Program-made: the position numbers and the translations under genes
The notes under the pieces: model-generated
What the model was told of the DNA's origin: nothing
The model's database searches: none
Seen by the model: only the letters and a program-made list of their open reading frames with translations
In this document: piece by piece, positions 1 to 64,000 of the stretch
Numbering within the stretch: the stretch's first letter is position 1
Layout: every line of letters begins with the position of its first letter
Origin: Gemmatimonadota bacterium
GTDB taxonomy: Bacteria; Gemmatimonadota; Gemmatimonadetes; Palauibacterales; Palauibacteraceae
Direction: 5' to 3'
Assembly (NCBI GenBank): GCA_023554245.1
Contig: JAMJQL010000092.1
Span: 1 to 64,000 of the forward strand
DNA: 64,000 nt

Positions 1-1140
1 GAGCCAGCCCCCCAGTACCGCGAAGCCTACCCAGGCGTGAACCACCCCGGAACCGAACCATAGCTGCTGGATCCAGACGAGGAGGCACAGCATGACGTAA
101 ACGAGAAATGTCCGGCGCACGGCGGCAGCGTCCGATTGGCCTTCGAGTCTGACCGCACCATCCAGGACCGCCGGAACCAGCAGCACCATGTCATAGACCC
201 AGCCGTAGGGGGCCGCCAGCCAGGAGACCGCGGCCAGTTGCGGAAGCTCGGCTTTCCAGCTCCATCCGTTCGATCGTCGATGATAGTGCGAGATTGCCCA
301 ACCGATGCCGAGGGCTGTCGGAATCCACTGTGCCCAGAAGTGACGAAACCCGATCAGCTGTCTGAGCGCCGCCCCGGGGGTCGACACGACGTCCTCCTCG
401 GGGACCTCGGCCCTGGCGAACTCGAGATACTGTCCGAAAATCTCGGGTTGGAGGACAAGGGCCACCATGAAACCGACGGCGCAACCGACCGCCGCTCCGA
501 TCAGGTGCAAATACCTCCGCTCGTGCCAGCTCCAGAGCAGCACGACCACGCCGAATGGCAGCAGCAGGTGCGGCTTGAGCGTCAGCAGAGAGAGGAACAG
601 CCCGGCCACGAGGTCTCTGCGCTTCTCGACAGCGACCGTGAATCCCGTCAGGCCGAGAAGGAGGACACCCCCGATCTGTCCCCCGAGGGCGACGAATACG
701 GCAGGAGGAAACAGAAAGGTCAGGGTGATCGCAACGGACGGGCGCGCGCTGCCCTCAAACAGCCTCCACAATGTCGCGGCACAGACACCGATCAGCGCGA
801 TCTGTGCAACCGCCCACGCATACCAGCCGGCGCCGAACGGGAGCGCGGCGAAGGGTAGCAGCAGCGGCAGCGTCCAGGGAGGATTCCTTACTACGCCCGG
901 CTCGACGAAACGTGATCCGAGCTCCCGCTGCAATTCGAGGATCGCGGCTGCATCGTAGGGATTGCCGCCTTCCAGGAGCAGCCGTCCCACGGCCCAGTAC
1001 GCGAGGAAATCGTTCATGTACGGCGGGGCGGACCCGGAAAGCAGCCAAACCGCCACGAGAGCGATCAGGGCAGCAGCGACAGCGAGTGCTCCGGTCCTCA
1101 ACGACCGATTCGAAACCGACTCGCCCTCAATTCCCGGCAC
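1..1140 (-). CDS. GT87 (DUF2029) family membrane glycosyltransferase, 3' end cut by window
   Basis: Reading the minus strand from a GTG at 1140 gives an open frame of 380 codons that runs off the left edge, so the C-terminus is missing. A GGGGAGGT ribosome site lies about 6 bases before the GTG, which decides the start. The protein has an N-terminal membrane segment followed by DFLAYW and NPYD, then NPPW, KPHLLLP and a PYGWVYDMVL segment among several further hydrophobic helices. This layout is typical of GT87 polyprenyl-phosphate-sugar-dependent transferases, which act on the periplasmic face of the membrane. The acceptor is unknown. It is the only minus-strand gene left of the dif site and is divergent from era across an 80-base gap. 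The family call is fairly sure; the substrate is not known. Confidence 0.75.
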   Translation of the reverse strand, partial: MPGIEGESVSNRSLRTGALAVAAALIALVAVWLLSGSAPPYMNDFLAYWAVGRLLLEGGNPYDAAAILELQRELGSRFVEPGVVRNPPWTLPLLLPFAALPFGAGWYAWAVAQIALIGVCAATLWRLFEGSARPSVAITLTFLFPPAVFVALGGQIGGVLLLGLTGFTVAVEKRRDLVAGLFLSLLTLKPHLLLPFGVVVLLWSWHERRYLHLIGAAVGCAVGFMVALVLQPEIFGQYLEFARAEVPEEDVVSTPGAALRQLIGFRHFWAQWIPTALGIGWAISHYHRRSNGWSWKAELPQLAAVSWLAAPYGWVYDMVLLVPAVLDGAVRLEGQSDAAAVRRTFLVYVMLCLLVWIQQLWFGSGVVHAWVGFAVLGGWL

Positions 1141-1219
1141 CCGGCGACCTCCCCGCTCTGAAAACGCGTGGAACTACCTCGGACTTGTTCATCCCGCTCC
1201 AACCGGCAAGCTTCGCACC

Positions 1220-2170
1220 ATGATCGGAGAGTCTGAAGGTTCGGGCGAGCCCCGCAGAGCGATGCAGGGAGAAGACAGTGGATTCCGGTCCGGATTCGTG
1301 GCCGTGATCGGGCTTCCCAACGTGGGGAAGTCCACACTCGTGAACGCTCTCGTCGGCCAGAAGCTGTCGATCGTTACCGCGAAGGCCCAGACGACCCGGC
1401 AGCGAATGCTCGCCATATACACGGATGACGGGCACCAGGCCGTATTCGTCGACACGCCCGGATTGCTGGAGCCTCGCTACCTGCTGCAGGAGCGAATGCG
1501 AGAGGAGGCCGAAGCGGCAGCGGTCGATGCCGACCTCATCCTGCACGTGGTCGACGTGGGCTATCCGCGAAGCGTGGCTCATGCGACCGACTGGCGAGCC
1601 CCCCCCGGCGTGCCGTCCATACTGTGTTTGAACAAGACGGATCGATTGGAAGCGGAGGAGCTGTCGGGCCTTCGATCCGAATTCGAACGGACAGGAGCCT
1701 GGCTCTCGCTGCACGCCACCGTGGCCGTCCGTGCAGAAGGTGTCGAGCCACTGCGCTCCGCGGTGCTGAACGCGCTTCCGGCAGGACCGCTTCTCTATCC
1801 CGAGGATGAAGTCGCAACGGCACCGCTGCGGTTTTTCGCGGCTGAACTCGTGCGCGAGACGTGCTTCGAGGAGCTGGGACAGGAACTGCCTTACAGCATC
1901 GCGGTCGGGATCGAGGAGTTCCGGGAAGCCGAGGAGCCGATCTATATCGGCGCGACCATCTTCGTGGAGCGAGACTCGCAAAAAGGGATGGTGATCGGAA
2001 AAGGCGGTTCGATGATTCGACGCATCGGGACCTCGGCCAGACGGAAACTGGAGTCAATGGTGGAGGCTCGCGTATACCTGGACCTCCGGGTCAAGGTGCT
2101 GCACAACTGGCGCAGAAATCCGGCCCGTCTTAAGCTGCTCGGGTACCCCGTACCCTCGCGGAAAGTGTGA
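1220..2170 (+). CDS. era: GTPase Era
   Basis: Era is a small-ribosomal-subunit assembly GTPase that binds the 3' end of 16S rRNA. The 316-residue product shows the GTPase motifs GLPNVGKS (residues 31-38), TTRQ in switch I, DTPG and NKTD. A C-terminal KH domain follows with the GKGG loop (VIGKGGSMIRRIG) and the usual end LHNWRRNPARLKLLGY. The start is uncertain: ATG 1220 and ATG 1262 are both in frame and neither has a clear ribosome site. ATG 1262 would give an N-terminus closer to the family norm. The gene opens the long rightward gene series and is followed 2 bases later by a Trm112-like gene. Confidence 0.95.
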   Translation: MIGESEGSGEPRRAMQGEDSGFRSGFVAVIGLPNVGKSTLVNALVGQKLSIVTAKAQTTRQRMLAIYTDDGHQAVFVDTPGLLEPRYLLQERMREEAEAAAVDADLILHVVDVGYPRSVAHATDWRAPPGVPSILCLNKTDRLEAEELSGLRSEFERTGAWLSLHATVAVRAEGVEPLRSAVLNALPAGPLLYPEDEVATAPLRFFAAELVRETCFEELGQELPYSIAVGIEEFREAEEPIYIGATIFVERDSQKGMVIGKGGSMIRRIGTSARRKLESMVEARVYLDLRVKVLHNWRRNPARLKLLGYPVPSRKV

Positions 2171-2172
2171 GA

Positions 2173-2340
2173 ATGTCTCTCGACCCCCAACTTCTCGAGA
2201 TCCTGGTTTGCCCCAAGTGCCGCGGCGAACTGGAGTACCTGGACGAGGAGCAGCAGTTGCGCTGTCCGAGTTGCAGGCTGGTCTACCGCATCGAGGATGA
2301 CATCCCGATCCTGCTGATCGATGAGGCGGAGCCCTATTAG
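2173..2340 (+). CDS. Trm112-like small zinc-ribbon protein (YcaR family)
   Basis: This 55-residue protein is MSLDPQLLEILVCPKC followed by a short beta segment and a second CPSC knuckle, ending in IEDDIPILLIDEAEPY. The two CxxC pairs and the PILLIDEA tail are the signature of the Trm112/YcaR family. Members act as small zinc-binding activators of methyltransferases or as companions of lipid A enzymes. The partner here cannot be named from sequence. The ATG follows the era stop by 2 bases, so the two are probably co-translated. Its last 20 bases overlap the next gene. Confidence 0.88.
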   Translation: MSLDPQLLEILVCPKCRGELEYLDEEQQLRCPSCRLVYRIEDDIPILLIDEAEPY

Positions 2341-3337
2341 AGCCTGGTCTGGTTTGCTACTCCTGTCGATCTCCGCCTCCAGCGCTGCCGGGCAGAGCGT
2401 GGGAACCGAGATCGAGCGCAGCGACCGGAGTTCCGCGGCGGAAACCGCCACCTTCCTGCTCGTGCCGGTCGGCGCTCGCTCGGTCGGCCTCGGTGGGGCC
2501 GTGAGTTCGGCGCGGGGAGACATAGAGGGTTCGCTGTGGAATCCGGCCTCGATCGCGGGCCTCGAAGGCAGCGCACTCTACCTCATGGGCGGTGAGGACT
2601 TCGCCGCCTCTTCGCGCGTTCTGGGTGGCGTCCTCGCTGTCGGCCGGGTGCGAGCGGGTCTGACGGTCCTCCATTACGACCTGGGTACCATCGAAGCCCG
2701 CGATGGGAGCAACAACCCGCTGGGCGAGATCGAACCCGCGCAGACGGCGTTCGTTCTCTCGGCCGGGTACCCCGTCCTCGACTGGCTCGATCTGGGTGCG
2801 AGCTGGAAGCTGCTCCGATTGTCGGCCTCATGCTCGATTGCCTGCGGCTCCCTCGACGAGACATCCACGGGAAGTGCGTTCGACATCGGGGCCGTCGCGA
2901 GTCTCTCCGGGAACCGGGCTCTGAGGGGAGGTCTCCTGGTCCGGAATCTGGGAGCAGGCATCGGCTACGCGGACGGTCCGGCGGATCCGCTTCCAACCCG
3001 TTTGCGGTTAGGCGTCGAAGCTGATCTTCCCGCGCTGTTCCAGTCCCCGGACGCCTGGCTCGAGGGCGATCTCGATCTGCTGGTCCGCGTCGATCTTCAG
3101 CAGACCTTGAGCGAGTTCGACGACTTCGATGCTCACCTCGGCGCCGAACTCGGCTGGCGCGATCTGCTTCTGATTCGCGGGGGCTACGCCGCTTCCAGCG
3201 AAGGCAGATCCGGCCCGACGCTCGGCCTGGGAATCCGCTATTCGGGCCTCGTCCTGGATCTCGGCTATGCCTTCAACGACTTCGCTCGCTTCGCGTCGGG
3301 CACACCTCTTCAACTGTCCGTCGGCTACGGTTTCTGA
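2321..3337 (+). CDS. PorV/PorQ-family outer-membrane barrel protein
   Basis: The 338-residue product begins with a signal peptide (MRRSPIRAW, then a Leu/Ser-rich core and an AAGQS cleavage region). The motif ARSVGLGGAVSS followed by SLWNPASIAGLEG is characteristic of the PorV/PorQ (UPF0164) family, which is related to FadL-type beta-barrels. The rest alternates polar and hydrophobic residues as expected for transmembrane strands and ends LQLSVGYGF with a terminal aromatic, a typical outer-membrane sorting signal. In Bacteroidota, PorV shuttles type IX secretion cargo. No other type IX gene is seen here, so that role should not be assumed. The start overlaps the previous gene by 20 bases, and the signal peptide supports it. 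Confidence 0.8.
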   Translation: MRRSPIRAWSGLLLLSISASSAAGQSVGTEIERSDRSSAAETATFLLVPVGARSVGLGGAVSSARGDIEGSLWNPASIAGLEGSALYLMGGEDFAASSRVLGGVLAVGRVRAGLTVLHYDLGTIEARDGSNNPLGEIEPAQTAFVLSAGYPVLDWLDLGASWKLLRLSASCSIACGSLDETSTGSAFDIGAVASLSGNRALRGGLLVRNLGAGIGYADGPADPLPTRLRLGVEADLPALFQSPDAWLEGDLDLLVRVDLQQTLSEFDDFDAHLGAELGWRDLLLIRGGYAASSEGRSGPTLGLGIRYSGLVLDLGYAFNDFARFASGTPLQLSVGYGF

Positions 3338-3355
3338 GGCGCAGGAGGGGACCGC

Positions 3356-5503
3356 ATGCCTGACTCGCCGGTCACTCGACAGCAGGTGCTCACTTATCTG
3401 ACCGATCACCCGAAGCGTCCTCTCACGGCGCGCGAGCTGGCGCGGGCTCTGGGCGTAGATTCCGAGAATTATCGCTCATTTCGAAGGCTCCTCCGGGAGA
3501 TGGAAGGCGACGCACTGCTGTTCCGGCAGCGGAAGGGCCGTTATGGGCTGCCGGCACAGTTTGAAGCGGCCAGCGGCAGGCTTCAGGTCACCCGCTCGGG
3601 GGACGGATTCGTCATTCCCGATGACGCCGGTTCCGAGGATGTCTTCGTGCCGGCCCGCGATCTGGAGACGGCGCAGGACGGAGACCGGGTCGTGGTCCGG
3701 ATCGATCGTCGGCCGCGCGGACGCAATCCGGAGGGGCGCATCGTCCGGGTTCTCGAGCGGGCGGTATCACAAGTGGTCGGGATCTATCACAGGCAGAAGG
3801 GCCAGGGTTACGTCGTCGCGCAGGAACCGCCACTGACGACGGATGTCCTGGTTCCGCAGGACCGCAGCGGCGGGGCCGAGGCCGGGCAGGTCGTCCTTGT
3901 GGAGATCGAGGACTGGGGTGCGCGAGGTCCGCGTCCCATTGGCCGGGTGACGCGGATTCTCGGCCGACCCGAGGAACCGGGCGTGGCGGTCCTCTCCATC
4001 CTGTTCGGGCATCAGCTTCCGCTGGAGTTTCCCGACCGCGTGGAGCGCGAGGCAGAGCGAATCGCGCGCCGTGGGATACGGCCGGAAGACCTCGACGGTC
4101 GGGAGGACTTCCGCGATCAACTCGTCTACACGATCGACCCGGCCGATGCACGTGACCACGATGATGCCGTGTCGGTCCGGGAACTCGACGACGGGACGCT
4201 CGAGGTCGGCGTCCACATCGCAGACGTGTCGTTCTACGTCAAGCGGGGCAGTGCCGTGGACCGCGAAGGAGCTGAGCGGGCGACCAGTGTGTACCTGGTA
4301 GATCGTGTCGTCCCTATGCTCCCCGAAGCGCTGTCGAACAGCATCTGTTCACTGGTTCCGGGTGAGGACCGCCTCGTCGTTTCGGTGCTGTTCCGGGTGG
4401 ATGGGGAAGGGCGGGTCGGACAAAGCAGGATCGTACGCGGTGTGATTCGGAGCGCCCACCGTCTCTCGTACGAGCAGGCGCAGTCGAGGCTGGATGGGGC
4501 TGCGGCGGGAAGGCTCGATCAGGATCCTCTGACCCGGAGTCTTCAGCAGCTGTCCCGCTTCGCCGGAAACCTGCGAGATGCCCGCTTCGAGGCCGGCGCC
4601 ATCGACTTCGCGATGCCCGAGGCGAAAGTCGAGCTGGACGAGCAGGGAGAGCCTGTCGCTATCGCGCCACGCGAGCGACTCGAGGCCCACAGGTTGATCG
4701 AGGATCTGATGATCCTCGCCAACGAGACCATCGCACGACTGGGGGAAGAGGAAGATCTCCCCATCCTGTTCCGGAATCACGAGCCGCCGTCCGAGGACCG
4801 TCTGGAGGGGCTCCGATCCCTCGCCCGCCTCCTCGGTCACCCGCTTCCCGAGGGCCAGATCCGCCCCCGCGACATCGCCGACCTCGTGGAATCGCAGAGT
4901 GGCACACGGCGCGAGTATCTGGTCTCCGTCGTCGCGCTCCGCAGCATGAAGCAGGCTCGATACTCGGGCGACAATCGCGGCCACTTCGGACTGGCGTCGG
5001 AGGCGTACTCCCACTTCACGTCACCGATCCGGCGGTATCCGGACCTTCATGTTCACCGGGTCGTGACGGGCTGGATCGAGGGACGTGCCGGACGGTCCCG
5101 GCTGACGAGGGATGATCTCGAGACGATCGCACGTCACTGTTCGGTCAGGGAGCGGAGAGCGGAGGCCGCGGAGCGGGAGTCGATCGAGCTGATGACGATC
5201 CGCTACATGGAGCGTCACCTCGGCGACGAATTCGAGGGAACGATCAGCGGGGTGACGGGGTTCGGGCTCTTCGTGATGATGGACGAAGTCCTCGCCGAGG
5301 GCCTCATCCGGGTCAGTTCGCTCGTCGATGACTATTATGTTTTCGACGCCGAGACGTTCACTCTTACGGGTCGAGGAAGTCGGCGGCGACTCCGGCTCGG
5401 GGACAGGGTCCGGGTTCAGGTCGTGCGGGTGGATCCGGAAAACCGTGAGATCGATCTCGATCTGCTGGACGGACCGCTTGACCCTGGTCGTGGCTCGGGC
5501 TAG
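3356..5503 (+). CDS. rnr: Ribonuclease R
   Basis: RNase R is a processive 3'-5' exoribonuclease that degrades structured RNA. The 715-residue protein has an N-terminal winged-helix segment (residues about 1-70), cold-shock-like OB domains, and the RNB catalytic domain. Around residue 260 the domain carries the acidic metal-binding motif DPADARDHDDAV, followed by EVGVHIADVSFYV. The HFTSPIRRYPDL motif is present, and an S1 RNA-binding domain (FEGTISGVTGFGLFVMMDE) lies near the C-terminus. An AGGAGGGG ribosome site supports the ATG. Length and domain order match the family. It sits between a barrel protein and prfB, the common pattern for a mixed housekeeping operon. Confidence 0.95.
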   Translation: MPDSPVTRQQVLTYLTDHPKRPLTARELARALGVDSENYRSFRRLLREMEGDALLFRQRKGRYGLPAQFEAASGRLQVTRSGDGFVIPDDAGSEDVFVPARDLETAQDGDRVVVRIDRRPRGRNPEGRIVRVLERAVSQVVGIYHRQKGQGYVVAQEPPLTTDVLVPQDRSGGAEAGQVVLVEIEDWGARGPRPIGRVTRILGRPEEPGVAVLSILFGHQLPLEFPDRVEREAERIARRGIRPEDLDGREDFRDQLVYTIDPADARDHDDAVSVRELDDGTLEVGVHIADVSFYVKRGSAVDREGAERATSVYLVDRVVPMLPEALSNSICSLVPGEDRLVVSVLFRVDGEGRVGQSRIVRGVIRSAHRLSYEQAQSRLDGAAAGRLDQDPLTRSLQQLSRFAGNLRDARFEAGAIDFAMPEAKVELDEQGEPVAIAPRERLEAHRLIEDLMILANETIARLGEEEDLPILFRNHEPPSEDRLEGLRSLARLLGHPLPEGQIRPRDIADLVESQSGTRREYLVSVVALRSMKQARYSGDNRGHFGLASEAYSHFTSPIRRYPDLHVHRVVTGWIEGRAGRSRLTRDDLETIARHCSVRERRAEAAERESIELMTIRYMERHLGDEFEGTISGVTGFGLFVMMDEVLAEGLIRVSSLVDDYYVFDAETFTLTGRGSRRRLRLGDRVRVQVVRVDPENREIDLDLLDGPLDPGRGSG

Positions 5504-5571
5504 ACTCGGCCGATTCGGGGTCTTCGCCGAGCGGAGACCCCTGTTTCATCCCCGCGAGGAGCACCAGCGAA

Positions 5572-6685
5572 ATGGCCGTATCGGAAGCCAGCCTTCAGAG
5601 GCTCGAAGAGCAGCGCGCACGTCTCGACGAGCTCAGGGGGTTCCTTTGACATCGACGCGAAGGCGCTGGAACTCGAGGCGCTCGATGCGAAGATGGCCAG
5701 CCAGGGTTTCTGGGACAATCAGGAAGACGCACGCGCGGTCATAGATCGCTCGAAGGCGCTGAAGGCCTGGACCGAGCCGTGGTCGTCTCTCTCGGGGCGC
5801 GTGGACGATCTGCTCGAAATGGCGAGCCTGCTCGCCGACTCGGACGAGGCCGAACTCGAGTCGGAAATCGAGACGGAAGTGGAGGAGGCGGCGCGCGAGC
5901 TGGCGAAGCTCGAGTTCCGCAACATGCTTCGAGGTCCCGATGCCCACCGCGATGCCATCCTCACGGTGCACCCGGGCGCTGGTGGTACGGAGTCGCAGGA
6001 CTGGGCCGAGATGCTCGTCCGCATGTACTCACGCTTTGCCGAACAGCGCGGGTGGAAGGTTGAGGTCCTGGACCTGATTCCGGGTGACGAGGCCGGCATC
6101 AAGTCCGCCGCCCTCGAGATAACGGGCGACCACGCGTATGGCTATCTGACAGCCGAGAACGGGGTGCACCGCCTGGTGCGTATATCTCCCTTCGATGCGC
6201 AGGGTCGGCGGCACACCTCTTTCGCCTCGGTATTCGTCTACCCGGTGGTGGAAGACGACGTGGAGATCGAGATCGACGAGGGAGATCTCCGCATCGACAC
6301 CTACCGCGCCTCGGGGGCCGGCGGGCAGCACGTGAACAAGACCGACTCGGCCGTCCGGATCACGCACGAGCCGACGGGGATCGTGGTGTCCTGTCAGCAG
6401 GAACGCAGCCAGCACAAGAACCGGGCGAAAGCCATGAAGATGCTCCTGGCAGCGCTCTACCAGCGGGCCCAGGAGGAGAAGGAAGCCGAACGTCAGAAGC
6501 TCGAGCAATCGAAGACGGACATCGCCTGGGGCAACCAGATCCGGTCGTACGTGCTGCAGCCTTACACGATGGTCAAGGACCACCGGACCGATGTGGAAGT
6601 CGGTAACGCGCAGGGCGTGCTGGACGGTGATATCGACACCTTCATCGAGGCTTATCTGCGGAGAAAGGGAGAGTCCGGGGCATGA
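5572..6685 (+). CDS. prfB: Peptide chain release factor 2 (programmed +1 frameshift)
   Basis: RF2 ends translation at UGA and UAA. The gene is read in two frames. Frame one starts at ATG 5572 (GAGGAG ribosome site upstream) and reaches an in-frame TGA at 5647-5649 after 25 codons. A +1 shift continues from GAC at 5648 to the stop at 6685, giving about 370 residues, the normal family length. The second part contains the stop-codon-recognition tripeptide SPF (RISPFDAQG) and the catalytic GGQ in SGAGGQHVNKTDSAVR. The first part supplies the N-terminal helix. The shift is the known RF2 autoregulation: low RF2 lets the ribosome slip past the UGA. This is not a broken gene. Confidence 0.96.
5635..5650 (+). 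promoter_or_regulatory. prfB programmed +1 frameshift signal
   Basis: An internal Shine-Dalgarno-like AGGGGG (5635-5640) lies 3 bases before the slippery CTT (5644-5646), which is followed by TGA and C (5647-5650). This is the same architecture as the classical RF2 frameshift site, AGGGGG then a three-base spacer then CTT-TGA-C, with TTC as the spacer here. RF2 concentration sets the outcome: termination at TGA when it is high, +1 slippage on CTT when it is low. Confidence 0.95.
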
Positions 6686-8280
6686 CGGACGGCAGCATCG
6701 GGGATGCGGGCGCGACAGGCGATGCCGACCCGACGGGGATCGGCCTCAGAGACGACCTGCCGATCGAGCAGTGGTACGAGGCGCCAGCGCGTCCCAAGCC
6801 GATCCGGGACCGCTGGACGAAGCTCGCACGGTTGCGGGAGCTCGGATTCGAGCCTTACGCCTACGGCTGGGATTCGAGCCACGACCTGACGGCGGCGCGC
6901 GAGGCCTGGCCGGGCGAGGGAGAAGGCCCGACGGTGCGTGTCGCCGGCAGGATTGAATCCCTGAGGGACATGGGCAAGAGCGCGTTCCTGCATCTCGGTG
7001 ACCGGAATGGCCGGCTTCAGGCGTATTTCAAGCGTCAGCAACTCAGTGAGAGAGATGCCCAGCTGCTCGACCTTCTCGACCTGGGCGACTGGATTGGAGT
7101 CGAAGGCCCGCTGTTCGAGACCCGGACCGGGGAAGTGACCGTTCGAGCCGATCGGCTGACTCTGCTCTCCAAATCGCTTCGGCCCTTACCTTACGGAAAG
7201 GTGGAGGTGGACGAGACGGGCGAGAGAATCGTCCACAGCGGGTTCGCCGACACGGAGTCGCGCTACCGCCAGCGGTATGCGGACCTGGCCGTAAACCCGG
7301 AGGTCCGCGAGATCTTTCTGGTCCGAGCGCGTGTAATCGCCTCTCTGAGGCGACGCCTGGACGAATCCGGATTCATCGAAGTCGAGACTCCGATCCTGCA
7401 GCCCCTGTACGGTGGGGCTTTCGCAAGGCCGTTCACGACGCACCACAACACCCTCGATCGCCAGCTCTACCTGCGGATTGCGGACGAGCTCTACCTGAAG
7501 CGGCTGATCGTGGGTTCCCTCGACAGGGTATACGAGATCGGCAAGAATTTCCGGAACGAGGGAATCGACCGGACGCACAATCCGGAATTCACGATGCTCG
7601 AGCTGTATCAGGCCATGGCCGACTACGAGACCATGATGGATCTGGCGGAGAGCCTGGTCTCGGAGACGGCGAAGGAGATCGTCGGCGGGAATCGAATCGA
7701 GTGGGACGGACACACGGTGGATCTGTCGCCGCCCTGGGAACGGGTGACGTTCTTCGAGGCAATCGAGCGACACGCGGGATTCGATGCGCGAGCCGCCGAT
7801 ATGACGGATCTCGCGGAGAGGCTCCAGAGGGCCGGTCGCGATGATGCCGATTCCATGAATCGAACCCGCCTGCTCGACGCTGTCTTCTCGGAGTGGGTCG
7901 AACCCGAGCTCGTCGATCCGACGATCATCTACGATTACCCGATCGAGATGAGCCCTCTGGCGAAGCCGAAGCGAGGCGATCCGGAACTGGCCGAGCGATT
8001 CGAGGTCATCGTGGCGGGCACCGAGCTGGTGAACGCGTTCAGCGAGCTCAACGACCCATTAGACCAGTGGAAGCGCTTCGCCGAGCAGGCGCGTGCCCGG
8101 GCCGGAGGTGACGCCGAGGCGCAGGGCCTGGATCGTGATTACGTCCGGGCGCTCGAGTACGGATTGCCTCCAACCGGCGGATTGGGTCTGGGCATCGACA
8201 GGCTCGTGATGCTGCTGACCGGCAAGACCACCATCCGCGAGGTGATCCTCTATCCGATCCTGCGCGAGGAAGAGATTTAG
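6682..8280 (+). CDS. lysS: Lysyl-tRNA synthetase, class II
   Basis: LysRS charges tRNA-Lys with lysine in the cytoplasm. The 532-residue protein has an OB-fold anticodon-binding domain (VRVAGRIESLRDMGKSAF, about residues 90-180) and a class II catalytic core. The core has motif 2 in YEIGKNFRNEGIDRTHNPEF and motif 3 in GLGLGIDRLVMLLTGKTTIREVILYP. An acidic, Gly/Asp-rich N-terminal extension of about 25 residues precedes the normal LysRS start and has no visible domain. The ATG overlaps the prfB stop by 4 bases. The prfB-lysS order is common in many bacteria. Confidence 0.96.
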   Translation: MTDGSIGDAGATGDADPTGIGLRDDLPIEQWYEAPARPKPIRDRWTKLARLRELGFEPYAYGWDSSHDLTAAREAWPGEGEGPTVRVAGRIESLRDMGKSAFLHLGDRNGRLQAYFKRQQLSERDAQLLDLLDLGDWIGVEGPLFETRTGEVTVRADRLTLLSKSLRPLPYGKVEVDETGERIVHSGFADTESRYRQRYADLAVNPEVREIFLVRARVIASLRRRLDESGFIEVETPILQPLYGGAFARPFTTHHNTLDRQLYLRIADELYLKRLIVGSLDRVYEIGKNFRNEGIDRTHNPEFTMLELYQAMADYETMMDLAESLVSETAKEIVGGNRIEWDGHTVDLSPPWERVTFFEAIERHAGFDARAADMTDLAERLQRAGRDDADSMNRTRLLDAVFSEWVEPELVDPTIIYDYPIEMSPLAKPKRGDPELAERFEVIVAGTELVNAFSELNDPLDQWKRFAEQARARAGGDAEAQGLDRDYVRALEYGLPPTGGLGLGIDRLVMLLTGKTTIREVILYPILREEEI

Positions 8281-8281
8281 C

Positions 8282-9544
8282 GTGGCCTCAGGATCGAGTC
8301 GGCGGGGCCTTCACGGCTACATTGCCCGGCGGTACCTGTCGAGCAGGAGAGGACGCGGATTCCTCAACCTGATCACCTGGATCGCGATCGGAGGGGTCGC
8401 GGTCGGCGTGATGGCCCTGATCGTGGTGATCGCGGTCATGTCGGGACTGCAGACGGACCTGCGTGAGAAGATCCTCGGAGCCAACTCACACGGCATGGTG
8501 CTGGAGCTGGGTGAGACGGTTCGAATGGACTCCTGGCCTTCCGTTCTGGAGCGCATCCGAGGTGACGAGGACGTAATCGCCGCGGCTCCTTTCATCTATA
8601 CGGAAGTCGGCCTGAACGTACCCGGGGGGAGCTACTCGGAAGGCGCAGTCCTGAGGGGCATACAGAACGACTCGACGGCACTCGAGGTGACCGAGATCGA
8701 TGAGCACCTCGTCTCCGGCACCATGCCGTTCGGGGAGACCGAGTCCGGCCGCCCCGGGATCGTGCTGGGTGCGAGCCTCGCCGATCGGCTCGGGCTGTTT
8801 CCGGGGCGACAGGTTACTCTCGTCTCCTTCCAGGGAGCGGAGCTGACGCCGACCGGCATTCAACCGCAGATGCGTTTGTTCGAGGTGACGGGGCTCTTCG
8901 AGACCGGACTCTACCAGTACGATACGAAGTTCGCGTACGTCGACCTGGCTGCCGCTCAGACGCTGTTGCGCATGGGCACGGCGGTGACCGGCGTGGAATT
9001 CAACGTACGGGACCCCTGGAAATCCGGCGAAGTCTCCGACCGCCTGGAAGCAGATCTGGGATTCCCGTATCGGGTAGACGACTGGCAGAAGCAGAACGCC
9101 AGTCTCTTCTCGGCCCTCAAGCTCGAGAAGTTCGCGATGGGCGTGATTCTCCTCCTCATCGTGCTGGTCGCTTCCTTCAACATCGTCTCCACCCTGATCA
9201 TGGTAGTCACGGACAAGATCCGTGAAATCGGAATCCTGCGGGCGATGGGCCTCACCGAGCGAGACGTGACCCGGATCTTCGTCGTTCAGGGCGTGGTGAT
9301 CGGACTGATCGGCACGGCCATAGGAACGATTTTCGGCCTCCTCCTCTCCTGGCTGCTCTACGAGTACGAGTTCATCAGCCTGCCGGGTGACGTGTACTTC
9401 GTCGACCGGCTGCCCGTCGATGTGCAACCGCTCGACGTGCTCACGATCGTCGGTGCATCGCTCCTCATCTCCTTCCTCGCGACACTGTATCCGGCGCGCC
9501 GCGCGGCGGAGTACACGCCGGTGGAGGCGATCCGCCATGAGTGA
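8282..9544 (+). CDS. LolC/LolE-family lipoprotein-releasing ABC permease
   Basis: This is the membrane subunit of the Lol system, which extracts outer-membrane lipoproteins from the inner membrane. The 420-residue protein has one N-terminal transmembrane helix (GVAVGVMALIVVIAVMSGL), a large periplasmic domain, and three C-terminal helices of the FtsX type. The conserved stretch FNIVSTLIMVVTDKIREIGILRAMG precedes the second of these helices, and the end is YPARRAAEYTPVEAIRHE. The start is a GTG with GAGGAAGAG upstream. Only one permease gene is present, so the complex may be a homodimer; LolC and LolE cannot be told apart here. It overlaps lolD by 8 bases. Confidence 0.9.
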   Translation: MASGSSRRGLHGYIARRYLSSRRGRGFLNLITWIAIGGVAVGVMALIVVIAVMSGLQTDLREKILGANSHGMVLELGETVRMDSWPSVLERIRGDEDVIAAAPFIYTEVGLNVPGGSYSEGAVLRGIQNDSTALEVTEIDEHLVSGTMPFGETESGRPGIVLGASLADRLGLFPGRQVTLVSFQGAELTPTGIQPQMRLFEVTGLFETGLYQYDTKFAYVDLAAAQTLLRMGTAVTGVEFNVRDPWKSGEVSDRLEADLGFPYRVDDWQKQNASLFSALKLEKFAMGVILLLIVLVASFNIVSTLIMVVTDKIREIGILRAMGLTERDVTRIFVVQGVVIGLIGTAIGTIFGLLLSWLLYEYEFISLPGDVYFVDRLPVDVQPLDVLTIVGASLLISFLATLYPARRAAEYTPVEAIRHE

Positions 9545-10280
9545 GCTCCGAACTGGTGCGAGGGAGGACCTTCCACGCGATTCGCTGCCGATCGAAGCGC
9601 GGGACGTGGAGCGGACGTTCCAGGGTGCGACAGGTGATCCGATTCGGGTTCTCCGGGGCATCGACCTCGAGGTCGAACGTGGCGAGACGGTTTCGATCGT
9701 CGGGCCGAGCGGCGCGGGCAAGTCCACGCTCCTTCACGTTCTCGGGGGCCTTGATCTTCCAACCGCCGGGCGCGTCCACCTCGGGGGGCGCGAACTCTCG
9801 CGCCTGAGTGACGAGGAGCTCGCGCGGGTCCGAAATCAGTATGTCGGCTTCGTCTTCCAGTTTCACCATCTTCTCAGGGACTTCACGGCACTGGAGAACG
9901 TGATGATGCCGCAGGTGATCGCAGGTGCCGAGCGGGCCGAGGCGAGGGCCCGGTCCGAGAAGCTCCTGAGGCAGGTCGGGCTGGAGAGCCGAATGGAGCA
10001 CCGCCCGGCGAAGCTCTCGGGGGGGGAACAGCAGCGAGTCGCCGTCGCGCGGGCCCTTGCCAACGAACCGCCCGTATTGCTGGCCGATGAGCCGTCCGGT
10101 AACCTGGACCGGGAGACCAGCGAGCGCCTGCACGACGTGCTGTTCGACCTGGTCGAGCACCACGGTACGGCGCTGGTCGTCGTGACCCATAACACATCTC
10201 TCGCCGACCGGACGGACCGGGTGCTGGAGCTTCGGGACGGCATTCTGCGGCGGCTGGACGGACACGAGGCTGCGACCTGA
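9537..10280 (+). CDS. lolD: Lipoprotein-releasing ABC transporter ATPase
   Basis: LolD powers lipoprotein release by the LolC/E permease encoded just upstream. The 247-residue product has Walker A GPSGAGKS (residues 56-63), the Q-loop region YVGFVFQFHHLL, the signature LSGGEQQRVAVARAL, Walker B with VLLADEPSGNLD, and a switch histidine in VVVTHNTSL. These residues are intact. The ATG at 9537 overlaps the permease stop. The open frame extends further upstream inside the permease gene, but nothing there resembles the family. An N-terminal extension of about 20 residues precedes the ABC fold. Confidence 0.94.
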   Translation: MSELRTGAREDLPRDSLPIEARDVERTFQGATGDPIRVLRGIDLEVERGETVSIVGPSGAGKSTLLHVLGGLDLPTAGRVHLGGRELSRLSDEELARVRNQYVGFVFQFHHLLRDFTALENVMMPQVIAGAERAEARARSEKLLRQVGLESRMEHRPAKLSGGEQQRVAVARALANEPPVLLADEPSGNLDRETSERLHDVLFDLVEHHGTALVVVTHNTSLADRTDRVLELRDGILRRLDGHEAAT

Positions 10281-10299
10281 GCGGGAGCGGAGTGCAAGT

Positions 10300-10809
10300 G
10301 TGAGCGACGGGATGAATTGTGACAATTGCGGCGAGCGCCAGGCCGAGATCCAGTTGACCACGATCGAGGACGGCGAGATGTCGACGCTGCATCTCTGCTC
10401 GGTCTGTGCGAGTGAGAAGGGTGTGTCCGCTTCAGCTCCAGCCAAGGCCCCCCTGGTCGACTTCCTCGCGCAGCTCGGCAAGGGTAGCGAGACCGAGTCC
10501 GGGCGCTTGCCGATGGATCCCTGTCCGTATTGCGGCACTACGGCCGCCGACTTCCGTCGGACCGGACGGCTGGGGTGCGCGGAATGCTGGGTCCATTTCG
10601 ATGAACGTCTCCGCGGTCTCGTCAGGCGTCTCCAGGGGTCCGTTCAGCACGTGGGCAAACTGTACGTACACGCCGGCTCGGAGATCGGCGACCGGATCGG
10701 AGAACTGGCCGCGCTTCGCCGCCGCCTTCAGCGCGCGGTCGACACGGAGGACTTCGAGGCAGCCGCTGAATTCCGGGATCGGATCCGTGAAATCGAGGCC
10801 AGTTCCTGA
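10300..10809 (+). CDS. mcsA: McsA, zinc-ribbon/UVR activator of the McsB arginine kinase
   Basis: McsA binds and activates the protein-arginine kinase McsB. The 169-residue protein has four CxxC knuckles: CDNC near the N-terminus, CSVC, CPYC and CAEC. It ends in a UVR-type helix pair (LRRRLQRAVDTEDFEAAAEFRDRIREIE). This layout is diagnostic of McsA. The start is taken as GTG 10300; ATG 10312 is an alternative that would lose only four residues. The last base of its stop codon is the first base of the mcsB ATG, so the two are translationally coupled. A CtsR repressor gene, the usual partner in Bacillota, is not present next to it. Confidence 0.92.
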   Translation: MSDGMNCDNCGERQAEIQLTTIEDGEMSTLHLCSVCASEKGVSASAPAKAPLVDFLAQLGKGSETESGRLPMDPCPYCGTTAADFRRTGRLGCAECWVHFDERLRGLVRRLQGSVQHVGKLYVHAGSEIGDRIGELAALRRRLQRAVDTEDFEAAAEFRDRIREIEASS

Positions 10810-11897
10810 TGGAAGCGCGGGGAAGCCTCGACGGTCGAGGCATGGCCTGGCTGTCCGGGGGTGGCGAAGAATCGGAGATCGTGCTTTCGACCCGGGTTCG
10901 GCTCGCCCGAAACCTCCAGGGTTTTCCGTTTCCGATTCGCGCCGGCGTGGAAGACTCGGCTCGGGTACTGGAGCGGGCACGGGCGGCGATCGAAGCGGCC
11001 GATTCTCTCGCGGGAGCCGACATCTGGACGGTCGACTCGATGGAGGCGCGCGACAGAGATCTGCTGCTGGAGCGTCATCTCGTCAGCCGGGAACTGCTGG
11101 AGCGGGCCTCCGAAGGACTCTCCCATGCGGCACTCGTTCTATCGACGGACGACGCGATCGGGGTGATGGTCAACGAAGAGGACCACCTCCGACTGCAGGC
11201 GTTCGGGGCGGGGTTCGCCCTGGAGGATACCTGGAGACGGGTAGACCGTCTCGATGAGGAGCTCGGAGCCCTGCTCCCGTTCGCGTTTCACCACGAGCTC
11301 GGATATCTGACCTCCTGCCCCACCAACGTGGGCACGGGTCTGAGGGCCTCGGTGTTGATTCACCTCCCGGGACTGGTTCTCACCAAGGAGATCAACAAGG
11401 TCCTGGAGGGTATCTCTCAAGTGGGCCTCACCTACCGCGGCTTCCACGGAGAAGGCTCGGAGGTCGTCGGCAACCTGTTCCAGATCTCCAACCAGACGAC
11501 GCTTGGCAAGACGGAAGAAGACCTGGTCGATCACCTCGCCCGGGTCACAGGCAAAGTGATCGAATACGAACGTAGCGCCCGCACCGTTTTGCTCCGAGAA
11601 GCTCCGACCGTGCTGGAGGACAAAGTCTGGCGTGCCTTCGGAATCCTCAGGACCTCACGCAGTCTCTCGACGGGCGAGATGCTGAATCTCCTCTCGGGCC
11701 TGCGGCTGGGGGTTTCCTTGAAACTACTGCCCATGCCCAGGGTAGAGACGCTCAACGAGATCCTCGTTCTCGGCCAGACGGCGCACAGGTCGCGCGAAGT
11801 CGGAAGCACGCTCGACGAATCGGATGCCGACGTGGCCCGCGCCGCCTATGTCCGCGAGCGTCTGGCGGAGGACGAAACGCCCCGGGACCACGAATGA
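10809..11897 (+). CDS. mcsB: McsB protein-arginine kinase
   Basis: McsB phosphorylates arginines of damaged proteins, marking them for ClpC-ClpP degradation. The 362-residue protein has the phosphagen-kinase fold motifs STRVRLARN, NEEDH (residues about 122-126, with the catalytic Glu), FHHELGYLTSCPTNVGTG and QISNQTTLGKTEEDLV. It lacks the extra N-terminal domain of metabolic creatine/arginine kinases. The tail carries DVARAAYVRERL, close to the RDxxRA motif that McsB uses to bind phosphoarginine, but with Ala where the first Arg is expected. It sits between mcsA and clpC, which supports a protein-quality-control role. Confidence 0.93.
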   Translation: MEARGSLDGRGMAWLSGGGEESEIVLSTRVRLARNLQGFPFPIRAGVEDSARVLERARAAIEAADSLAGADIWTVDSMEARDRDLLLERHLVSRELLERASEGLSHAALVLSTDDAIGVMVNEEDHLRLQAFGAGFALEDTWRRVDRLDEELGALLPFAFHHELGYLTSCPTNVGTGLRASVLIHLPGLVLTKEINKVLEGISQVGLTYRGFHGEGSEVVGNLFQISNQTTLGKTEEDLVDHLARVTGKVIEYERSARTVLLREAPTVLEDKVWRAFGILRTSRSLSTGEMLNLLSGLRLGVSLKLLPMPRVETLNEILVLGQTAHRSREVGSTLDESDADVARAAYVRERLAEDETPRDHE

Positions 11898-11956
11898 CGG
11901 TCCAGGGCGGAATCTGAATTGAACCGCGGCGGGCCGCTCCGCCGTCAGAGGTGTGG

Positions 11957-14427
<2,471 letters not shown>

Positions 14428-14431
<4 letters not shown>

Positions 14432-16854
14432 AATCAGGCCGGTTTCTTCGGGTTGGAGTGACCCTCGCCACGTTGATGGCGGCGAGGGTCATCCCTTTGT
14501 GGGGGCAGGAGCAGACGCTCTACCAGGTACGGGTGGACAGCGTCGCCGTGTCCGGTGCATTCCGTTTCTCCGACGAGGGCGTGCGGCGAATCGCGGGCCT
14601 CCGGGAGGGAGAGGTCGTCAACGGCCCGGATGTTCAGGCCGCGATCCAGAGACTGTTCGCGACCGGTGAGTTCGAGGATGTGAGCATCCGCGTCACGGCA
14701 CGCGAGCCGAACATCTTCTATATCGACGTCTCCGAGCGTCCCCTCGTCGGCGACTTCGTATTCGACGGGCTCGATCACGTCAGCGAGAGCACGATCCGCG
14801 ATTCCGTCGGCCTCGTAGGCGGCACTGCGCTCGACCCCGCCCGGGTAGCTCAGGCCACGGTGCTGACCAGACAGCTGCTGGCCAACGCCGGTTTCCCGCA
14901 GGCCACGGTCGACACGAGCATGGTCGCGGATCCCTCCGGCCTGGACCAGGTCAACGTTGTGTTCGAGGTCAACGAAGGACCACGCCTGGCCCTTGCACGG
15001 GTCGAATTCACCGGCAACCGGGCATTCACCGATTCGCAGATTCGCGGGGCCATGAATACCTCTGAGGAGGGGTTCTTCTGGTTCAAACCCGGAGAACTGC
15101 ACCGGGATGAGTATCGTAGAGACCTGGCCGAGCGGATTCCGGAATTCTATGCCCGGTACGGCTACATCGACATGGAAGTTCTCGGCGATACGATTGTCGT
15201 CGACACCCTCACCGGGAAGGGCCGGATCGAGATTTCGGTCAACGAAGGACCGCAATACCTGATCCGTTCGTTCGAGATCGAAGGAAACCGGCGCTTTCCC
15301 TCTTCCCAGCTCGCAGAGTACTTCCCGGACGTGGTCGAAGGACTTCTCGGTGGGGCCCGGTCGCAAGAGGCACTTGACGAGATCAGACCACCGTTCGATC
15401 GCTCGGCTTTCGATGAGGCGAGCCAGAAGATCGCGGATCTCTACAGAGATGCCGGATATCTCTCTGTTAACATAGCTCCCGAGGTTCGCCGGCACCCGGT
15501 TGAAGAGGGCGAAGCGAATCCGACCGTGGAGACGCGCCTTCTCGTACAGGAAGGTCAGCCGGCCTACATCAGGACCGTCAGCATCGTGGGCAATGACTAC
15601 ACTCACGACGCAGTCATCCGAAAGGTCCTTCTCACCCTGCCCGGCGACGTTTACTCTCAGCAGCTCCTGGTGCAAAGCATCCGAAATCTTCAGTCGCTCG
15701 GGTTCTTCGAGACTTTGCCGCCGGACGAAGCGATCCAGATCAAGCCGCGCGACGACGGCGACATCGATCTCGTATATCGCGTCAAGGAGAAGCAGACCGG
15801 CAACGTCAACTTCGGGATCTCGGCCGCTGCAGCGACCGGTCTGGCAGGGTTCATAGGGTACGACCAGCCGAATCTTTTCGGTCAGGCAAAGGTCGGCCAT
15901 TTTCGCTGGTTGTTCGGACGGCGGTCGCAGGACATCGAGGTGAGCTACACGGACCCGGAGATCTTCGGGTCTCGAAACAGTCTCTCAGTGGGCGTTCAGA
16001 GCGCACGGGACCAGTTTCAGACTTTCAGCCTCGGGACGCGCCGTCAGACGGGTGGCTTCTTCGAGTTTGGAGTTCCGATATTCCGTCTCCGGTCCACCCG
16101 GTTCTATGCCGGATACTCGCTGTTCAACGACGAGGTCTCGGACCTGGACACCTTCGGGATCCCCGAGGGCCAGGAAGACCTCATCACCCAGGGCACCCGG
16201 AGCACGATCAGTCTGCGCCTGGTCCGGGACAATCGGGCAGGCGGTCTGTTCCCCGTTTCGGGGAGTCGAAACTCGATCTCGGCGCGCTTCACGGGAGGAA
16301 TCCTGGGCGGGGACGGGAACTACAATCGGTGGGACCTGACGAGCGAGTGGTTCGCACCGGTCGGACAGATCGGTGGCAGCGGGGGAGGGGTGCCCATCGA
16401 GCTCGTCCTCGGCCTCGCCTTCCGTGGTGGCCTCGTGTTCGGCGACAACCCGTTCTTCGTCGAGCGTTACTACGTCGGGGGCACGCAGGTTGGACAGCAG
16501 GTGCGCGGGTACGAGGAGGCGACGATCACCCCTCAGGGCCATGTGCCGCGCTCGGCTCCGATCAGCAGTCTTGACCGTGTCGGAGAAGCATACTTCACGA
16601 CTACCGCCCAGTTCGGGGTCAAGCTGACGGACAACATATTCGGCAGCGCCTTCGTCGATGGGGGCAACGTCTGGAAGAACGCGGGGGAGTTCAATCCCAC
16701 GGACCTTCTGCTGGGAGCGGGGTTAGGAGTTTCCCTCGTCACCCCGTTTGGACCGATCGGAATCGATTATGCCTACGGATTCGATCGACGCGATGTTCTG
16801 GGACGAGCCGATCCGGGCTGGCAGCTCCACTTCAGATTCGGCCGGCTGTTCTGA
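14428..16854 (+). CDS. bamA: Outer-membrane protein assembly factor BamA
   Basis: BamA is the Omp85 barrel that inserts beta-barrel proteins into the outer membrane. The 808-residue precursor has a signal peptide (residues 1-27), a series of POTRA repeats (about 30-420, each with a VNEGP-type turn such as [17 protein letters not shown]), and a C-terminal 16-strand barrel. The barrel holds the [11 protein letters not shown] loop, equivalent to the VRGF lid motif, and ends LHFRFGRLF with the terminal Phe of the beta-signal. The GTG start overlaps the clpC stop by 4 bases. It opens the envelope series bamA-skp-lpxD, the same order as in many Proteobacteria. Confidence 0.95.
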
Positions 16855-16933
16855 TCGAGAACTTTGTGGAGCCGGTCCCGCGCAGGGCGAGGGCCGGAGA
16901 GACATACCGTACCCTTTTTAGGAGAGCGTATCG

Positions 16934-17491
16934 ATGTTTCTGGTTCGAATGACCGCGGCGGCCTTCGCGGCCCTTGCATTGCTCGCCGTCCCCTCAGCTC
17001 AGGCGCAGAACGTGCCTCCGGCTGGGACTACCTTCGTCTACTTGAACTCAGCGCAGATTCTGCAGGCTGCTCCGGGATCGGCAGATGCCCAGCGCACGTT
17101 CGACCGGGAGCTGGGAGAGTGGCGCCAGGAGCTGGAGCAGCAGGCGGCAGTGGTTGACTCCCTTCTTCGGGACTACCAGCGGCAGGAAGTCATGCTCAGT
17201 CCTCAGGCGAAGGAGCAGAAGCAGGCGGAGATCCAGACCCGTCAGCAGGAGCTGCAGAATCGCAGGCTGGAGCTCGAGAATCAGGCGCAACAGCGTCAGC
17301 AGGAGCTGCTGCGGCCCATACTCGAGAGCGTGACGGGCCTGATCGACCAGATTCGTTCGGAGAACAACTACGCGATGGTATTCGACATTTCGACGGAGGG
17401 TGTGGTGGCGGCGGCTCCCGAACTCGATATTACATCGTTAGTCATGCAGCGGATGGGCACGGCAGAGCCTGCCACGGGGGACACTCCCTGA
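16934..17491 (+). CDS. OmpH/Skp-like periplasmic chaperone
   Basis: Skp holds unfolded outer-membrane proteins on their way to BamA. The 185-residue protein has a signal peptide ending AQAQN, a short strand segment (FVYLNSAQILQAAPG, the OmpH start motif) and a long Gln/Glu-rich coiled coil (about residues 55-130). It finishes with the small strand domain EILRPILESV-like ILESVTGLIDQI plus YAMVFDIS. A GGAGAG ribosome site precedes the ATG. The gene follows bamA after 79 bases and precedes lpxD, which is the classical order. Confidence 0.9.
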   Translation: MFLVRMTAAAFAALALLAVPSAQAQNVPPAGTTFVYLNSAQILQAAPGSADAQRTFDRELGEWRQELEQQAAVVDSLLRDYQRQEVMLSPQAKEQKQAEIQTRQQELQNRRLELENQAQQRQQELLRPILESVTGLIDQIRSENNYAMVFDISTEGVVAAAPELDITSLVMQRMGTAEPATGDTP

Positions 17492-17545
17492 CCCATCGCG
17501 GTACGTCCGACCCGGATTGCGGACACCAGCGGAACGGATAAGCGG

Positions 17546-18571
17546 ATGACCTTTACGGCCAGAGAACTCGCGGAGCGAGTCTCCGGACGCGTCGAGGGAG
17601 ACCCGGACCGTCTACTCGCGGGAATCGCCCCTGCGGGTAACGCCGGCCCGGAGCATCTTACGTACGTCGTCAACGAAAAGTACGCGCGGCGCCTGCAGCA
17701 GAACGAGGCGGGGGCCGCGCTCGTACCGGTAGACCTCGACCTGGATGCGAATGGAACGACGTTGATCCGGGTGGAGAACCCGGAGCTCGCATTCAGCCGA
17801 CTGATAGCCCTTTTCCTGCCCGCAGAGTCTGCGCCTCCCGGGGTACACCCAACCGCCGTGCTCGGAGAGGGGACGGTTCTCGGAGTCGATGTTTCGCTCG
17901 GACCTTATGTGACGGTTGGTCGAGATTGCCGGATCGGCGATCGCTGCGAGATCGGACCGGGCGTCCACATCGGACAAGGCGTGTCGATTGGTGACGACTG
18001 TGTCATCGGGGCCAATTGCTCACTTCTGCAGGGTGCGGTTCTGCGAGATCGAGTCCGGCTCCACACGGGCGTTCGGTTGTCCGTTGACGGCTTCGGGTAC
18101 GCCGCGGGTGCGGATGGACCGGTGAAGATCCCCCAGGTCGGCCGGTGCGTGATCGGGAATGACGTGGAGATCGGAGCGAACAGCACCATCGACAGGGGTT
18201 CGCTGGGGGATACGAGCGTCGGCGACGGTACGAAGATCGACAATCTGGTTCATATCGGTCACAACTGTCGAATCGGGAGGAACTGCTTCATCGTCGCGCA
18301 GGTCGGGATCGCGGGGAGCAGTATCGTCGAGGACGGCGCACGTCTGGCCGGCCAGGTCGGCCTCGCAGGTCATCTCACGGTCGGAGCGGGAGCGTCGGTG
18401 GGAGCCCAGTCCGGCGTCATGACGGACATTCCGGCCGGTGAGATCTGGTCCGGCTACCCTGCCAGGCCTCACCGCATGTGGCTCCGGGCCACATCGTACT
18501 TCTACAAGCTTCCCGAGCTCGCGCGCCGGATCGAAGCTCTCGGTCGGTCCGCCGGAGAGGACTCCCGGTGA
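17546..18571 (+). CDS. lpxD: UDP-3-O-acylglucosamine N-acyltransferase
   Basis: LpxD adds the N-linked hydroxyacyl chain in step three of lipid A synthesis. The 341-residue protein has the N-terminal UDP-binding domain (FTARELAERVSGRVEGDPD) and a left-handed beta-helix of hexapeptide repeats through the middle. The catalytic His lies in NLVHIGHNCRIG. A C-terminal helix (YFYKLPELARRIEALGR) packs on the trimer. Length and order are normal. The stop overlaps the lpxC-fabZ GTG by 4 bases. Confidence 0.96.
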   Translation: MTFTARELAERVSGRVEGDPDRLLAGIAPAGNAGPEHLTYVVNEKYARRLQQNEAGAALVPVDLDLDANGTTLIRVENPELAFSRLIALFLPAESAPPGVHPTAVLGEGTVLGVDVSLGPYVTVGRDCRIGDRCEIGPGVHIGQGVSIGDDCVIGANCSLLQGAVLRDRVRLHTGVRLSVDGFGYAAGADGPVKIPQVGRCVIGNDVEIGANSTIDRGSLGDTSVGDGTKIDNLVHIGHNCRIGRNCFIVAQVGIAGSSIVEDGARLAGQVGLAGHLTVGAGASVGAQSGVMTDIPAGEIWSGYPARPHRMWLRATSYFYKLPELARRIEALGRSAGEDSR

Positions 18572-19872
18572 GCGATCCCGCACAGGACGTTCACGTGCAA
18601 CGCACGATCGCGTCGCCCTTTACGGAGCAAGGAACCGGACTTCACAGCGGTCTCCCCGCCCATGCCGAGGTGCGGCCGGCAGGTCCTGACACCGGGGTCA
18701 TATTCCGACGTCTGGACTTGAAGGGAGAGCCGACGATTCCGGCGGATGTCGAACTGGTATCCGGCGTGGAGTGGGAGACCGTACTGGGACCGGCCGACGC
18801 GTCGGTGCGCACCGTAGAACACCTCCTGGCTGCCCTCGCCACCCACCGGATAGACAATGTCGAAGTCCGACTGCAAGGATCGGAGCCACCGTCACTCGAC
18901 GGGAGCAGCGCCCTCTGGTGTGCGGCCATCGAGGCCGCGGGGATCGTCGAACAGGAGGCGCCCGCCCGGACGATCGAGGTACGGGAGGCCTTCAGTCTCG
19001 AGGACGGAGCCTCGCGGTATGCCGTTGCGCCCTATGACGGATACCGGGTGAGCGCCGGAATCGAGTTCGATCACCCGGTGATTCAGCGCCAGTACGCCTC
19101 GGCGGAGATTCGGGCGGGAGAATTCTGCCGCGAGGTAGCGCCTGCGCGAACTTTCGGTCTGCAAAGCTGGGCAAAAGCTCTGCACGCGCGCGGGCTCGCG
19201 ATGGGAGCAGATTTCGAGAACACGATCGCCCTCACGGACGAGGGCATCGCCGATGGCATCGAGTTGAGGTTTCCGGACGAATTCGTCCGTCACAAGATCA
19301 TCGACGTGGTGGGCGATCTGGCCCTGGCCGGAGCCCGAATTCGGGCTCACATAATCGCCGAGCGGCCCAGTCACCGGGGAAATGTACAACTGGCGCGACG
19401 GCTTCGCCGCCTGCAATTCCGGCCGGCCGACGGTTCCCCCGTTCTCGAAGCCGAGCGGATCTTCGACTTTCTCCCGCATCGTTATCCGTTCCTGCTCGTC
19501 GATCGAATCCTCGAATTCGAGCCCGGTCGACGCATACTCGGGCTGAAGAACGTCACGATCAACGAGCCGTTTTTCTCCGGACATTTCCCCGGTCACCCCA
19601 TCATGCCGGGTGTGATGATCATTGAAGGAATGGCCCAGACGGGCGGGCTGATGCTGATGAACGAGGTTTCGGAATCCTCGAAGAAGCTGGTGTACTTCAT
19701 GTCGCTGGACAACGTGAAGTTCCGGCAGCCCGTGCGGCCGGGCGACACGCTGCTGTTCGACATGGAGATGCTCCAGTTCCGCGGCAGGGTGTGCAGGCTG
19801 AGGGGAGTCGGGACCGTGGACGGGCAAGTCGTCGCGGAGGCCACTCTGATGGCCCAGGTCGTCGACCGATGA
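18568..19872 (+). CDS. lpxC/fabZ: LpxC-FabZ fusion: lipid A deacetylase plus hydroxyacyl-ACP dehydratase
   Basis: Two enzymes are fused in one 434-residue chain. The N-terminal half is LpxC, the zinc deacetylase that commits UDP-acyl-GlcNAc to lipid A. Its metal and catalytic residues are in VEHLLAAL (Glu84/His85), HKIIDVVGDLAL (from residue 242) and SHRGN. The C-terminal part (about residue 295 on) is FabZ, the fatty-acid dehydratase, with FLPHRYPFLLVDR, the catalytic His in GHFPGHPIMPG and Glu in EGMAQ. Both halves look complete. The GTG start has GGAGAGG upstream. The fusion is known in Bacteroidota and some other diderm phyla. It joins two enzymes that compete for the same hydroxyacyl pool. 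Confidence 0.95.
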   Translation: MSDPAQDVHVQRTIASPFTEQGTGLHSGLPAHAEVRPAGPDTGVIFRRLDLKGEPTIPADVELVSGVEWETVLGPADASVRTVEHLLAALATHRIDNVEVRLQGSEPPSLDGSSALWCAAIEAAGIVEQEAPARTIEVREAFSLEDGASRYAVAPYDGYRVSAGIEFDHPVIQRQYASAEIRAGEFCREVAPARTFGLQSWAKALHARGLAMGADFENTIALTDEGIADGIELRFPDEFVRHKIIDVVGDLALAGARIRAHIIAERPSHRGNVQLARRLRRLQFRPADGSPVLEAERIFDFLPHRYPFLLVDRILEFEPGRRILGLKNVTINEPFFSGHFPGHPIMPGVMIIEGMAQTGGLMLMNEVSESSKKLVYFMSLDNVKFRQPVRPGDTLLFDMEMLQFRGRVCRLRGVGTVDGQVVAEATLMAQVVDR

Positions 19873-20669
19873 CACGAGGGCCGTTCTCGCCCGGTGAGGG
19901 AGTCCACGCTTCCGCGTTCGTGAGCCCGGACTCGGACGTTGCCCATGGAGTCAGGATCGGTCCCGGGTCGCTCGTAGGTCCGGGGGTCAGCATCGCGCCC
20001 GATGTAATCATCGGCGCGAACGTGGTGATCGAACGTGACACCCGGATCGGCACAGGGTGCCGCATCTACCATGGGGCTGTCGTGGGCACAGATCCGCAGG
20101 ACCTCAAGTACGAGGGAGAGCCTGCCATTCTCGAAATCGGCGAGAGGACGGTCGTGCGGGAATGTGCCACTGTCAACCGCGGAGCGGCTACCGACGGGGG
20201 CACACGGATCGGTTCCGATTGTCTGCTGATGACGGGCTGCCACGTGGCTCACGATTGCGTTCTGGGAGACCACGTGGTAATGGCGGGCCTGACGGCGCTC
20301 GGAGGACACGTGGAGATCGGAGACTGGGCCATCCTCGGCGGGTTGGCCGGGGCTCACCAGTTCACCCGGATCGGCGCCCACGCGTTCATTGGCGGTGCGA
20401 CGAAGCTCACCAAGGATGTTCCACCATACCTGCTCGCCGACGGCAATCCCTGTCGCACCCGCGGGATCAATGTCGTCGGGCTCCGGCGCAGAGGATTCGA
20501 CCGGGAGGTGATCGAGGATCTTCGCACGGCATATCGTCTGCTGTTCAAGAGCCCCGACATGAATATCGGGCAGGCCCTGTCCCTCATGGAGACTCAGGGC
20601 GAACTCGGACCGGAGGTCGCTTCGCTGGTTTCCTTCATACGTGAAAGCGAGCGAGGCGTTCACACGTGA
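19869..20669 (+). CDS. lpxA: Acyl-ACP:UDP-sugar O-acyltransferase LpxA
   Basis: LpxA performs the first acylation of lipid A synthesis, on UDP-GlcNAc or its 3-amino analogue. The 266-residue product is a left-handed beta-helix of hexapeptide repeats. It shows the family motif GTDPQDLKY and the catalytic His in CHVAHDCVLG. The C-terminal helical region is DVPPYLLADGNPCRTRGINVVGLRRRGF, where the family has DVPPY.ANPA..GLN..GLKRRGF. The ATG overlaps the fabZ stop by 4 bases. Which sugar it uses matters because a GnnA-like gene follows directly. Confidence 0.95.
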   Translation: MTRGPFSPGEGVHASAFVSPDSDVAHGVRIGPGSLVGPGVSIAPDVIIGANVVIERDTRIGTGCRIYHGAVVGTDPQDLKYEGEPAILEIGERTVVRECATVNRGAATDGGTRIGSDCLLMTGCHVAHDCVLGDHVVMAGLTALGGHVEIGDWAILGGLAGAHQFTRIGAHAFIGGATKLTKDVPPYLLADGNPCRTRGINVVGLRRRGFDREVIEDLRTAYRLLFKSPDMNIGQALSLMETQGELGPEVASLVSFIRESERGVHT

Positions 20670-21655
20670 GCCCTCTTCGATTCGGAGTGATCGGAACCGG
20701 GCACCTGGGAAGCGCGCATGCGCGAATCCTGTCCGAAATTCCAGACGTCGAGCTGGTCGGAATCCACGACGCGGACGCGACCATTGGCACCGCCGTGGCC
20801 GAGCGCATCGGGACAACTCACTTCGGCGAGTTGGGTGCGCTTCTCGATCGCTCCGACGCCGCGATCGTAGCAGTGACCACGTCGGCTCACCACGCGGTTG
20901 CCGGAGATGCACTCGACTCGGGCTGCCACGTCCTGGTCGAGAAGCCCCTTACTCCGACGATCGAGGAGGCGGACGACCTGATCGAGAAAGCTGATCGGAA
21001 TGGTCTGTTTCTGGGCGTTGGGCACGTCGAACGATTCAATCCTGCGATTCGGGCGTGCCGGCCGTACCTCAAGGATCCTCGATTCCTGGCCTGCCAGCGC
21101 CTCGCGACCTTCCAACCGCGCGGAACCGATGTTCCCGTCATGCTCGACCTGATGATCCACGACATCGATCTGGTGCTCGGTCTCGTGGACAGCGAGGTCG
21201 AATCGGTTCATGCGATCGGAGTTCCGCTGCTCACCGACTCCGTGGACATGGCGAACGCCCGGATCGTCTTCGGGAACGGCGCCGTGGCTGACATCAGCGC
21301 GAGTCGTGCATCGGCGGTTCGGGCACGCGAGCTGAGGCTGTTCCAGCCCTCGGGCTACTTCAGCTTGGATCTGGCGGCGGGACGTGGAGAGTACCTGCGA
21401 AGACGGGACGACGCAGACCCGGCCGAGGTGTTTCGCGCCGGCGGTGCCCCCGAGTTGTCCCTTGCCACGATCGTGGAACGGGTTCCGCTCGAGGCCGAAC
21501 CCGCCGAGCCATTGCGATTGGAGCTCGAAGCGTTCCGTGACGTCATTCTCGGCCGACCGAGTGATGCCGCGACGGCACGTGACGGCAGAGCCGCCCTCGA
21601 GGTGGCGCTGCGTATAGGACACGAAATCGAGCGATCCGCCCATGTCCCTGTATGA
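20666..21655 (+). CDS. Gfo/Idh/MocA-family dehydrogenase, GnnA-like by position
   Basis: This is a 329-residue NAD(P)-dependent sugar oxidoreductase. The N-terminal Rossmann motif is GVIGTGHLGSAHA, the conserved Gfo/Idh motif is EKPLTPTIEEADDL, and a GVGHVERFNPA segment follows in the catalytic region. The place between lpxA and lpxB, with 4-base coupling to lpxA, is where gnnA lies in Acidithiobacillus ferrooxidans. GnnA oxidises the 3-OH of UDP-GlcNAc before GnnB transaminates it, giving an amide-linked lipid A. No gnnB-type aminotransferase is seen in the window, so the GnnA role is an inference. Other UDP-sugar dehydrogenase activities are possible. Confidence 0.8.
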   Translation: MSPLRFGVIGTGHLGSAHARILSEIPDVELVGIHDADATIGTAVAERIGTTHFGELGALLDRSDAAIVAVTTSAHHAVAGDALDSGCHVLVEKPLTPTIEEADDLIEKADRNGLFLGVGHVERFNPAIRACRPYLKDPRFLACQRLATFQPRGTDVPVMLDLMIHDIDLVLGLVDSEVESVHAIGVPLLTDSVDMANARIVFGNGAVADISASRASAVRARELRLFQPSGYFSLDLAAGRGEYLRRRDDADPAEVFRAGGAPELSLATIVERVPLEAEPAEPLRLELEAFRDVILGRPSDAATARDGRAALEVALRIGHEIERSAHVPV

Positions 21656-21776
21656 CATCCGCGAAGAACGCAAGAAGTTGGGTTCCGGTGCCAAGCGAGG
21701 TCCACGCACGATCACGCTCATCCTTCTCCTGGTGCTGGTCATCCTGCTGATCGGCTACCTCGATCGTGTCGGATAG
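21642..21776 (+). CDS. 44-residue single-pass membrane peptide, function unknown
   Basis: An ATG at 21642, inside the end of the dehydrogenase gene, opens a 44-codon frame ending at TAG 21774-21776, inside the start of lpxB. The product begins MSLYDIREERKKLGSG, continues with a basic stretch (AKRGPRT) and has one strongly hydrophobic helix (ITLILLLVLVILLIGYL) near the C-terminus. The charge pattern predicts the N-terminus inside the cell. It fills exactly the gap between the two neighbours and overlaps both, as all genes of this operon do, which argues that it is real. It was not recognised as a known family. Confidence 0.7.
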   Translation: MSLYDIREERKKLGSGAKRGPRTITLILLLVLVILLIGYLDRVG

Positions 21777-22923
21777 CGTCACGATCTTTCTCTCCGCCGG
21801 TGAAGCCTCCGGCGACCAGCACGGGGCCGAACTCGCGAGATCCCTTCGCCGTCAGCTTCCCGACGTCCGGCTCGTAGGGCTCGGTGGAAGCGAGATGGCG
21901 GAGGCGGGAGTCGAACTGATCGCCGGGCTGGATCGACTGGCGATCCTCGGATTCGCCGAAGTGATCCGCCACCTGCCAGACATGCTGAGGCTCCGCCGGG
22001 AAGTGCGCGAGCGATTCGAGCGGGAATCCGTCGATCTCTTCGTGCCGATCGACTACCCCGGATTCAATCTCCCGATGGCGAGATGGGCGCACGATCGAGG
22101 GACTCCGGTCGTGTACTACATCGCACCGCAGGTCTGGGCGTGGCACGAGTCAAGGGCGAAGCGACTCGCAGAGTTCTCGGACGAGGTCTGCGTGGTACTG
22201 CCGTTCGAGGAGGAATTCCTGCGCCGTTACGGTGCGAACGCGAGGTTCGTCGGCCATCCGCTGCTCGATCGGGTCGGGCCGTTGGAGCCGGAGAGAGCTG
22301 ACGGTTCATCGCGCATGACTCCTGTCGGCGGGGGGCGTTCGGATCGGCCAGTTCTCGGTCTGTTTCCGGGTTCTCGCGAGCAGGAAGTCCGACGCATGCT
22401 GCCGGTGTTCCTCGAGGCGGCCCAGCGCCTGTCAGCGACGCGTCCGGATCTGCAGCTGCGTGTAGCTCGCTCCCGGGACCTGTCGCCTGCCTTATTCGAT
22501 GGGTGCCCGACCGGTACGGTTTCGACGCCCGAGGAGGTTGCCTCCACGTCGACCGCAGCCATCACCAAGTCGGGCACGATCACGCTTCAGCTAGCGTTGA
22601 ACGACGTGCCGATGGTGGTCGGATACCGGGTGAGCCGCAGCACGGCGATGCTGGCTCGGCGCCTGCTCCGCATCCCTCACATTGCCCTGGTGAACCTGGT
22701 GGCCGAGCGGGAAGTCGTTCCCGAGCGCGTTCAGGAACGGATGACGAGCGAGGAGCTCGCGCGAGCTGCCGAGCCGCTCCTGGATACCGGCTCGCCGGAG
22801 CGTCGGGAGGTACTCGACGGCCTCGCCTTCGTTCGGTCGAGGCTCGGCGAACCCGGGGCCGCCGAGCGCGTCGCCAGGCGTTGCGTCGTCGCCCTGCGGA
22901 AGGCCCGGGGGGGCGCCTCGTGA
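21766..22923 (+). CDS. lpxB: Lipid-A-disaccharide synthase
   Basis: LpxB (GT19) joins lipid X and UDP-diacylglucosamine into the lipid A disaccharide at the inner membrane. The 385-residue protein starts SVTIFLSAGEASGDQHGAELAR, the hallmark N-terminus. It contains PIDYPGFNLPMARWA and VVYYIAPQVWAWHESRAKRLAEF, and the donor-site segment STAAITKSGTITLQLALNDVPMVVGY. Length is typical. The GTG start overlaps the upstream 44-residue gene by 11 bases. Confidence 0.95.
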   Translation: MSDSVTIFLSAGEASGDQHGAELARSLRRQLPDVRLVGLGGSEMAEAGVELIAGLDRLAILGFAEVIRHLPDMLRLRREVRERFERESVDLFVPIDYPGFNLPMARWAHDRGTPVVYYIAPQVWAWHESRAKRLAEFSDEVCVVLPFEEEFLRRYGANARFVGHPLLDRVGPLEPERADGSSRMTPVGGGRSDRPVLGLFPGSREQEVRRMLPVFLEAAQRLSATRPDLQLRVARSRDLSPALFDGCPTGTVSTPEEVASTSTAAITKSGTITLQLALNDVPMVVGYRVSRSTAMLARRLLRIPHIALVNLVAEREVVPERVQERMTSEELARAAEPLLDTGSPERREVLDGLAFVRSRLGEPGAAERVARRCVVALRKARGGAS

Positions 22924-23597
22924 ATCCGATGCTGAAACGATCGGCCATCGCGGGCGGTCCCGGCATCCTGCGATCGCTCGCCTCCTCGTGGCGTTTCACT
23001 GAAATCGATCGGACCGACGGCTCATTGGGACCTCCGAAACGGCGTGCGATCGGAGAAATCTACGCTCTCTGGCATCAGCACCTCCTGATGCTGATGCTTC
23101 GACACAGGGACGAAGAGATCGCCGTCATGATATCGCGCAGCAGGGACGGTGACCTCGCCTCCCCGATCGTGGAACGGCTGGGCTTTGAGGTCGTCCGAGG
23201 TTCGAGTAGTCGTGGGGGCAGCCAGGCGCTCGACGAGATGGTGCGGGCGGCGGACGAGGGCCACGCGCTCGCTCTGACGGTCGATGGACCCCGTGGGCCG
23301 GCCCGCCGCTCCAAGCCGGGCGCCGTGCTCATCGCGTCACGCGCCGGTGTTCCCCTGGTGCCGGTGGTCGCAATACCTGCCTCAGCCCGGTGCCTCGACA
23401 GCTGGGACCGTTTCCTCGTCCCGTACCCTCGATCGAGGGTGTACCTCGCATATGGTGAACCGATTCCGATTCCCACATCTCTCGCGCCCGGTGACGTGCG
23501 CGGGTGGCAGCGTGCGCTTGACAACAGGCTCGAGCATCTCGTGAACCTGTGCGAATCGGCTGCGCAACGGCGCTGGCCGAAGTATCGGCCGGCATGA
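22920..23597 (+). CDS. DUF374 lysophospholipid-acyltransferase-like protein
   Basis: The 225-residue protein has the DUF374 signatures: IYALWHQHLLMLML near residue 45, and DGPRGPARRSKPGAVLIASRAGVPLVPV. The His is expected to act as in other acyltransferases, and the second motif resembles the acyl-acceptor segment. DUF374 genes often lie in LPS operons next to waaA and are thought to acylate lipid A or a precursor, but the reaction is not established. Here it lies between lpxB and lpxK with 4-base overlaps on both sides; the waaA gene that often accompanies it is absent. The GTG at 22920 is chosen for the coupling to the lpxB stop. Confidence 0.82.
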   Translation: MNPMLKRSAIAGGPGILRSLASSWRFTEIDRTDGSLGPPKRRAIGEIYALWHQHLLMLMLRHRDEEIAVMISRSRDGDLASPIVERLGFEVVRGSSSRGGSQALDEMVRAADEGHALALTVDGPRGPARRSKPGAVLIASRAGVPLVPVVAIPASARCLDSWDRFLVPYPRSRVYLAYGEPIPIPTSLAPGDVRGWQRALDNRLEHLVNLCESAAQRRWPKYRPA

Positions 23598-24652
23598 CGG
23601 CGCTCAGTCGTACCCTGCGAGCCGAGCTGGAACGCCGCGTCCGGGACGCGTGGAGCGTCCGACCGGGGGTCGGACTGAATCTCGCCTCCATGGTCTACGG
23701 CCTCGCGCACGACGTCCGGGACTTGCTTTACGAAGCCGGAATCCTGCACGGCAGGCGTGTACCCGTCCCCGTGATTTCCGTCGGAGGATTGACGTCGGGG
23801 GGAAGCGGGAAAACACCCGTTTCCGCCTCGATTGCCGGGTGGCTGTTCGAAGGTGGGGGCAGGCCCGCGATGATCACGGGCGGCATCCCGGATGAGGCGG
23901 AAGTTCAGCGCCTGCTGAACCCGGACGTTCTCGTCGAGGACGACAGGGATCGGCGAGCGGCCATTCAACGCGCCATGGCTTCTGGAGCCCGCTCCGTGGT
24001 ACTGGACTCCGGTTTCCAGCACCGTCGGATCCGGTCCGACCTCCAGATCGTCTGCATCGATCCGCTGAGCGCGTCGATGACGGCCAGACGACGGCTTCCG
24101 GCAGGGCCCTTCAGGGAGCGCTGGTCGAGCCTCCAGCGAGCCGACGCCATTGTCCTGGTGCACAGGGGGAACTCGGAGGATCCGAGCCTGCGAACCCTGG
24201 AGACGGAGGTCCGCCGAGTCGCTCCCGGACCCCTGATCGTCCAGTGCCTGCTGCATTCCTCCCGATTCAGTCCCGCAAATCAACTGGCCGAAGGAACGGA
24301 GCCGTCTACGGAATGTGCTGCCGTGGCGGGAATCATGTGGCCGGAGCCATTCTTCGACGCGGTCGATCGACTCGGGCTCAGTCCCTCGACCCGTCTGGCG
24401 TTTCGAGATCACGAGCCGTACGCCGCAGCCGAATTGTCCCGGATCCGGGCAGCCGGTCCGGGCGGGGTGGTCTGCACACTGAAAGATGCGGTCAAGCTCG
24501 GCCCTCTACTCGCGGGCGAATGCCCTGTATGGTATCTGGAGGAGCGACCGGTCTGGGGCGTCGGGAAGCGCCGGCTACGCGATGGAGTGCTTCGGACGGG
24601 CGGAGGAGACCGATCCCTCGTGCCCGCTCCAAACCCGGGAGAACAGGGATGA
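23594..24652 (+). CDS. lpxK: Tetraacyldisaccharide 4'-kinase
   Basis: LpxK phosphorylates the 4' position of the lipid A disaccharide. The 352-residue protein has the short N-terminal membrane-associated helix region and a P-loop, VISVGGLTSGGSGKTP, equal to the family SVGNLTVGGTGKTP. The segments VVLDSGFQHRRIRSDLQIVCID and LPAGPFRERWSSLQRADAIVL follow, together with FRDHEPY in the C-terminal half. The variant GLTSGGSGKTP retains the phosphate-binding Gly/Lys pattern. The ATG overlaps the DUF374 stop by 4 bases and the gene overlaps nadB by 4. Confidence 0.92.
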   Translation: MTALSRTLRAELERRVRDAWSVRPGVGLNLASMVYGLAHDVRDLLYEAGILHGRRVPVPVISVGGLTSGGSGKTPVSASIAGWLFEGGGRPAMITGGIPDEAEVQRLLNPDVLVEDDRDRRAAIQRAMASGARSVVLDSGFQHRRIRSDLQIVCIDPLSASMTARRRLPAGPFRERWSSLQRADAIVLVHRGNSEDPSLRTLETEVRRVAPGPLIVQCLLHSSRFSPANQLAEGTEPSTECAAVAGIMWPEPFFDAVDRLGLSPSTRLAFRDHEPYAAAELSRIRAAGPGGVVCTLKDAVKLGPLLAGECPVWYLEERPVWGVGKRRLRDGVLRTGGGDRSLVPAPNPGEQG

Positions 24653-26229
24653 AGGGATCGGAGCGGATTCGGACGGACGTACTGGTCGTGGGCAGCGGAA
24701 TCGCAGGTCTCAGCTTCGCGCTCAAGGCGGCGAGGTACGCCGATGTTCTCGTCGCAACGAAGAAAGAGAGAGTCGAGTCTAATACCAACTATGCACAGGG
24801 CGGTGTCGCCGCTGTCTTCGATCCCGGTGACTCGCCGGACCTCCACCTGTCGGATACGCTCGTGGCAGGAGCGGGTCTCTGCCATCTGCGAGCCGTCGAG
24901 GAACTCGTTCGTGAGGGCCCCGAGAGGATCAGGGAGCTCATTGCGTGGGGGGTCGAATTCACCCGTGAGGAGGACCGATTTGCCCTCGGCCGTGAGGCGG
25001 GACACAGCCGCAGGCGGATCCTGCATGCCGCCGATCTGACCGGACGTGAGATCGAGCGCGCACTCCTGGCCGCCGTAGCGGCGGAATCTCGCATCAGGGT
25101 TCTCGAAGATCACGTCGTCTGGTCACTGCAGACGGCGCACGATCCGGATTCCCAGCGCAGCCGCTGTTCGGGTGCCCTGGTCCTGGACGTGCACGGGGGA
25201 AGCTGGATACAGGTGGACGCCAGGGCGGTCGTACTGGCCGCGGGCGGCTGTGCATACCTCTACCGCCACACGACCAACCCGGCGATCGCCACCGGCGACG
25301 GAATCGCGATGGGATACGCCGCCGGTGCGGCCGTAGCGAATCTCGAATTCGTACAGTTCCATCCCACCGCCCTGTTCCCTGCGGAGTCGCGTGCGCACCT
25401 CATCTCCGAGGCGGTTCGTGGCGAGGGCGCCATCCTTCGCCGACTTGATGGCAGTACGTTCATGGAGGACTATCACCCGGCGGCCTCCCTCGCTCCACGC
25501 GACATCGTGGCTCGCGCCATTGACGCAGAGATGAAGGCCTCCGGCGACCCGCACGTTCTTCTCGATCTTTCAACCATACCGGCCGAACGGGTAGCCGAGA
25601 GGTTTCCCTATATTCGAGGTGTCTGCCTCGAAGAGGGGATCGACATCCCGGCCGATCCGATCCCGGTGGTCCCAGCGGCTCACTACCAGTGCGGCGGCCT
25701 GCTTACCGACTGGGACGGTCGGACGTCGCTCGCGGGTCTGTTCGCCGCCGGCGAAATCGCCTGCACGGGAGTGCACGGGGCCAATCGCCTCGCGTCGAAC
25801 TCGCTGCTCGAGGCTGTCGTGTTCTCACACCGGGCGGCCCAGCGCCTGCGCCGTGACCTGGTGGAACTCACACCGCTCGCCGAGCAGGAGGTTCCGATCC
25901 CGAAGATCGCGCAGGCGGGCCAGGATTCGAACGAGGTCGAGGGTCGAATTCGATCACTGATGTGGGAGGATGTCGGTATCGTGAGATCAGACGAGCGACT
26001 CGAGTCTGCGCGAGCCGAACTGGACCGGCTCTCAGAATCCCCGATTGCCAGGGACGGCACGGGACCGGGTGCGTTTCGCGCCCGGCAGATCGAGTTCATG
26101 CGTGACGTCGCAACGTTGATCGTCCGCTCGGCACAGAGGCGCCGGGAGAGCCGCGGGCTCCACTACACGCAGAGCCACCCGTACCGGGACAACGAACGTT
26201 TCCTGCGCGATACAGTGCTGGTGCGGTGA
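24649..26229 (+). CDS. nadB: L-aspartate oxidase
   Basis: NadB oxidises L-aspartate to iminoaspartate, the first step of de novo NAD synthesis, using FAD. The 526-residue product has the dinucleotide motif VLVVGSGIAGLSFAL, the substrate-loop segment SNTNYAQGGVAAVF, HSRRRILHAADLTGREIERALL, the flavoprotein motif QFHPTAL, and GLFAAGEIACTGVHGANRLASNSLLE. The C-terminal helical domain is present. Quinolinate synthase (nadA) is not in the window. The gene is tied by 4-base overlaps to lpxK and rlmH, so it is probably transcribed with the lipid A genes. Confidence 0.95.
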   Translation: MKGSERIRTDVLVVGSGIAGLSFALKAARYADVLVATKKERVESNTNYAQGGVAAVFDPGDSPDLHLSDTLVAGAGLCHLRAVEELVREGPERIRELIAWGVEFTREEDRFALGREAGHSRRRILHAADLTGREIERALLAAVAAESRIRVLEDHVVWSLQTAHDPDSQRSRCSGALVLDVHGGSWIQVDARAVVLAAGGCAYLYRHTTNPAIATGDGIAMGYAAGAAVANLEFVQFHPTALFPAESRAHLISEAVRGEGAILRRLDGSTFMEDYHPAASLAPRDIVARAIDAEMKASGDPHVLLDLSTIPAERVAERFPYIRGVCLEEGIDIPADPIPVVPAAHYQCGGLLTDWDGRTSLAGLFAAGEIACTGVHGANRLASNSLLEAVVFSHRAAQRLRRDLVELTPLAEQEVPIPKIAQAGQDSNEVEGRIRSLMWEDVGIVRSDERLESARAELDRLSESPIARDGTGPGAFRARQIEFMRDVATLIVRSAQRRRESRGLHYTQSHPYRDNERFLRDTVLVR

Positions 26230-26705
26230 GCCTGCGCTTGCAGGTACTGAGCGTCGGTTCACCCCGACTCCCGGGAATTAACGAGGCGATTCGTGAGTAC
26301 GAGTCACGTCTGTCTCGCTATTTCGGTTACGAGTCCGTGATCGTGGATCCCCGGAGATCGGGGTCGCGCGACCCGGAGCGCGTACGGTCTGAGGAGGGAG
26401 CTCTGCTGCTTCGCCGGATTCCGGAGAACCTCGAGACGTTCGCGTTGACGCGAACGGGAAGAGCGATCGATTCGCGCGAACTGGCGGATCGACTCGGGGA
26501 GATGGCGACCTACGGCAGGCCGGGCGCCGCCTTCGTGATTGGCGGTGCGTTCGGACTCGATCCGTCGGTGATCGAGCGATGCGATCGCTCGCTGTCACTC
26601 TCCTCGATGACCCTACCACATGACCTGGCCCGTCTCGTCCTGACCGAGCAACTCTATCGTGCCGGTACGCTGTTACGGGGCGAACCATACCACAAGTCGA
26701 GCTAG
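26226..26705 (+). CDS. rlmH: 23S rRNA (pseudouridine1915-N3)-methyltransferase
   Basis: RlmH is a SPOUT methyltransferase that modifies pseudouridine 1915 of helix 69 in the 70S ribosome. The 159-residue protein has the usual small size and the C-terminal knot motifs: FVIGGAFGLDPSV (SAM-binding GGA.G), SLSSMTLPHDLARLVLTEQLYRA and the invariant end GEPYHKSS. The GTG start overlaps the nadB stop by 4 bases. Confidence 0.95.
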   Translation: MSLRLQVLSVGSPRLPGINEAIREYESRLSRYFGYESVIVDPRRSGSRDPERVRSEEGALLLRRIPENLETFALTRTGRAIDSRELADRLGEMATYGRPGAAFVIGGAFGLDPSVIERCDRSLSLSSMTLPHDLARLVLTEQLYRAGTLLRGEPYHKSS

Positions 26706-26707
26706 AG

Positions 26708-27457
26708 ATGGCTCAGAGGCCGGATCCCGCCCCGAGAGACTGGTTTCGAGCCTGGTTCGGAGACGAGTACCTCGCGATTTACCCGCACCGGGATGCGAGG
26801 GAAGCCCGACGAGCGGTCCGACTCTATCTCGATCGGGTTCCGCCGCCCGCCGGGTCCGTGCTCGATCTGGCATGCGGTGCCGGCCGCCACCTCCGGGAGC
26901 TGCTCTCGGCCGGCGTCCACGCCGTAGGCCTGGACCTGTCGATCACGATGCTCGAGCGTGCGCGAGAGGAGAGCCCGAAGGCGCAACTCGTACGAGGGGA
27001 CATGCGGCAATTGCCTTTCGCCGACTCGGGGTTCGCCGGCCTTACGAGTTTCTTCACTTCGTTCGGCTATTTCTCCACCGCCGAACAGGATCGGGGGGCT
27101 GCAGCGGAGATGCACCGAGTGCTGCGCCCGGGTGGCAGCTTCATGCTCGACTTCCTGAACGCAGACCGTGTCCGGCGGGAACTGGTCGCGAGCGAATCCG
27201 GCCGGATACGGGGCTACGAGGTGAGCGTTGAGAGGAAGATCCAGGACGACACAGTGGTGAAGGAGATCACCTTGCGTGCGGAGGAGGGAGACGAGGTGCG
27301 TCGGTACGAGGAGCGTGTCAGGCTGTACGAGGCGAACCAGCTCTCTGAAGTTCTGCGCGACGTCGGACTGGAACCGCGGTATCGATTCGGAGACTACGAG
27401 GGAGGCGTGTTCGCATCGGATTCATCCCGTCTCATCCTCGCGGGCGTGGCAGCATGA
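26708..27457 (+). CDS. Class I SAM-dependent methyltransferase
   Basis: A 249-residue methyltransferase of unknown substrate. Motif I is VLDLACGAGRHLRELL, the acidic residue that binds the SAM ribose is in AVGLDLSITMLERA, and the motif II/III region reads VRGDMRQLPFADSGFAGLTSFFTSFGYF. A C-terminal strand-rich part (YEVSVERKIQDDTVVKEITLR) resembles small-molecule rather than rRNA methyltransferases. It starts 2 bases after rlmH and overlaps bshC by 4 bases. Co-occurrence with bshC may mean a thiol-linked substrate, but that is only a guess. Confidence 0.85.
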   Translation: MAQRPDPAPRDWFRAWFGDEYLAIYPHRDAREARRAVRLYLDRVPPPAGSVLDLACGAGRHLRELLSAGVHAVGLDLSITMLERAREESPKAQLVRGDMRQLPFADSGFAGLTSFFTSFGYFSTAEQDRGAAAEMHRVLRPGGSFMLDFLNADRVRRELVASESGRIRGYEVSVERKIQDDTVVKEITLRAEEGDEVRRYEERVRLYEANQLSEVLRDVGLEPRYRFGDYEGGVFASDSSRLILAGVAA

Positions 27458-29052
27458 GCGACGACGCGACATCGGTGCTCGACTTCCGTCGCTTGCGACC
27501 CGGGCCTCCGGGAACGGTAGCCGGGGATCTTCATGACGGTGCGGGACTCGCGGCACGACTGCTTCACCCGGCTCGACCGGATGGCACAGTCTCGGCCGAC
27601 CGACCGGGAACGATCGGCACCGCGCCCTTCAGCGCGACTACCGAGGGAGCGAGGAGGAAGCTCGACCTGATTCTCCATGGAGGTGGCGTCCTTGTCAGCA
27701 CCGGTCAGCAACCGGGTCTGTTCCTCGGGCCGCTCTATTCTCTCTACAAGATTCTCACAGCTGCTTCCTGCGCGCAGCGGATCGAGGCTGCCACCGGAAG
27801 GCCGGCGCTTGCCAGCTTCTGGATCGCCGGCGACGATCACGACTGGGAGGAAGTCGGGGCGGCGAGTCTCGTCGATCGAGGTGGGGTGGTGCAGCGTGTC
27901 GTCCTGGAGCCCGGAAGCTCGGAGGCGGGCAGGGCAGTCGGAGCAGCTCGACTCGGAGACCGTATCGTACCGGTGCTGGATCGCTTTCTCGAGGCGGCCG
28001 GCGATTCCGAGTTTGCTCCGGGTGTCGAAGACTTTCTGACATCGGCGTACTCGCCCAGCGCAACGATGACCGGGGCATTCCGTGACGGATTCACCGCGCT
28101 TCTCGGCGACGTCGACGTCGCGTTGTTCGATCCGACCCACCCGGAGGCACGTCGAGCGGCGGTGCCGTTCCTGTCGAGTCTTCTCGCGAACTCCGACGCC
28201 GTATCGGCGGCTCTGCAGTCGGGGACGGTGCGCGTACAGGAAGCCGGCTACGCCGTGCAGTTGAGCCCCCCGGCGGAGGGGGCCCAGGTGTTCTTCGACG
28301 ATGGAAACTCGCGTGCTCACCTGATCCGAGAGGCGGGCGGATTTCGTCACGGCAGAGCAGGGGAGTGGCGGTCGATTGACGACTGGCTCGACATTCTCGA
28401 CTCGGATCCAGCTCGATTCAGCCCTGCGGCTGCATCTCGTCCGATGCTCGAATCGAACCTGCTTCCCGTGGCGCGCACCGTGCTCGGACCCGGGGAGATG
28501 GCGTATTGGGCCCAGCTGGGACCGTTGTTCGAACAGTTGTCCGTCCGGTTCCCGGAGACCGTTTCACGCGACTCCTGGCTGATCGTGGAGCCGAAGGTCG
28601 ATCGCTGGCTCGCAGGGATGGACGCGGATCCGGTCGAGTTCGAGCAGGGCACCGAGGCCATCGAGCGGCGTCTCACCGAAGAGAGTCGACCGGAGCCGGT
28701 GGACCGGGGGCTGCGCAAGCTGGACAACTCCCTTTCCCGGATGCTGGGCGAACTCGCAGATACGACGCGTTCCGAGATCCCCGGGCTGGACTCCGCATTC
28801 GGGAAGGCGGGCAAAGCGTTCCGGGGAGCCCTGTCCGAGCTGGAGGGGACAATCGACCGCCGGGTACGCGATACCCGGCGGACCTCGATCGATCGAGTCC
28901 GCCGGGCGGCGGCTCTCCTGTATCCGGAGGGGCAGCGGCAGGAGCGCGTCGACAGTCCGATTTCCTTCCTCGTCCGGTACGGTCAGGCATTCGTGAGGGA
29001 GGCTTCGGCAGCCAGCGGGCTCGAACCTGTCCCGCCGAATTCGTCCGGGTGA
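27454..29052 (+). CDS. bshC: Bacillithiol biosynthesis cysteine-adding enzyme BshC
   Basis: BshC is thought to add cysteine to glucosaminyl-malate in the last step of bacillithiol synthesis. The 532-residue protein has STGQQPGLFLGPLYSLYKILTA and FWIAGDDHDWEEVGAASL (with the conserved DDHD), the middle nucleotide-binding core, SRDSWLIVEPKV, and a long C-terminal coiled coil (about residues 390-480) used for dimerisation. The length matches the family. The partner genes bshA and bshB are not in the window. Confidence 0.93.
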   Translation: MSDDATSVLDFRRLRPGPPGTVAGDLHDGAGLAARLLHPARPDGTVSADRPGTIGTAPFSATTEGARRKLDLILHGGGVLVSTGQQPGLFLGPLYSLYKILTAASCAQRIEAATGRPALASFWIAGDDHDWEEVGAASLVDRGGVVQRVVLEPGSSEAGRAVGAARLGDRIVPVLDRFLEAAGDSEFAPGVEDFLTSAYSPSATMTGAFRDGFTALLGDVDVALFDPTHPEARRAAVPFLSSLLANSDAVSAALQSGTVRVQEAGYAVQLSPPAEGAQVFFDDGNSRAHLIREAGGFRHGRAGEWRSIDDWLDILDSDPARFSPAAASRPMLESNLLPVARTVLGPGEMAYWAQLGPLFEQLSVRFPETVSRDSWLIVEPKVDRWLAGMDADPVEFEQGTEAIERRLTEESRPEPVDRGLRKLDNSLSRMLGELADTTRSEIPGLDSAFGKAGKAFRGALSELEGTIDRRVRDTRRTSIDRVRRAAALLYPEGQRQERVDSPISFLVRYGQAFVREASAASGLEPVPPNSSG

Positions 29053-29161
29053 GACGGAATCGCCCTGCGTTGCTGGCCTCCGGCAGGGCTCGTAGCTTGG
29101 AACTCGCTCCCGATCCGCGGTCATGCCGCGGCAGAATCGCGCTCGTTGACGGAGAGACCGG

Positions 29162-29452
29162 GTGGTCTGGGCCTTCGTAATCGTCCTCGTCCTGATGATT
29201 CCGATTCTCGCAATCGTGATCGACTCGCAGATCGGGCAAGCCCTCGCTGCCAGAATCTCGAGGTCGGTCCCGGGCAGCGAATCGGATGTGGCGAATCGGC
29301 TGGAAGCCCTCGAGGCTGATCTCCGCTACCTCACGGAATCGATGGAGAGCCTGCGGGAGGAATCGGAGTTCGTCCGGTCCCTGATAGAGGGTGGCGCATC
29401 GACTTCGCTGCCCCCCGTCGCACCGGAAACTTCCTCCGACGGCGATGCCTGA
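29162..29452 (+). CDS. Small membrane-anchored coiled-coil protein, function unknown
   Basis: A 96-residue product with one N-terminal transmembrane helix (AFVIVLVLMIPILAIVI, residues about 4-20), a short basic linker, a predicted coiled coil (NRLEALEADLRYLTESMESL, about 47-66) and an acidic, Ser/Pro-rich tail. The topology resembles PspB-like or phage-shock small membrane proteins, but no diagnostic motif is visible. The GTG start has GGAGAG about 5 bases upstream. The 109-base gap between it and bshC holds a small GC-rich inverted repeat (CCGCGG, loop, CCGCGG) and no other feature. Confidence 0.65.
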   Translation: MVWAFVIVLVLMIPILAIVIDSQIGQALAARISRSVPGSESDVANRLEALEADLRYLTESMESLREESEFVRSLIEGGASTSLPPVAPETSSDGDA

Positions 29453-29509
29453 CCGGCGGGTCGCCAGCCGACGCGCGGCCTGCGTGACGCGTCCTCACCA
29501 TCTCCGGCT

Positions 29510-31108
29510 GTGATCCGACCTGCGACGGGACCCGCCACCGCCGTCGGATCCGGGATTCTGGTCAGCCGGGTGACCGGGCTGCTGCGCGACATGGCTGTCG
29601 CGGCTTTCCTCGGCACGCGATTCGCCGCCGATGCCTATTGGGCGGCGATCAAGATCCCGAATATCATTCGCAACCTTCTCGGGGAGGGAACGCTCTCGGC
29701 GGCATTCGTTCCCGTCTACAGTGCGTTGCTCGCCGGGACCGAATCGGACTCCACCGCAGCTCGCCGCCTGTCGCGCTCGGTCCTCGGTGTCGTCGCGGTC
29801 ACGGCCCTGGCACTCTCGGCGCTCGGAGTGCTCCTCGCGCCCTGGATCACGGACCTGCTGATGGTCGGTTCGGATGAGCCGACCCGGGCTCTGACCACCA
29901 GGCTCGTGCGCATCCTGTTTCCCATGTCCGGCGTATTGATCATCGGCGCCTGGTTCCTGGGAGTTCTCAACAGCCACGGACGCTTCTTTCTGCCCTTCGT
30001 CGCGCCGGCGATATGGAACCTCACGCAGGTCTCCGGGCTTCTGCTCGCGGCCCGGCTCGGCTCGGACCGACTGGCTGAGGCCCTGGCCTGGTCGGCGCTC
30101 CTGGGCGCAGTGATTCAAGTGGCCGTGCAGGTTCCGCTGGCACGACGTCTTTCGGGCGTTGATGCTCCGGGTCTCGAGCTGTCCTTCGAGCCGGTCCGCC
30201 GTGTCGCCCGCAACACGATTCCGGTCGTTTCGAGTCAGGGAGTGCTCCAGATCTCCTCGCTTGTCGATATCATGCTCGCGTCGCTCGCCGGACCGGGTGC
30301 GATGGCAGCGCTCGGGTACTCTCAGCGACTCGCATACCTTCCGATCAGCCTGTTCGGCATCTCCGTCGCCGCCGCGGCACTTCCTTCGATGTCGCGCGAA
30401 TCGCATACGGAGGCGTTACGGGATCGTCTGACCTCTGGCTGGTTTCAGATTCTGTACTTCGTGCTGCCCGCCGCCGTCGTTCTCCTGCTGTTCGGAGATC
30501 TGGCCGTGGCCCTCGTGTATCAGCGTCGCGAATTCGGTGTGGACAGCACGGCGCTGGTCGCCGCCGTGCTCGCCGCGTACGCGCTGGGGCTGGTTGCAGC
30601 CAGCTCGATCAAGCTCTTCGCTGCGGGCTTTCACGCGATGCAGGACACTACGACGCCGATGCGAATCGCGGTGGTCTCGGTCACGGTCGCGGTGCTTGTC
30701 AGCGTGACACTGACCCTGGCATTCCGCAGGGCAGGATTGGGCTCCTATTCCGCGGTAGGAATCGCCCTGGGGAGCGCGGTGGGCTCGTGGACCAACCTTC
30801 TTCTACTCTGGGCCTTTCTGGGACGCAGAACCGGAGGGTTGTTCGAAGGCGAATCCATGCGCCGGGTGCTCCGTCTGGCCCTGGCTGCCGCGGCCGCCGC
30901 CGGGGTTGGTCTCTTCGTCCGCACGCTGCTCGAACCGCGCTTCGACAGCTCGGGCTTCGTCGGCCGGTTCATCCTGTTCTCAGCCGTCCTGACTGTCGGT
31001 GCCGTAGCCTACTTCGCGATCGCAGGCAGACCGCCTTCACGATCACGAGCCTCTGCAGAGTCGAACAAGGAGCTGGAGAGCGAGGAGGGCGCTGGTGGCA
31101 CTGCCTGA
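29510..31108 (+). CDS. murJ: Lipid II flippase MurJ
   Basis: MurJ flips the peptidoglycan precursor lipid II across the inner membrane. The 532-residue protein has about 14 transmembrane helices and the MOP-superfamily N-terminus SGILVSRVTGLLRDMAVAAFLGT. Conserved membrane segments include FRNLLGEGTLSAAFVPVYS-like IIRNLLGEGTLSAAFVPVYS, and RILFPMSGVLI. The C-terminus carries a basic/polar tail with an acidic end. The GTG start lies 57 bases after the small membrane gene, and the 3' end overlaps uvrC by 14 bases. Confidence 0.94.
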   Translation: MIRPATGPATAVGSGILVSRVTGLLRDMAVAAFLGTRFAADAYWAAIKIPNIIRNLLGEGTLSAAFVPVYSALLAGTESDSTAARRLSRSVLGVVAVTALALSALGVLLAPWITDLLMVGSDEPTRALTTRLVRILFPMSGVLIIGAWFLGVLNSHGRFFLPFVAPAIWNLTQVSGLLLAARLGSDRLAEALAWSALLGAVIQVAVQVPLARRLSGVDAPGLELSFEPVRRVARNTIPVVSSQGVLQISSLVDIMLASLAGPGAMAALGYSQRLAYLPISLFGISVAAAALPSMSRESHTEALRDRLTSGWFQILYFVLPAAVVLLLFGDLAVALVYQRREFGVDSTALVAAVLAAYALGLVAASSIKLFAAGFHAMQDTTTPMRIAVVSVTVAVLVSVTLTLAFRRAGLGSYSAVGIALGSAVGSWTNLLLLWAFLGRRTGGLFEGESMRRVLRLALAAAAAAGVGLFVRTLLEPRFDSSGFVGRFILFSAVLTVGAVAYFAIAGRPPSRSRASAESNKELESEEGAGGTA

Positions 31109-32984
31109 GAATCTTCGCTCATCGATCGCCGCGCTCCCCAGGGGACCGGGTGTTTACGTCTTCCGCGACGATCTCGGCGAGATTCTCTACGTCGGCAAAG
31201 CGAAATCACTTCGTGATCGAGTACGAAGCTACTTCCGCCGGGATGCCGCCGATTCTCTGAAACTGGCGCGCCTGGTTCCCCGCATCGCGTCCGTGGAGAG
31301 CTTTCTGACCGGCTCCGAGCCGGAGGCGCTGCTGCTGGAATCCAACCTGATCAAGGAGTACCGCCCGCGCTTCAACGTCCAGCTGCGTGACGACAAGAGC
31401 TTTCCCTACGTAAAAGTCACCGTCGCCGAGGATTACCCGCGCGTGCTGGTCACGCGCACGCTCGAGTCTGATGGTTCGAGATACTTCGGCCCCTTCACGG
31501 GTGTCGGCACCATGCGTCGGGCACTGCGGCTGATTTGCCGCCGCCACCGGGTTCGAACCTGCCACTACGAGTTGCTCGACCGGGCTCCCGACCGACCCTG
31601 TCTCGACTATCACATCGAACGTTGTCTCGCTCCCTGTGTCGGTCTCCAGAGTCGCGAGTCCTATCGAGCCGAGATCGATCAGGTGGTATCGATTCTCGCG
31701 GGGAACACGGGAGACTTGAAACGCGAACTTCGTGCTGAGATGAGGGAGGCGGCGAGTTCCCTCGAGTTCGAGCTCGCCGCGGAGCTGCGGGACGTGATCC
31801 GCGGACTCGAGATCCTCGAGCGCCGGCAGACGACGGTCGACTTCCGAGGAGGAGATCGTGATGTGCTCGGCATCGCCGTCGAGTCGGCCTCGGCCTGCAC
31901 GATTCTCCTTCGTGTTCGCGACGGACACCTGCTGGGTCGTGAGGTGCGATTCCTCGACAACGTGGATGAGCAAGACCTCGTAGCGGTGGTGGACGCGGCG
32001 CTCAAGGGGTTCCTGCTGCGCCGTGCGGACATACCGGCTCAGATCCTCGTGCCTGTCGATTTCCCCGACCGGCAGCTCCTCGAATCTCTCCTTTCGGAGC
32101 GGCGGAGAGGAACCGTACGGATTCTCAGGCCCGGGCGTGGAACCGGACGCCGACTGCTGGATCTCGCATCCCGGAATGCCGAACACCTCCTCGAAGAACG
32201 AGCCGACCCGGATTCGGCATTTGCAGCCGGCGAAGGGGAGATCAGTGCGTTCGGGGGTGATTCTCCCGCGGCTCGCGGGCTCGCCAGTGCGCTCGAACTG
32301 AGGACGCCCCCCCGCGATCTCGTCTGCTTCGACATCTCCACGCTTGGAGGACGCGAGTCGGTGGGAAGTGCCGTCTGGCTGCGGGACGGACGCCCGCACC
32401 GGGAGGAATACCGGCGATTCCGTGTCCGTGGGACGGCGGACGGCATAACCGACGACTACGCGATGATGCAGGAGGTCGTCGGTCGCTACTTCCAGCGCCG
32501 TGTCAGCGAAGGGCGCCCTCTGCCCGATCTCGTTCTCATCGATGGCGGTCGGGGACAGCTGGGAGCGGCCGTACAGGCGATGGAGGGCGCAGGCGCATCC
32601 GACCTTCCCGTCGTCGCGCTCGCAAAGCGCCGGGAAGAGCTGTACGTGCCCGGGCGAGACCAGCCGCTGGTGCTCGACGGATTCGACCCGGCTTTGCACT
32701 GGCTTCAACGGGTTCGGGACGAAGCGCATCGATTCGCCGTAGGATACAATCGGAAGCTGCGTCGAAAGCGAACTCTGAAGAGCGTTCTGGGCGATGTTCC
32801 AGGAGTGGGAGCCAAGCGGGAAGCGGATCTGTTGCGTCGGTTCGGGAGTCCGGCAGCCATTTCTCGTCTCGACCCAGGAGAACTCATGCAGGTACCCGGC
32901 ATAGGTCCGGCCACCGCACGGCGGATCCTCGACGCACTCTCGCCGCTTCCGGGAAAGGACATGGACCGTGGCAATCGAAGCTGA
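31095..32984 (+). CDS. uvrC: Excinuclease ABC subunit C
   Basis: UvrC makes the two incisions around a DNA lesion after UvrAB loading. The 629-residue protein has an N-terminal GIY-YIG nuclease (GVYVFRDDLGEILYVGKA), a Cys-containing linker, and a UVR motif (SSLEFELAAELRDVIRGLE). The RNase H-like nuclease has its acidic residues in CFDIS and LVLIDGG and its His in RDEAHRF. Tandem helix-hairpin-helix motifs (VPGVGAKREADLLRRFG and VPGIGPATARRILDAL) complete it. The DIS segment continues TLGG rather than the common HTQG, but the three metal ligands are retained. The 3' end overlaps thrC by 17 bases. Confidence 0.95.
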   Translation: MALPENLRSSIAALPRGPGVYVFRDDLGEILYVGKAKSLRDRVRSYFRRDAADSLKLARLVPRIASVESFLTGSEPEALLLESNLIKEYRPRFNVQLRDDKSFPYVKVTVAEDYPRVLVTRTLESDGSRYFGPFTGVGTMRRALRLICRRHRVRTCHYELLDRAPDRPCLDYHIERCLAPCVGLQSRESYRAEIDQVVSILAGNTGDLKRELRAEMREAASSLEFELAAELRDVIRGLEILERRQTTVDFRGGDRDVLGIAVESASACTILLRVRDGHLLGREVRFLDNVDEQDLVAVVDAALKGFLLRRADIPAQILVPVDFPDRQLLESLLSERRRGTVRILRPGRGTGRRLLDLASRNAEHLLEERADPDSAFAAGEGEISAFGGDSPAARGLASALELRTPPRDLVCFDISTLGGRESVGSAVWLRDGRPHREEYRRFRVRGTADGITDDYAMMQEVVGRYFQRRVSEGRPLPDLVLIDGGRGQLGAAVQAMEGAGASDLPVVALAKRREELYVPGRDQPLVLDGFDPALHWLQRVRDEAHRFAVGYNRKLRRKRTLKSVLGDVPGVGAKREADLLRRFGSPAAISRLDPGELMQVPGIGPATARRILDALSPLPGKDMDRGNRS

Positions 32985-34128
32985 CCCCGGGTTCAGGCTG
33001 GAATGCGGTGTCTGCGGGGCCTCTTCTGATGCAGCTCCGCTGGCTTCGCTCTGCACGATCTGCGGCGGTCCGCAGCTGGTCCGGTATCCCGAGGTAGCGG
33101 AGTTGGGACCCGACGTCGCAGCGAGATGGGCCGATCGTCCGCGAGGCATGTGGCGATTCAGAGAGATCCTCCCGTTACGGCAAGGAGAGGTACCGATCAG
33201 CCTCGGAGAGGGAGACACTCCACTTCTGCCTCTGCTCCGTTTGGGAGAGGACCTGGGCCTCCGACTCCTCATGAAAGACGAAGGCCGCAACCCCACGGGG
33301 AGTTTCAAGGATCGTGGCCTCGCAGCCGCATTGACGCGAGCCGTGCATGACGGGGCGCGCGAATTCGTGATTCCGAGCGCAGGCAACGCGGGTGCTGCGC
33401 TCGCGGCGTACGCGGCACGTGCCGGAGTCCCAGCGCGCATCTTCCTGCCCGAGGACACACCTCCCGGCGTCCAGGTCCGCTGCCGTGCCTTCGGCGCGGA
33501 GGTCACGGCTGTCGATGGACTGATCACGGATTGTGGAGCGCTGGCGGCAGAGGACGCGTCCCGTACCGGGGCGTTCGATTTATCCACGCTGCGCGAACCA
33601 TACCGGATCGAAGGAAAGAAGACGATGGCGCTCGAAATCCTCGAAGCGCTCGAGTGGCAACCTCCGGACGCGGTCGTCTATCCCACCGGTGGAGGAACCG
33701 GTCTGATCGGAACCTGGAAAGCTCTGGAGGAACTGGCCGCAATCGGACTGATCACGAACCCGGAGACGCGCCTTTATGCCGTCCAGGGGGAAGGGTGCGC
33801 ACCGATCGTCAGAGCGTGGCTGTCGGGTCAGCAGGTGGCAGAGCCCTGGCAGGACGCCCATACGGAGGCCTGGGGCCTGCGCGTGCCGCGCGCCCGGGGC
33901 GACCGCCTCATCCTGCGGGCCATCAGAGATACCGATGGTGGCGCGATCGCCGTGTCGGACGACCGGATGCAGCAGGAGACGTTGAGACTCCAGCGCACCG
34001 AGGGAATCAACGCCTGCATCGAAGGTGGCGCCGTTCTGGCCGCAGCTCGCGCGCTCAGGGCCGCGGGACAGATTCGTGAGGGCGAGACCGTAGTGCTGTT
34101 CAACACGGGAAACCTGCAGAACTATTGA
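32968..34128 (+). CDS. thrC: Threonine synthase
   Basis: ThrC converts O-phosphohomoserine to threonine with PLP. The 386-residue enzyme is of the shorter, plant/archaeal-like type. It starts with a zinc-ribbon-like segment (CGVCGASS then CTICGG), followed by the fold type II PLP domain with the Lys in NPTGSFKDRG, the phosphate loop VYPTGGGTGLIG and a C-terminal NTGNLQNY. The GTG start has AAGGA about 9 bases upstream. No homoserine kinase or dehydrogenase lies next to it, so its link to uvrC looks like simple operon packing. Confidence 0.92.
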   Translation: MAIEADPGFRLECGVCGASSDAAPLASLCTICGGPQLVRYPEVAELGPDVAARWADRPRGMWRFREILPLRQGEVPISLGEGDTPLLPLLRLGEDLGLRLLMKDEGRNPTGSFKDRGLAAALTRAVHDGAREFVIPSAGNAGAALAAYAARAGVPARIFLPEDTPPGVQVRCRAFGAEVTAVDGLITDCGALAAEDASRTGAFDLSTLREPYRIEGKKTMALEILEALEWQPPDAVVYPTGGGTGLIGTWKALEELAAIGLITNPETRLYAVQGEGCAPIVRAWLSGQQVAEPWQDAHTEAWGLRVPRARGDRLILRAIRDTDGGAIAVSDDRMQQETLRLQRTEGINACIEGGAVLAAARALRAAGQIREGETVVLFNTGNLQNY

Positions 34129-34261
34129 GCGTATCATCCTGAGGGTTGCACACACCCGAAGAAACGTGACAGGATAGGGGATCGTTTCGACCGCATCAGG
34201 ATCGGCCCGGGCGAGGCGAGTTTGGCGTGTATTTCGTAACTGAACAAGGACTTCCGTACCA

Positions 34262-35608
34262 ATGATGAGAAACTACTTCAAGTATGTCGGCGTGGCATTC
34301 TCACTCGCGCTTCTCGCGCCTCTGGCAGTGCCGACGGCCGCGGTGGCTCAGGAAGACTGCGTCGAGGGCGGCGATGCCCACACCAGGGGCGCCGAACTGG
34401 AGCTGACCTGGGCGAGCCGGAAGGACGACCCCCAGACGAAGCCGGAGCGCTACAATCGTGCGCTCGAGAAGCTGGCAGAGTCGTACGCAGACCCACCGGT
34501 CGAGCCGCGAACGCACCTGCTCGCGGCCAGATCGTATCTCGGTCTTCGCGACTACGTCGGGGCCGACTCTTCCCTGAACATGCTCGTGGAGTCTGCGCCG
34601 CAGTGCAGCGATCAGGCTCTCGAAATGCGCTTCAACGCCTGGGTACCGCTCTACAACAGCGGAATCGAGAAGCTTGCCGCCGGTGACGAGGACGGCGCCC
34701 TGGCTGCATTCGAGCAGGCGAACCAGATCTACACCGATTCCCGCTCGATGAACAACATCGCTTCCATCTACCAGAGCCGCGGTGAGACCAGCCGAGCCAT
34801 CGAGATGTACCAGGAGGCTCTGGAGTCCGGTGGGGAAGAAGAGATGGTGCGAGTCGCCAGCATCAATCTCGCGGAGCTCATGCGAGCCGAGGGACGCGAT
34901 GCCGAGGCGCTCCAGATCTACTCCGACTATTCGGCGAACCATCCGGAGGACATCCTCGGACGGCTGAACTACGCGATCGCCCTGCTCGACGCGGGATCCG
35001 ACGACGAGGCGCAAGCCATATTCACCAGCCTGCTCGACCGGGACGATCTGAACTTCCTCCAGTGGTCGCAGGTCGGGATCGGCCTCTACCGTGCGCAGAA
35101 CTTCGAGGAGGCGGCCCTGGCGTTCCACAAGGCGCATGAGTTGCAGCCCCTCAACAAGGAAACGCTGGAGAACCTGGCGAACTCCTATTACCAGGCAGAG
35201 CGCTTCGATGAGCTCGAGCCGCTCGCGGATACCCTGGTCATGCGGTATCCGTACGAGAAGGTCAACTACAACCTTCTGGCCAATGCCAGGACCGAGACCG
35301 GGGACGAAGACGGGGCGCTCGAAACCCTCGAAGCACGAGAGGGGATGACTTTCGAGTTTCTGCGCGCGCAGCTCGGTCCGGTGGCCGAGGGAACCTATTC
35401 CATCGACGGTACGGTAATGAACACGAGCGGGACCGGCGGCAGCGAGGTGACGATTCCGGTCCACTTCCTTTCGGAGGGCGGCCAGGTAGCCGTCACCGAG
35501 CCCCTGACCCTTACGCTGCCTGCGGCGGGCGAGGCCTCGGGATTCCAGATCCAGGTCCAGAGCGACACGCCGATCCTGGGCTTCCGATACGACAAGGCGG
35601 GTTCATAG
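34262..35608 (+). CDS. Exported tetratricopeptide-repeat protein, function unknown
   Basis: The 448-residue product starts with a signal peptide (MMRNYFKYVGVAF, hydrophobic core, VAAQ-type cleavage at AVAQE) and then carries TPR-like helical repeats over roughly residues 60-350. Examples are LAAFEQANQIYTDSRSMNNIASIYQSRG and ALAFHKAHELQPLNKETLENLANSYYQ. A strand-rich C-terminal domain (EGTYSIDGTVMNTSGT onward, about 370-448) resembles an immunoglobulin-like fold. It is set apart from its neighbours: 133 bases lie upstream and a strong hairpin lies downstream, so it is likely a single-gene unit. The upstream gap holds only a weak promoter candidate (TTGCAC at 34146-34151). No specific role can be assigned. 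Confidence 0.8.
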   Translation: MMRNYFKYVGVAFSLALLAPLAVPTAAVAQEDCVEGGDAHTRGAELELTWASRKDDPQTKPERYNRALEKLAESYADPPVEPRTHLLAARSYLGLRDYVGADSSLNMLVESAPQCSDQALEMRFNAWVPLYNSGIEKLAAGDEDGALAAFEQANQIYTDSRSMNNIASIYQSRGETSRAIEMYQEALESGGEEEMVRVASINLAELMRAEGRDAEALQIYSDYSANHPEDILGRLNYAIALLDAGSDDEAQAIFTSLLDRDDLNFLQWSQVGIGLYRAQNFEEAALAFHKAHELQPLNKETLENLANSYYQAERFDELEPLADTLVMRYPYEKVNYNLLANARTETGDEDGALETLEAREGMTFEFLRAQLGPVAEGTYSIDGTVMNTSGTGGSEVTIPVHFLSEGGQVAVTEPLTLTLPAAGEASGFQIQVQSDTPILGFRYDKAGS

Positions 35609-35631
35609 AGCCCGCGGGCCATTCATGGGGT

Positions 35632-35669
35632 GAGGGCGGCGACGATGACCGGGGTCAGTCGCCGCCCTC
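35632..35669 (+). terminator. Strong GC hairpin, probable terminator of the TPR gene
   Basis: A perfect 12-base stem, GAGGGCGGCGAC at 35632-35643 pairing with GTCGCCGCCCTC at 35658-35669, lies 24 bases after the TPR gene stop. The 14-base loop contains a further inner pairing (TGACC with GGTCA). The run after it (CTTCGCTTCG) is pyrimidine-rich but not a pure T tract, so it may act as a weak or factor-assisted terminator. Confidence 0.6.
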
Positions 35670-35696
35670 CTTCGCTTCGATTCCACTCGGTCTCTG

Positions 35697-36989
35697 ATGA
35701 TCCGCGTCGCCTCCGTCCGCGGAGGATCGATCGGAGCGGATCTTGCCATTCGGCCGGGGACTCAGCTCCTCCGAATCAACGACCGTGAGCTTCGGGACGC
35801 CCTGGACCTGGCGTTCTACGAAGCTGACGAGTCCGTGCAGCTCCTCACCCGGAGCCCCGACGGGGAAGAGACTCTTTACGAGATCGAAAAGCCGGCCGAC
35901 GAGTCGCTGGGGCTGCTGCCGGAGCCGGACAAGGTCCGCCGCTGCACCAACGCCTGTCCGTTCTGCTTCGTTAAGGGCAATCCGAAGATCGAGAAGCTGA
36001 GGGCGGGTCTCTACATCAAGGACGATGACTATCGACTGTCCTTCATGTTCGGTCATTACGTCACCCTCACCAACCTGCGAGACGAGGACTGGACCCGGAT
36101 CTTCGAGCAGCGGCTGACACCTCTCTACGTTTCGGTGCACGCGACCGACCCGCAGGTTCGGCTGGCGATGCTGCGCAATCCCCGATCCGCGCGGATCGCA
36201 GAGCACCTGGATCGGCTCGCCGAGGGCGGTATCCGGATTCACGCGCAAGTCGTACTCTGTCCGGATCTGAACGACGGTCCCGTGCTGCAGCGGACGATCG
36301 ATGACCTCTATTCCCGTGGCGACTCGATACTCTCGCTTTCCATCGTCCCGGTAGGGCTGACCGAGTACAATCAGGATCGAGGCGTCCGCCCCCTCACGAA
36401 ATCGGAGTGCATCCAGACGATCGAGCTGGTCGAACGTGCACGGGAAAGGGCGCGGCGGGAGCGAGATACGTCCTGGGCGTATGCGGCCGACGAGCTGTTT
36501 CTGCAGGCAGGGCGCGAGCTGCCCGGGGCCGAGTACTTCGACGACCTGGAGCTTGTGGCCAACGGCGTCGGAGCGGTCTCGGATCTCAGGGATCGGGTCA
36601 GCGCGGACCTGGACTCACTTCCGAACCTCGCGGGAACACGAATCGTGATGGTGACGGGAACGTCCATGGCACCACATCTCGACGCGATCGGCAGAGACGT
36701 TGCGGATGCCACCGGGGCCGTAGTCGAAATCGCCCGGACCGAGAATCGCCTGTTTGGACCGCTCGTTACCACAGCCGGTTTGCTGGGCGGCGAGGACCAC
36801 CTGCGAGCCCTCGGCCCGTATACCGACTTCGATGTCGCCATGATCTCGCGAACGGCGATCAACGACGATGAACTCTTCCTCGACGATGTTACGCTTGCTG
36901 ACCTGCGTGACGCTTTTCCGGGAATGGAGATATGGCCGTCGGAGCACGTAACGGACGTTCTACGAGACATGCCGGGCTTCCGACGGTAG
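35697..36989 (+). CDS. DUF512 iron-sulfur protein with PDZ-like N-terminus
   Basis: The 430-residue protein starts with a PDZ-like segment (IGADLAIRPGTQLLRINDREL). A cysteine cluster CTNACPFC (C-x3-C-x2-C) near residue 82 follows, with FVKGNP and a TIM-barrel-like region (LYVSVHATDPQVRLAML). The C-terminal half is the DUF512 domain, ending in a strand-rich part with FLDDVTL and AFPGMEIWPSE. The cysteine spacing matches a radical-SAM-type 4Fe-4S cluster. The family is regularly found beside der, as here (58-base overlap), which suggests a link to ribosome biogenesis. The substrate is not known. Confidence 0.85.
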   Translation: MIRVASVRGGSIGADLAIRPGTQLLRINDRELRDALDLAFYEADESVQLLTRSPDGEETLYEIEKPADESLGLLPEPDKVRRCTNACPFCFVKGNPKIEKLRAGLYIKDDDYRLSFMFGHYVTLTNLRDEDWTRIFEQRLTPLYVSVHATDPQVRLAMLRNPRSARIAEHLDRLAEGGIRIHAQVVLCPDLNDGPVLQRTIDDLYSRGDSILSLSIVPVGLTEYNQDRGVRPLTKSECIQTIELVERARERARRERDTSWAYAADELFLQAGRELPGAEYFDDLELVANGVGAVSDLRDRVSADLDSLPNLAGTRIVMVTGTSMAPHLDAIGRDVADATGAVVEIARTENRLFGPLVTTAGLLGGEDHLRALGPYTDFDVAMISRTAINDDELFLDDVTLADLRDAFPGMEIWPSEHVTDVLRDMPGFRR

Positions 36990-38299
36990 CGATCGTCGGG
37001 CGGCCGAACGTCGGCAAGTCCACGCTGTTCAACCGGATCGTCGGCGGACGCATTGCCATCGTTTCGGAGCAGGAGGGTGTGACGCGTGACCGCCAGTTCG
37101 CCGAGGCCGACTGGAATGGCCACCCGTTCCTGCTCGCCGATACGGGTGGAATTCTGGATGTGGCGGAGCGTCCGCTGGACCGCCAGGTCCGCGAGCAGGT
37201 CATGGCGGCGGTGGATCACGCCGATGTCGTGCTGTTCGTGGTCGACGGCAGATCGGGTCCCCATCCCGTAGACCATCACGTGGCAGATCTGCTTCGAAAG
37301 TCGGATCGGCCCGTCGTGCTCGCGGTCAACAAGCTCGACGATCTGGCTTCGTCGCTCGAGCACCACGAGTTCCACGCGCTGGGGATCGGGGATCCCGTAC
37401 CGCTGTCTGCACAGAGCGGCCGTGGAAGCGGTGACCTGCTCGATCGGATCGTGGAGGCGCTCCCGGAGCCGGCGGACGCGGAAGACGAAGAGGTCGACCT
37501 CAGGCTGGCCGTGATCGGAAAGCCCAACGTGGGGAAGTCCAGTTTCGTCAATTCGCTGCTGGGCGAGTCCCGGGTTCTGGTCCACGACGAGGCCGGCACT
37601 ACGCGGGACGCGATCGACACGTGGCTCGAATTCGACGGGAAACGAATCTGCCTCGTCGACACGGCCGGACTGCGACGTCGCTCCCGCGTGGATGACGAAA
37701 TCGAGTTCTACAGCCGGTTGCGGGCGACCGCGGCGATTCAGCGGGCCGACGTCTGCCTGCTGATCGCCGATGCGAGGACGGGCCTCACGAACCAGGACTT
37801 CCGGATCGGAGAAGATGCCTGGAAGGCGGGATGCGGACTTGTCCTGGTCGTCAACAAGTGGGACCTCATCGAGGACCGAGGGCCGGATGTGGTGGCGGCT
37901 TTCGAAAAGGAGCTTCGCGAGCGAGCCCCGTTCCTGCGTTTCGTTCCGATCATCACCATCTCGGCGTTGACGGGTAAGCGCGTCCGGAAGGTCCTCGAGC
38001 TCGCCCGGACGGTTCAGGAAGAACGGCAGAAGCGGATCCCGACCGCCGAGGTGAACCGGATTCTGGGCGCGTTGCTGGCGCGAAAGCAGCCCCCGCAGGG
38101 CCCACGTGGCGACGTACGAATCTACTACGCCAGTCAGGTTTCGACCGAGCCGCCCGAGTTCGTCCTGTTCGCGAATCGACCGCGCGACCTGCAGGAGAGC
38201 TACCTGCGCTTTCTCTCGAACGGCTTCCGACGGGCATGGAGCTTCGAGGGCTCTCCCCTGCGACTGCTGGCGCGCCAGCGACGGCCGGAAGACCGTTGA
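36932..38299 (+). CDS. der: GTPase Der (EngA)
   Basis: Der is a double GTPase needed for 50S subunit assembly. The 455-residue protein has two G domains: GRPNVGKS at residues 23-30 with DTGG and NKLDD, and a second with GKPNVGKS, DTAG and NKWD. A KH-like C-terminal domain follows (FVLFANRPRDLQESYLRFLSNGFRRAWSFEGSPLRL). The ATG at 36932 is the only reasonable in-frame start and lies 58 bases inside the DUF512 gene. Confidence 0.95.
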   Translation: MAVGARNGRSTRHAGLPTVAIVGRPNVGKSTLFNRIVGGRIAIVSEQEGVTRDRQFAEADWNGHPFLLADTGGILDVAERPLDRQVREQVMAAVDHADVVLFVVDGRSGPHPVDHHVADLLRKSDRPVVLAVNKLDDLASSLEHHEFHALGIGDPVPLSAQSGRGSGDLLDRIVEALPEPADAEDEEVDLRLAVIGKPNVGKSSFVNSLLGESRVLVHDEAGTTRDAIDTWLEFDGKRICLVDTAGLRRRSRVDDEIEFYSRLRATAAIQRADVCLLIADARTGLTNQDFRIGEDAWKAGCGLVLVVNKWDLIEDRGPDVVAAFEKELRERAPFLRFVPIITISALTGKRVRKVLELARTVQEERQKRIPTAEVNRILGALLARKQPPQGPRGDVRIYYASQVSTEPPEFVLFANRPRDLQESYLRFLSNGFRRAWSFEGSPLRLLARQRRPEDR

Positions 38300-38324
38300 T
38301 GACCAGTCGAGGGGCCCGAACCGG

Positions 38325-38963
38325 ATGTCGGATGCGATGTTGACCGGCTTCCTCCCGTGGGCTCTGCTCGCGTACCTGGTCGGGTCCATTCCGACCGCGT
38401 GGCTGGTCGGCCGCGCCTTCGGTATCGACCTGAGAGAGAAGGGGAGCGGCAACCTGGGTGGAACGAACGCCTACCGCGTGCTCGGTGCCCGGGGAGGGCT
38501 GCCCGTCATTGTCGTCGACATCACGAAGGGATACGTACCGGCCGCATTCTTCCCGCAATGGGATGGGTCGGGCGTCGGGGAGCTCGCTCTCGCATACGGG
38601 CTGCTCGCGATCGTGGGGCACGTGTGGCCTGTCTGGCTGAAGTTCCGTGGCGGGAAGGGAGTCGCCACCGGAGCGGGCGTTCTGATCGCTCTGGCTCCGT
38701 TCGCTGCTCTGGTCGCGACGCTGGTCTGGATCGGCATGGTCGCCCTGACCCGCACGGTCTCGGTGGCTTCTCTGGCGGCTGCTACCGTGGTCCCGGTGGC
38801 GGCGGCCATCACCGACGCGCCATGGTCCACGACCCTGTTCTGTGCCGGCGTCGCGCTGTTCGTCTGGTGGACACATCGTAGTAATCTTGTACGCATCGCC
38901 CGCGGTGAGGAGCATAAATTCGGCGCGGACCGATCGGCCTCGCGGAAGGAGAACGGAACGTGA
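38325..38963 (+). CDS. plsY: Acyl-phosphate glycerol-3-phosphate acyltransferase
   Basis: PlsY makes lysophosphatidic acid from acyl-phosphate and glycerol-3-phosphate, the first step of phospholipid synthesis. The 212-residue integral membrane protein has GSIPTAWLVG, GSGNLGGTNAYRVLG (the GSGN-TN active-site motif) and FRGGKGVATG (phosphate-binding GGKGVAT) between several membrane helices, and a C-terminal charged tail. The start is taken as ATG 38325, with GAGGGG about 9 bases upstream; a second in-frame ATG at 38337 is possible. The open frame extends upstream inside der but lacks family similarity there. Confidence 0.94.
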   Translation: MSDAMLTGFLPWALLAYLVGSIPTAWLVGRAFGIDLREKGSGNLGGTNAYRVLGARGGLPVIVVDITKGYVPAAFFPQWDGSGVGELALAYGLLAIVGHVWPVWLKFRGGKGVATGAGVLIALAPFAALVATLVWIGMVALTRTVSVASLAAATVVPVAAAITDAPWSTTLFCAGVALFVWWTHRSNLVRIARGEEHKFGADRSASRKENGT

Positions 38964-39976
38964 GCAGTCGGAGAATCGGGGTGATTGGAGCGGGCAGCTG
39001 GGGCACCGCGCTGGCCGACTGCCTGTCGCGCAACGGACATGCTGTCCGTCTCTGGTCCCACGAGATCGAAGTGGCAGATGCGATTCGTGAACAACACCGG
39101 AATGAAGCTTATCTCCCCGGAGTCGAGCTCGATCCGCGACTGGAGGCGTCCCCCGACCTGGCCGAGGTGCTCGACCGCGCCGAGGTAGTCGTCTCGGTCA
39201 GTCCGTCGGAATTCGTCCGCGCAACCATGGAACGGGCCCGTTCCTGCCTGCCGACGGACCCGTTTCTGCTCGTCAGTGCGTCAAAAGGACTCGAGCTCGA
39301 GACGGACCTCCGGATGAGCGAGGTACTGCTCCAGGTACTCGGCGGCGAAGTCGCCGAGGGTTGTGTGGTTCTCTCCGGACCGAGCTTCGCGGCCGAGCTC
39401 GCCCGTCAGCGACCGACAGCGGTCACCCTCGCATCTCGCAGCGAGGAAATGGCCATCGCCACCCAGGAGCTGTTTCAGAACGAGCACTTCCGACTCTACA
39501 CGCAGAGCGATGTGATTGGAACCGAGCTGGGAGGCGCGCTCAAGAACGTCATCGCACTGGCCGCAGGGATCAGCGACGGACTGGGCCTCGGACACAACGC
39601 CAGGGCGGCGCTGCTGACTCGAAGCCTGGCGGAGATCCGCCGGCTGACACACAAGCTGGGCGGCGAGCCCGAGACGCTGGCGGGGCTCGCGGGCGTGGGC
39701 GATCTGATCCTCACCTGCACCGGTGATTTGAGCCGGAATCGGACAGTCGGAATCGAGATCGGAAGGGGGCGGAAGCTCGAAGAAGTGCTCTCCGGCATGC
39801 GGTCGGTGGCCGAGGGTGTGCGGACGACGCGAGCCGCGGTGGATCTCGCGGTGCGACACGGGGTGGAAATGCCCATATCGGAGGCCGTATACTCCATCCT
39901 GTACGAAGACGTCGAGCCGAGGATGGCGCTGGCGCGCCTCATGGCTCGCGAGCCGAAGCCCGAACGCTGGAGCTGA
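38960..39976 (+). CDS. gpsA: Glycerol-3-phosphate dehydrogenase [NAD(P)+]
   Basis: GpsA reduces dihydroxyacetone phosphate to glycerol-3-phosphate, the substrate of the plsY product just upstream. The 338-residue protein has GVIGAGSWGTALA, the SASKGLE segment, LSGPSFAAELARQRPTAV, and GALKNVIALAAGISDGLGLG with the catalytic Lys and the conserved N. The GTG start has AAGGAG upstream and a 4-base overlap with plsY, so the two enzymes of one pathway are coupled. Confidence 0.95.
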   Translation: MSSRRIGVIGAGSWGTALADCLSRNGHAVRLWSHEIEVADAIREQHRNEAYLPGVELDPRLEASPDLAEVLDRAEVVVSVSPSEFVRATMERARSCLPTDPFLLVSASKGLELETDLRMSEVLLQVLGGEVAEGCVVLSGPSFAAELARQRPTAVTLASRSEEMAIATQELFQNEHFRLYTQSDVIGTELGGALKNVIALAAGISDGLGLGHNARAALLTRSLAEIRRLTHKLGGEPETLAGLAGVGDLILTCTGDLSRNRTVGIEIGRGRKLEEVLSGMRSVAEGVRTTRAAVDLAVRHGVEMPISEAVYSILYEDVEPRMALARLMAREPKPERWS

Positions 39977-39981
39977 ATCGA

Positions 39982-40332
39982 GTGGATCAGCGAATCGCGC
40001 CGAAAGAATACTACTCGATCGGTGAGGTCTGCTCCCTGACGGGACTCAAGCCACATGTCCTTCGCTACTGGGAGTCACAGTTTCCGGCCCTGCGCCCCAC
40101 GAAGAATCGCGCGGGAAATCGGGTATACCGTCGCAAGGAGATCAAGCTGGTGCACCTGCTCCAGCACCTCCTCTACAACGAGAAGTACACGATCGAAGGG
40201 GCCCGGCACAAACTCGACCAGCTGCGCAAGGAAGGGAAGTTGTCCCGTGCCGCCAGGGTCGCCTGGGAAAACGAGACGGTGCGCCAGCTGCGCAGGGAAG
40301 CCGATGCCCTGGTGGAGTTGCTCGACACGTGA
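39982..40332 (+). CDS. MerR-family transcriptional regulator
   Basis: This 116-residue protein has the MerR helix-turn-helix at its N-terminus (YYSIGEVCSLTGLKPHVLRYWESQFPALRP), followed by wing residues NRVYRRKEI and a helix pair. There is no long effector domain, and the C-terminal helix (AWENETVRQLRREADALVELL) is likely a dimerisation coiled coil. MerR proteins of this short form are often found next to gpsA, surE and pcm in diderm bacteria. The inducer is unknown. It overlaps surE by 4 bases. Confidence 0.9.
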   Translation: MDQRIAPKEYYSIGEVCSLTGLKPHVLRYWESQFPALRPTKNRAGNRVYRRKEIKLVHLLQHLLYNEKYTIEGARHKLDQLRKEGKLSRAARVAWENETVRQLRREADALVELLDT

Positions 40333-41105
40333 GCCAGCCGCCGCCGAACCGGCGACCCAACATTCTCTGCACAAATGACGATGGGATCCATGCTCCCGGA
40401 CTCGGTGTCCTGACCGAGGCTGCACGCCGAATCGGTTCGGTGGTCGTGGTAGCCCCCGATCGGGAGCAGAGCGCGACGAGTCATTCTCTGACAGTCAATC
40501 GTCCGCTGCGCGTCACGCGCAGAGACGAAGACACTCACGTCGTGGACGGCACGCCCACCGACTGCGTACTGATCGCCGTAAACAGCCTGCTCGATATCCG
40601 GCCCGACTTCGTATTCTCGGGCGTCAATCACGGGCCGAATATGGGAGAGGACGTCCTCTACTCGGGCACGGTAGCCGCCGCCATGGAGGGAACGATTCTC
40701 GGAATCCCCTCGGTGGCGGTCTCTCTGTCGAGCCGATCGTCCGACAACCTCGAGGGATTCGTCGAGATCCTCGCCCGTCTGCTCCGTGGGCTGGTGGAGC
40801 GGACCGACTTCCCGGATGAGACCTTCTTCAATATCAATCTCCCGGATATCCCCGCCGAGGAGATCAAGGGCGCCCGGATCACTACGCTCGGCCGCCGGGT
40901 CTACTCGGACTCCCTCACACGAAGAGAAGACCCCTCCGGACGCGAGTACTTCTGGATCGGCGGTGGCGTCTCCAGCTGGAGCGGAAGGGATGACTCGGAT
41001 TTCCGCGCAGTCCGTGCCGGTTTCGCGTCCGTGACACCGCTTCACCTCGACCTCACTAACTACAGGTTGATGAAGGAGGTAGAGGGTTGGTCGCTGCCGA
41101 TATGA
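40329..41105 (+). CDS. surE: 5'/3'-nucleotidase SurE
   Basis: SurE dephosphorylates nucleoside monophosphates and may help survival in stationary phase. The 258-residue protein has NILCTNDDGIHAPGLGVL with the metal-binding NDDG, VVVAPDREQSATSHSLT, and the conserved GVNHGPNMGEDVLYSGTVAAAMEG with IPSVAVS. Fold and length fit the family. It is coupled to the MerR gene by 4 bases and followed by pcm, the common surE-pcm pair. Confidence 0.94.
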   Translation: MSQPPPNRRPNILCTNDDGIHAPGLGVLTEAARRIGSVVVVAPDREQSATSHSLTVNRPLRVTRRDEDTHVVDGTPTDCVLIAVNSLLDIRPDFVFSGVNHGPNMGEDVLYSGTVAAAMEGTILGIPSVAVSLSSRSSDNLEGFVEILARLLRGLVERTDFPDETFFNINLPDIPAEEIKGARITTLGRRVYSDSLTRREDPSGREYFWIGGGVSSWSGRDDSDFRAVRAGFASVTPLHLDLTNYRLMKEVEGWSLPI

Positions 41106-41740
41106 ACGCGGCGTACCGCCGATCTCGTCGTCGCCTGGTCGAGCTGCTTCGTGCGTCAGGGATCGAGGACCTTGCTGTCCTGCACGCCTTCGATGCCGTA
41201 CCACGCCACCTCTTCGTTCCCGAAGCGGTCCGGCACAGGGCCTACGAAGATGTCGCGCTGCCTCTCGGCCACGGCCAGACCATCTCCCGGCCTCTCTCCC
41301 ATGCTCTACACCTGCAGCTTGCCCGGCTCGACGGAACCGAGCGGGTGCTGGAAATCGGCAGTGGCTCCGGCTTCCAGACGGCGCTGCTGGCCCGGCTCGT
41401 GCAACAGGTCTGCTCGATCGAGGTCATTCCCGAACTTGCCGCAAGGGCACAGGCGCAACTCGAGATGCTGCAGATCGACAACGTAGAGCTGCGGACAGGC
41501 GATGGGAGCACCGGGTGGCCTGAGCGCGCCCCGTTCGACGCGATTCTGGTCGGTGCGGCGGCGCCCGTCGTTCCAGTTCCGCTGCGCGAGCAGCTCTCCG
41601 AGGGTGGAAGACTCCTCATACCCATCGGGAACGAGAACGGACAGCGCCTGCTGCTCGTCGAGCGCAAGGGCGAGGAATGGACCGAAACAGAGGTCGAGAG
41701 CGCGCGATTCGTGCCTCTCGTGGGAGAGGAGGGCTGGTGA
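41087..41740 (+). CDS. pcm: Protein-L-isoaspartate O-methyltransferase
   Basis: Pcm repairs isoaspartyl damage in proteins by SAM-dependent methylation. The 217-residue enzyme has the family motif LPLGHGQTISRP (active-site Gly-Gln-Thr-Ile-Ser) and the SAM motif VLEIGSGSGFQTALLA. Its C-terminal part is VGAAAPVVPVPLREQLSEGGRLLIPIG. The start is a TTG at 41087: an AAGGAGG ribosome site lies the right distance before it, while ATG 41102 is 22 bases from that site. Choosing TTG gives a 19-base overlap with surE. Confidence 0.9.
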   Translation: MVAADMNAAYRRSRRRLVELLRASGIEDLAVLHAFDAVPRHLFVPEAVRHRAYEDVALPLGHGQTISRPLSHALHLQLARLDGTERVLEIGSGSGFQTALLARLVQQVCSIEVIPELAARAQAQLEMLQIDNVELRTGDGSTGWPERAPFDAILVGAAAPVVPVPLREQLSEGGRLLIPIGNENGQRLLLVERKGEEWTETEVESARFVPLVGEEGW

Positions 41741-42405
41741 ACGATCCGGTGCAGGGGAGCGCGGCCGAGGCGGTCGTCGAGTCGGAGGAGTTGGAACTGG
41801 CGGAGGATGGATCGCACGGCGGTCCCTTGCATCGCCTCTACCACTGGGTACTGGGATGGGCCGACCGGCCGGGCGGAACCTGGGCGCTGTTCGGAATCGC
41901 CTTCGCGGAGTCATCCTTCTTTCCCATTCCTCCCGATGTGTTGCTGATTCCCCTCGCTCTCGGCAATGTGCGACGGTCCCTCTGGTTCGCCTTCGTCTGC
42001 ACGGTCGGCTCGGTGGCAGGTGCAGCCCTCGGTTACGTGATCGGAAGCTCCCTCTATGCCTCCATCGGCGAGCCGATCATCCAGTTCTACCATGGACAGG
42101 AGCACTACGACGAACTTCGGGTCCTGTTCGAGGAGAACCTCATTCTCACGCTCGGGACGGCGGGCTTCACTCCGATCCCGTTCAAGGTCTTCACCATTGC
42201 GGCGGGCGCGTTCGGTGTGTCCTTTCCTGCGTTCATAGCGATCTCCGCACTGAGTCGAGGTGCCCGGTTCTTCCTGGTCGCAGGTCTGATCCGTGCCTTC
42301 GGCGAGCCGATCCGCGAGTTCATCGAGAAGTACTTCAACCTTCTGACCATCGCCTTCGTGGTACTGCTGGTGCTCGGGTTTCTCAGCGTCTCGTTCGTAT
42401 TCTGA
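41737..42405 (+). CDS. VTT/DedA-domain membrane protein (YqaA type)
   Basis: The 222-residue protein has four to five predicted membrane helices. The conserved segments are AFAESSFFPIPPDVLLIPLALG, VGSVAGAALGYVIGS, and the P-rich re-entrant region LGTAGFTPIPFKVFTIAAGAFG. These are the VTT domain of DedA-like proteins, which are proposed to scramble or transport lipids such as undecaprenyl phosphate or phosphatidylethanolamine. The role here is not proven. An acidic N-terminal extension of about 40 residues precedes the first helix. The GTG start has GGAGAGGAGGG upstream and overlaps pcm by 4 bases. A second, classical DedA gene lies at 60570-61199. Confidence 0.85.
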   Translation: MNDPVQGSAAEAVVESEELELAEDGSHGGPLHRLYHWVLGWADRPGGTWALFGIAFAESSFFPIPPDVLLIPLALGNVRRSLWFAFVCTVGSVAGAALGYVIGSSLYASIGEPIIQFYHGQEHYDELRVLFEENLILTLGTAGFTPIPFKVFTIAAGAFGVSFPAFIAISALSRGARFFLVAGLIRAFGEPIREFIEKYFNLLTIAFVVLLVLGFLSVSFVF

Positions 42406-42458
42406 GCAGCTGGTCGGGGCACACACGCTGACCTTCTCGTTGACTCGGGCCCGCACGA

Positions 42459-42486
42459 CCGGATAGGTTTTCAGGCCTGTATCCGG
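42459..42486 (+). repeat. 7-base inverted repeat in the intergenic gap after the VTT gene
   Basis: CCGGATA at 42459-42465 pairs perfectly with TATCCGG at 42480-42486 around a 14-base loop, with a further partial GG/CC pairing inside. It lies 54 bases after the VTT gene stop and 78 bases before the TPR gene ATG. It is not followed by a T run, so it may be a weak terminator or a regulatory site. Confidence 0.4.
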
Positions 42487-42516
42487 CCGGGAGGGGTACG
42501 GGTACGGCACAGGCGA

Positions 42517-42522
42517 TATAAG
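42517..42522 (+). promoter_or_regulatory. Possible -10 element for the membrane-anchored TPR gene
   Basis: TATAAG at 42517-42522 matches the -10 consensus at 5 of 6 positions, in an otherwise GC-rich 158-base gap. No good -35 sits 16-18 bases before it. A TTGACT (42440-42445) lies too far upstream to pair with this hexamer but could pair with the weak hexamer GATAGG at 42462-42467. The TPR gene ATG follows after about 40 bases. Confidence 0.3.
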
Positions 42523-42563
42523 TCACGCGCAAACAAGTACTTACAGGAAGTGGTTGATCTGTC

Positions 42564-43415
42564 ATGGCAAAGTCGATGGCCACGAAGGCCAAGAAGGAAC
42601 CGGTCAACACCGAGGATCGTGTCGTCGAGAGCGTCGTCACCGCGGCGGACTGGGCGGACCGGAATCGCCGGGTGGTCACACTGGGTACCGTTGCGCTGAT
42701 CGCGCTCCTGTTTGCCGGTTGGGCATATCTCGACTACCGGAGCAAGATCTCCGAGCGTGCGGCAGTGCGGCTGGACGAGATACGAATGACCTCCGCGTCG
42801 GGCGCTCCGCCCGAGCAGGTCAGGGCTGAGCTCGCCGAGTACATCGGCCAGTTCGGCGGAACGCCGTTCGGTAACGAAGCGCGCCTCTACATGGCCCAGA
42901 TGGATCTGAGAGCAAACGACTTCGATTCCGCGATCCGGAATCTGGAGCCAGCAGCCGACCTCGCCATGGGAACCCCTGTGGCATTTCGGGCCGCCGAGGC
43001 GATCGCCGCTGCCCACGAGATGGCGGGGCGCCCGGAGGAGGCGATCCGGTGGCACGAGCGGATCGCGAGGGAGGCCGTGTTCGGCTTTCAGCGCGAGGAC
43101 GCTATTGGCGAGCAGGCCAGAATTCATGCCCGGATCGGCGACCTCCAGCGTGCGGAGTCACTCTACCGTCAGCTGCTCGCGGATGAGGAGCCTCAGGCCG
43201 AGGACCAGGCATCGATCTGGGCGGTCCGGGTGGGCGAGGTTGAAGCGTTACAGGCGGCGGGCGGAAGTGTCCCGCCGGTTCCGGAGATGCGGACCTTCGA
43301 CCCGGAGGCGCTTACCGCACCTTCCACGGGCCGTCCGAGCACGGAGTCGTTCGACGCGGCGCCGTCGGAGTCCGGGGACGAGGCCGGGAATCCGGAGACG
43401 GACTCGGGAGAGTAG
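42564..43415 (+). CDS. Membrane-anchored TPR protein, YfgM-like
   Basis: The 283-residue protein has a short Lys-rich cytoplasmic N-terminus, one membrane helix (VVTLGTVALIALLFAGWAYL, residues about 37-56) and TPR-like helices in the periplasmic part. Examples are GNEARLYMAQMDLRANDFDSAIRNLE and AIGEQARIHARIGDLQRAESLYRQLL. It ends with an acidic, Ser/Pro-rich tail that is likely unstructured. The topology and the YIGQFGGTPFGNEARL segment recall YfgM, an ancillary factor of the Sec/BamB region, but the tail is unlike it. It is the last gene before the dif site. Confidence 0.75.
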   Translation: MAKSMATKAKKEPVNTEDRVVESVVTAADWADRNRRVVTLGTVALIALLFAGWAYLDYRSKISERAAVRLDEIRMTSASGAPPEQVRAELAEYIGQFGGTPFGNEARLYMAQMDLRANDFDSAIRNLEPAADLAMGTPVAFRAAEAIAAAHEMAGRPEEAIRWHERIAREAVFGFQREDAIGEQARIHARIGDLQRAESLYRQLLADEEPQAEDQASIWAVRVGEVEALQAAGGSVPPVPEMRTFDPEALTAPSTGRPSTESFDAAPSESGDEAGNPETDSGE

Positions 43416-43496
43416 TCCGGCGCGATCCGTCCTCCGGTCGAGGGCCTTTTTCCGGTCCATCCCGGCACCCGGCTCCTGTCGACCGGCGTCAGCCTA

Positions 43497-43524
43497 ACGG
43501 CGCATAATGTATATTATGTTAACT
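43497..43524 (+). other. dif: dif site (XerC/XerD chromosome-dimer resolution)
   Basis: A 28-base site matches the E. coli dif at 24 of 28 positions. The left arm (XerC side) is ACGGCGCATAA at 43497-43507. The central hexamer TGTATA at 43508-43513 is identical to the E. coli one. The right arm (XerD side) is TTATGTTAACT at 43514-43524, with one difference. The four differences are the first three bases of the left arm and the tenth base of the right arm. It is the one strikingly AT-rich spot in a GC-rich region and lies in the only convergent intergenic gap, exactly where gene direction flips. The 171-base gap (43416-43586) holds nothing else clear: no good terminator was found on either side. 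Confidence 0.93.
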
Positions 43525-43586
43525 AGCGCCCATGGGTGGTTACGCTTTCGTGGCACTCCGGCCTCTCCTCCGGCCCGCACGACCTG

Positions 43587-44351
43587 CTAAAGTCGGCCGG
43601 TAAGACCCTTCATTCTCAGCGCCCATACCCGCCATACGGCCTCCCGCACGATAGCGCCCGACATCTTGCTCTCTCCCTCGGCCCGATCGGTGAACACGAT
43701 CGGAATTTCCTTGAGCCGGAATCCCTGCTTCCAGGCTCGATAGTCCATCTCGATCTGGAATGTGTATCCGGTGCTGCCCACGCGGTCGAAGTCGATCGCT
43801 TCCAGCACTTCCCGTCGGAAACACTTGAATCCGCTGGTCGCGTCCTTCAGCGGAAGGCCCGTGATCCAGTGCGCGTACTTGTTGGCGAACCACGACAGGA
43901 GCAGGCGACTCATCGGCCAGTTGATCACGTTGACCCCCCGGACGTAGCGGGATCCGATCACCAGATCGGCCTCTCCGGAGGCCGCATCCAGCATCTCCGG
44001 CAGATACTTCGGATCGTGCGAGTAGTCGGCATCCATCTCTATCAGCCACTCGTATCCCTGCTCCAGCCCGATTCCGAAGCCGGTCAGATAAGCCGATCCC
44101 AGGCCCTGCTTTCCCTCACGGTGCAGGACTCGCACGCGCGGTTCGGTCGATGCGATGCGATCGGCGATCGCCCCCGTACCATCGGGAGACGCATCGTCGA
44201 CGATCAGGATGTCGATCCGCGGGTCGGCCTCGAGAATCAGCGGTACGATTCCCTCGAGGTTCCGGGCCTCTTCGTACGTGGGAAGCACGACGAGCGCTCG
44301 TCCACGTCCTCGATCCCCGGCGGTCCGGTCCGTCGATGCTCCTGAACTCAC
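43587..44351 (-). CDS. GT2 polyprenyl-phosphate-mannose synthase-like glycosyltransferase
   Basis: The 254-residue protein resembles dolichol/polyprenol-phosphate-mannose synthase without membrane helices. It has VVLPTYEEARNLEGIV, LIVDDASPDGTGAIAD, the nucleotide-sugar/metal motif EMDADYSHDP, GSRYVRGVN, and KDATSGFKCFRREVLEAID near the end. Such enzymes make polyprenyl-phosphate-hexose, the donor for GT-C transferases on the far side of the membrane. It is the last gene of the leftward series before dif, and its ATG overlaps the UPF0104 gene stop by 4 bases. The exact sugar is not settled by sequence. Confidence 0.86.
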   Translation of the reverse strand: MSSGASTDRTAGDRGRGRALVVLPTYEEARNLEGIVPLILEADPRIDILIVDDASPDGTGAIADRIASTEPRVRVLHREGKQGLGSAYLTGFGIGLEQGYEWLIEMDADYSHDPKYLPEMLDAASGEADLVIGSRYVRGVNVINWPMSRLLLSWFANKYAHWITGLPLKDATSGFKCFRREVLEAIDFDRVGSTGYTFQIEMDYRAWKQGFRLKEIPIVFTDRAEGESKMSGAIVREAVWRVWALRMKGLTGRL

Positions 44352-45325
44352 CCCTCACCTCGTTCCTGCCGGACTGTACCCGCGAGTCCCGCCGCCAGTA
44401 ACTCCGTCGCCACCGCCCACAGCCGCGCGAGTACCGCGACTGCCGCTCCGACGGAGAGAGGCACGCCGGCAACAGCGGCCAGCAATCCGGCCATCGTTCC
44501 TTCTCTCACCACCAGTCCTCCGGGCGCGATGAGGACGAGATATCCGGCGACGTAGGAGGCTGAGAACACTCCCGCCATCGTCAGAAAGCCGGGTTCGGTG
44601 CTGCCCCCCGCCCCTCTCCAGACACACCAGAGGCCGAGACCGTTCACCATCCACGCCACGATCAGGCCGAGGGCAGCCAGCACGGCCGAGCCGGCTCCCG
44701 GTGGCTGCGCCGGCGGCGTCTCTCCGAAGCGCTTTGCCAGCGCACCCGTCAGACGGCCCGTCAGTGAGGGTCGCACCAGCAGGACCACGAGCAGCAGAAG
44801 GATGACCGCGATCGGAACGGTCGCTCCCCCCGCCAGAAATTCGGCGCCCAGCACGGCCGCGGCGACGGCGACCCCCGTCCCGAGGACGAGCACCTGAAAC
44901 AGACCGGCTGCCGTCAACGCTGACGCGCCTGCCCTCCGGCGGTCCCGCATGTAGAACGCGAGGCCCGACAGCTGCCAGAGCTTGCCCGGAATGTAGCGGC
45001 CGAGATTGGTCACCATCCACACCCGAACCCCCTCCGACGTTCCGATCCTGCCTCCCAGTGCCCGAAACAGCCCTACCCAGATCGCGCCCATGAGAAACAG
45101 GTTTGCGGTGCCGATCACGAGAGCCGCAATGAGCCAGCCGGGGCGAAGAGTCCAGCCGAAGTCGCGCAGGTCGGAGCGCAATCCCGACACCTCTCCACCC
45201 TGGCGCACGAGAAGGAAGAGCGCAAACACGAGCGACAGGGCCACGAACGTCCAGCCGATCGCCCGTTTTCGCTTCTCGTGGACGGGCAGTGCCCTTCCGG
45301 GATCGGAATTCTCGCCCCCCCGCAC
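44348..45325 (-). CDS. UPF0104 / lysylphosphatidylglycerol-synthase-type transmembrane protein
   Basis: The 325-residue protein has about eight membrane helices and the UPF0104 features FRALGGRIGTSEGVRVWMVTNLGRYIPGKLWQL and YLVLIAPGGLVVREGTMAGLLA. The family includes proposed lipid or polyprenyl-phosphate-sugar flippases and the flippase half of MprF. The start is GTG 45325, 5 bases after the YfhO gene stop, with AGAGGG about 10 bases upstream. The frame upstream of it is a shadow of the YfhO gene. Position between a polyprenyl-phosphate-sugar synthase and a YfhO gene suggests that it moves the sugar donor across the membrane. Confidence 0.8.
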   Translation of the reverse strand: MRGGENSDPGRALPVHEKRKRAIGWTFVALSLVFALFLLVRQGGEVSGLRSDLRDFGWTLRPGWLIAALVIGTANLFLMGAIWVGLFRALGGRIGTSEGVRVWMVTNLGRYIPGKLWQLSGLAFYMRDRRRAGASALTAAGLFQVLVLGTGVAVAAAVLGAEFLAGGATVPIAVILLLLVVLLVRPSLTGRLTGALAKRFGETPPAQPPGAGSAVLAALGLIVAWMVNGLGLWCVWRGAGGSTEPGFLTMAGVFSASYVAGYLVLIAPGGLVVREGTMAGLLAAVAGVPLSVGAAVAVLARLWAVATELLAAGLAGTVRQERGEG

Positions 45326-45330
45326 CGCTC

Positions 45331-47673
45331 TCAGCCCTCTGTTCCCGGGTCGCCACCAGTTCTCCGCCACGCCGCCATGCCCGAGAGCAGGACGCCGCCC
45401 GCGAGCAACAGTCCGGCTGCCGAGAGCCCGAAGCCGAGGCGAAACTCCGCAGCAGAATAATGCAGCCTCACTTGATGCGGGCCCTCGGGCACTACCACAC
45501 CCCGGAATGCGACGTTGGTCCTCAGGACCTCGGCCGGCTCCCCGTCCACCGTCGCCAGCCAGGACGGGTGCCAGATCTCGCTGACGAACAGCAGCCCCGA
45601 GCGCTCGGCTACGACATCGAGCACGATTTCGTCCGCTTCGAGTCGCGTCACTCTCGCCTCTCCGGCCCCGGCCGGCGGCGCCCGGTCGGCCTCGACGATG
45701 GCGTGCGACAGCGGATCCTCCAGCGCGAGGACCCGGCGCAGGGCTTCGGAAGTGTCCCGGGTCGCCTCGACGGACTCGGGGAACCATGCGTGCGGTGCGT
45801 CGAACGCGACCTCGTAGACCACACCTCGAGCGCCACGTTCCAATTCCGTGAGAAGGAGGGTTTCGACCGGCGCATCCGTGGTCAGGTATCGGAGGTCGAA
45901 CAGCTGCCAGACTGCCGGAGCTCCTAGATTCCGGTAGGAAAGTCCTCCGCTCAATCGCTCGAACCACTCGAGTCGGAAGTTCTGGCTCCCCGTGACCGAC
46001 GGGACCCTGTAGCCCATCAGTTCATTCGGGCGATAACCGGTCCGCCCTGGCACCGGAAACACCCTCTCCCCTGCCCCGAGGCCCTCGCGCATCCGCGCGA
46101 TCGAAGGATCGGCCGGAAACACCTCCTCCGGGCGCACCGTTTCCACGTAGCGCGTATCCACTCTCCACAGATCCGCTACGAGCACACACGCGACGAGCGC
46201 GGCGGCGGCCAGCGGCATCACTCCGCCGCGGTCGGAGCTCCAGGCTGCCGCGAAAACGGCGGCGGTACCGAGAACCACCATCATGCCGTTCCCTCTGAGC
46301 TGAGCGATCCCTTCGGGGCCGGGAAACCGGTCGAAACCGGTGGGAAACAGAGCGGTATGCGCCCACCGGGCCAGTCCCTCGGGGCTGGCCAGCGCGAGCA
46401 GACCGACGAGCAGCAGTGGTCCCAGCAACACCGCGAGCGCTGCTCCGGAAGGTCGAGAATTCCCTTCCGAGCCCGATGGCTGAGCGGTGATTCTCTCCCA
46501 GCCGATGCCGGCGAGCAGGGCTACGAACAGGGCACCGGGCCCCAGCATCATCGAAGGTGCTCGAAACCGCGAAATGAGCGGAACGAGTGCATAGGTCAAT
46601 CGGTGGAAGGGAGTAGCTGCACCCAGTGCGAAGAGGATGCAGAGCAGTGCGATCGCACTCAACAACCGGACCCTGGCATCGGACCGGATCCCGGTCAAGG
46701 CGACGAGGGCGAGCGCGACGGGGACGACGCCCAGGTACTCCGTGTGCAACTTGAACGGATTCGTGCCCCAGTACGTCTGCAGGGAGCCGACCAGATCGGG
46801 CAGAATGAGCGCTGTCAGCTCCTGCGGTGGCAGGGCCCAGGAGGACGCGAATCCGTAGCCGGACTCTCCGGTTCCACCTCGAACCGCGATGTCGAGTATC
46901 CGCCACGTGGGGACGAGCTGGGCCGCTCCGACCAGGGCGGCGATCAGGAATCCGAGCCCGAAAAGCCCGAACAGCCGGAGGGCCCCGCCCCGCCCCGCCT
47001 CTCCGCGACCGATGCTCGAGATCCTGACCAGTGCATACAGGGACAGACAGAGCGAAGAGAAGTACATCAACTGCACGTGGGGGGTGAAGATCTGCAGAGC
47101 CACGACGAGTCCCATTCCGGCGAACCAGCCGGCTCTACCCGTCTGCAGACCCTTCTCGAGCAGTGCGAATGCCAGTGGAACGAGAACCATGACGAACATC
47201 CGGCCGTCGTGCCCACCGTATACCGTCGACAGGACCATTCCGGTGAGCAGGAAGGCGAGACCGGCGGCAGAGCTCGCCTTCGGGTCGAGACGGATCGACC
47301 GGGCCGCGGCATAGGCGAAGACTCCGCTCAAGGCCGTGTGCAGCACGAAGGTCCACCCGATCGCCCTGTGCAGCGGCATGATCAGGTACAGCAGACTCGT
47401 CGGATAGAACACCGGGCCCGGCAACACGGCCAGGTAGGGGAGGCCTCCGTACACGAACGGATTCCACAGGGGGAATCCTCTCCCGCTGCGGATCTCCTCC
47501 ACACCGAACTGGCGAAGCTGAAATGCCTGGTCCACCATGTCCGTTCCGAACAACATCGTCCCCGGCCCGAACACGAACTCCCGATAGAAGAGAATCGAGA
47601 GCAGCAGGCAGACTCCCGAGAAGGCCAGCCACGGCGGAACCCGGGGCCTCCGGTCGATCGTCAGCTCAGTCAT
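45331..47673 (-). CDS. YfhO-family membrane protein (GT-C glycosyltransferase-like)
   Basis: The 780-residue protein has about 12 membrane helices in the first two thirds, then a large periplasmic domain and one final helix. It carries the YfhO signature FGTDMVDQAFQLRQF, the acidic motif typical of GT-C active sites, and PLWNPFVYGGLPYLA and VYGGHDGRMFVMVLVPLAFALLE. In Bacillus, YfhO glycosylates teichoic acid with a polyprenyl-phosphate sugar made by CsbB. The acceptor in a diderm cell is unknown. The start is ATG 47673 with GGGAGCGG before it (8-base overlap with the methyltransferase); GTG 47694 is an in-frame alternative. Confidence 0.85.
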   Translation of the reverse strand: MTELTIDRRPRVPPWLAFSGVCLLLSILFYREFVFGPGTMLFGTDMVDQAFQLRQFGVEEIRSGRGFPLWNPFVYGGLPYLAVLPGPVFYPTSLLYLIMPLHRAIGWTFVLHTALSGVFAYAAARSIRLDPKASSAAGLAFLLTGMVLSTVYGGHDGRMFVMVLVPLAFALLEKGLQTGRAGWFAGMGLVVALQIFTPHVQLMYFSSLCLSLYALVRISSIGRGEAGRGGALRLFGLFGLGFLIAALVGAAQLVPTWRILDIAVRGGTGESGYGFASSWALPPQELTALILPDLVGSLQTYWGTNPFKLHTEYLGVVPVALALVALTGIRSDARVRLLSAIALLCILFALGAATPFHRLTYALVPLISRFRAPSMMLGPGALFVALLAGIGWERITAQPSGSEGNSRPSGAALAVLLGPLLLVGLLALASPEGLARWAHTALFPTGFDRFPGPEGIAQLRGNGMMVVLGTAAVFAAAWSSDRGGVMPLAAAALVACVLVADLWRVDTRYVETVRPEEVFPADPSIARMREGLGAGERVFPVPGRTGYRPNELMGYRVPSVTGSQNFRLEWFERLSGGLSYRNLGAPAVWQLFDLRYLTTDAPVETLLLTELERGARGVVYEVAFDAPHAWFPESVEATRDTSEALRRVLALEDPLSHAIVEADRAPPAGAGEARVTRLEADEIVLDVVAERSGLLFVSEIWHPSWLATVDGEPAEVLRTNVAFRGVVVPEGPHQVRLHYSAAEFRLGFGLSAAGLLLAGGVLLSGMAAWRRTGGDPGTEG

Positions 47674-48445
47674 CGCCGCTCCCGGTTGCGTCACTCGTCC
47701 GGGTCAGCGGTTTTTCCAGCATGAAGAACCACTGCGGAGACGCGAGGCGAAGCAGGCCCGCACGCGTATCGTCGCCCAGACTGCCGGCCGCAGCCCAGGC
47801 AGCGGTCCAGGACCTGCCCCGGGTTCGATCCAGAAGCTCATCGATCGCCCTCTCCGTGATGTCGTGAACGACGAACCCCGCCTTCCGCATCAGATCCGTG
47901 AGGGGTCGATAGGTAAGAAACCGGATCCCCTCGTAGCTGTCGCCTCTACCTGACAACCGAAGGTATGCCGAGGCCACCGGTCGGGGCAGCCAGCTCAGGA
48001 ACGGTAGCCGGTAGTGCGGCTCGATCACGGCAAGACGACTGCCCGCCGTGACGTAGGCGCCCCCGCCCGGGGCAAGCACGCGGAATGCCTCTCGAAACAG
48101 AACATCGGGGTGCGAAACATGCTCGTAGAGGTGATTCATGATCACGAAGTCGAGCGCCCCGTCAGCGAGGGGCAGGCGCTCGACGTCCGCTCCGACCATG
48201 TGCTTCGGCTCCTCGACGAACGAGATATCGATCTCGAATCCATACAGCGGCTTCCCCATCTTGTCCTCGAGTACGGCTCGCATGATCCCGGTTCCCGCCC
48301 CGAGGTCGGCCGGCCTTTTCGCCCGAAGCAGCCGGTCACCGCACAGATGCCAGATGACTTCCGCCTTCGCGACCCTGGCACGACGGTAGGCCTGCGACGT
48401 GACGAGCTCGCCGTAGCGGTCCGCGGTCGCGTGCTCACGCACCAT
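47666..48445 (-). CDS. Class I SAM-dependent methyltransferase in glycosylation block
   Basis: The 259-residue protein has motif I ADLGAGTGIMRAVLED, the acidic LYGFEIDIS and NHLYEHVSHPDVLFREAFRVLAPGGGAYV, a standard type-11-like methyltransferase layout. A C-terminal basic/aromatic part (PWFFMLE-like SPQWFFMLEKPL) follows. It lies between a GT4 and the YfhO gene, so sugar or lipid-linked-glycan methylation is plausible. The ATG lies 10 bases inside the GT4 gene end. Confidence 0.82.
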   Translation of the reverse strand: MVREHATADRYGELVTSQAYRRARVAKAEVIWHLCGDRLLRAKRPADLGAGTGIMRAVLEDKMGKPLYGFEIDISFVEEPKHMVGADVERLPLADGALDFVIMNHLYEHVSHPDVLFREAFRVLAPGGGAYVTAGSRLAVIEPHYRLPFLSWLPRPVASAYLRLSGRGDSYEGIRFLTYRPLTDLMRKAGFVVHDITERAIDELLDRTRGRSWTAAWAAAGSLGDDTRAGLLRLASPQWFFMLEKPLTRTSDATGSGDD

Positions 48446-49649
48446 CTCGCCGCTCCATTGCCACCCGGTACGCGCGGCTGGTTTCCATCACTACCCGTTC
48501 CCAGCCGAATTGCCGGCGGACATCCTCGCGGCCGGTCGCTGCCATGGCGCGCGCCCGCTCGGGGTCAAGCGCCATCTCTTCGATCGCGGATGCGAGCGCG
48601 TCGGAATCCCCCGGCGGAACCAGCAGTCCCGAGCGACCGTGCTCCACGATGTCGGTGATGCCTCCGATTCCGCTGGCGATCACCGGCCGTTCGAATCGAA
48701 GTGCCTCGAGCAGCACGACTCCGAGACCTTCGGTGTCACCCTTTTCGTCCACGACAGCCGGGAGCACGAAGATATCGTGATCCTCATAGCTCTCAACCAG
48801 CCGATCTCGGGAGACCGATCCGAGCATCCGAACACGATCCGCGACCCCGTGAACCCGGGCCGTTCGCTCGATGATCGTGGCGCGCTCCCCGGTGCCGATC
48901 ACGGTGAGCTCGGCATCGGGAAACGCGGAAAGAGCCGATAGCGCCCGCACCAGCACTTCCACGCCCTTCCGCTCGACGAGACGCCCGACGAACAGGAGCC
49001 GCAGCGGCCGCTCTCCTCTGAGAGCCGAGCAACGAACCGGGAGGCCGTCATCCTCGAATGCCGCACCGTATGGCACGATGTAGACCGGTGTATCGGTGAG
49101 TTGCCGGACGGCGTCTGCGGTCGAGGTCGAGATCGCGGTCACTGCGTCCGCGCTTCGGGCCGTCCAGCGCAGAAATGGCATCAGACGCGGCATGCTGCCC
49201 TTCACCCAGTTCAACTCGACGCTGTAGTAGCTGCACACCATCGCCGTGCGTCCTCCGGAGCCCCGACGCACCGCCGCGCCGATCAGGGCATGCGGCATCG
49301 GCCAGTGCACATGCACGACCTCCGGGCTGGATCGGCCCGCCTCGTGGCCGGCGCGGATGCCTGCGGCCAGGTATGGTGGCACGAGGCCCGCGACGTATCG
49401 TCGCTGCCGAATCCGGTCCGGCACGGTCTCATCATGCGTGAGCATCTCCCACGACGCCGGGGCATACCGAAAGCGATGCACGGGGATGTCCTCGAACGCC
49501 TCGCGCTCCGGACCGCCCAGGTAGGCTGGAGCGAGGACCTGCGCATCGAGTCCCGCCGCCCGCTGCCTCCTGATCAACTCCACGAGCCAGGGCGTGATCG
49601 GATCCTCGGGTGTCCGGGGAAACGCGGTGACTACGTGGAGAATTCGCAA
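48435..49649 (-). CDS. GT4 family glycosyltransferase
   Basis: The 404-residue protein is a GT-B fold enzyme. Its N-terminal acceptor domain starts MRILHVVTAFPRTPEDPITPWLVELI and includes EVVHVHWPMPHALIG. The C-terminal donor domain has LRLLFVGRLVERKGVEVLVRAL and EGLGVVLLEALRFERPVIASG, with the two conserved Glu residues. This is typical of retaining GT4 enzymes of LPS and exopolysaccharide synthesis. The start is TTG 49649; no clear ribosome site was found, but the frame offers no closer ATG and MRILHVV is the usual family N-terminus. Confidence 0.88.
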   Translation of the reverse strand: MRILHVVTAFPRTPEDPITPWLVELIRRQRAAGLDAQVLAPAYLGGPEREAFEDIPVHRFRYAPASWEMLTHDETVPDRIRQRRYVAGLVPPYLAAGIRAGHEAGRSSPEVVHVHWPMPHALIGAAVRRGSGGRTAMVCSYYSVELNWVKGSMPRLMPFLRWTARSADAVTAISTSTADAVRQLTDTPVYIVPYGAAFEDDGLPVRCSALRGERPLRLLFVGRLVERKGVEVLVRALSALSAFPDAELTVIGTGERATIIERTARVHGVADRVRMLGSVSRDRLVESYEDHDIFVLPAVVDEKGDTEGLGVVLLEALRFERPVIASGIGGITDIVEHGRSGLLVPPGDSDALASAIEEMALDPERARAMAATGREDVRRQFGWERVVMETSRAYRVAMERRDGA

Positions 49650-49689
49650 GGCGTGAGAGATGGAGTTCCGGGTTCGCGTCGGCGCCCGG

Positions 49690-50700
49690 TCAGGACCGGT
49701 CTGCCCGGCGCAGCTCGCGTCGGAGATCGTCGACCTCTGACCGAAGCCCCGCGATCAACTCACCGATCAGGCCCGCAATGAACAGGAGGCCGCCGAGCAG
49801 CACGAGCAACAAGACCAGGTTCAGCAACGGACGGAAGCCGGATCCTTCCACGAATCGAAGCCAGAGGGCGATCAGACCGACCACGCCTCCCGCGGCCAGC
49901 AGCGCGAGTCCGGTGACCCCGAAGAACATCAGCGGCTTGCGGCTGAACACGAGCTGGAACCAGACGGCCAGCAGGTCCAGCATGCCCACCAGGATCCGAC
50001 CGCTCCCTCCGTACTTCGGGTCGCCATGCCGGCGCGGAAGCAGTTCGATGTCGATCTCACCGATTTTCCAGCCGCGAGCGTTCGCGAGCACTACGAGATA
50101 CCGATGCCAGTCCTCCCTGAGGTGCAGATCCTCGAGCACCTCGCGCCGGAACGCCTTCATCGAGTTCATGTCCCTGACCGGCACGTCGAACAACCGCCGC
50201 GCCAATCCGTTGTAGACACTCGATACGAAGCGCTTGTCGTACTGCCCCACTTTCCGCCCGGTCACGACATCGAGTCCCCCCTCGATGCCTTCGAGGAAGC
50301 GAGGAATCTCCTCCGTGGAATGCTGCAGATCGGCATCGTACAGCACCAGCACCTCGGCATCGGTGGCGCGGGCACCCGTCACGAGAGCGGAGGTCTTTCC
50401 GCGATTCGTACGATGACGCAGCAGTCGGAGCCGGGCGAACCCCTCCCGCGCCGCAGCCTCCCGTGCCGCTGCCAGCGTACCGTCCGACGAGCCGTCATCG
50501 ACCAGCACGACCTCGCCGTCGAGCTCGTGATTCCTGAAGGTCTCCGACAGCTCCGCGAACAGGTCCGACATGTTGGCGGCTTCGTCGAAAGCCGGGATGA
50601 TCACGGCAAAGGAAGACGCGGCCGGGACGGTCGCAGAGGTAGGGAGCGGTGCGGGAGAGGTCCCGCGCGAGGCCCCGTGCGGGCCCCGCGATTCGTTCAT
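49690..50700 (-). CDS. GT2 glycosyltransferase with C-terminal membrane helices (CsbB/GtrB-like)
   Basis: The 336-residue enzyme has a Ser/Pro-rich N-terminal leader, then FAVIIPAFDEAANMSDLF, VVLVDDGSSDGTLAAA, the metal motif VLYDADLQHS, RDMNSMKAFRREVLEDL and GEIDIELLPRRHGDPKYG. It ends with two membrane helices and a charged tail. A GT2 domain plus two helices is the architecture of polyprenyl-phosphate-sugar synthases such as CsbB, GtrB and ArnC. It opens the glycosylation block and overlaps the rpoN stop by 4 bases. Confidence 0.86.
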   Translation of the reverse strand: MNESRGPHGASRGTSPAPLPTSATVPAASSFAVIIPAFDEAANMSDLFAELSETFRNHELDGEVVLVDDGSSDGTLAAAREAAAREGFARLRLLRHRTNRGKTSALVTGARATDAEVLVLYDADLQHSTEEIPRFLEGIEGGLDVVTGRKVGQYDKRFVSSVYNGLARRLFDVPVRDMNSMKAFRREVLEDLHLREDWHRYLVVLANARGWKIGEIDIELLPRRHGDPKYGGSGRILVGMLDLLAVWFQLVFSRKPLMFFGVTGLALLAAGGVVGLIALWLRFVEGSGFRPLLNLVLLLVLLGGLLFIAGLIGELIAGLRSEVDDLRRELRRADRS

Positions 50701-52136
50701 ACGCGCTTTCGCATCCGCGCCGAGAGAATGCCTAGCTGGTCACGATACTTCGCCACGGTCCGCCTGGCGATCTGAACACCTTCCTTCTTCAGGATATCCA
50801 CGATCGCCTGGTCGGTCAGCGGTTTCTTGGTGTCCTCCTCGGCGACGAGCTTCTGAATACGCGCTCTGATCCCACGGGCCGATACATCTTCGCCGTAGTC
50901 CGTCGAAAGACCGCTCGAGAAGAAGAACTTGAGCGGAAGTACGCCTCGCGGCGTCTGCACGTACTTCTCGTTCGTCACCCTGGAAACCGTCGACTCGTGC
51001 ATGTCGATGTGCTCGGCGACCTCCCGCAAAGTGAGCGGCCGCAGGTGCTCCACGCCCTTCTCGAAGAAATCGCGCTGTCGGTCGACGATGAAATGCATGA
51101 CCTTGAGCATCGTCTGGCGTCGCTGCTCGATCGCCTGGATCATCCATTGAGCACTGTTGAGCTTCTTGGCGATGAACGCCTTGTTGTCGCCCTTGAACTG
51201 GTTCTTGTCCGCGGCCACCTCACGATAGGCCCGGGACAGCTTCAGCCGCGGCAACGTCGAGTCGTTGTGAAACACGTAGTACTCACCGTCAACCTTCTCG
51301 ACCGTGAGATCGGGCGTGACGTAGTTGTCACTCATGTCGGCGTACTTGAGCCCCGGCTTCGGGTCGAGCTTCGCGATCTCGTCCGCCGAAGCCTGGACGT
51401 CCTGGGGCGAGATACCGTGTTCCTTGGAGAGCTCGCTCCACCGGTGGCTGACGAGCAGGTCAAAATGATCGCGGACGATCCGGCCGGCGAGCGTGTCCAG
51501 CTCGTCCCGGTCGCGCATCTGGAGAAGCAGGGTCTCTCTCAGATCCCGAGCCCCGACGCCACTAGGGGAAAAGGACTGAATTACCGCCAGAACGCCCTCC
51601 GCCTCCTCGAGCGTGAACGGCTCCAGCTCCTCCCATAGCTCGGGCTCCGCAGAAGAGAACCACTGGTTCGCCGATTCCACTATTTCTTCGAGCGGACAGG
51701 TGAGAAAGCCCTCCCGGTCGATATTCCCGATGATCTCCTCGCCGAGGAAACGCATCCGGGGATCGAGCCGCGTCAGGTTGAGCTGTTCTCTAAGATGATC
51801 CCAGAGGTCCGGGGGAGCGGCCGGAGTCGGGAGATACGCTTCCTTCTCCTCGAACTCGGCCCGGCGTCCGCCAGTTTCGAAACCGTTGAGGAGAATCTCC
51901 TCCCAGTCGATCTCGTCCTCTCCCTTTTCCTCTTCCTTCTCCTGCTCTTCTTCCTCCTCGTCGATCGGCTCTGCCAGCTCGAGGAAGGGATTCGCCATCA
52001 TCTCCTGCTTGAGGTGCTGCTGCAGGTCGAGAAGAGGCATGTAAAGAAGGTCCATCGCCTGATACAGGCGAGGATTGATCTTCAGCTCCTGCCGCATACC
52101 GAGGCTCTGACTGAGCCCCCGTCGCATGTTCGCCAT
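50697..52136 (-). CDS. rpoN: RNA polymerase sigma-54 factor
   Basis: Sigma-54 directs transcription from -24/-12 promoters with enhancer-binding activators. The 479-residue protein has the Gln/Leu-rich region I (LSQSLGMRQELKINPRLYQAMDLL), a very acidic region II (residues about 59-80) and the core-binding domain. A helix-turn-helix segment (TLREVAEHIDMHESTVSRVTNEKY) follows, then the RpoN box ARRTVAKYRDQLGI near the C-terminus. All parts are present. It follows lptB after 126 bases, the common lptB-rpoN order; hpf and ptsN, often next, are replaced by a glycosyltransferase gene. No activator is seen in the window. Confidence 0.95.
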   Translation of the reverse strand: MANMRRGLSQSLGMRQELKINPRLYQAMDLLYMPLLDLQQHLKQEMMANPFLELAEPIDEEEEEQEKEEEKGEDEIDWEEILLNGFETGGRRAEFEEKEAYLPTPAAPPDLWDHLREQLNLTRLDPRMRFLGEEIIGNIDREGFLTCPLEEIVESANQWFSSAEPELWEELEPFTLEEAEGVLAVIQSFSPSGVGARDLRETLLLQMRDRDELDTLAGRIVRDHFDLLVSHRWSELSKEHGISPQDVQASADEIAKLDPKPGLKYADMSDNYVTPDLTVEKVDGEYYVFHNDSTLPRLKLSRAYREVAADKNQFKGDNKAFIAKKLNSAQWMIQAIEQRRQTMLKVMHFIVDRQRDFFEKGVEHLRPLTLREVAEHIDMHESTVSRVTNEKYVQTPRGVLPLKFFFSSGLSTDYGEDVSARGIRARIQKLVAEEDTKKPLTDQAIVDILKKEGVQIARRTVAKYRDQLGILSARMRKRV

Positions 52137-52262
52137 CTGCCCCCGGCTTCACGTGTGCTTCAGGTTTCACAGTTTCCGAGATACGACCCGTCACGACTCA
52201 TGAATGGTAATGATAGGGGGTCGGGAGCGCTACGGCACGCCCCTTGCAATCAGGAGGATCTC

Positions 52263-52988
52263 CTACAGCTCGAAATCAAGCCCGAGATACATCTTACGAG
52301 CTTCCGGGTCTTCCACGAGCTTCTGCGCCGGTCCTTCGATGTGAATCTTGCCGTTGAACAGCAGGTACGCCCGGTCCGTAATCGAGAGCGTCTCGCGCAC
52401 GTTGTGATCGGTGATCAGGACACCCAGTCCCTTCGTGCGCAGGTCCGCGACGATTCGCTGTATGTCGTCCACCGCGATCGGATCCACGCCGGCGAACGGC
52501 TCATCGAGCAGCATGAACTTGGGTTCCGTTACCAGGGCTCGTGTGATCTCGAGCCGCCGGCGTTCGCCCCCGGACAGGCTGTACGCCTTGCTCTTCCTGA
52601 GATGCGAGATCGACAGCTCCTCGAGCAGCTCGTCCAGCCGGCGATCCCGCTGCTTACGACTCAGGTCGAGCGTCTCGAGAATCGCCATGACGTTCTGCTC
52701 CACCGTGAGACGCCGAAAGATGGACGGTTCCTGTGACAGATATCCGATCCCCGCTCGTGCCCTTCGATACATCGGCACCCGTGTGAGATCCTGGTCGTCC
52801 AACAGCACCTGCCCGCTGTTCGCCTTCAACAGGCCCACGATCATGTAGAATGTCGTCGTCTTCCCTGCCCCGTTGGGGCCCAGCAGCCCGACGATCTCTC
52901 CCTGGCTCACGTCCAGGCTGACACCGTCCACCACGCGCCGCTTTCCGAACTCCTTGACCAGATCGACGGCCCTCAGGACGCTACCCAC
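52263..52988 (-). CDS. lptB: LPS export ABC transporter ATPase LptB
   Basis: LptB powers extraction of LPS from the inner membrane with LptFG. The 241-residue protein has Walker [10 protein letters not shown], the LptB-type Q-loop [23 protein letters not shown], the signature [16 protein letters not shown], Walker [14 protein letters not shown] and a switch His in [12 protein letters not shown]. It ends LGLDFEL. The start is GTG 52988 with GGAGGGAG about 5 bases upstream; the frame extends further upstream but only as a shadow of the lptA-like gene. LptF and LptG are not in the window. Confidence 0.95.
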
Positions 52989-54383
52989 GCTCTCCCTCCT
53001 CGGCCGGTTCCAGGTACACGCCGATAGCGTCCGTACCCGACAACGTCTGCGGCTCTCCACCCTCGAAATCGATCTGGATGGTACCGCCGAGCAGATAATT
53101 GCGGGAGGGATCCAGACTCCGGGTGGAATCCCTGACGGCCGCGAAGAACGAACGCGCGTCTCCGAGCGCCCGGAGCCGTCGGATCCGAGAATTGCCGCCT
53201 TCCGAAGTAGCGGGGTCGCCGATAACCGTCGGGTCGGGTTCGAACCAGGCCCGTACCGTGTCTCCCGCGATCCAGCTCGAGCCGGGGTCGATCCCCAGCG
53301 CCGGCTCGACCAGGCCATTCGCGGCCGCGGCCAGGGAGTCCGGCCCGGCAAGGATCGAATCGGGGCTCGATACGGGTACGGGCGGAGCTGGCAACGATTC
53401 GGTCGATCCCATGTCCTGCTCCGCCGCAGCAGTGCCGATCGCGGATACCGAGTCCGCCACCCCGTCGATGAATGCGAATTCGATCGAGTCGCCCGCCAGG
53501 GTGAGGCGTTCGGATGAGGCCAGCGAGCGCCCCTCGCCGAATGCCCAGATCATCTCGACCTGATCTCCGGCGAGACGGGCCCGGATCTGCTCGGCGAGGA
53601 GCCGGAAGCGGCGTCCGCTCGCCGTCGCCTGTTCGAAGGCGTGGATCGACCGGATCTCGCCGAACTCGAACCCGGCCGAAATGCTGTCTCCCGCCAGGTC
53701 GAATCCCTCTCCGCTGATTACGGCGTCATCGTAGAGCACCGCCCTCGCAGCCGTCTCGGAGAAGCTGGCCCGCTCCGACGTGGCGCGGATGGCGCCTCGC
53801 GTCATCACCACTTCCCCACTCGCCGATGCCTCCGACTCTCCGACGAATTCGGCCACGTCGGCGTCGACGATCGTCTGGGGACCCGCGCCCTCGCCCGCCC
53901 GGGTCGCCGGCAGAGTCATCCGTGGCCTTTCCGTGGCGACGGTTCGCGAGCCGACGAACGGAGTGCGCGTGAAACTGACTCGCGGTCCCTCGAGTTTCGC
54001 TCCGTTCGCGATCCGAACGAGCCGGACGTCTCCGGTCGCGACCACCTCGTCCCGCGCACCGAAGAACGTGAGTCGCTCGGAGTTCAAAGTCCGGGTCGTA
54101 TCACGGTAGCGCACGTTCCCGATCATCAGGCCCGTTTCCTCGACCTGCCGCCAGACGGCGCTGTCGCCGGTCATTGTCGCATCGCCGCAGGTTATGGTGA
54201 CCGGTCCGCTGATGAATGCCGTGATCGCACCTTCGCGTTCCGGATCCGGACGTTCGACACGTGGCCCTGCACGCTGGATGTTGATCGGGCATCGGTTGAC
54301 GCCCTGGGGGCTGGCAGTCGATGGGACGAAGAGTCCGCCGGCCGTCGCCAGCAGTGCCGCCGCCAGAAATCCGACGCGACCGC

Positions 54384-54387
<4 letters not shown>
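52981..54387 (-). CDS. LptA/OstA-like periplasmic LPS-transport protein, extended
   Basis: The 468-residue product has a signal peptide ([19 protein letters not shown], cleavage near TASPQ) followed by tandem OstA-type strands. These are [46 protein letters not shown] (about residues 60-105) and [23 protein letters not shown] farther on. OstA-N domains form the beta-jellyroll bridge that carries LPS across the periplasm. The protein is about two and a half times longer than E. coli LptA. Its middle and end hold Asp/Ser/Pro-rich stretches and a repeated strand segment ([11 protein letters not shown]). It overlaps lptB by 8 bases and lptC by 4. Confidence 0.82.
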
Positions 54388-57408
<3,021 letters not shown>

Positions 57409-57526
57409 CAGCGGCGCGATCCGGTCCTGGGGCTGGTTCCGTTCACGCCCCGCAACGTAAGCTCGGCGCGAAGAGGCTGTCAAAGGTGCTGCGGGTCGGA
57501 TTCGGCTTGCGGGTGACGACGGCCGC

Positions 57527-59020
57527 TCAGAGGTCTCCCGGAAACCTCAAAATCGCATACAGCCGCGAGGTCGGATCTGATCCGCCCGGGTCGACGGCGA
57601 CACCTGCCTCGAAGACCGACCAGCGAAGTCCCGCAATGAGGTTGGATTCGAAATCCTCCGAGTCGTCGGGCCCCCAGGCCGAGCCAGCCACGGCTCTGAG
57701 CAGAACTTTCGGCGGCCCGATCATCGCCACCCGAAGCGCCGAGATCGGAATCAGATACGAGGCCTGCCCGTAGACGAGTCGGGGTCCGCGGAAGGAGAGC
57801 AGGTCGAACGTGGGGAGCGTAGCGCGGCCGCCGAAGGCGCTCCACCGTTGCGCGGGAAGGTCTCCGCTCAGATCCCCCCGCACAATTCCGAAGAGCTCGA
57901 CCTCATGAGAGCCGAACCCCGGAGTGAGCCAGTAGAGCCTGGCTTCGCCGAATACGAAGCTGAAATCTCCTGCAATCGAAGAATCGGCGACCTCAGCCCG
58001 AACCGAAGCTTCGAACCGTCGGTCGGCCCCTCTCTGCTGCAAACCGAGGCCGGCGATCAGGCTGACCGTTTCACCTTCGTCCACGACTGGATTGAGAGCG
58101 GGCTCATCGTCCCCGAACAGCACGAACTGCTTCCTGGCCTCCTTGCTGCTCGCCTCCTCCCATTCGACAGAGAGCAAAGGCTGCAAGGAGGCGGTCTCGC
58201 TGCCACGCAGCACGATCGAGACTCGATCCGCCCCGTAGTAGTTGCGGAAGTCGTCTCCGACGAAGAAGTACGAGAGGGAATTGGAGATGTCACCGCGGAT
58301 CCAGTCCTCGTTCGTCCGGGTCACCCTCTCGGCTTCGAATCCGAATTGAAACGAACCGCTCGGATACCAGTACTGCTTGAGGGTTCCCTGGAATTCCCCC
58401 TGCTCCGTGATGAACCTGAGCTCTCCCTCCAGGCTGGGCTGCCAGGCCCATCCCGTGGCCCTGAGCGTCGCGCCCCAGCGCAGCGTAACCGCGTCCACTC
58501 GCTGGTAGTAGGGAAAGCCGAAACCGTACAGGCCGTGCAGATCTACGGCCTTCGGCTCCTCCCTGATCGGAAAAATCCGCCAACCCCCGTCTGTGCGGGC
58601 CACGCTGTACAGCTCATTCGGAAGGTAAATGACCTCGCCCGAGACTTCCGCCAGCTCCGACGCGTAGTAGCCGCCGCCGAGCACGACGACGTCTCCTTCG
58701 ACGCGCGCCCCGGGGCGCAGAAAGAGATCACCATCCACGACGAACACGTCACCCGGGACGGTAGTCGCCAGCCGAACGGCTGCATCCAGCACCAGGATGC
58801 TCCGGTCCGGTGACGCCGGGACTCGGAGTACGGTATCCGAAGTCAGTACGGCGTAGTCCGCACGCTCGAGGAACTCGTCGAGTCGCCTCTCGACCGGTCG
58901 ATCCGCTCGTGGCGTGAACTCCACTTCCTGGGCGTCGCCAGCGCGGGGGATGCACGCGAGAATCGCCAGAGACAGAATCCCTGCGACCGGAAGGGCCGGC
59001 CGCCTTCCATGCCCTCTCAC
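57527..59020 (-). CDS. Outer-membrane beta-barrel protein with N-terminal beta-helix domain, function unknown
   Basis: The 497-residue product has a signal peptide with cleavage after Ala30 (RAGDA/QEVEF). A domain of short repeated strands (about residues 70-135) contains GDVFVVDGDLFLRPGARVEG and DVVVLGGG, resembling bactofilin/hexapeptide beta-helix turns. The rest (about 165-497) alternates aromatic and polar residues as an outer-membrane barrel, for example FQGTLKQYWYPSGSFQFGFEAERV, and ends SRLYAILRFPGDL. No exact family was recognised. The GTG 59020 has GGGAGGAA upstream and overlaps the nitroreductase stop by 4 bases. A 118-base gap separates it from kdsB downstream; no clear terminator was found there. 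Confidence 0.75.
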   Translation of the reverse strand: MRGHGRRPALPVAGILSLAILACIPRAGDAQEVEFTPRADRPVERRLDEFLERADYAVLTSDTVLRVPASPDRSILVLDAAVRLATTVPGDVFVVDGDLFLRPGARVEGDVVVLGGGYYASELAEVSGEVIYLPNELYSVARTDGGWRIFPIREEPKAVDLHGLYGFGFPYYQRVDAVTLRWGATLRATGWAWQPSLEGELRFITEQGEFQGTLKQYWYPSGSFQFGFEAERVTRTNEDWIRGDISNSLSYFFVGDDFRNYYGADRVSIVLRGSETASLQPLLSVEWEEASSKEARKQFVLFGDDEPALNPVVDEGETVSLIAGLGLQQRGADRRFEASVRAEVADSSIAGDFSFVFGEARLYWLTPGFGSHEVELFGIVRGDLSGDLPAQRWSAFGGRATLPTFDLLSFRGPRLVYGQASYLIPISALRVAMIGPPKVLLRAVAGSAWGPDDSEDFESNLIAGLRWSVFEAGVAVDPGGSDPTSRLYAILRFPGDL

Positions 59021-59550
59021 CCGTGTTCCTCCCACGCGTCCCAGGACACCGTCTCGTGGACGGGACGACGATCGGGAAGACGCACGAAACCGTCCGGGTA
59101 TCCCACAGCCAGAAGTGTCACGACCGGAATGTCCTGAGGTATGCCGAGAATCGTACGCACCGATGTTTCGCGGAAACCCGTGATCCATGACGACTGCAGT
59201 CCGAGGTCGGCCGCGCAGAGAGACATGGCCTGGGCCGCCGCAGCCAGGTCGGTCGGGTGCGCGGGTCTTCCATTTCCGCTGACTCGCGAGTGAAGGCGGG
59301 CGCAGCCGACGATTACGACCGGAGCCGTCCGGGCCAGGCGGCTGTGAAAGGCCGCCTCCGCGAGTCGATGACGAATCAGCGGATCCCGCACGATGACGAA
59401 TCTCCAGGGCTGATCCTCTCCCGCCGACGTCGAGTAGCGGCCGCAGTCCAGGATCCGATCCAGCAGTTCTTGCGGTACCGGACGATCGGCGAACCGCTTC
59501 ACGGGTTTCCGATTCCGAGAGAGATTGTAGACTCGGGAGAGGTGGCTCAC
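59017..59550 (-). CDS. Nitroreductase-family FMN oxidoreductase
   Basis: The 177-residue protein has the family N-terminus with RNRKPVKRFADRPVPQELLDRIL, where Arg/Lys residues contact the FMN phosphate. It also has GEDQPWRFVIVRD and AAAQAMSLCAADLGLQSSWITGF, and a C-terminal GYPDGFVRLPDRRP segment. It is short but complete and would act as a dimer. The substrate (quinone, nitro or flavin compound) cannot be told. The GTG start lies 7 bases after xerD. Confidence 0.86.
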   Translation of the reverse strand: MSHLSRVYNLSRNRKPVKRFADRPVPQELLDRILDCGRYSTSAGEDQPWRFVIVRDPLIRHRLAEAAFHSRLARTAPVVIVGCARLHSRVSGNGRPAHPTDLAAAAQAMSLCAADLGLQSSWITGFRETSVRTILGIPQDIPVVTLLAVGYPDGFVRLPDRRPVHETVSWDAWEEHG

Positions 59551-59556
59551 GCTCGC

Positions 59557-60573
59557 TCATGCTCTCGGGTGATAGCGCCTGTGCTCCGCCTGCAGGTAAC
59601 TCCGGTCCACATGCGTATAAATCTGGGTCGTCGAGATGTCCGCATGTCCGAGCATCTCCTGTACCGCGACCAGGTCGGCTCCGCCGTCCAGCAGGTGGGT
59701 TGCGAAGCTGTGGCGGAAAGTATGAGGCGTCACACTCCCCATGATCGGAAAGCCCCCTCTCTCCGCCTCGGGTCTGGCGCGCTCGACGGCCTCTTTGACG
59801 ATCTTCCAGGCCCCTGTGCGACTGATCGGCGTCCCTCGCTGGTTCAGGAACAGCGCGCCACTCGACTTTTCGGGGCGCTCCAGCAACTCCCGTCCGTCCT
59901 CAAGGTACCGGAGCAGCGCACGCCTCGCACCACCGCCCACGGGCACGATCCGCTCCTTGTCTCCCTTGCCCCGAATGATCGCGAATCCCGACTCGATCTC
60001 TATGTCACGGACGGCCAGACCGATCAGTTCCGAGATGCGAAGTCCCGAGCCGTAGAGGAATTCGAGCATGCAGGCATCTCTGAGTGTTGCCGCTTTCGCG
60101 CGGGCCGTGAGGCCGCCGGCTCCACTGGCGATCTCCGCCCGTTTCCGCGCTGTGTCGAGTATGCACAGCACCTGATTGACGCTGAGCACGTCGGGCAGTC
60201 GAGATCTCCGGCCGGGAGACTCCAGCCGTTCGGTCGGATCTTCCGAGAGGTATCCCTCTTCGAGCAGGAATGCGAAGTACGTGCGGAGTGCGGACCGGGC
60301 CCGAGATGCAGTGCCAGGCGCGAGCCCCCGGATTGAGAGCTCCGCCATCCACGACCGGAGCAGTCCGTAGTCGACGGCGGATGGGTTTCGGGCGTCGTTC
60401 TCGAGGGCGAAGTCTGCGAATCCCCGGCAGTCGTGGAGATACGCCGCAACCGTACGATCGGAGAGATTCCGTTCGAAACGGAGGTATTCTTCGAACAGCT
60501 CGACCCGGAATGCGTGGTCCCGGTCGGGGTTCTTCCCGACCGCCACCGTGACGTCCTTCCAGCCCCGAGTCAT
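59557..60573 (-). CDS. xerD: Site-specific tyrosine recombinase XerD
   Basis: XerD, with XerC, resolves chromosome dimers at dif under FtsK control. The 338-residue protein has the N-terminal SAM-like core-binding domain (FEEYLRFERNLSDRTVAAYLHDCRGF) and a C-terminal catalytic domain with all active residues. These are Arg179 in GLRISELIGL, Lys203 in GKGDKERIVPV, His284 and Arg287 in HTFRHSFATHLLDGGADL, His310 in LGH, and Tyr319 in IYTHV. The length is 30-40 residues above the family norm because of an N-terminal extension and an insert near residue 150. XerC is not in the window. The ATG 60573 overlaps the dedA stop by 4 bases; the frame extends upstream as a shadow of dedA. Confidence 0.94.
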   Translation of the reverse strand: MTRGWKDVTVAVGKNPDRDHAFRVELFEEYLRFERNLSDRTVAAYLHDCRGFADFALENDARNPSAVDYGLLRSWMAELSIRGLAPGTASRARSALRTYFAFLLEEGYLSEDPTERLESPGRRSRLPDVLSVNQVLCILDTARKRAEIASGAGGLTARAKAATLRDACMLEFLYGSGLRISELIGLAVRDIEIESGFAIIRGKGDKERIVPVGGGARRALLRYLEDGRELLERPEKSSGALFLNQRGTPISRTGAWKIVKEAVERARPEAERGGFPIMGSVTPHTFRHSFATHLLDGGADLVAVQEMLGHADISTTQIYTHVDRSYLQAEHRRYHPRA

Positions 60574-61199
60574 TCGCCCGGATCTTCGGGGTGCCGACTG
60601 CGCCACCACAGCAGCAGGAGCAGGAGGGTCGCGAGTCCTGCGACCAGCCCCGCCGTGGTGTTCACGGCGCGCAGGGATCCGATGAGTTTCTCGATGTTCC
60701 GCGAGAAGATCACCCCGGCCGTGACGAGTGCCCCGTACCACGCTGCTGAGGCCAGAGACAGTGGAACCGCGGTGCGCCAGAATCCCAGCTTGCTGATCCC
60801 GGCGAATGCCGGGACCAGAACGCGGAACACCGGGAAGAACCGACTGACGAGTATCGTCAAGGTTCCGTATTCCCGGTAGAAAACAGACATGCGATGCAAT
60901 TGCTCCGGACGGAGCAGCCAGCGACCCCACCGGGTCCCGAAGATTCCGCCCCCGTAGCGCCTCGCCGCCCCGTACACCATGAGTGCGAGAATCAGGTTAC
61001 TGACCCATGCTACGAGGAACACGATGCGACCGTCCAGCAGACCGCGGTCCGCGGCAACGGCTCCGGCCACCACGAACATATCCGACGGAATCGGCGGAAA
61101 CAGATTTTCGATCGCGGCGCCGGCGCCTACGAGCAGATAGAGAACCTCCACGGGGAGACTCGAAACGAGCTCCAGGAGGCCATCGATCGACTCGTGCAC
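60570..61199 (-). CDS. DedA family membrane protein
   Basis: The 209-residue integral membrane protein has the DedA signatures ENLFPPIPSDMFVVAGAVAA, GGGIFGTRWGRWLLRPEQLHRMSVFYREYG, and SRFFPVFRVLVPAFAGIS with the conserved FxPxxR segment. Several membrane helices follow. DedA proteins are thought to flip polyprenyl phosphates or phospholipids. Sequence alone does not identify the cargo. The start is GTG 61199, six bases after the ispF stop. This may be redundant with the VTT gene at 41737-42405. Confidence 0.88.
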   Translation of the reverse strand: MHESIDGLLELVSSLPVEVLYLLVGAGAAIENLFPPIPSDMFVVAGAVAADRGLLDGRIVFLVAWVSNLILALMVYGAARRYGGGIFGTRWGRWLLRPEQLHRMSVFYREYGTLTILVSRFFPVFRVLVPAFAGISKLGFWRTAVPLSLASAAWYGALVTAGVIFSRNIEKLIGSLRAVNTTAGLVAGLATLLLLLLWWRSRHPEDPGE

Positions 61200-61205
61200 G
61201 GGGGC

Positions 61206-61721
61206 CTACCCCCCGGCGCGGATGCTGGCATGCAGGGCATCGATATCGCCGATCTGATCGAGAAGTGCCACGGCGGAGACGGCCAGTCCCTCGGAACGCC
61301 CGATCCAACCCATCCCCTCGTTGGACTTGCCCTTGATGGAGACTGAGACCGGCGAGATATGCAGGTAGCGCGAGAGTACTTCGGACATCGCGGCCGCGTG
61401 CGGCGCTATTCGCGGCCGCTCCGCGATCACTGTGACATCCACGTTCACGACCTGGTAGTTCCGCTCCTCGACCCAGCGCATCGTTCGCTCGAGAAGATCC
61501 AGCGAGTCGGCTCCTTCCCATTCGGGGTCGGTATCGGGGAATCTCCCCCCGATAGATCCGAGTCCCGTCGCGCCGAGGAGCGCATCGATAATCGCGTGGA
61601 CGACGGCATCTCCATCGGAATGGCCGGAGAGGCCGTTCTCATCGGAGATGCGGACGCCCCCGAGCACCAGGGGGCGTGATCGCTCGAATCGATGGGAATC
61701 GTAGCCCTGACCTACGCGCAT
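61206..61721 (-). CDS. ispF: 2-C-methyl-D-erythritol 2,4-cyclodiphosphate synthase
   Basis: IspF makes MEcPP in the non-mevalonate isoprenoid pathway, feeding undecaprenyl and ubiquinone synthesis. The 171-residue protein has the metal ligands in MRVGQGYDSHRF, GLSGHSDGDAVVHAIIDALLGA with the conserved DxH-like region, LGSIGGRFPDTDPEW, VNVDVTVIAERPRI, and the CMP-binding GKSNEGMGWIGRSEG. Length and motifs are normal. IspD, often fused or adjacent, is not in the window. Confidence 0.95.
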   Translation of the reverse strand: MRVGQGYDSHRFERSRPLVLGGVRISDENGLSGHSDGDAVVHAIIDALLGATGLGSIGGRFPDTDPEWEGADSLDLLERTMRWVEERNYQVVNVDVTVIAERPRIAPHAAAMSEVLSRYLHISPVSVSIKGKSNEGMGWIGRSEGLAVSAVALLDQIGDIDALHASIRAGG

Positions 61722-61742
61722 GCAGTCTCGAGGGGATTCCGG

Positions 61743-62150
61743 TCAGCGGTCCGACCGCCCGGCGATGATGCGAAGCGCCAGGTGGGCTGCATTGCGTGCA
61801 TTGTCGATCCCGACGGCGGCTACGGGCACGCCCGGGGGCATCTGTGCGATCGACAGCAGTGCATCCATACCTCCGAGGCTGCCAGCCGAGATCGGGACCC
61901 CGATCACCGGGAGACTCGTGTGGGCCGCGACGACACCGGGAAGCGCCGCTGAGAGACCGGCGCCGCAGATCACGACATCGTATCCATCCTCGGCGGCCGA
62001 CGTCGCGATCGCGGCCGTGCGGACCGGATCGCGATGCGCACTGCTGACGACGACCTCGGTCTCGACGCCTGCATCGCGGAGCACCGCGGCCCCCTTCTCC
62101 ATCGTGGGCATGTCGGACTCCGAGCCCATCAAGATCAAGACTTTCGGCAT
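61743..62150 (-). CDS. purE: 5-(carboxyamino)imidazole ribonucleotide mutase, short C-terminus
   Basis: PurE interconverts N5-CAIR and CAIR in purine synthesis. The 135-residue protein has the class I signatures VLILMGSESDMPTM, EVVVSSAHRDPVRT (substrate His), VVICGAGLSAALPGVVAAHTSLPVIGVPI and LSIAQMPPGVPVAAVGI. It ends at ALRIIAGRSDR, about 25 residues before the usual C-terminal helix. The start ATG 62150 has GGAGTC close before it and lies 10 bases after fabF; the frame upstream is shadow. PurK is absent here. Confidence 0.92.
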   Translation of the reverse strand: MPKVLILMGSESDMPTMEKGAAVLRDAGVETEVVVSSAHRDPVRTAAIATSAAEDGYDVVICGAGLSAALPGVVAAHTSLPVIGVPISAGSLGGMDALLSIAQMPPGVPVAAVGIDNARNAAHLALRIIAGRSDR

Positions 62151-62160
62151 TCTGGACTCC

Positions 62161-63417
62161 TCACTCCCCGTCCCAGCGGCGAACGGCCAGGCAGACGTTG
62201 TGTCCCCCGAATCCAAAGGAATTCGTGAGCGCCGCCCGGACCTCGGTATCGACCTTGCCGGCCACCGTGTAGTCGAGGTCGCATTCCGGGTCAGGGGTCT
62301 TGTAGTTGATCGTCGGCGGTACACTTCCCCGATTGCACACCAGTGCGCAGATCGCTGCCTCGAGCGCCCCGGCCGCCCCCAGGGTGTGGCCGGTCATCGA
62401 CTTCGTTGAACTGACGCGCACGTTCGCGGCCCGATCCCCGAGCACGGCCTTCAAGGCAGCCGTCTCCGTCGCATCGTTGGCGGGTGTCGATGTCCCGTGT
62501 GCGTTGACGTAGTCGATTTCGTCCGCAGTCAGGCCTCCGTCACGCATCGCACCACGCATCGCGATCTGAGCACCCGCGCCTCCGGGGGACGGAGCAGTCA
62601 TGTGATATGCGTCCGCGCTCTGGCCGAACCCGGCCAGCTCCGCGATGATCGGAGCGCCCCTGCCCAGAGCGTGATCGAGTGTCTCGAGAATCAGCATCGC
62701 CGATCCTTCGCCGAGCACGAATCCATCTCGCGTCGCGTCGAACGGCCGCGAGGCAGTCTCGGGAGACTCGTTCCGCTCGGATAGCGCCTTCATCGATGCG
62801 AATCCGGCCATGCACAATGGGGTCACCGTCGCTTCCGTGCCCCCGGCGATCATCACATCTGCTTCTCCTACCCGGATCGCACGCAGGGCGGCACCCACCG
62901 CATGCGCGCTCGAGGCGCAGGCGGAGACCGTGGCGTAGTTCGGACCCTGGGCGCCGTAACGCATCGAGATCATGCCCGCCGCCATGTCGCCGATGAACAT
63001 CGGGATGAAGAACGGCGACACACGTCCCGGCCCCTTGCCCAACAGCTTGGCGTGCTGGTCTTCGAGGGTCGAGAGTCCCCCGATGCCGCTGCCGACGATG
63101 ACTCCGACCCGTTCGGGCTCGATCGACTCCATCGCCTGTTCGAGCCCTGCCTGGGCCGTTGCCTGCGCGGCGGTGGCCATGGCGAACTGGAGGAACCGAT
63201 CAGCCCGGCGCGCTTCCTTCCGCTCCATGTACGACTCGGGATCGAACCCCTTCACCTCACAGGCGAAGCGGACCGGATACTCACTGGCGTCGAATTGAGT
63301 GATCGGAGCCGCGCCGCTCTCGCCGGTGAGAAGGGCGGACCAGGTCGACTCGACGTCGAGGCCGACCGGCGTGACGAGTCCCAGCCCCGTCACGACCACG
63401 CGCGGACGATCGCTCAT
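62161..63417 (-). CDS. fabF: Beta-ketoacyl-ACP synthase II
   Basis: FabF elongates acyl-ACP in fatty-acid synthesis. The 418-residue protein has the catalytic Cys in TVSACASSAHAVG, His in NAHGTSTPANDATET, Lys in STKSMTGH, and His in GHTLGAAGALEA. It starts RVVVTGLGLVTPVG and ends FGFGGHNVCLAV. All catalytic residues are present. The ATG 63417 lies 31 bases after acpP and has GGAAGGTGGA upstream. Confidence 0.95.
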   Translation of the reverse strand: MSDRPRVVVTGLGLVTPVGLDVESTWSALLTGESGAAPITQFDASEYPVRFACEVKGFDPESYMERKEARRADRFLQFAMATAAQATAQAGLEQAMESIEPERVGVIVGSGIGGLSTLEDQHAKLLGKGPGRVSPFFIPMFIGDMAAGMISMRYGAQGPNYATVSACASSAHAVGAALRAIRVGEADVMIAGGTEATVTPLCMAGFASMKALSERNESPETASRPFDATRDGFVLGEGSAMLILETLDHALGRGAPIIAELAGFGQSADAYHMTAPSPGGAGAQIAMRGAMRDGGLTADEIDYVNAHGTSTPANDATETAALKAVLGDRAANVRVSSTKSMTGHTLGAAGALEAAICALVCNRGSVPPTINYKTPDPECDLDYTVAGKVDTEVRAALTNSFGFGGHNVCLAVRRWDGE

Positions 63418-63448
63418 CTCGGTTCCACCTTCCGCCCCGCCCCCGTGA

Positions 63449-63685
63449 TCAGTCCTGATGCTCCGCGAGATATCGGATCGCGTCACCCACCGTCTGCATC
63501 TTCTCGGCATCTTCATCGGGGATCTCGACAGAGAACTCCTCTTCGAATGCCATCACGAGCTCCACGGTGTCGAGCGAGTCCGCCCCAAGGTCCTCCACGA
63601 ACGATGCAGCGTCCGTGACCTTCTCGATCTCCACGCCCAGCTCGTTCGCGATGATTTCCCTGACCTTCGCAGCCGCATCCGACAT
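63449..63685 (-). CDS. acpP: Acyl carrier protein
   Basis: ACP carries growing acyl chains on a phosphopantetheine arm. The 78-residue acidic protein has the attachment Ser37 in [18 protein letters not shown], and [20 protein letters not shown] near the end. ATG 63685 is chosen because AGAGGTG lies 5-6 bases before it; GTG 63694, three codons earlier, is a weaker alternative. It lies between fabG and fabF, the standard cluster order. A gap of 80 bases (63686-63765) separates it from fabG. Confidence 0.96.
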
Positions 63686-63765
63686 GTCGTTCACCTCTCG
63701 TTATCGCGGGTTTCGTTCCGGGCACACGACCGCGCTCGGGTGCCTCGTGTGCGCCGACCCGGAGG

Positions 63766-64000
63766 TCAGCCGTTCATCACCATCCCACCATCGACGACCA
63801 GCACCTGCCCGGTCATGTACGCAGCGGCCGGTCCGGCCAGAAACCTGACGACGCCGGCCACGTCCTCCGGTCGACCGAGTCGCCCGAGCGGAATACGCTC
63901 GAACAGCGCCACTCGCGCTTCCTCCGGCAGATCCGACGTCATGTCGGTCTCGATGAAGCCTGGCGCCACGACATTCACCAGGACGCCTCGCGATGCCAGT
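63766..64000 (-). CDS. fabG: 3-oxoacyl-ACP reductase FabG, 5' part outside window
   Basis: FabG reduces beta-ketoacyl-ACP with NADPH. Only the last 78 codons are seen; the reading frame enters from the right edge. The visible part has [42 protein letters not shown] and [19 protein letters not shown]. These are the C-terminal signatures of FabG, including the family end [10 protein letters not shown]. The catalytic Ser-Tyr-Lys part lies outside. It heads the fabG-acpP-fabF cluster. Confidence 0.92.

Follow-up and report, generated by a model that had tools for sequence, protein, structure and literature searches.

In E. coli, chromosome dimers are turned into monomers by XerC and XerD acting at dif, to which KOPS guide FtsK. 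The initial annotation of a stretch of Gemmatimonadota DNA placed such a site at 43497-43524 and concluded that the stretch spans the replication terminus. The question raised by this locus is whether the 28-mer is the chromosomal dif of the bacterium and whether its two replichores meet there. The stretch analyzed (the window) comprises 64,000 nucleotides and covers bases 1-64000 of a contig of 70,533 bases, one of 197 in the assembly. The evidence set out below makes it almost certain that 43497-43524 is the chromosomal dif of this Gemmatimonadota bacterium and the place where its two replichores meet. The site is newly located here; as a kind of site, dif is a normal constituent of bacterial chromosomes.

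The 28-mer at 43497-43524

The analysis of the site identified the following elements:

43497-43524, + strand: dif, full 28-mer ACGGCGCATAATGTATATTATGTTAACT, unique in the assembly
43497-43507: XerC-side arm, ACGGCGCATAA
43508-43513: central hexamer, TGTATA
43514-43524: XerD-side arm, TTATGTTAACT

The arrangement of two 11-bp arms around a 6-bp centre fits the dif consensus and thus membership of the XerCD type. Comparison with E. coli dif (GGTGCGCATAATGTATATTATGTTAAAT) gave 24 shared bases out of 28; mismatches are confined to bases 1-3 and 27, and both sites have the same central hexamer. The best other match to E. coli dif within the window, excepting the site's own near-palindrome on the opposite strand, had 17 of 28 bases. 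About 3e-6 matches of at least 24/28 would be expected by chance in both strands of 2.93 Mb with the base composition of this genome. The whole assembly (2.93 Mb, 92% complete, 197 contigs) was then searched with up to three mismatches allowed: 43497-43524 was the single match, and zero matches were obtained when the reversed pattern was used as a control. One occurrence in the assembly agrees with the single copy typical of an XerCD-type chromosomal dif. The G+C content of the site is 32%, against 64.5% in its neighbourhood.

These data bear out the first description of the site on every point. Its letters and coordinates were exact, as were its differences from E. coli dif (three bases of the left arm, one of the right, hexamer identical, hence 24/28) and its standing as an AT-rich exception in GC-rich surroundings. 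Equally good matches elsewhere, which were to count against it, were absent from the assembly at up to three mismatches.

Replication polarity around the site

The gap containing dif is flanked by a TPR protein gene and a glycosyltransferase gene. The features relevant to polarity are:

42564-43415, + strand: TPR protein gene (Pfam TPR_21), the last + strand gene before dif
43415-43444: GC-skew reversal point (cumulative maximum at 43415, best single change point at 43444)
43429-43445, + strand: terminator-like hairpin followed by a T tail, in the interval from the TPR gene to dif (called from a consensus match only)
43587-44351, - strand: dolichol-phosphate-mannose-synthase-like family 2 glycosyltransferase (Pfam PF00535; PDB 5mlz match, E 7.6e-32)
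Left of dif, + strand: ABC transporter, GFO/IDH oxidoreductase, DUF374, LpxK, FAD enzyme, UvrC, PLP enzyme, DUF512, Der, PlsY, GpsA, MerR, SurE, PCMT, TPR
Right of dif, - strand: GT2, LPG-synthase-like, YfhO-like, methyltransferase, GT4, GT2, RpoN, ABC, LptA/D-like, CTP synthase, cytidylyltransferase, XerD, IspF, FabF, FabG, acyltransferase
Starts at 4404, 15214, 16382, 27927, 29681, 33788, 38491 and 38652, + strand: eight forward KOPS (GGGNAGGG)
Start at 15635: the single reverse KOPS left of dif
Starts at 45071, 46069, 52863, 56556, 57138 and 62658, - strand: six reverse KOPS within the window
Contig position 67580, beyond the window: a seventh reverse KOPS

All genes with a Pfam match are on the + strand to the left of dif and on the - strand to the right of it, so that transcription is polarized toward the site. 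Strands were assigned from Pfam matches only, genes with no such match being left out, because gene calling by GC3 could not tell sense frames from antisense ones. Neither the Rfam scan nor the tRNA scan of the window gave a match. The closest protein relatives of the gene adjoining dif are in named Gemmatimonadota genomes.

Over the entire 70,533-base contig the GC skew is +0.041 to the left of dif and -0.078 to the right. The change point at 43444 is 53 bp from dif and the skew extreme 53-82 bp from it. Forward and reverse KOPS number 8 and 1 to the left of dif and 0 and 7 to the right, and 15 of the 16 in the contig therefore point at the site. Gene orientation, KOPS and skew are in part correlated with one another and should not be counted as three fully independent proofs.

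Relatives allowed the comparison to be extended to whole chromosomes. In a closed genome of the same class (G019) the sampled skew was positive at nine of ten points before dif and negative at nine of ten after it, with forward/reverse KOPS of 21/4 before and 6/17 after. For G039 the corresponding KOPS counts were 27/8 and 7/20, and its sampled skew was weaker. The terminus-side skew shift of an XerCD-type dif is thus seen within 70.5 kb in the contig itself and at the scale of the chromosome in relatives. The shorter arc from dnaA to dif takes up 42-49% of the chromosome in five closed genomes (G017, G019, G039, G058 and G165); oriC of the present genome may lie opposite dif. In three other closed genomes (G125/CP070670, G157 and G075) the distance is only 15-19%; either dnaA is no marker of oriC there, or the chromosomes or their assemblies are rearranged. 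The sampled skew of G125 was irregular.

The position of dnaA in these three relatives could also be read as a sign that dif is real and serves dimer resolution, while replication usually ends elsewhere. On the strength of skew, Kono et al. (2011, PMC3025954) place termination in the vicinity of dif rather than at dif itself, in line with such a reading. We nevertheless consider it unlikely, as the skew changes 53 bp from dif in this contig, G019 shows a switch of both skew and KOPS at dif, and G039 shows one of KOPS. It also overlaps with the reading of 43497-43524 as dif and replichore junction, from which it differs in the use of the word "terminus" only.

The claims of the initial annotation about the surroundings also stand. 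The site does lie in the only convergent gap, in so far as every gene with a Pfam match is concerned. A skew extreme far from 43.5 kb, named as an outcome that would speak against the site, was not found, the extreme being 53-82 bp from dif. That the window spans the terminus is supported by the skew reversal, KOPS and gene polarity, and by the position of the class-mate's orthologous site at a reversal of skew and KOPS. The terminus of an uncultured Gemmatimonadota genome would in this way be fixed to within tens of bases.

Recombinases, FtsK and the conserved neighbourhood

The only recombinase gene inside the window is the following:

59557-60930, - strand: open frame of xerD, 16 kb from dif, with R, H-x-x-R, H and Y motifs visible

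Its product scored 303.7 bits with the XerD model TIGR02225 against 277.3 with the XerC model TIGR02224, and its best PDB match was E. coli XerD (1a0p). The Xer domain does not begin until about residue 141, which puts the probable true start of xerD near 60576. Directly downstream of it, a 677-residue open frame (57527-59560, - strand) had neither a Pfam nor an NCBIfam match. A gene for XerC was found on contig C104 (TIGR02224, 313.5 against 276.7 bits), immediately preceded by an open frame read from its sequence as a putative trmFO. Both proteins score under the curated equivalog cut-offs, so the names XerC and XerD rest on the better-scoring model in each case. The FtsK of this genome has alpha, motor and gamma domains (gamma PF09397, 88.2 bits). 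Both Xer recombinases are thus encoded, and an FtsK gamma domain occurs together with KOPS, as is characteristic of an XerCD-type dif. A single-recombinase system of the XerS/difSL or XerH/difH type was considered and rejected: full-length Xer genes number two in this genome, and the same holds for nearly all the phylum genomes sampled.

Both the components and their layout are present: the site and its uniqueness in the assembly, the reversal of skew and KOPS, the polarity of the flanking genes, the conservation of the site across the phylum, and genes encoding XerC, XerD and an FtsK with a gamma domain. By analogy with E. coli, septal FtsK would load on KOPS octamers and move along both arms of the chromosome toward dif, where its gamma domain would activate XerD, bound to the TTATGTTAACT arm, to exchange the first pair of strands. 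The second exchange would be completed by XerC on the ACGGCGCATAA arm, and a chromosome dimer would be cut into two monomers before division. Recombination would thus be expected at 43497-43524.

An E. coli-like core pattern found dif in 76 of 298 genomes of the phylum, with one match each; this is a lower bound, because the pattern misses dif in most of one family (f4). A looser pattern (CGYATAA N6 TTATGTNAA) located dif in members of f4 as well, and in G010, G019 and G039 it placed dif near the glycosyltransferase gene or xerD. In G089 and G183 no good dif site was present in the stretch examined around the glycosyltransferase gene. Alignment of 52 distinct sites from the phylum showed conservation over just 28-29 columns (columns 1-29), with background on both sides. 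Among the columns left free by the search pattern (1-4, 12-17, 24 and 26-30) conservation was general, the exceptions being column 2 and, weakly, column 30.

The conservation extends beyond the site itself. The block of dif, the dolichol-phosphate-mannose-synthase-like glycosyltransferase gene and xerD has kept its order and orientation across Gemmatimonadota families. Among the matches listed, the glycosyltransferase gene follows the XerD arm of dif at a distance of 89 bp to 10 kb, on the opposite strand, in all 28 genomes with both on the same contig. On the same basis xerD follows that arm at 16-30 kb, always in one orientation, in 12 of 14 genomes; the exceptions in distance are G125 (338 kb) and G075 (1.05 Mb). 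The glycosyltransferase gene and xerD are 15-43 kb apart and in one order in 37 of the 42 genomes with matches listed. All these counts are samples, since only best matches are listed, and pairs on separate contigs are uninformative. The 52-site profile, together with the glycosyltransferase gene as a marker, lets dif and the terminus be located in draft genomes of the phylum.

The persistence of xerD close to dif across much of the phylum is a mild surprise and the part of these results that a specialist might not expect. A limited literature search found no report of such linkage, which is not proof of absence. In this two-recombinase system selection may hold xerD, or the block as a whole, close to the terminus, and we regard this as rather doubtful: the linkage is observed and selection is the speculative part, plain inheritance of gene order being enough to explain the block. 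The block could be of use in testing if proximity of a recombinase gene to its target is maintained, and for what reason.

About ten Actinomycetota were also observed to have a homologous glycosyltransferase gene immediately adjoining a dif-like site, several of these genomes being named as freshwater lineages such as Nanopelagicus (loci L104, L105, L107, L108, L111, L114, L115, L116 and L117; at L095 it is ~440 bp away). In most of these the stop codon of the glycosyltransferase gene falls inside the dif-like site, and the relative orientation of the two is opposite to that in Gemmatimonadota. The glycosyltransferase gene as a companion of dif across phyla was rejected on account of this orientation and because none of 29 further actinobacterial loci in which a dif was matched has it.

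Two dif-like sites were present in the closed 4.09 Mb genome of G157, at 777056-777077 (- strand) and 3732205-3732226 (+ strand). A terminus-type skew reversal, from plus to minus, was seen only at 3732205-3732226; the sign change at 777056-777077 is the opposite one. The extra site is possibly a mobile element or an assembly error.

Xer-using mobile elements (IMEX, phages, pdif modules) exist in other bacteria and, with the second site of G157 in mind, the 28-mer of the window could be the attachment or module site of such an element rather than a native dif. This is very improbable: there is one site only in the assembly, its neighbours are housekeeping genes, the one recombinase gene of the window is that of XerD, the same neighbourhood is kept across families, and skew and KOPS reverse exactly at the site. 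That the 28-mer, being nearly palindromic and situated in a convergent gap, is a chance match or a transcription terminator can be virtually dismissed, given the ~3e-6 matches expected by chance, the separate terminator-like hairpin at 43429-43445, and the retention of the same columns where the neighbouring gene is up to 10 kb off.

Comparison with known systems

The locus resembles the dif/XerC/XerD/FtsK system of E. coli in 24 of 28 bases and the hexamer, in having two recombinases and an FtsK gamma domain, in the direction of KOPS toward the site and in the skew reversal there. It differs from E. coli dif in the first three bases and one base of the right arm, and here xerD is 16 kb from dif.

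Earlier predictions of dif cover 14 phyla, in a table of single-chromosome genomes that includes one Gemmatimonadetes genome (Kono et al. 2011, PMC3025954). That site and ours agree in phylum and in kind; theirs was obtained with Proteobacteria and Chlorobi profiles. One genome was covered there, whereas the sites described here number in the tens and come with a profile for the phylum and with conserved neighbours. In their set it is mostly xerC that lies near dif, xerD being close to the origin (PMC3025954), a trend from which the Gemmatimonadota, with xerD near dif, differ.

A recombinase gene genetically linked to dif is also a feature of XerS/difSL in streptococci and of XerH/difH in epsilonproteobacteria, including Helicobacter. 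Those systems employ a single recombinase, unlike the one described here, in which there are two and 16-30 kb separate xerD from dif.
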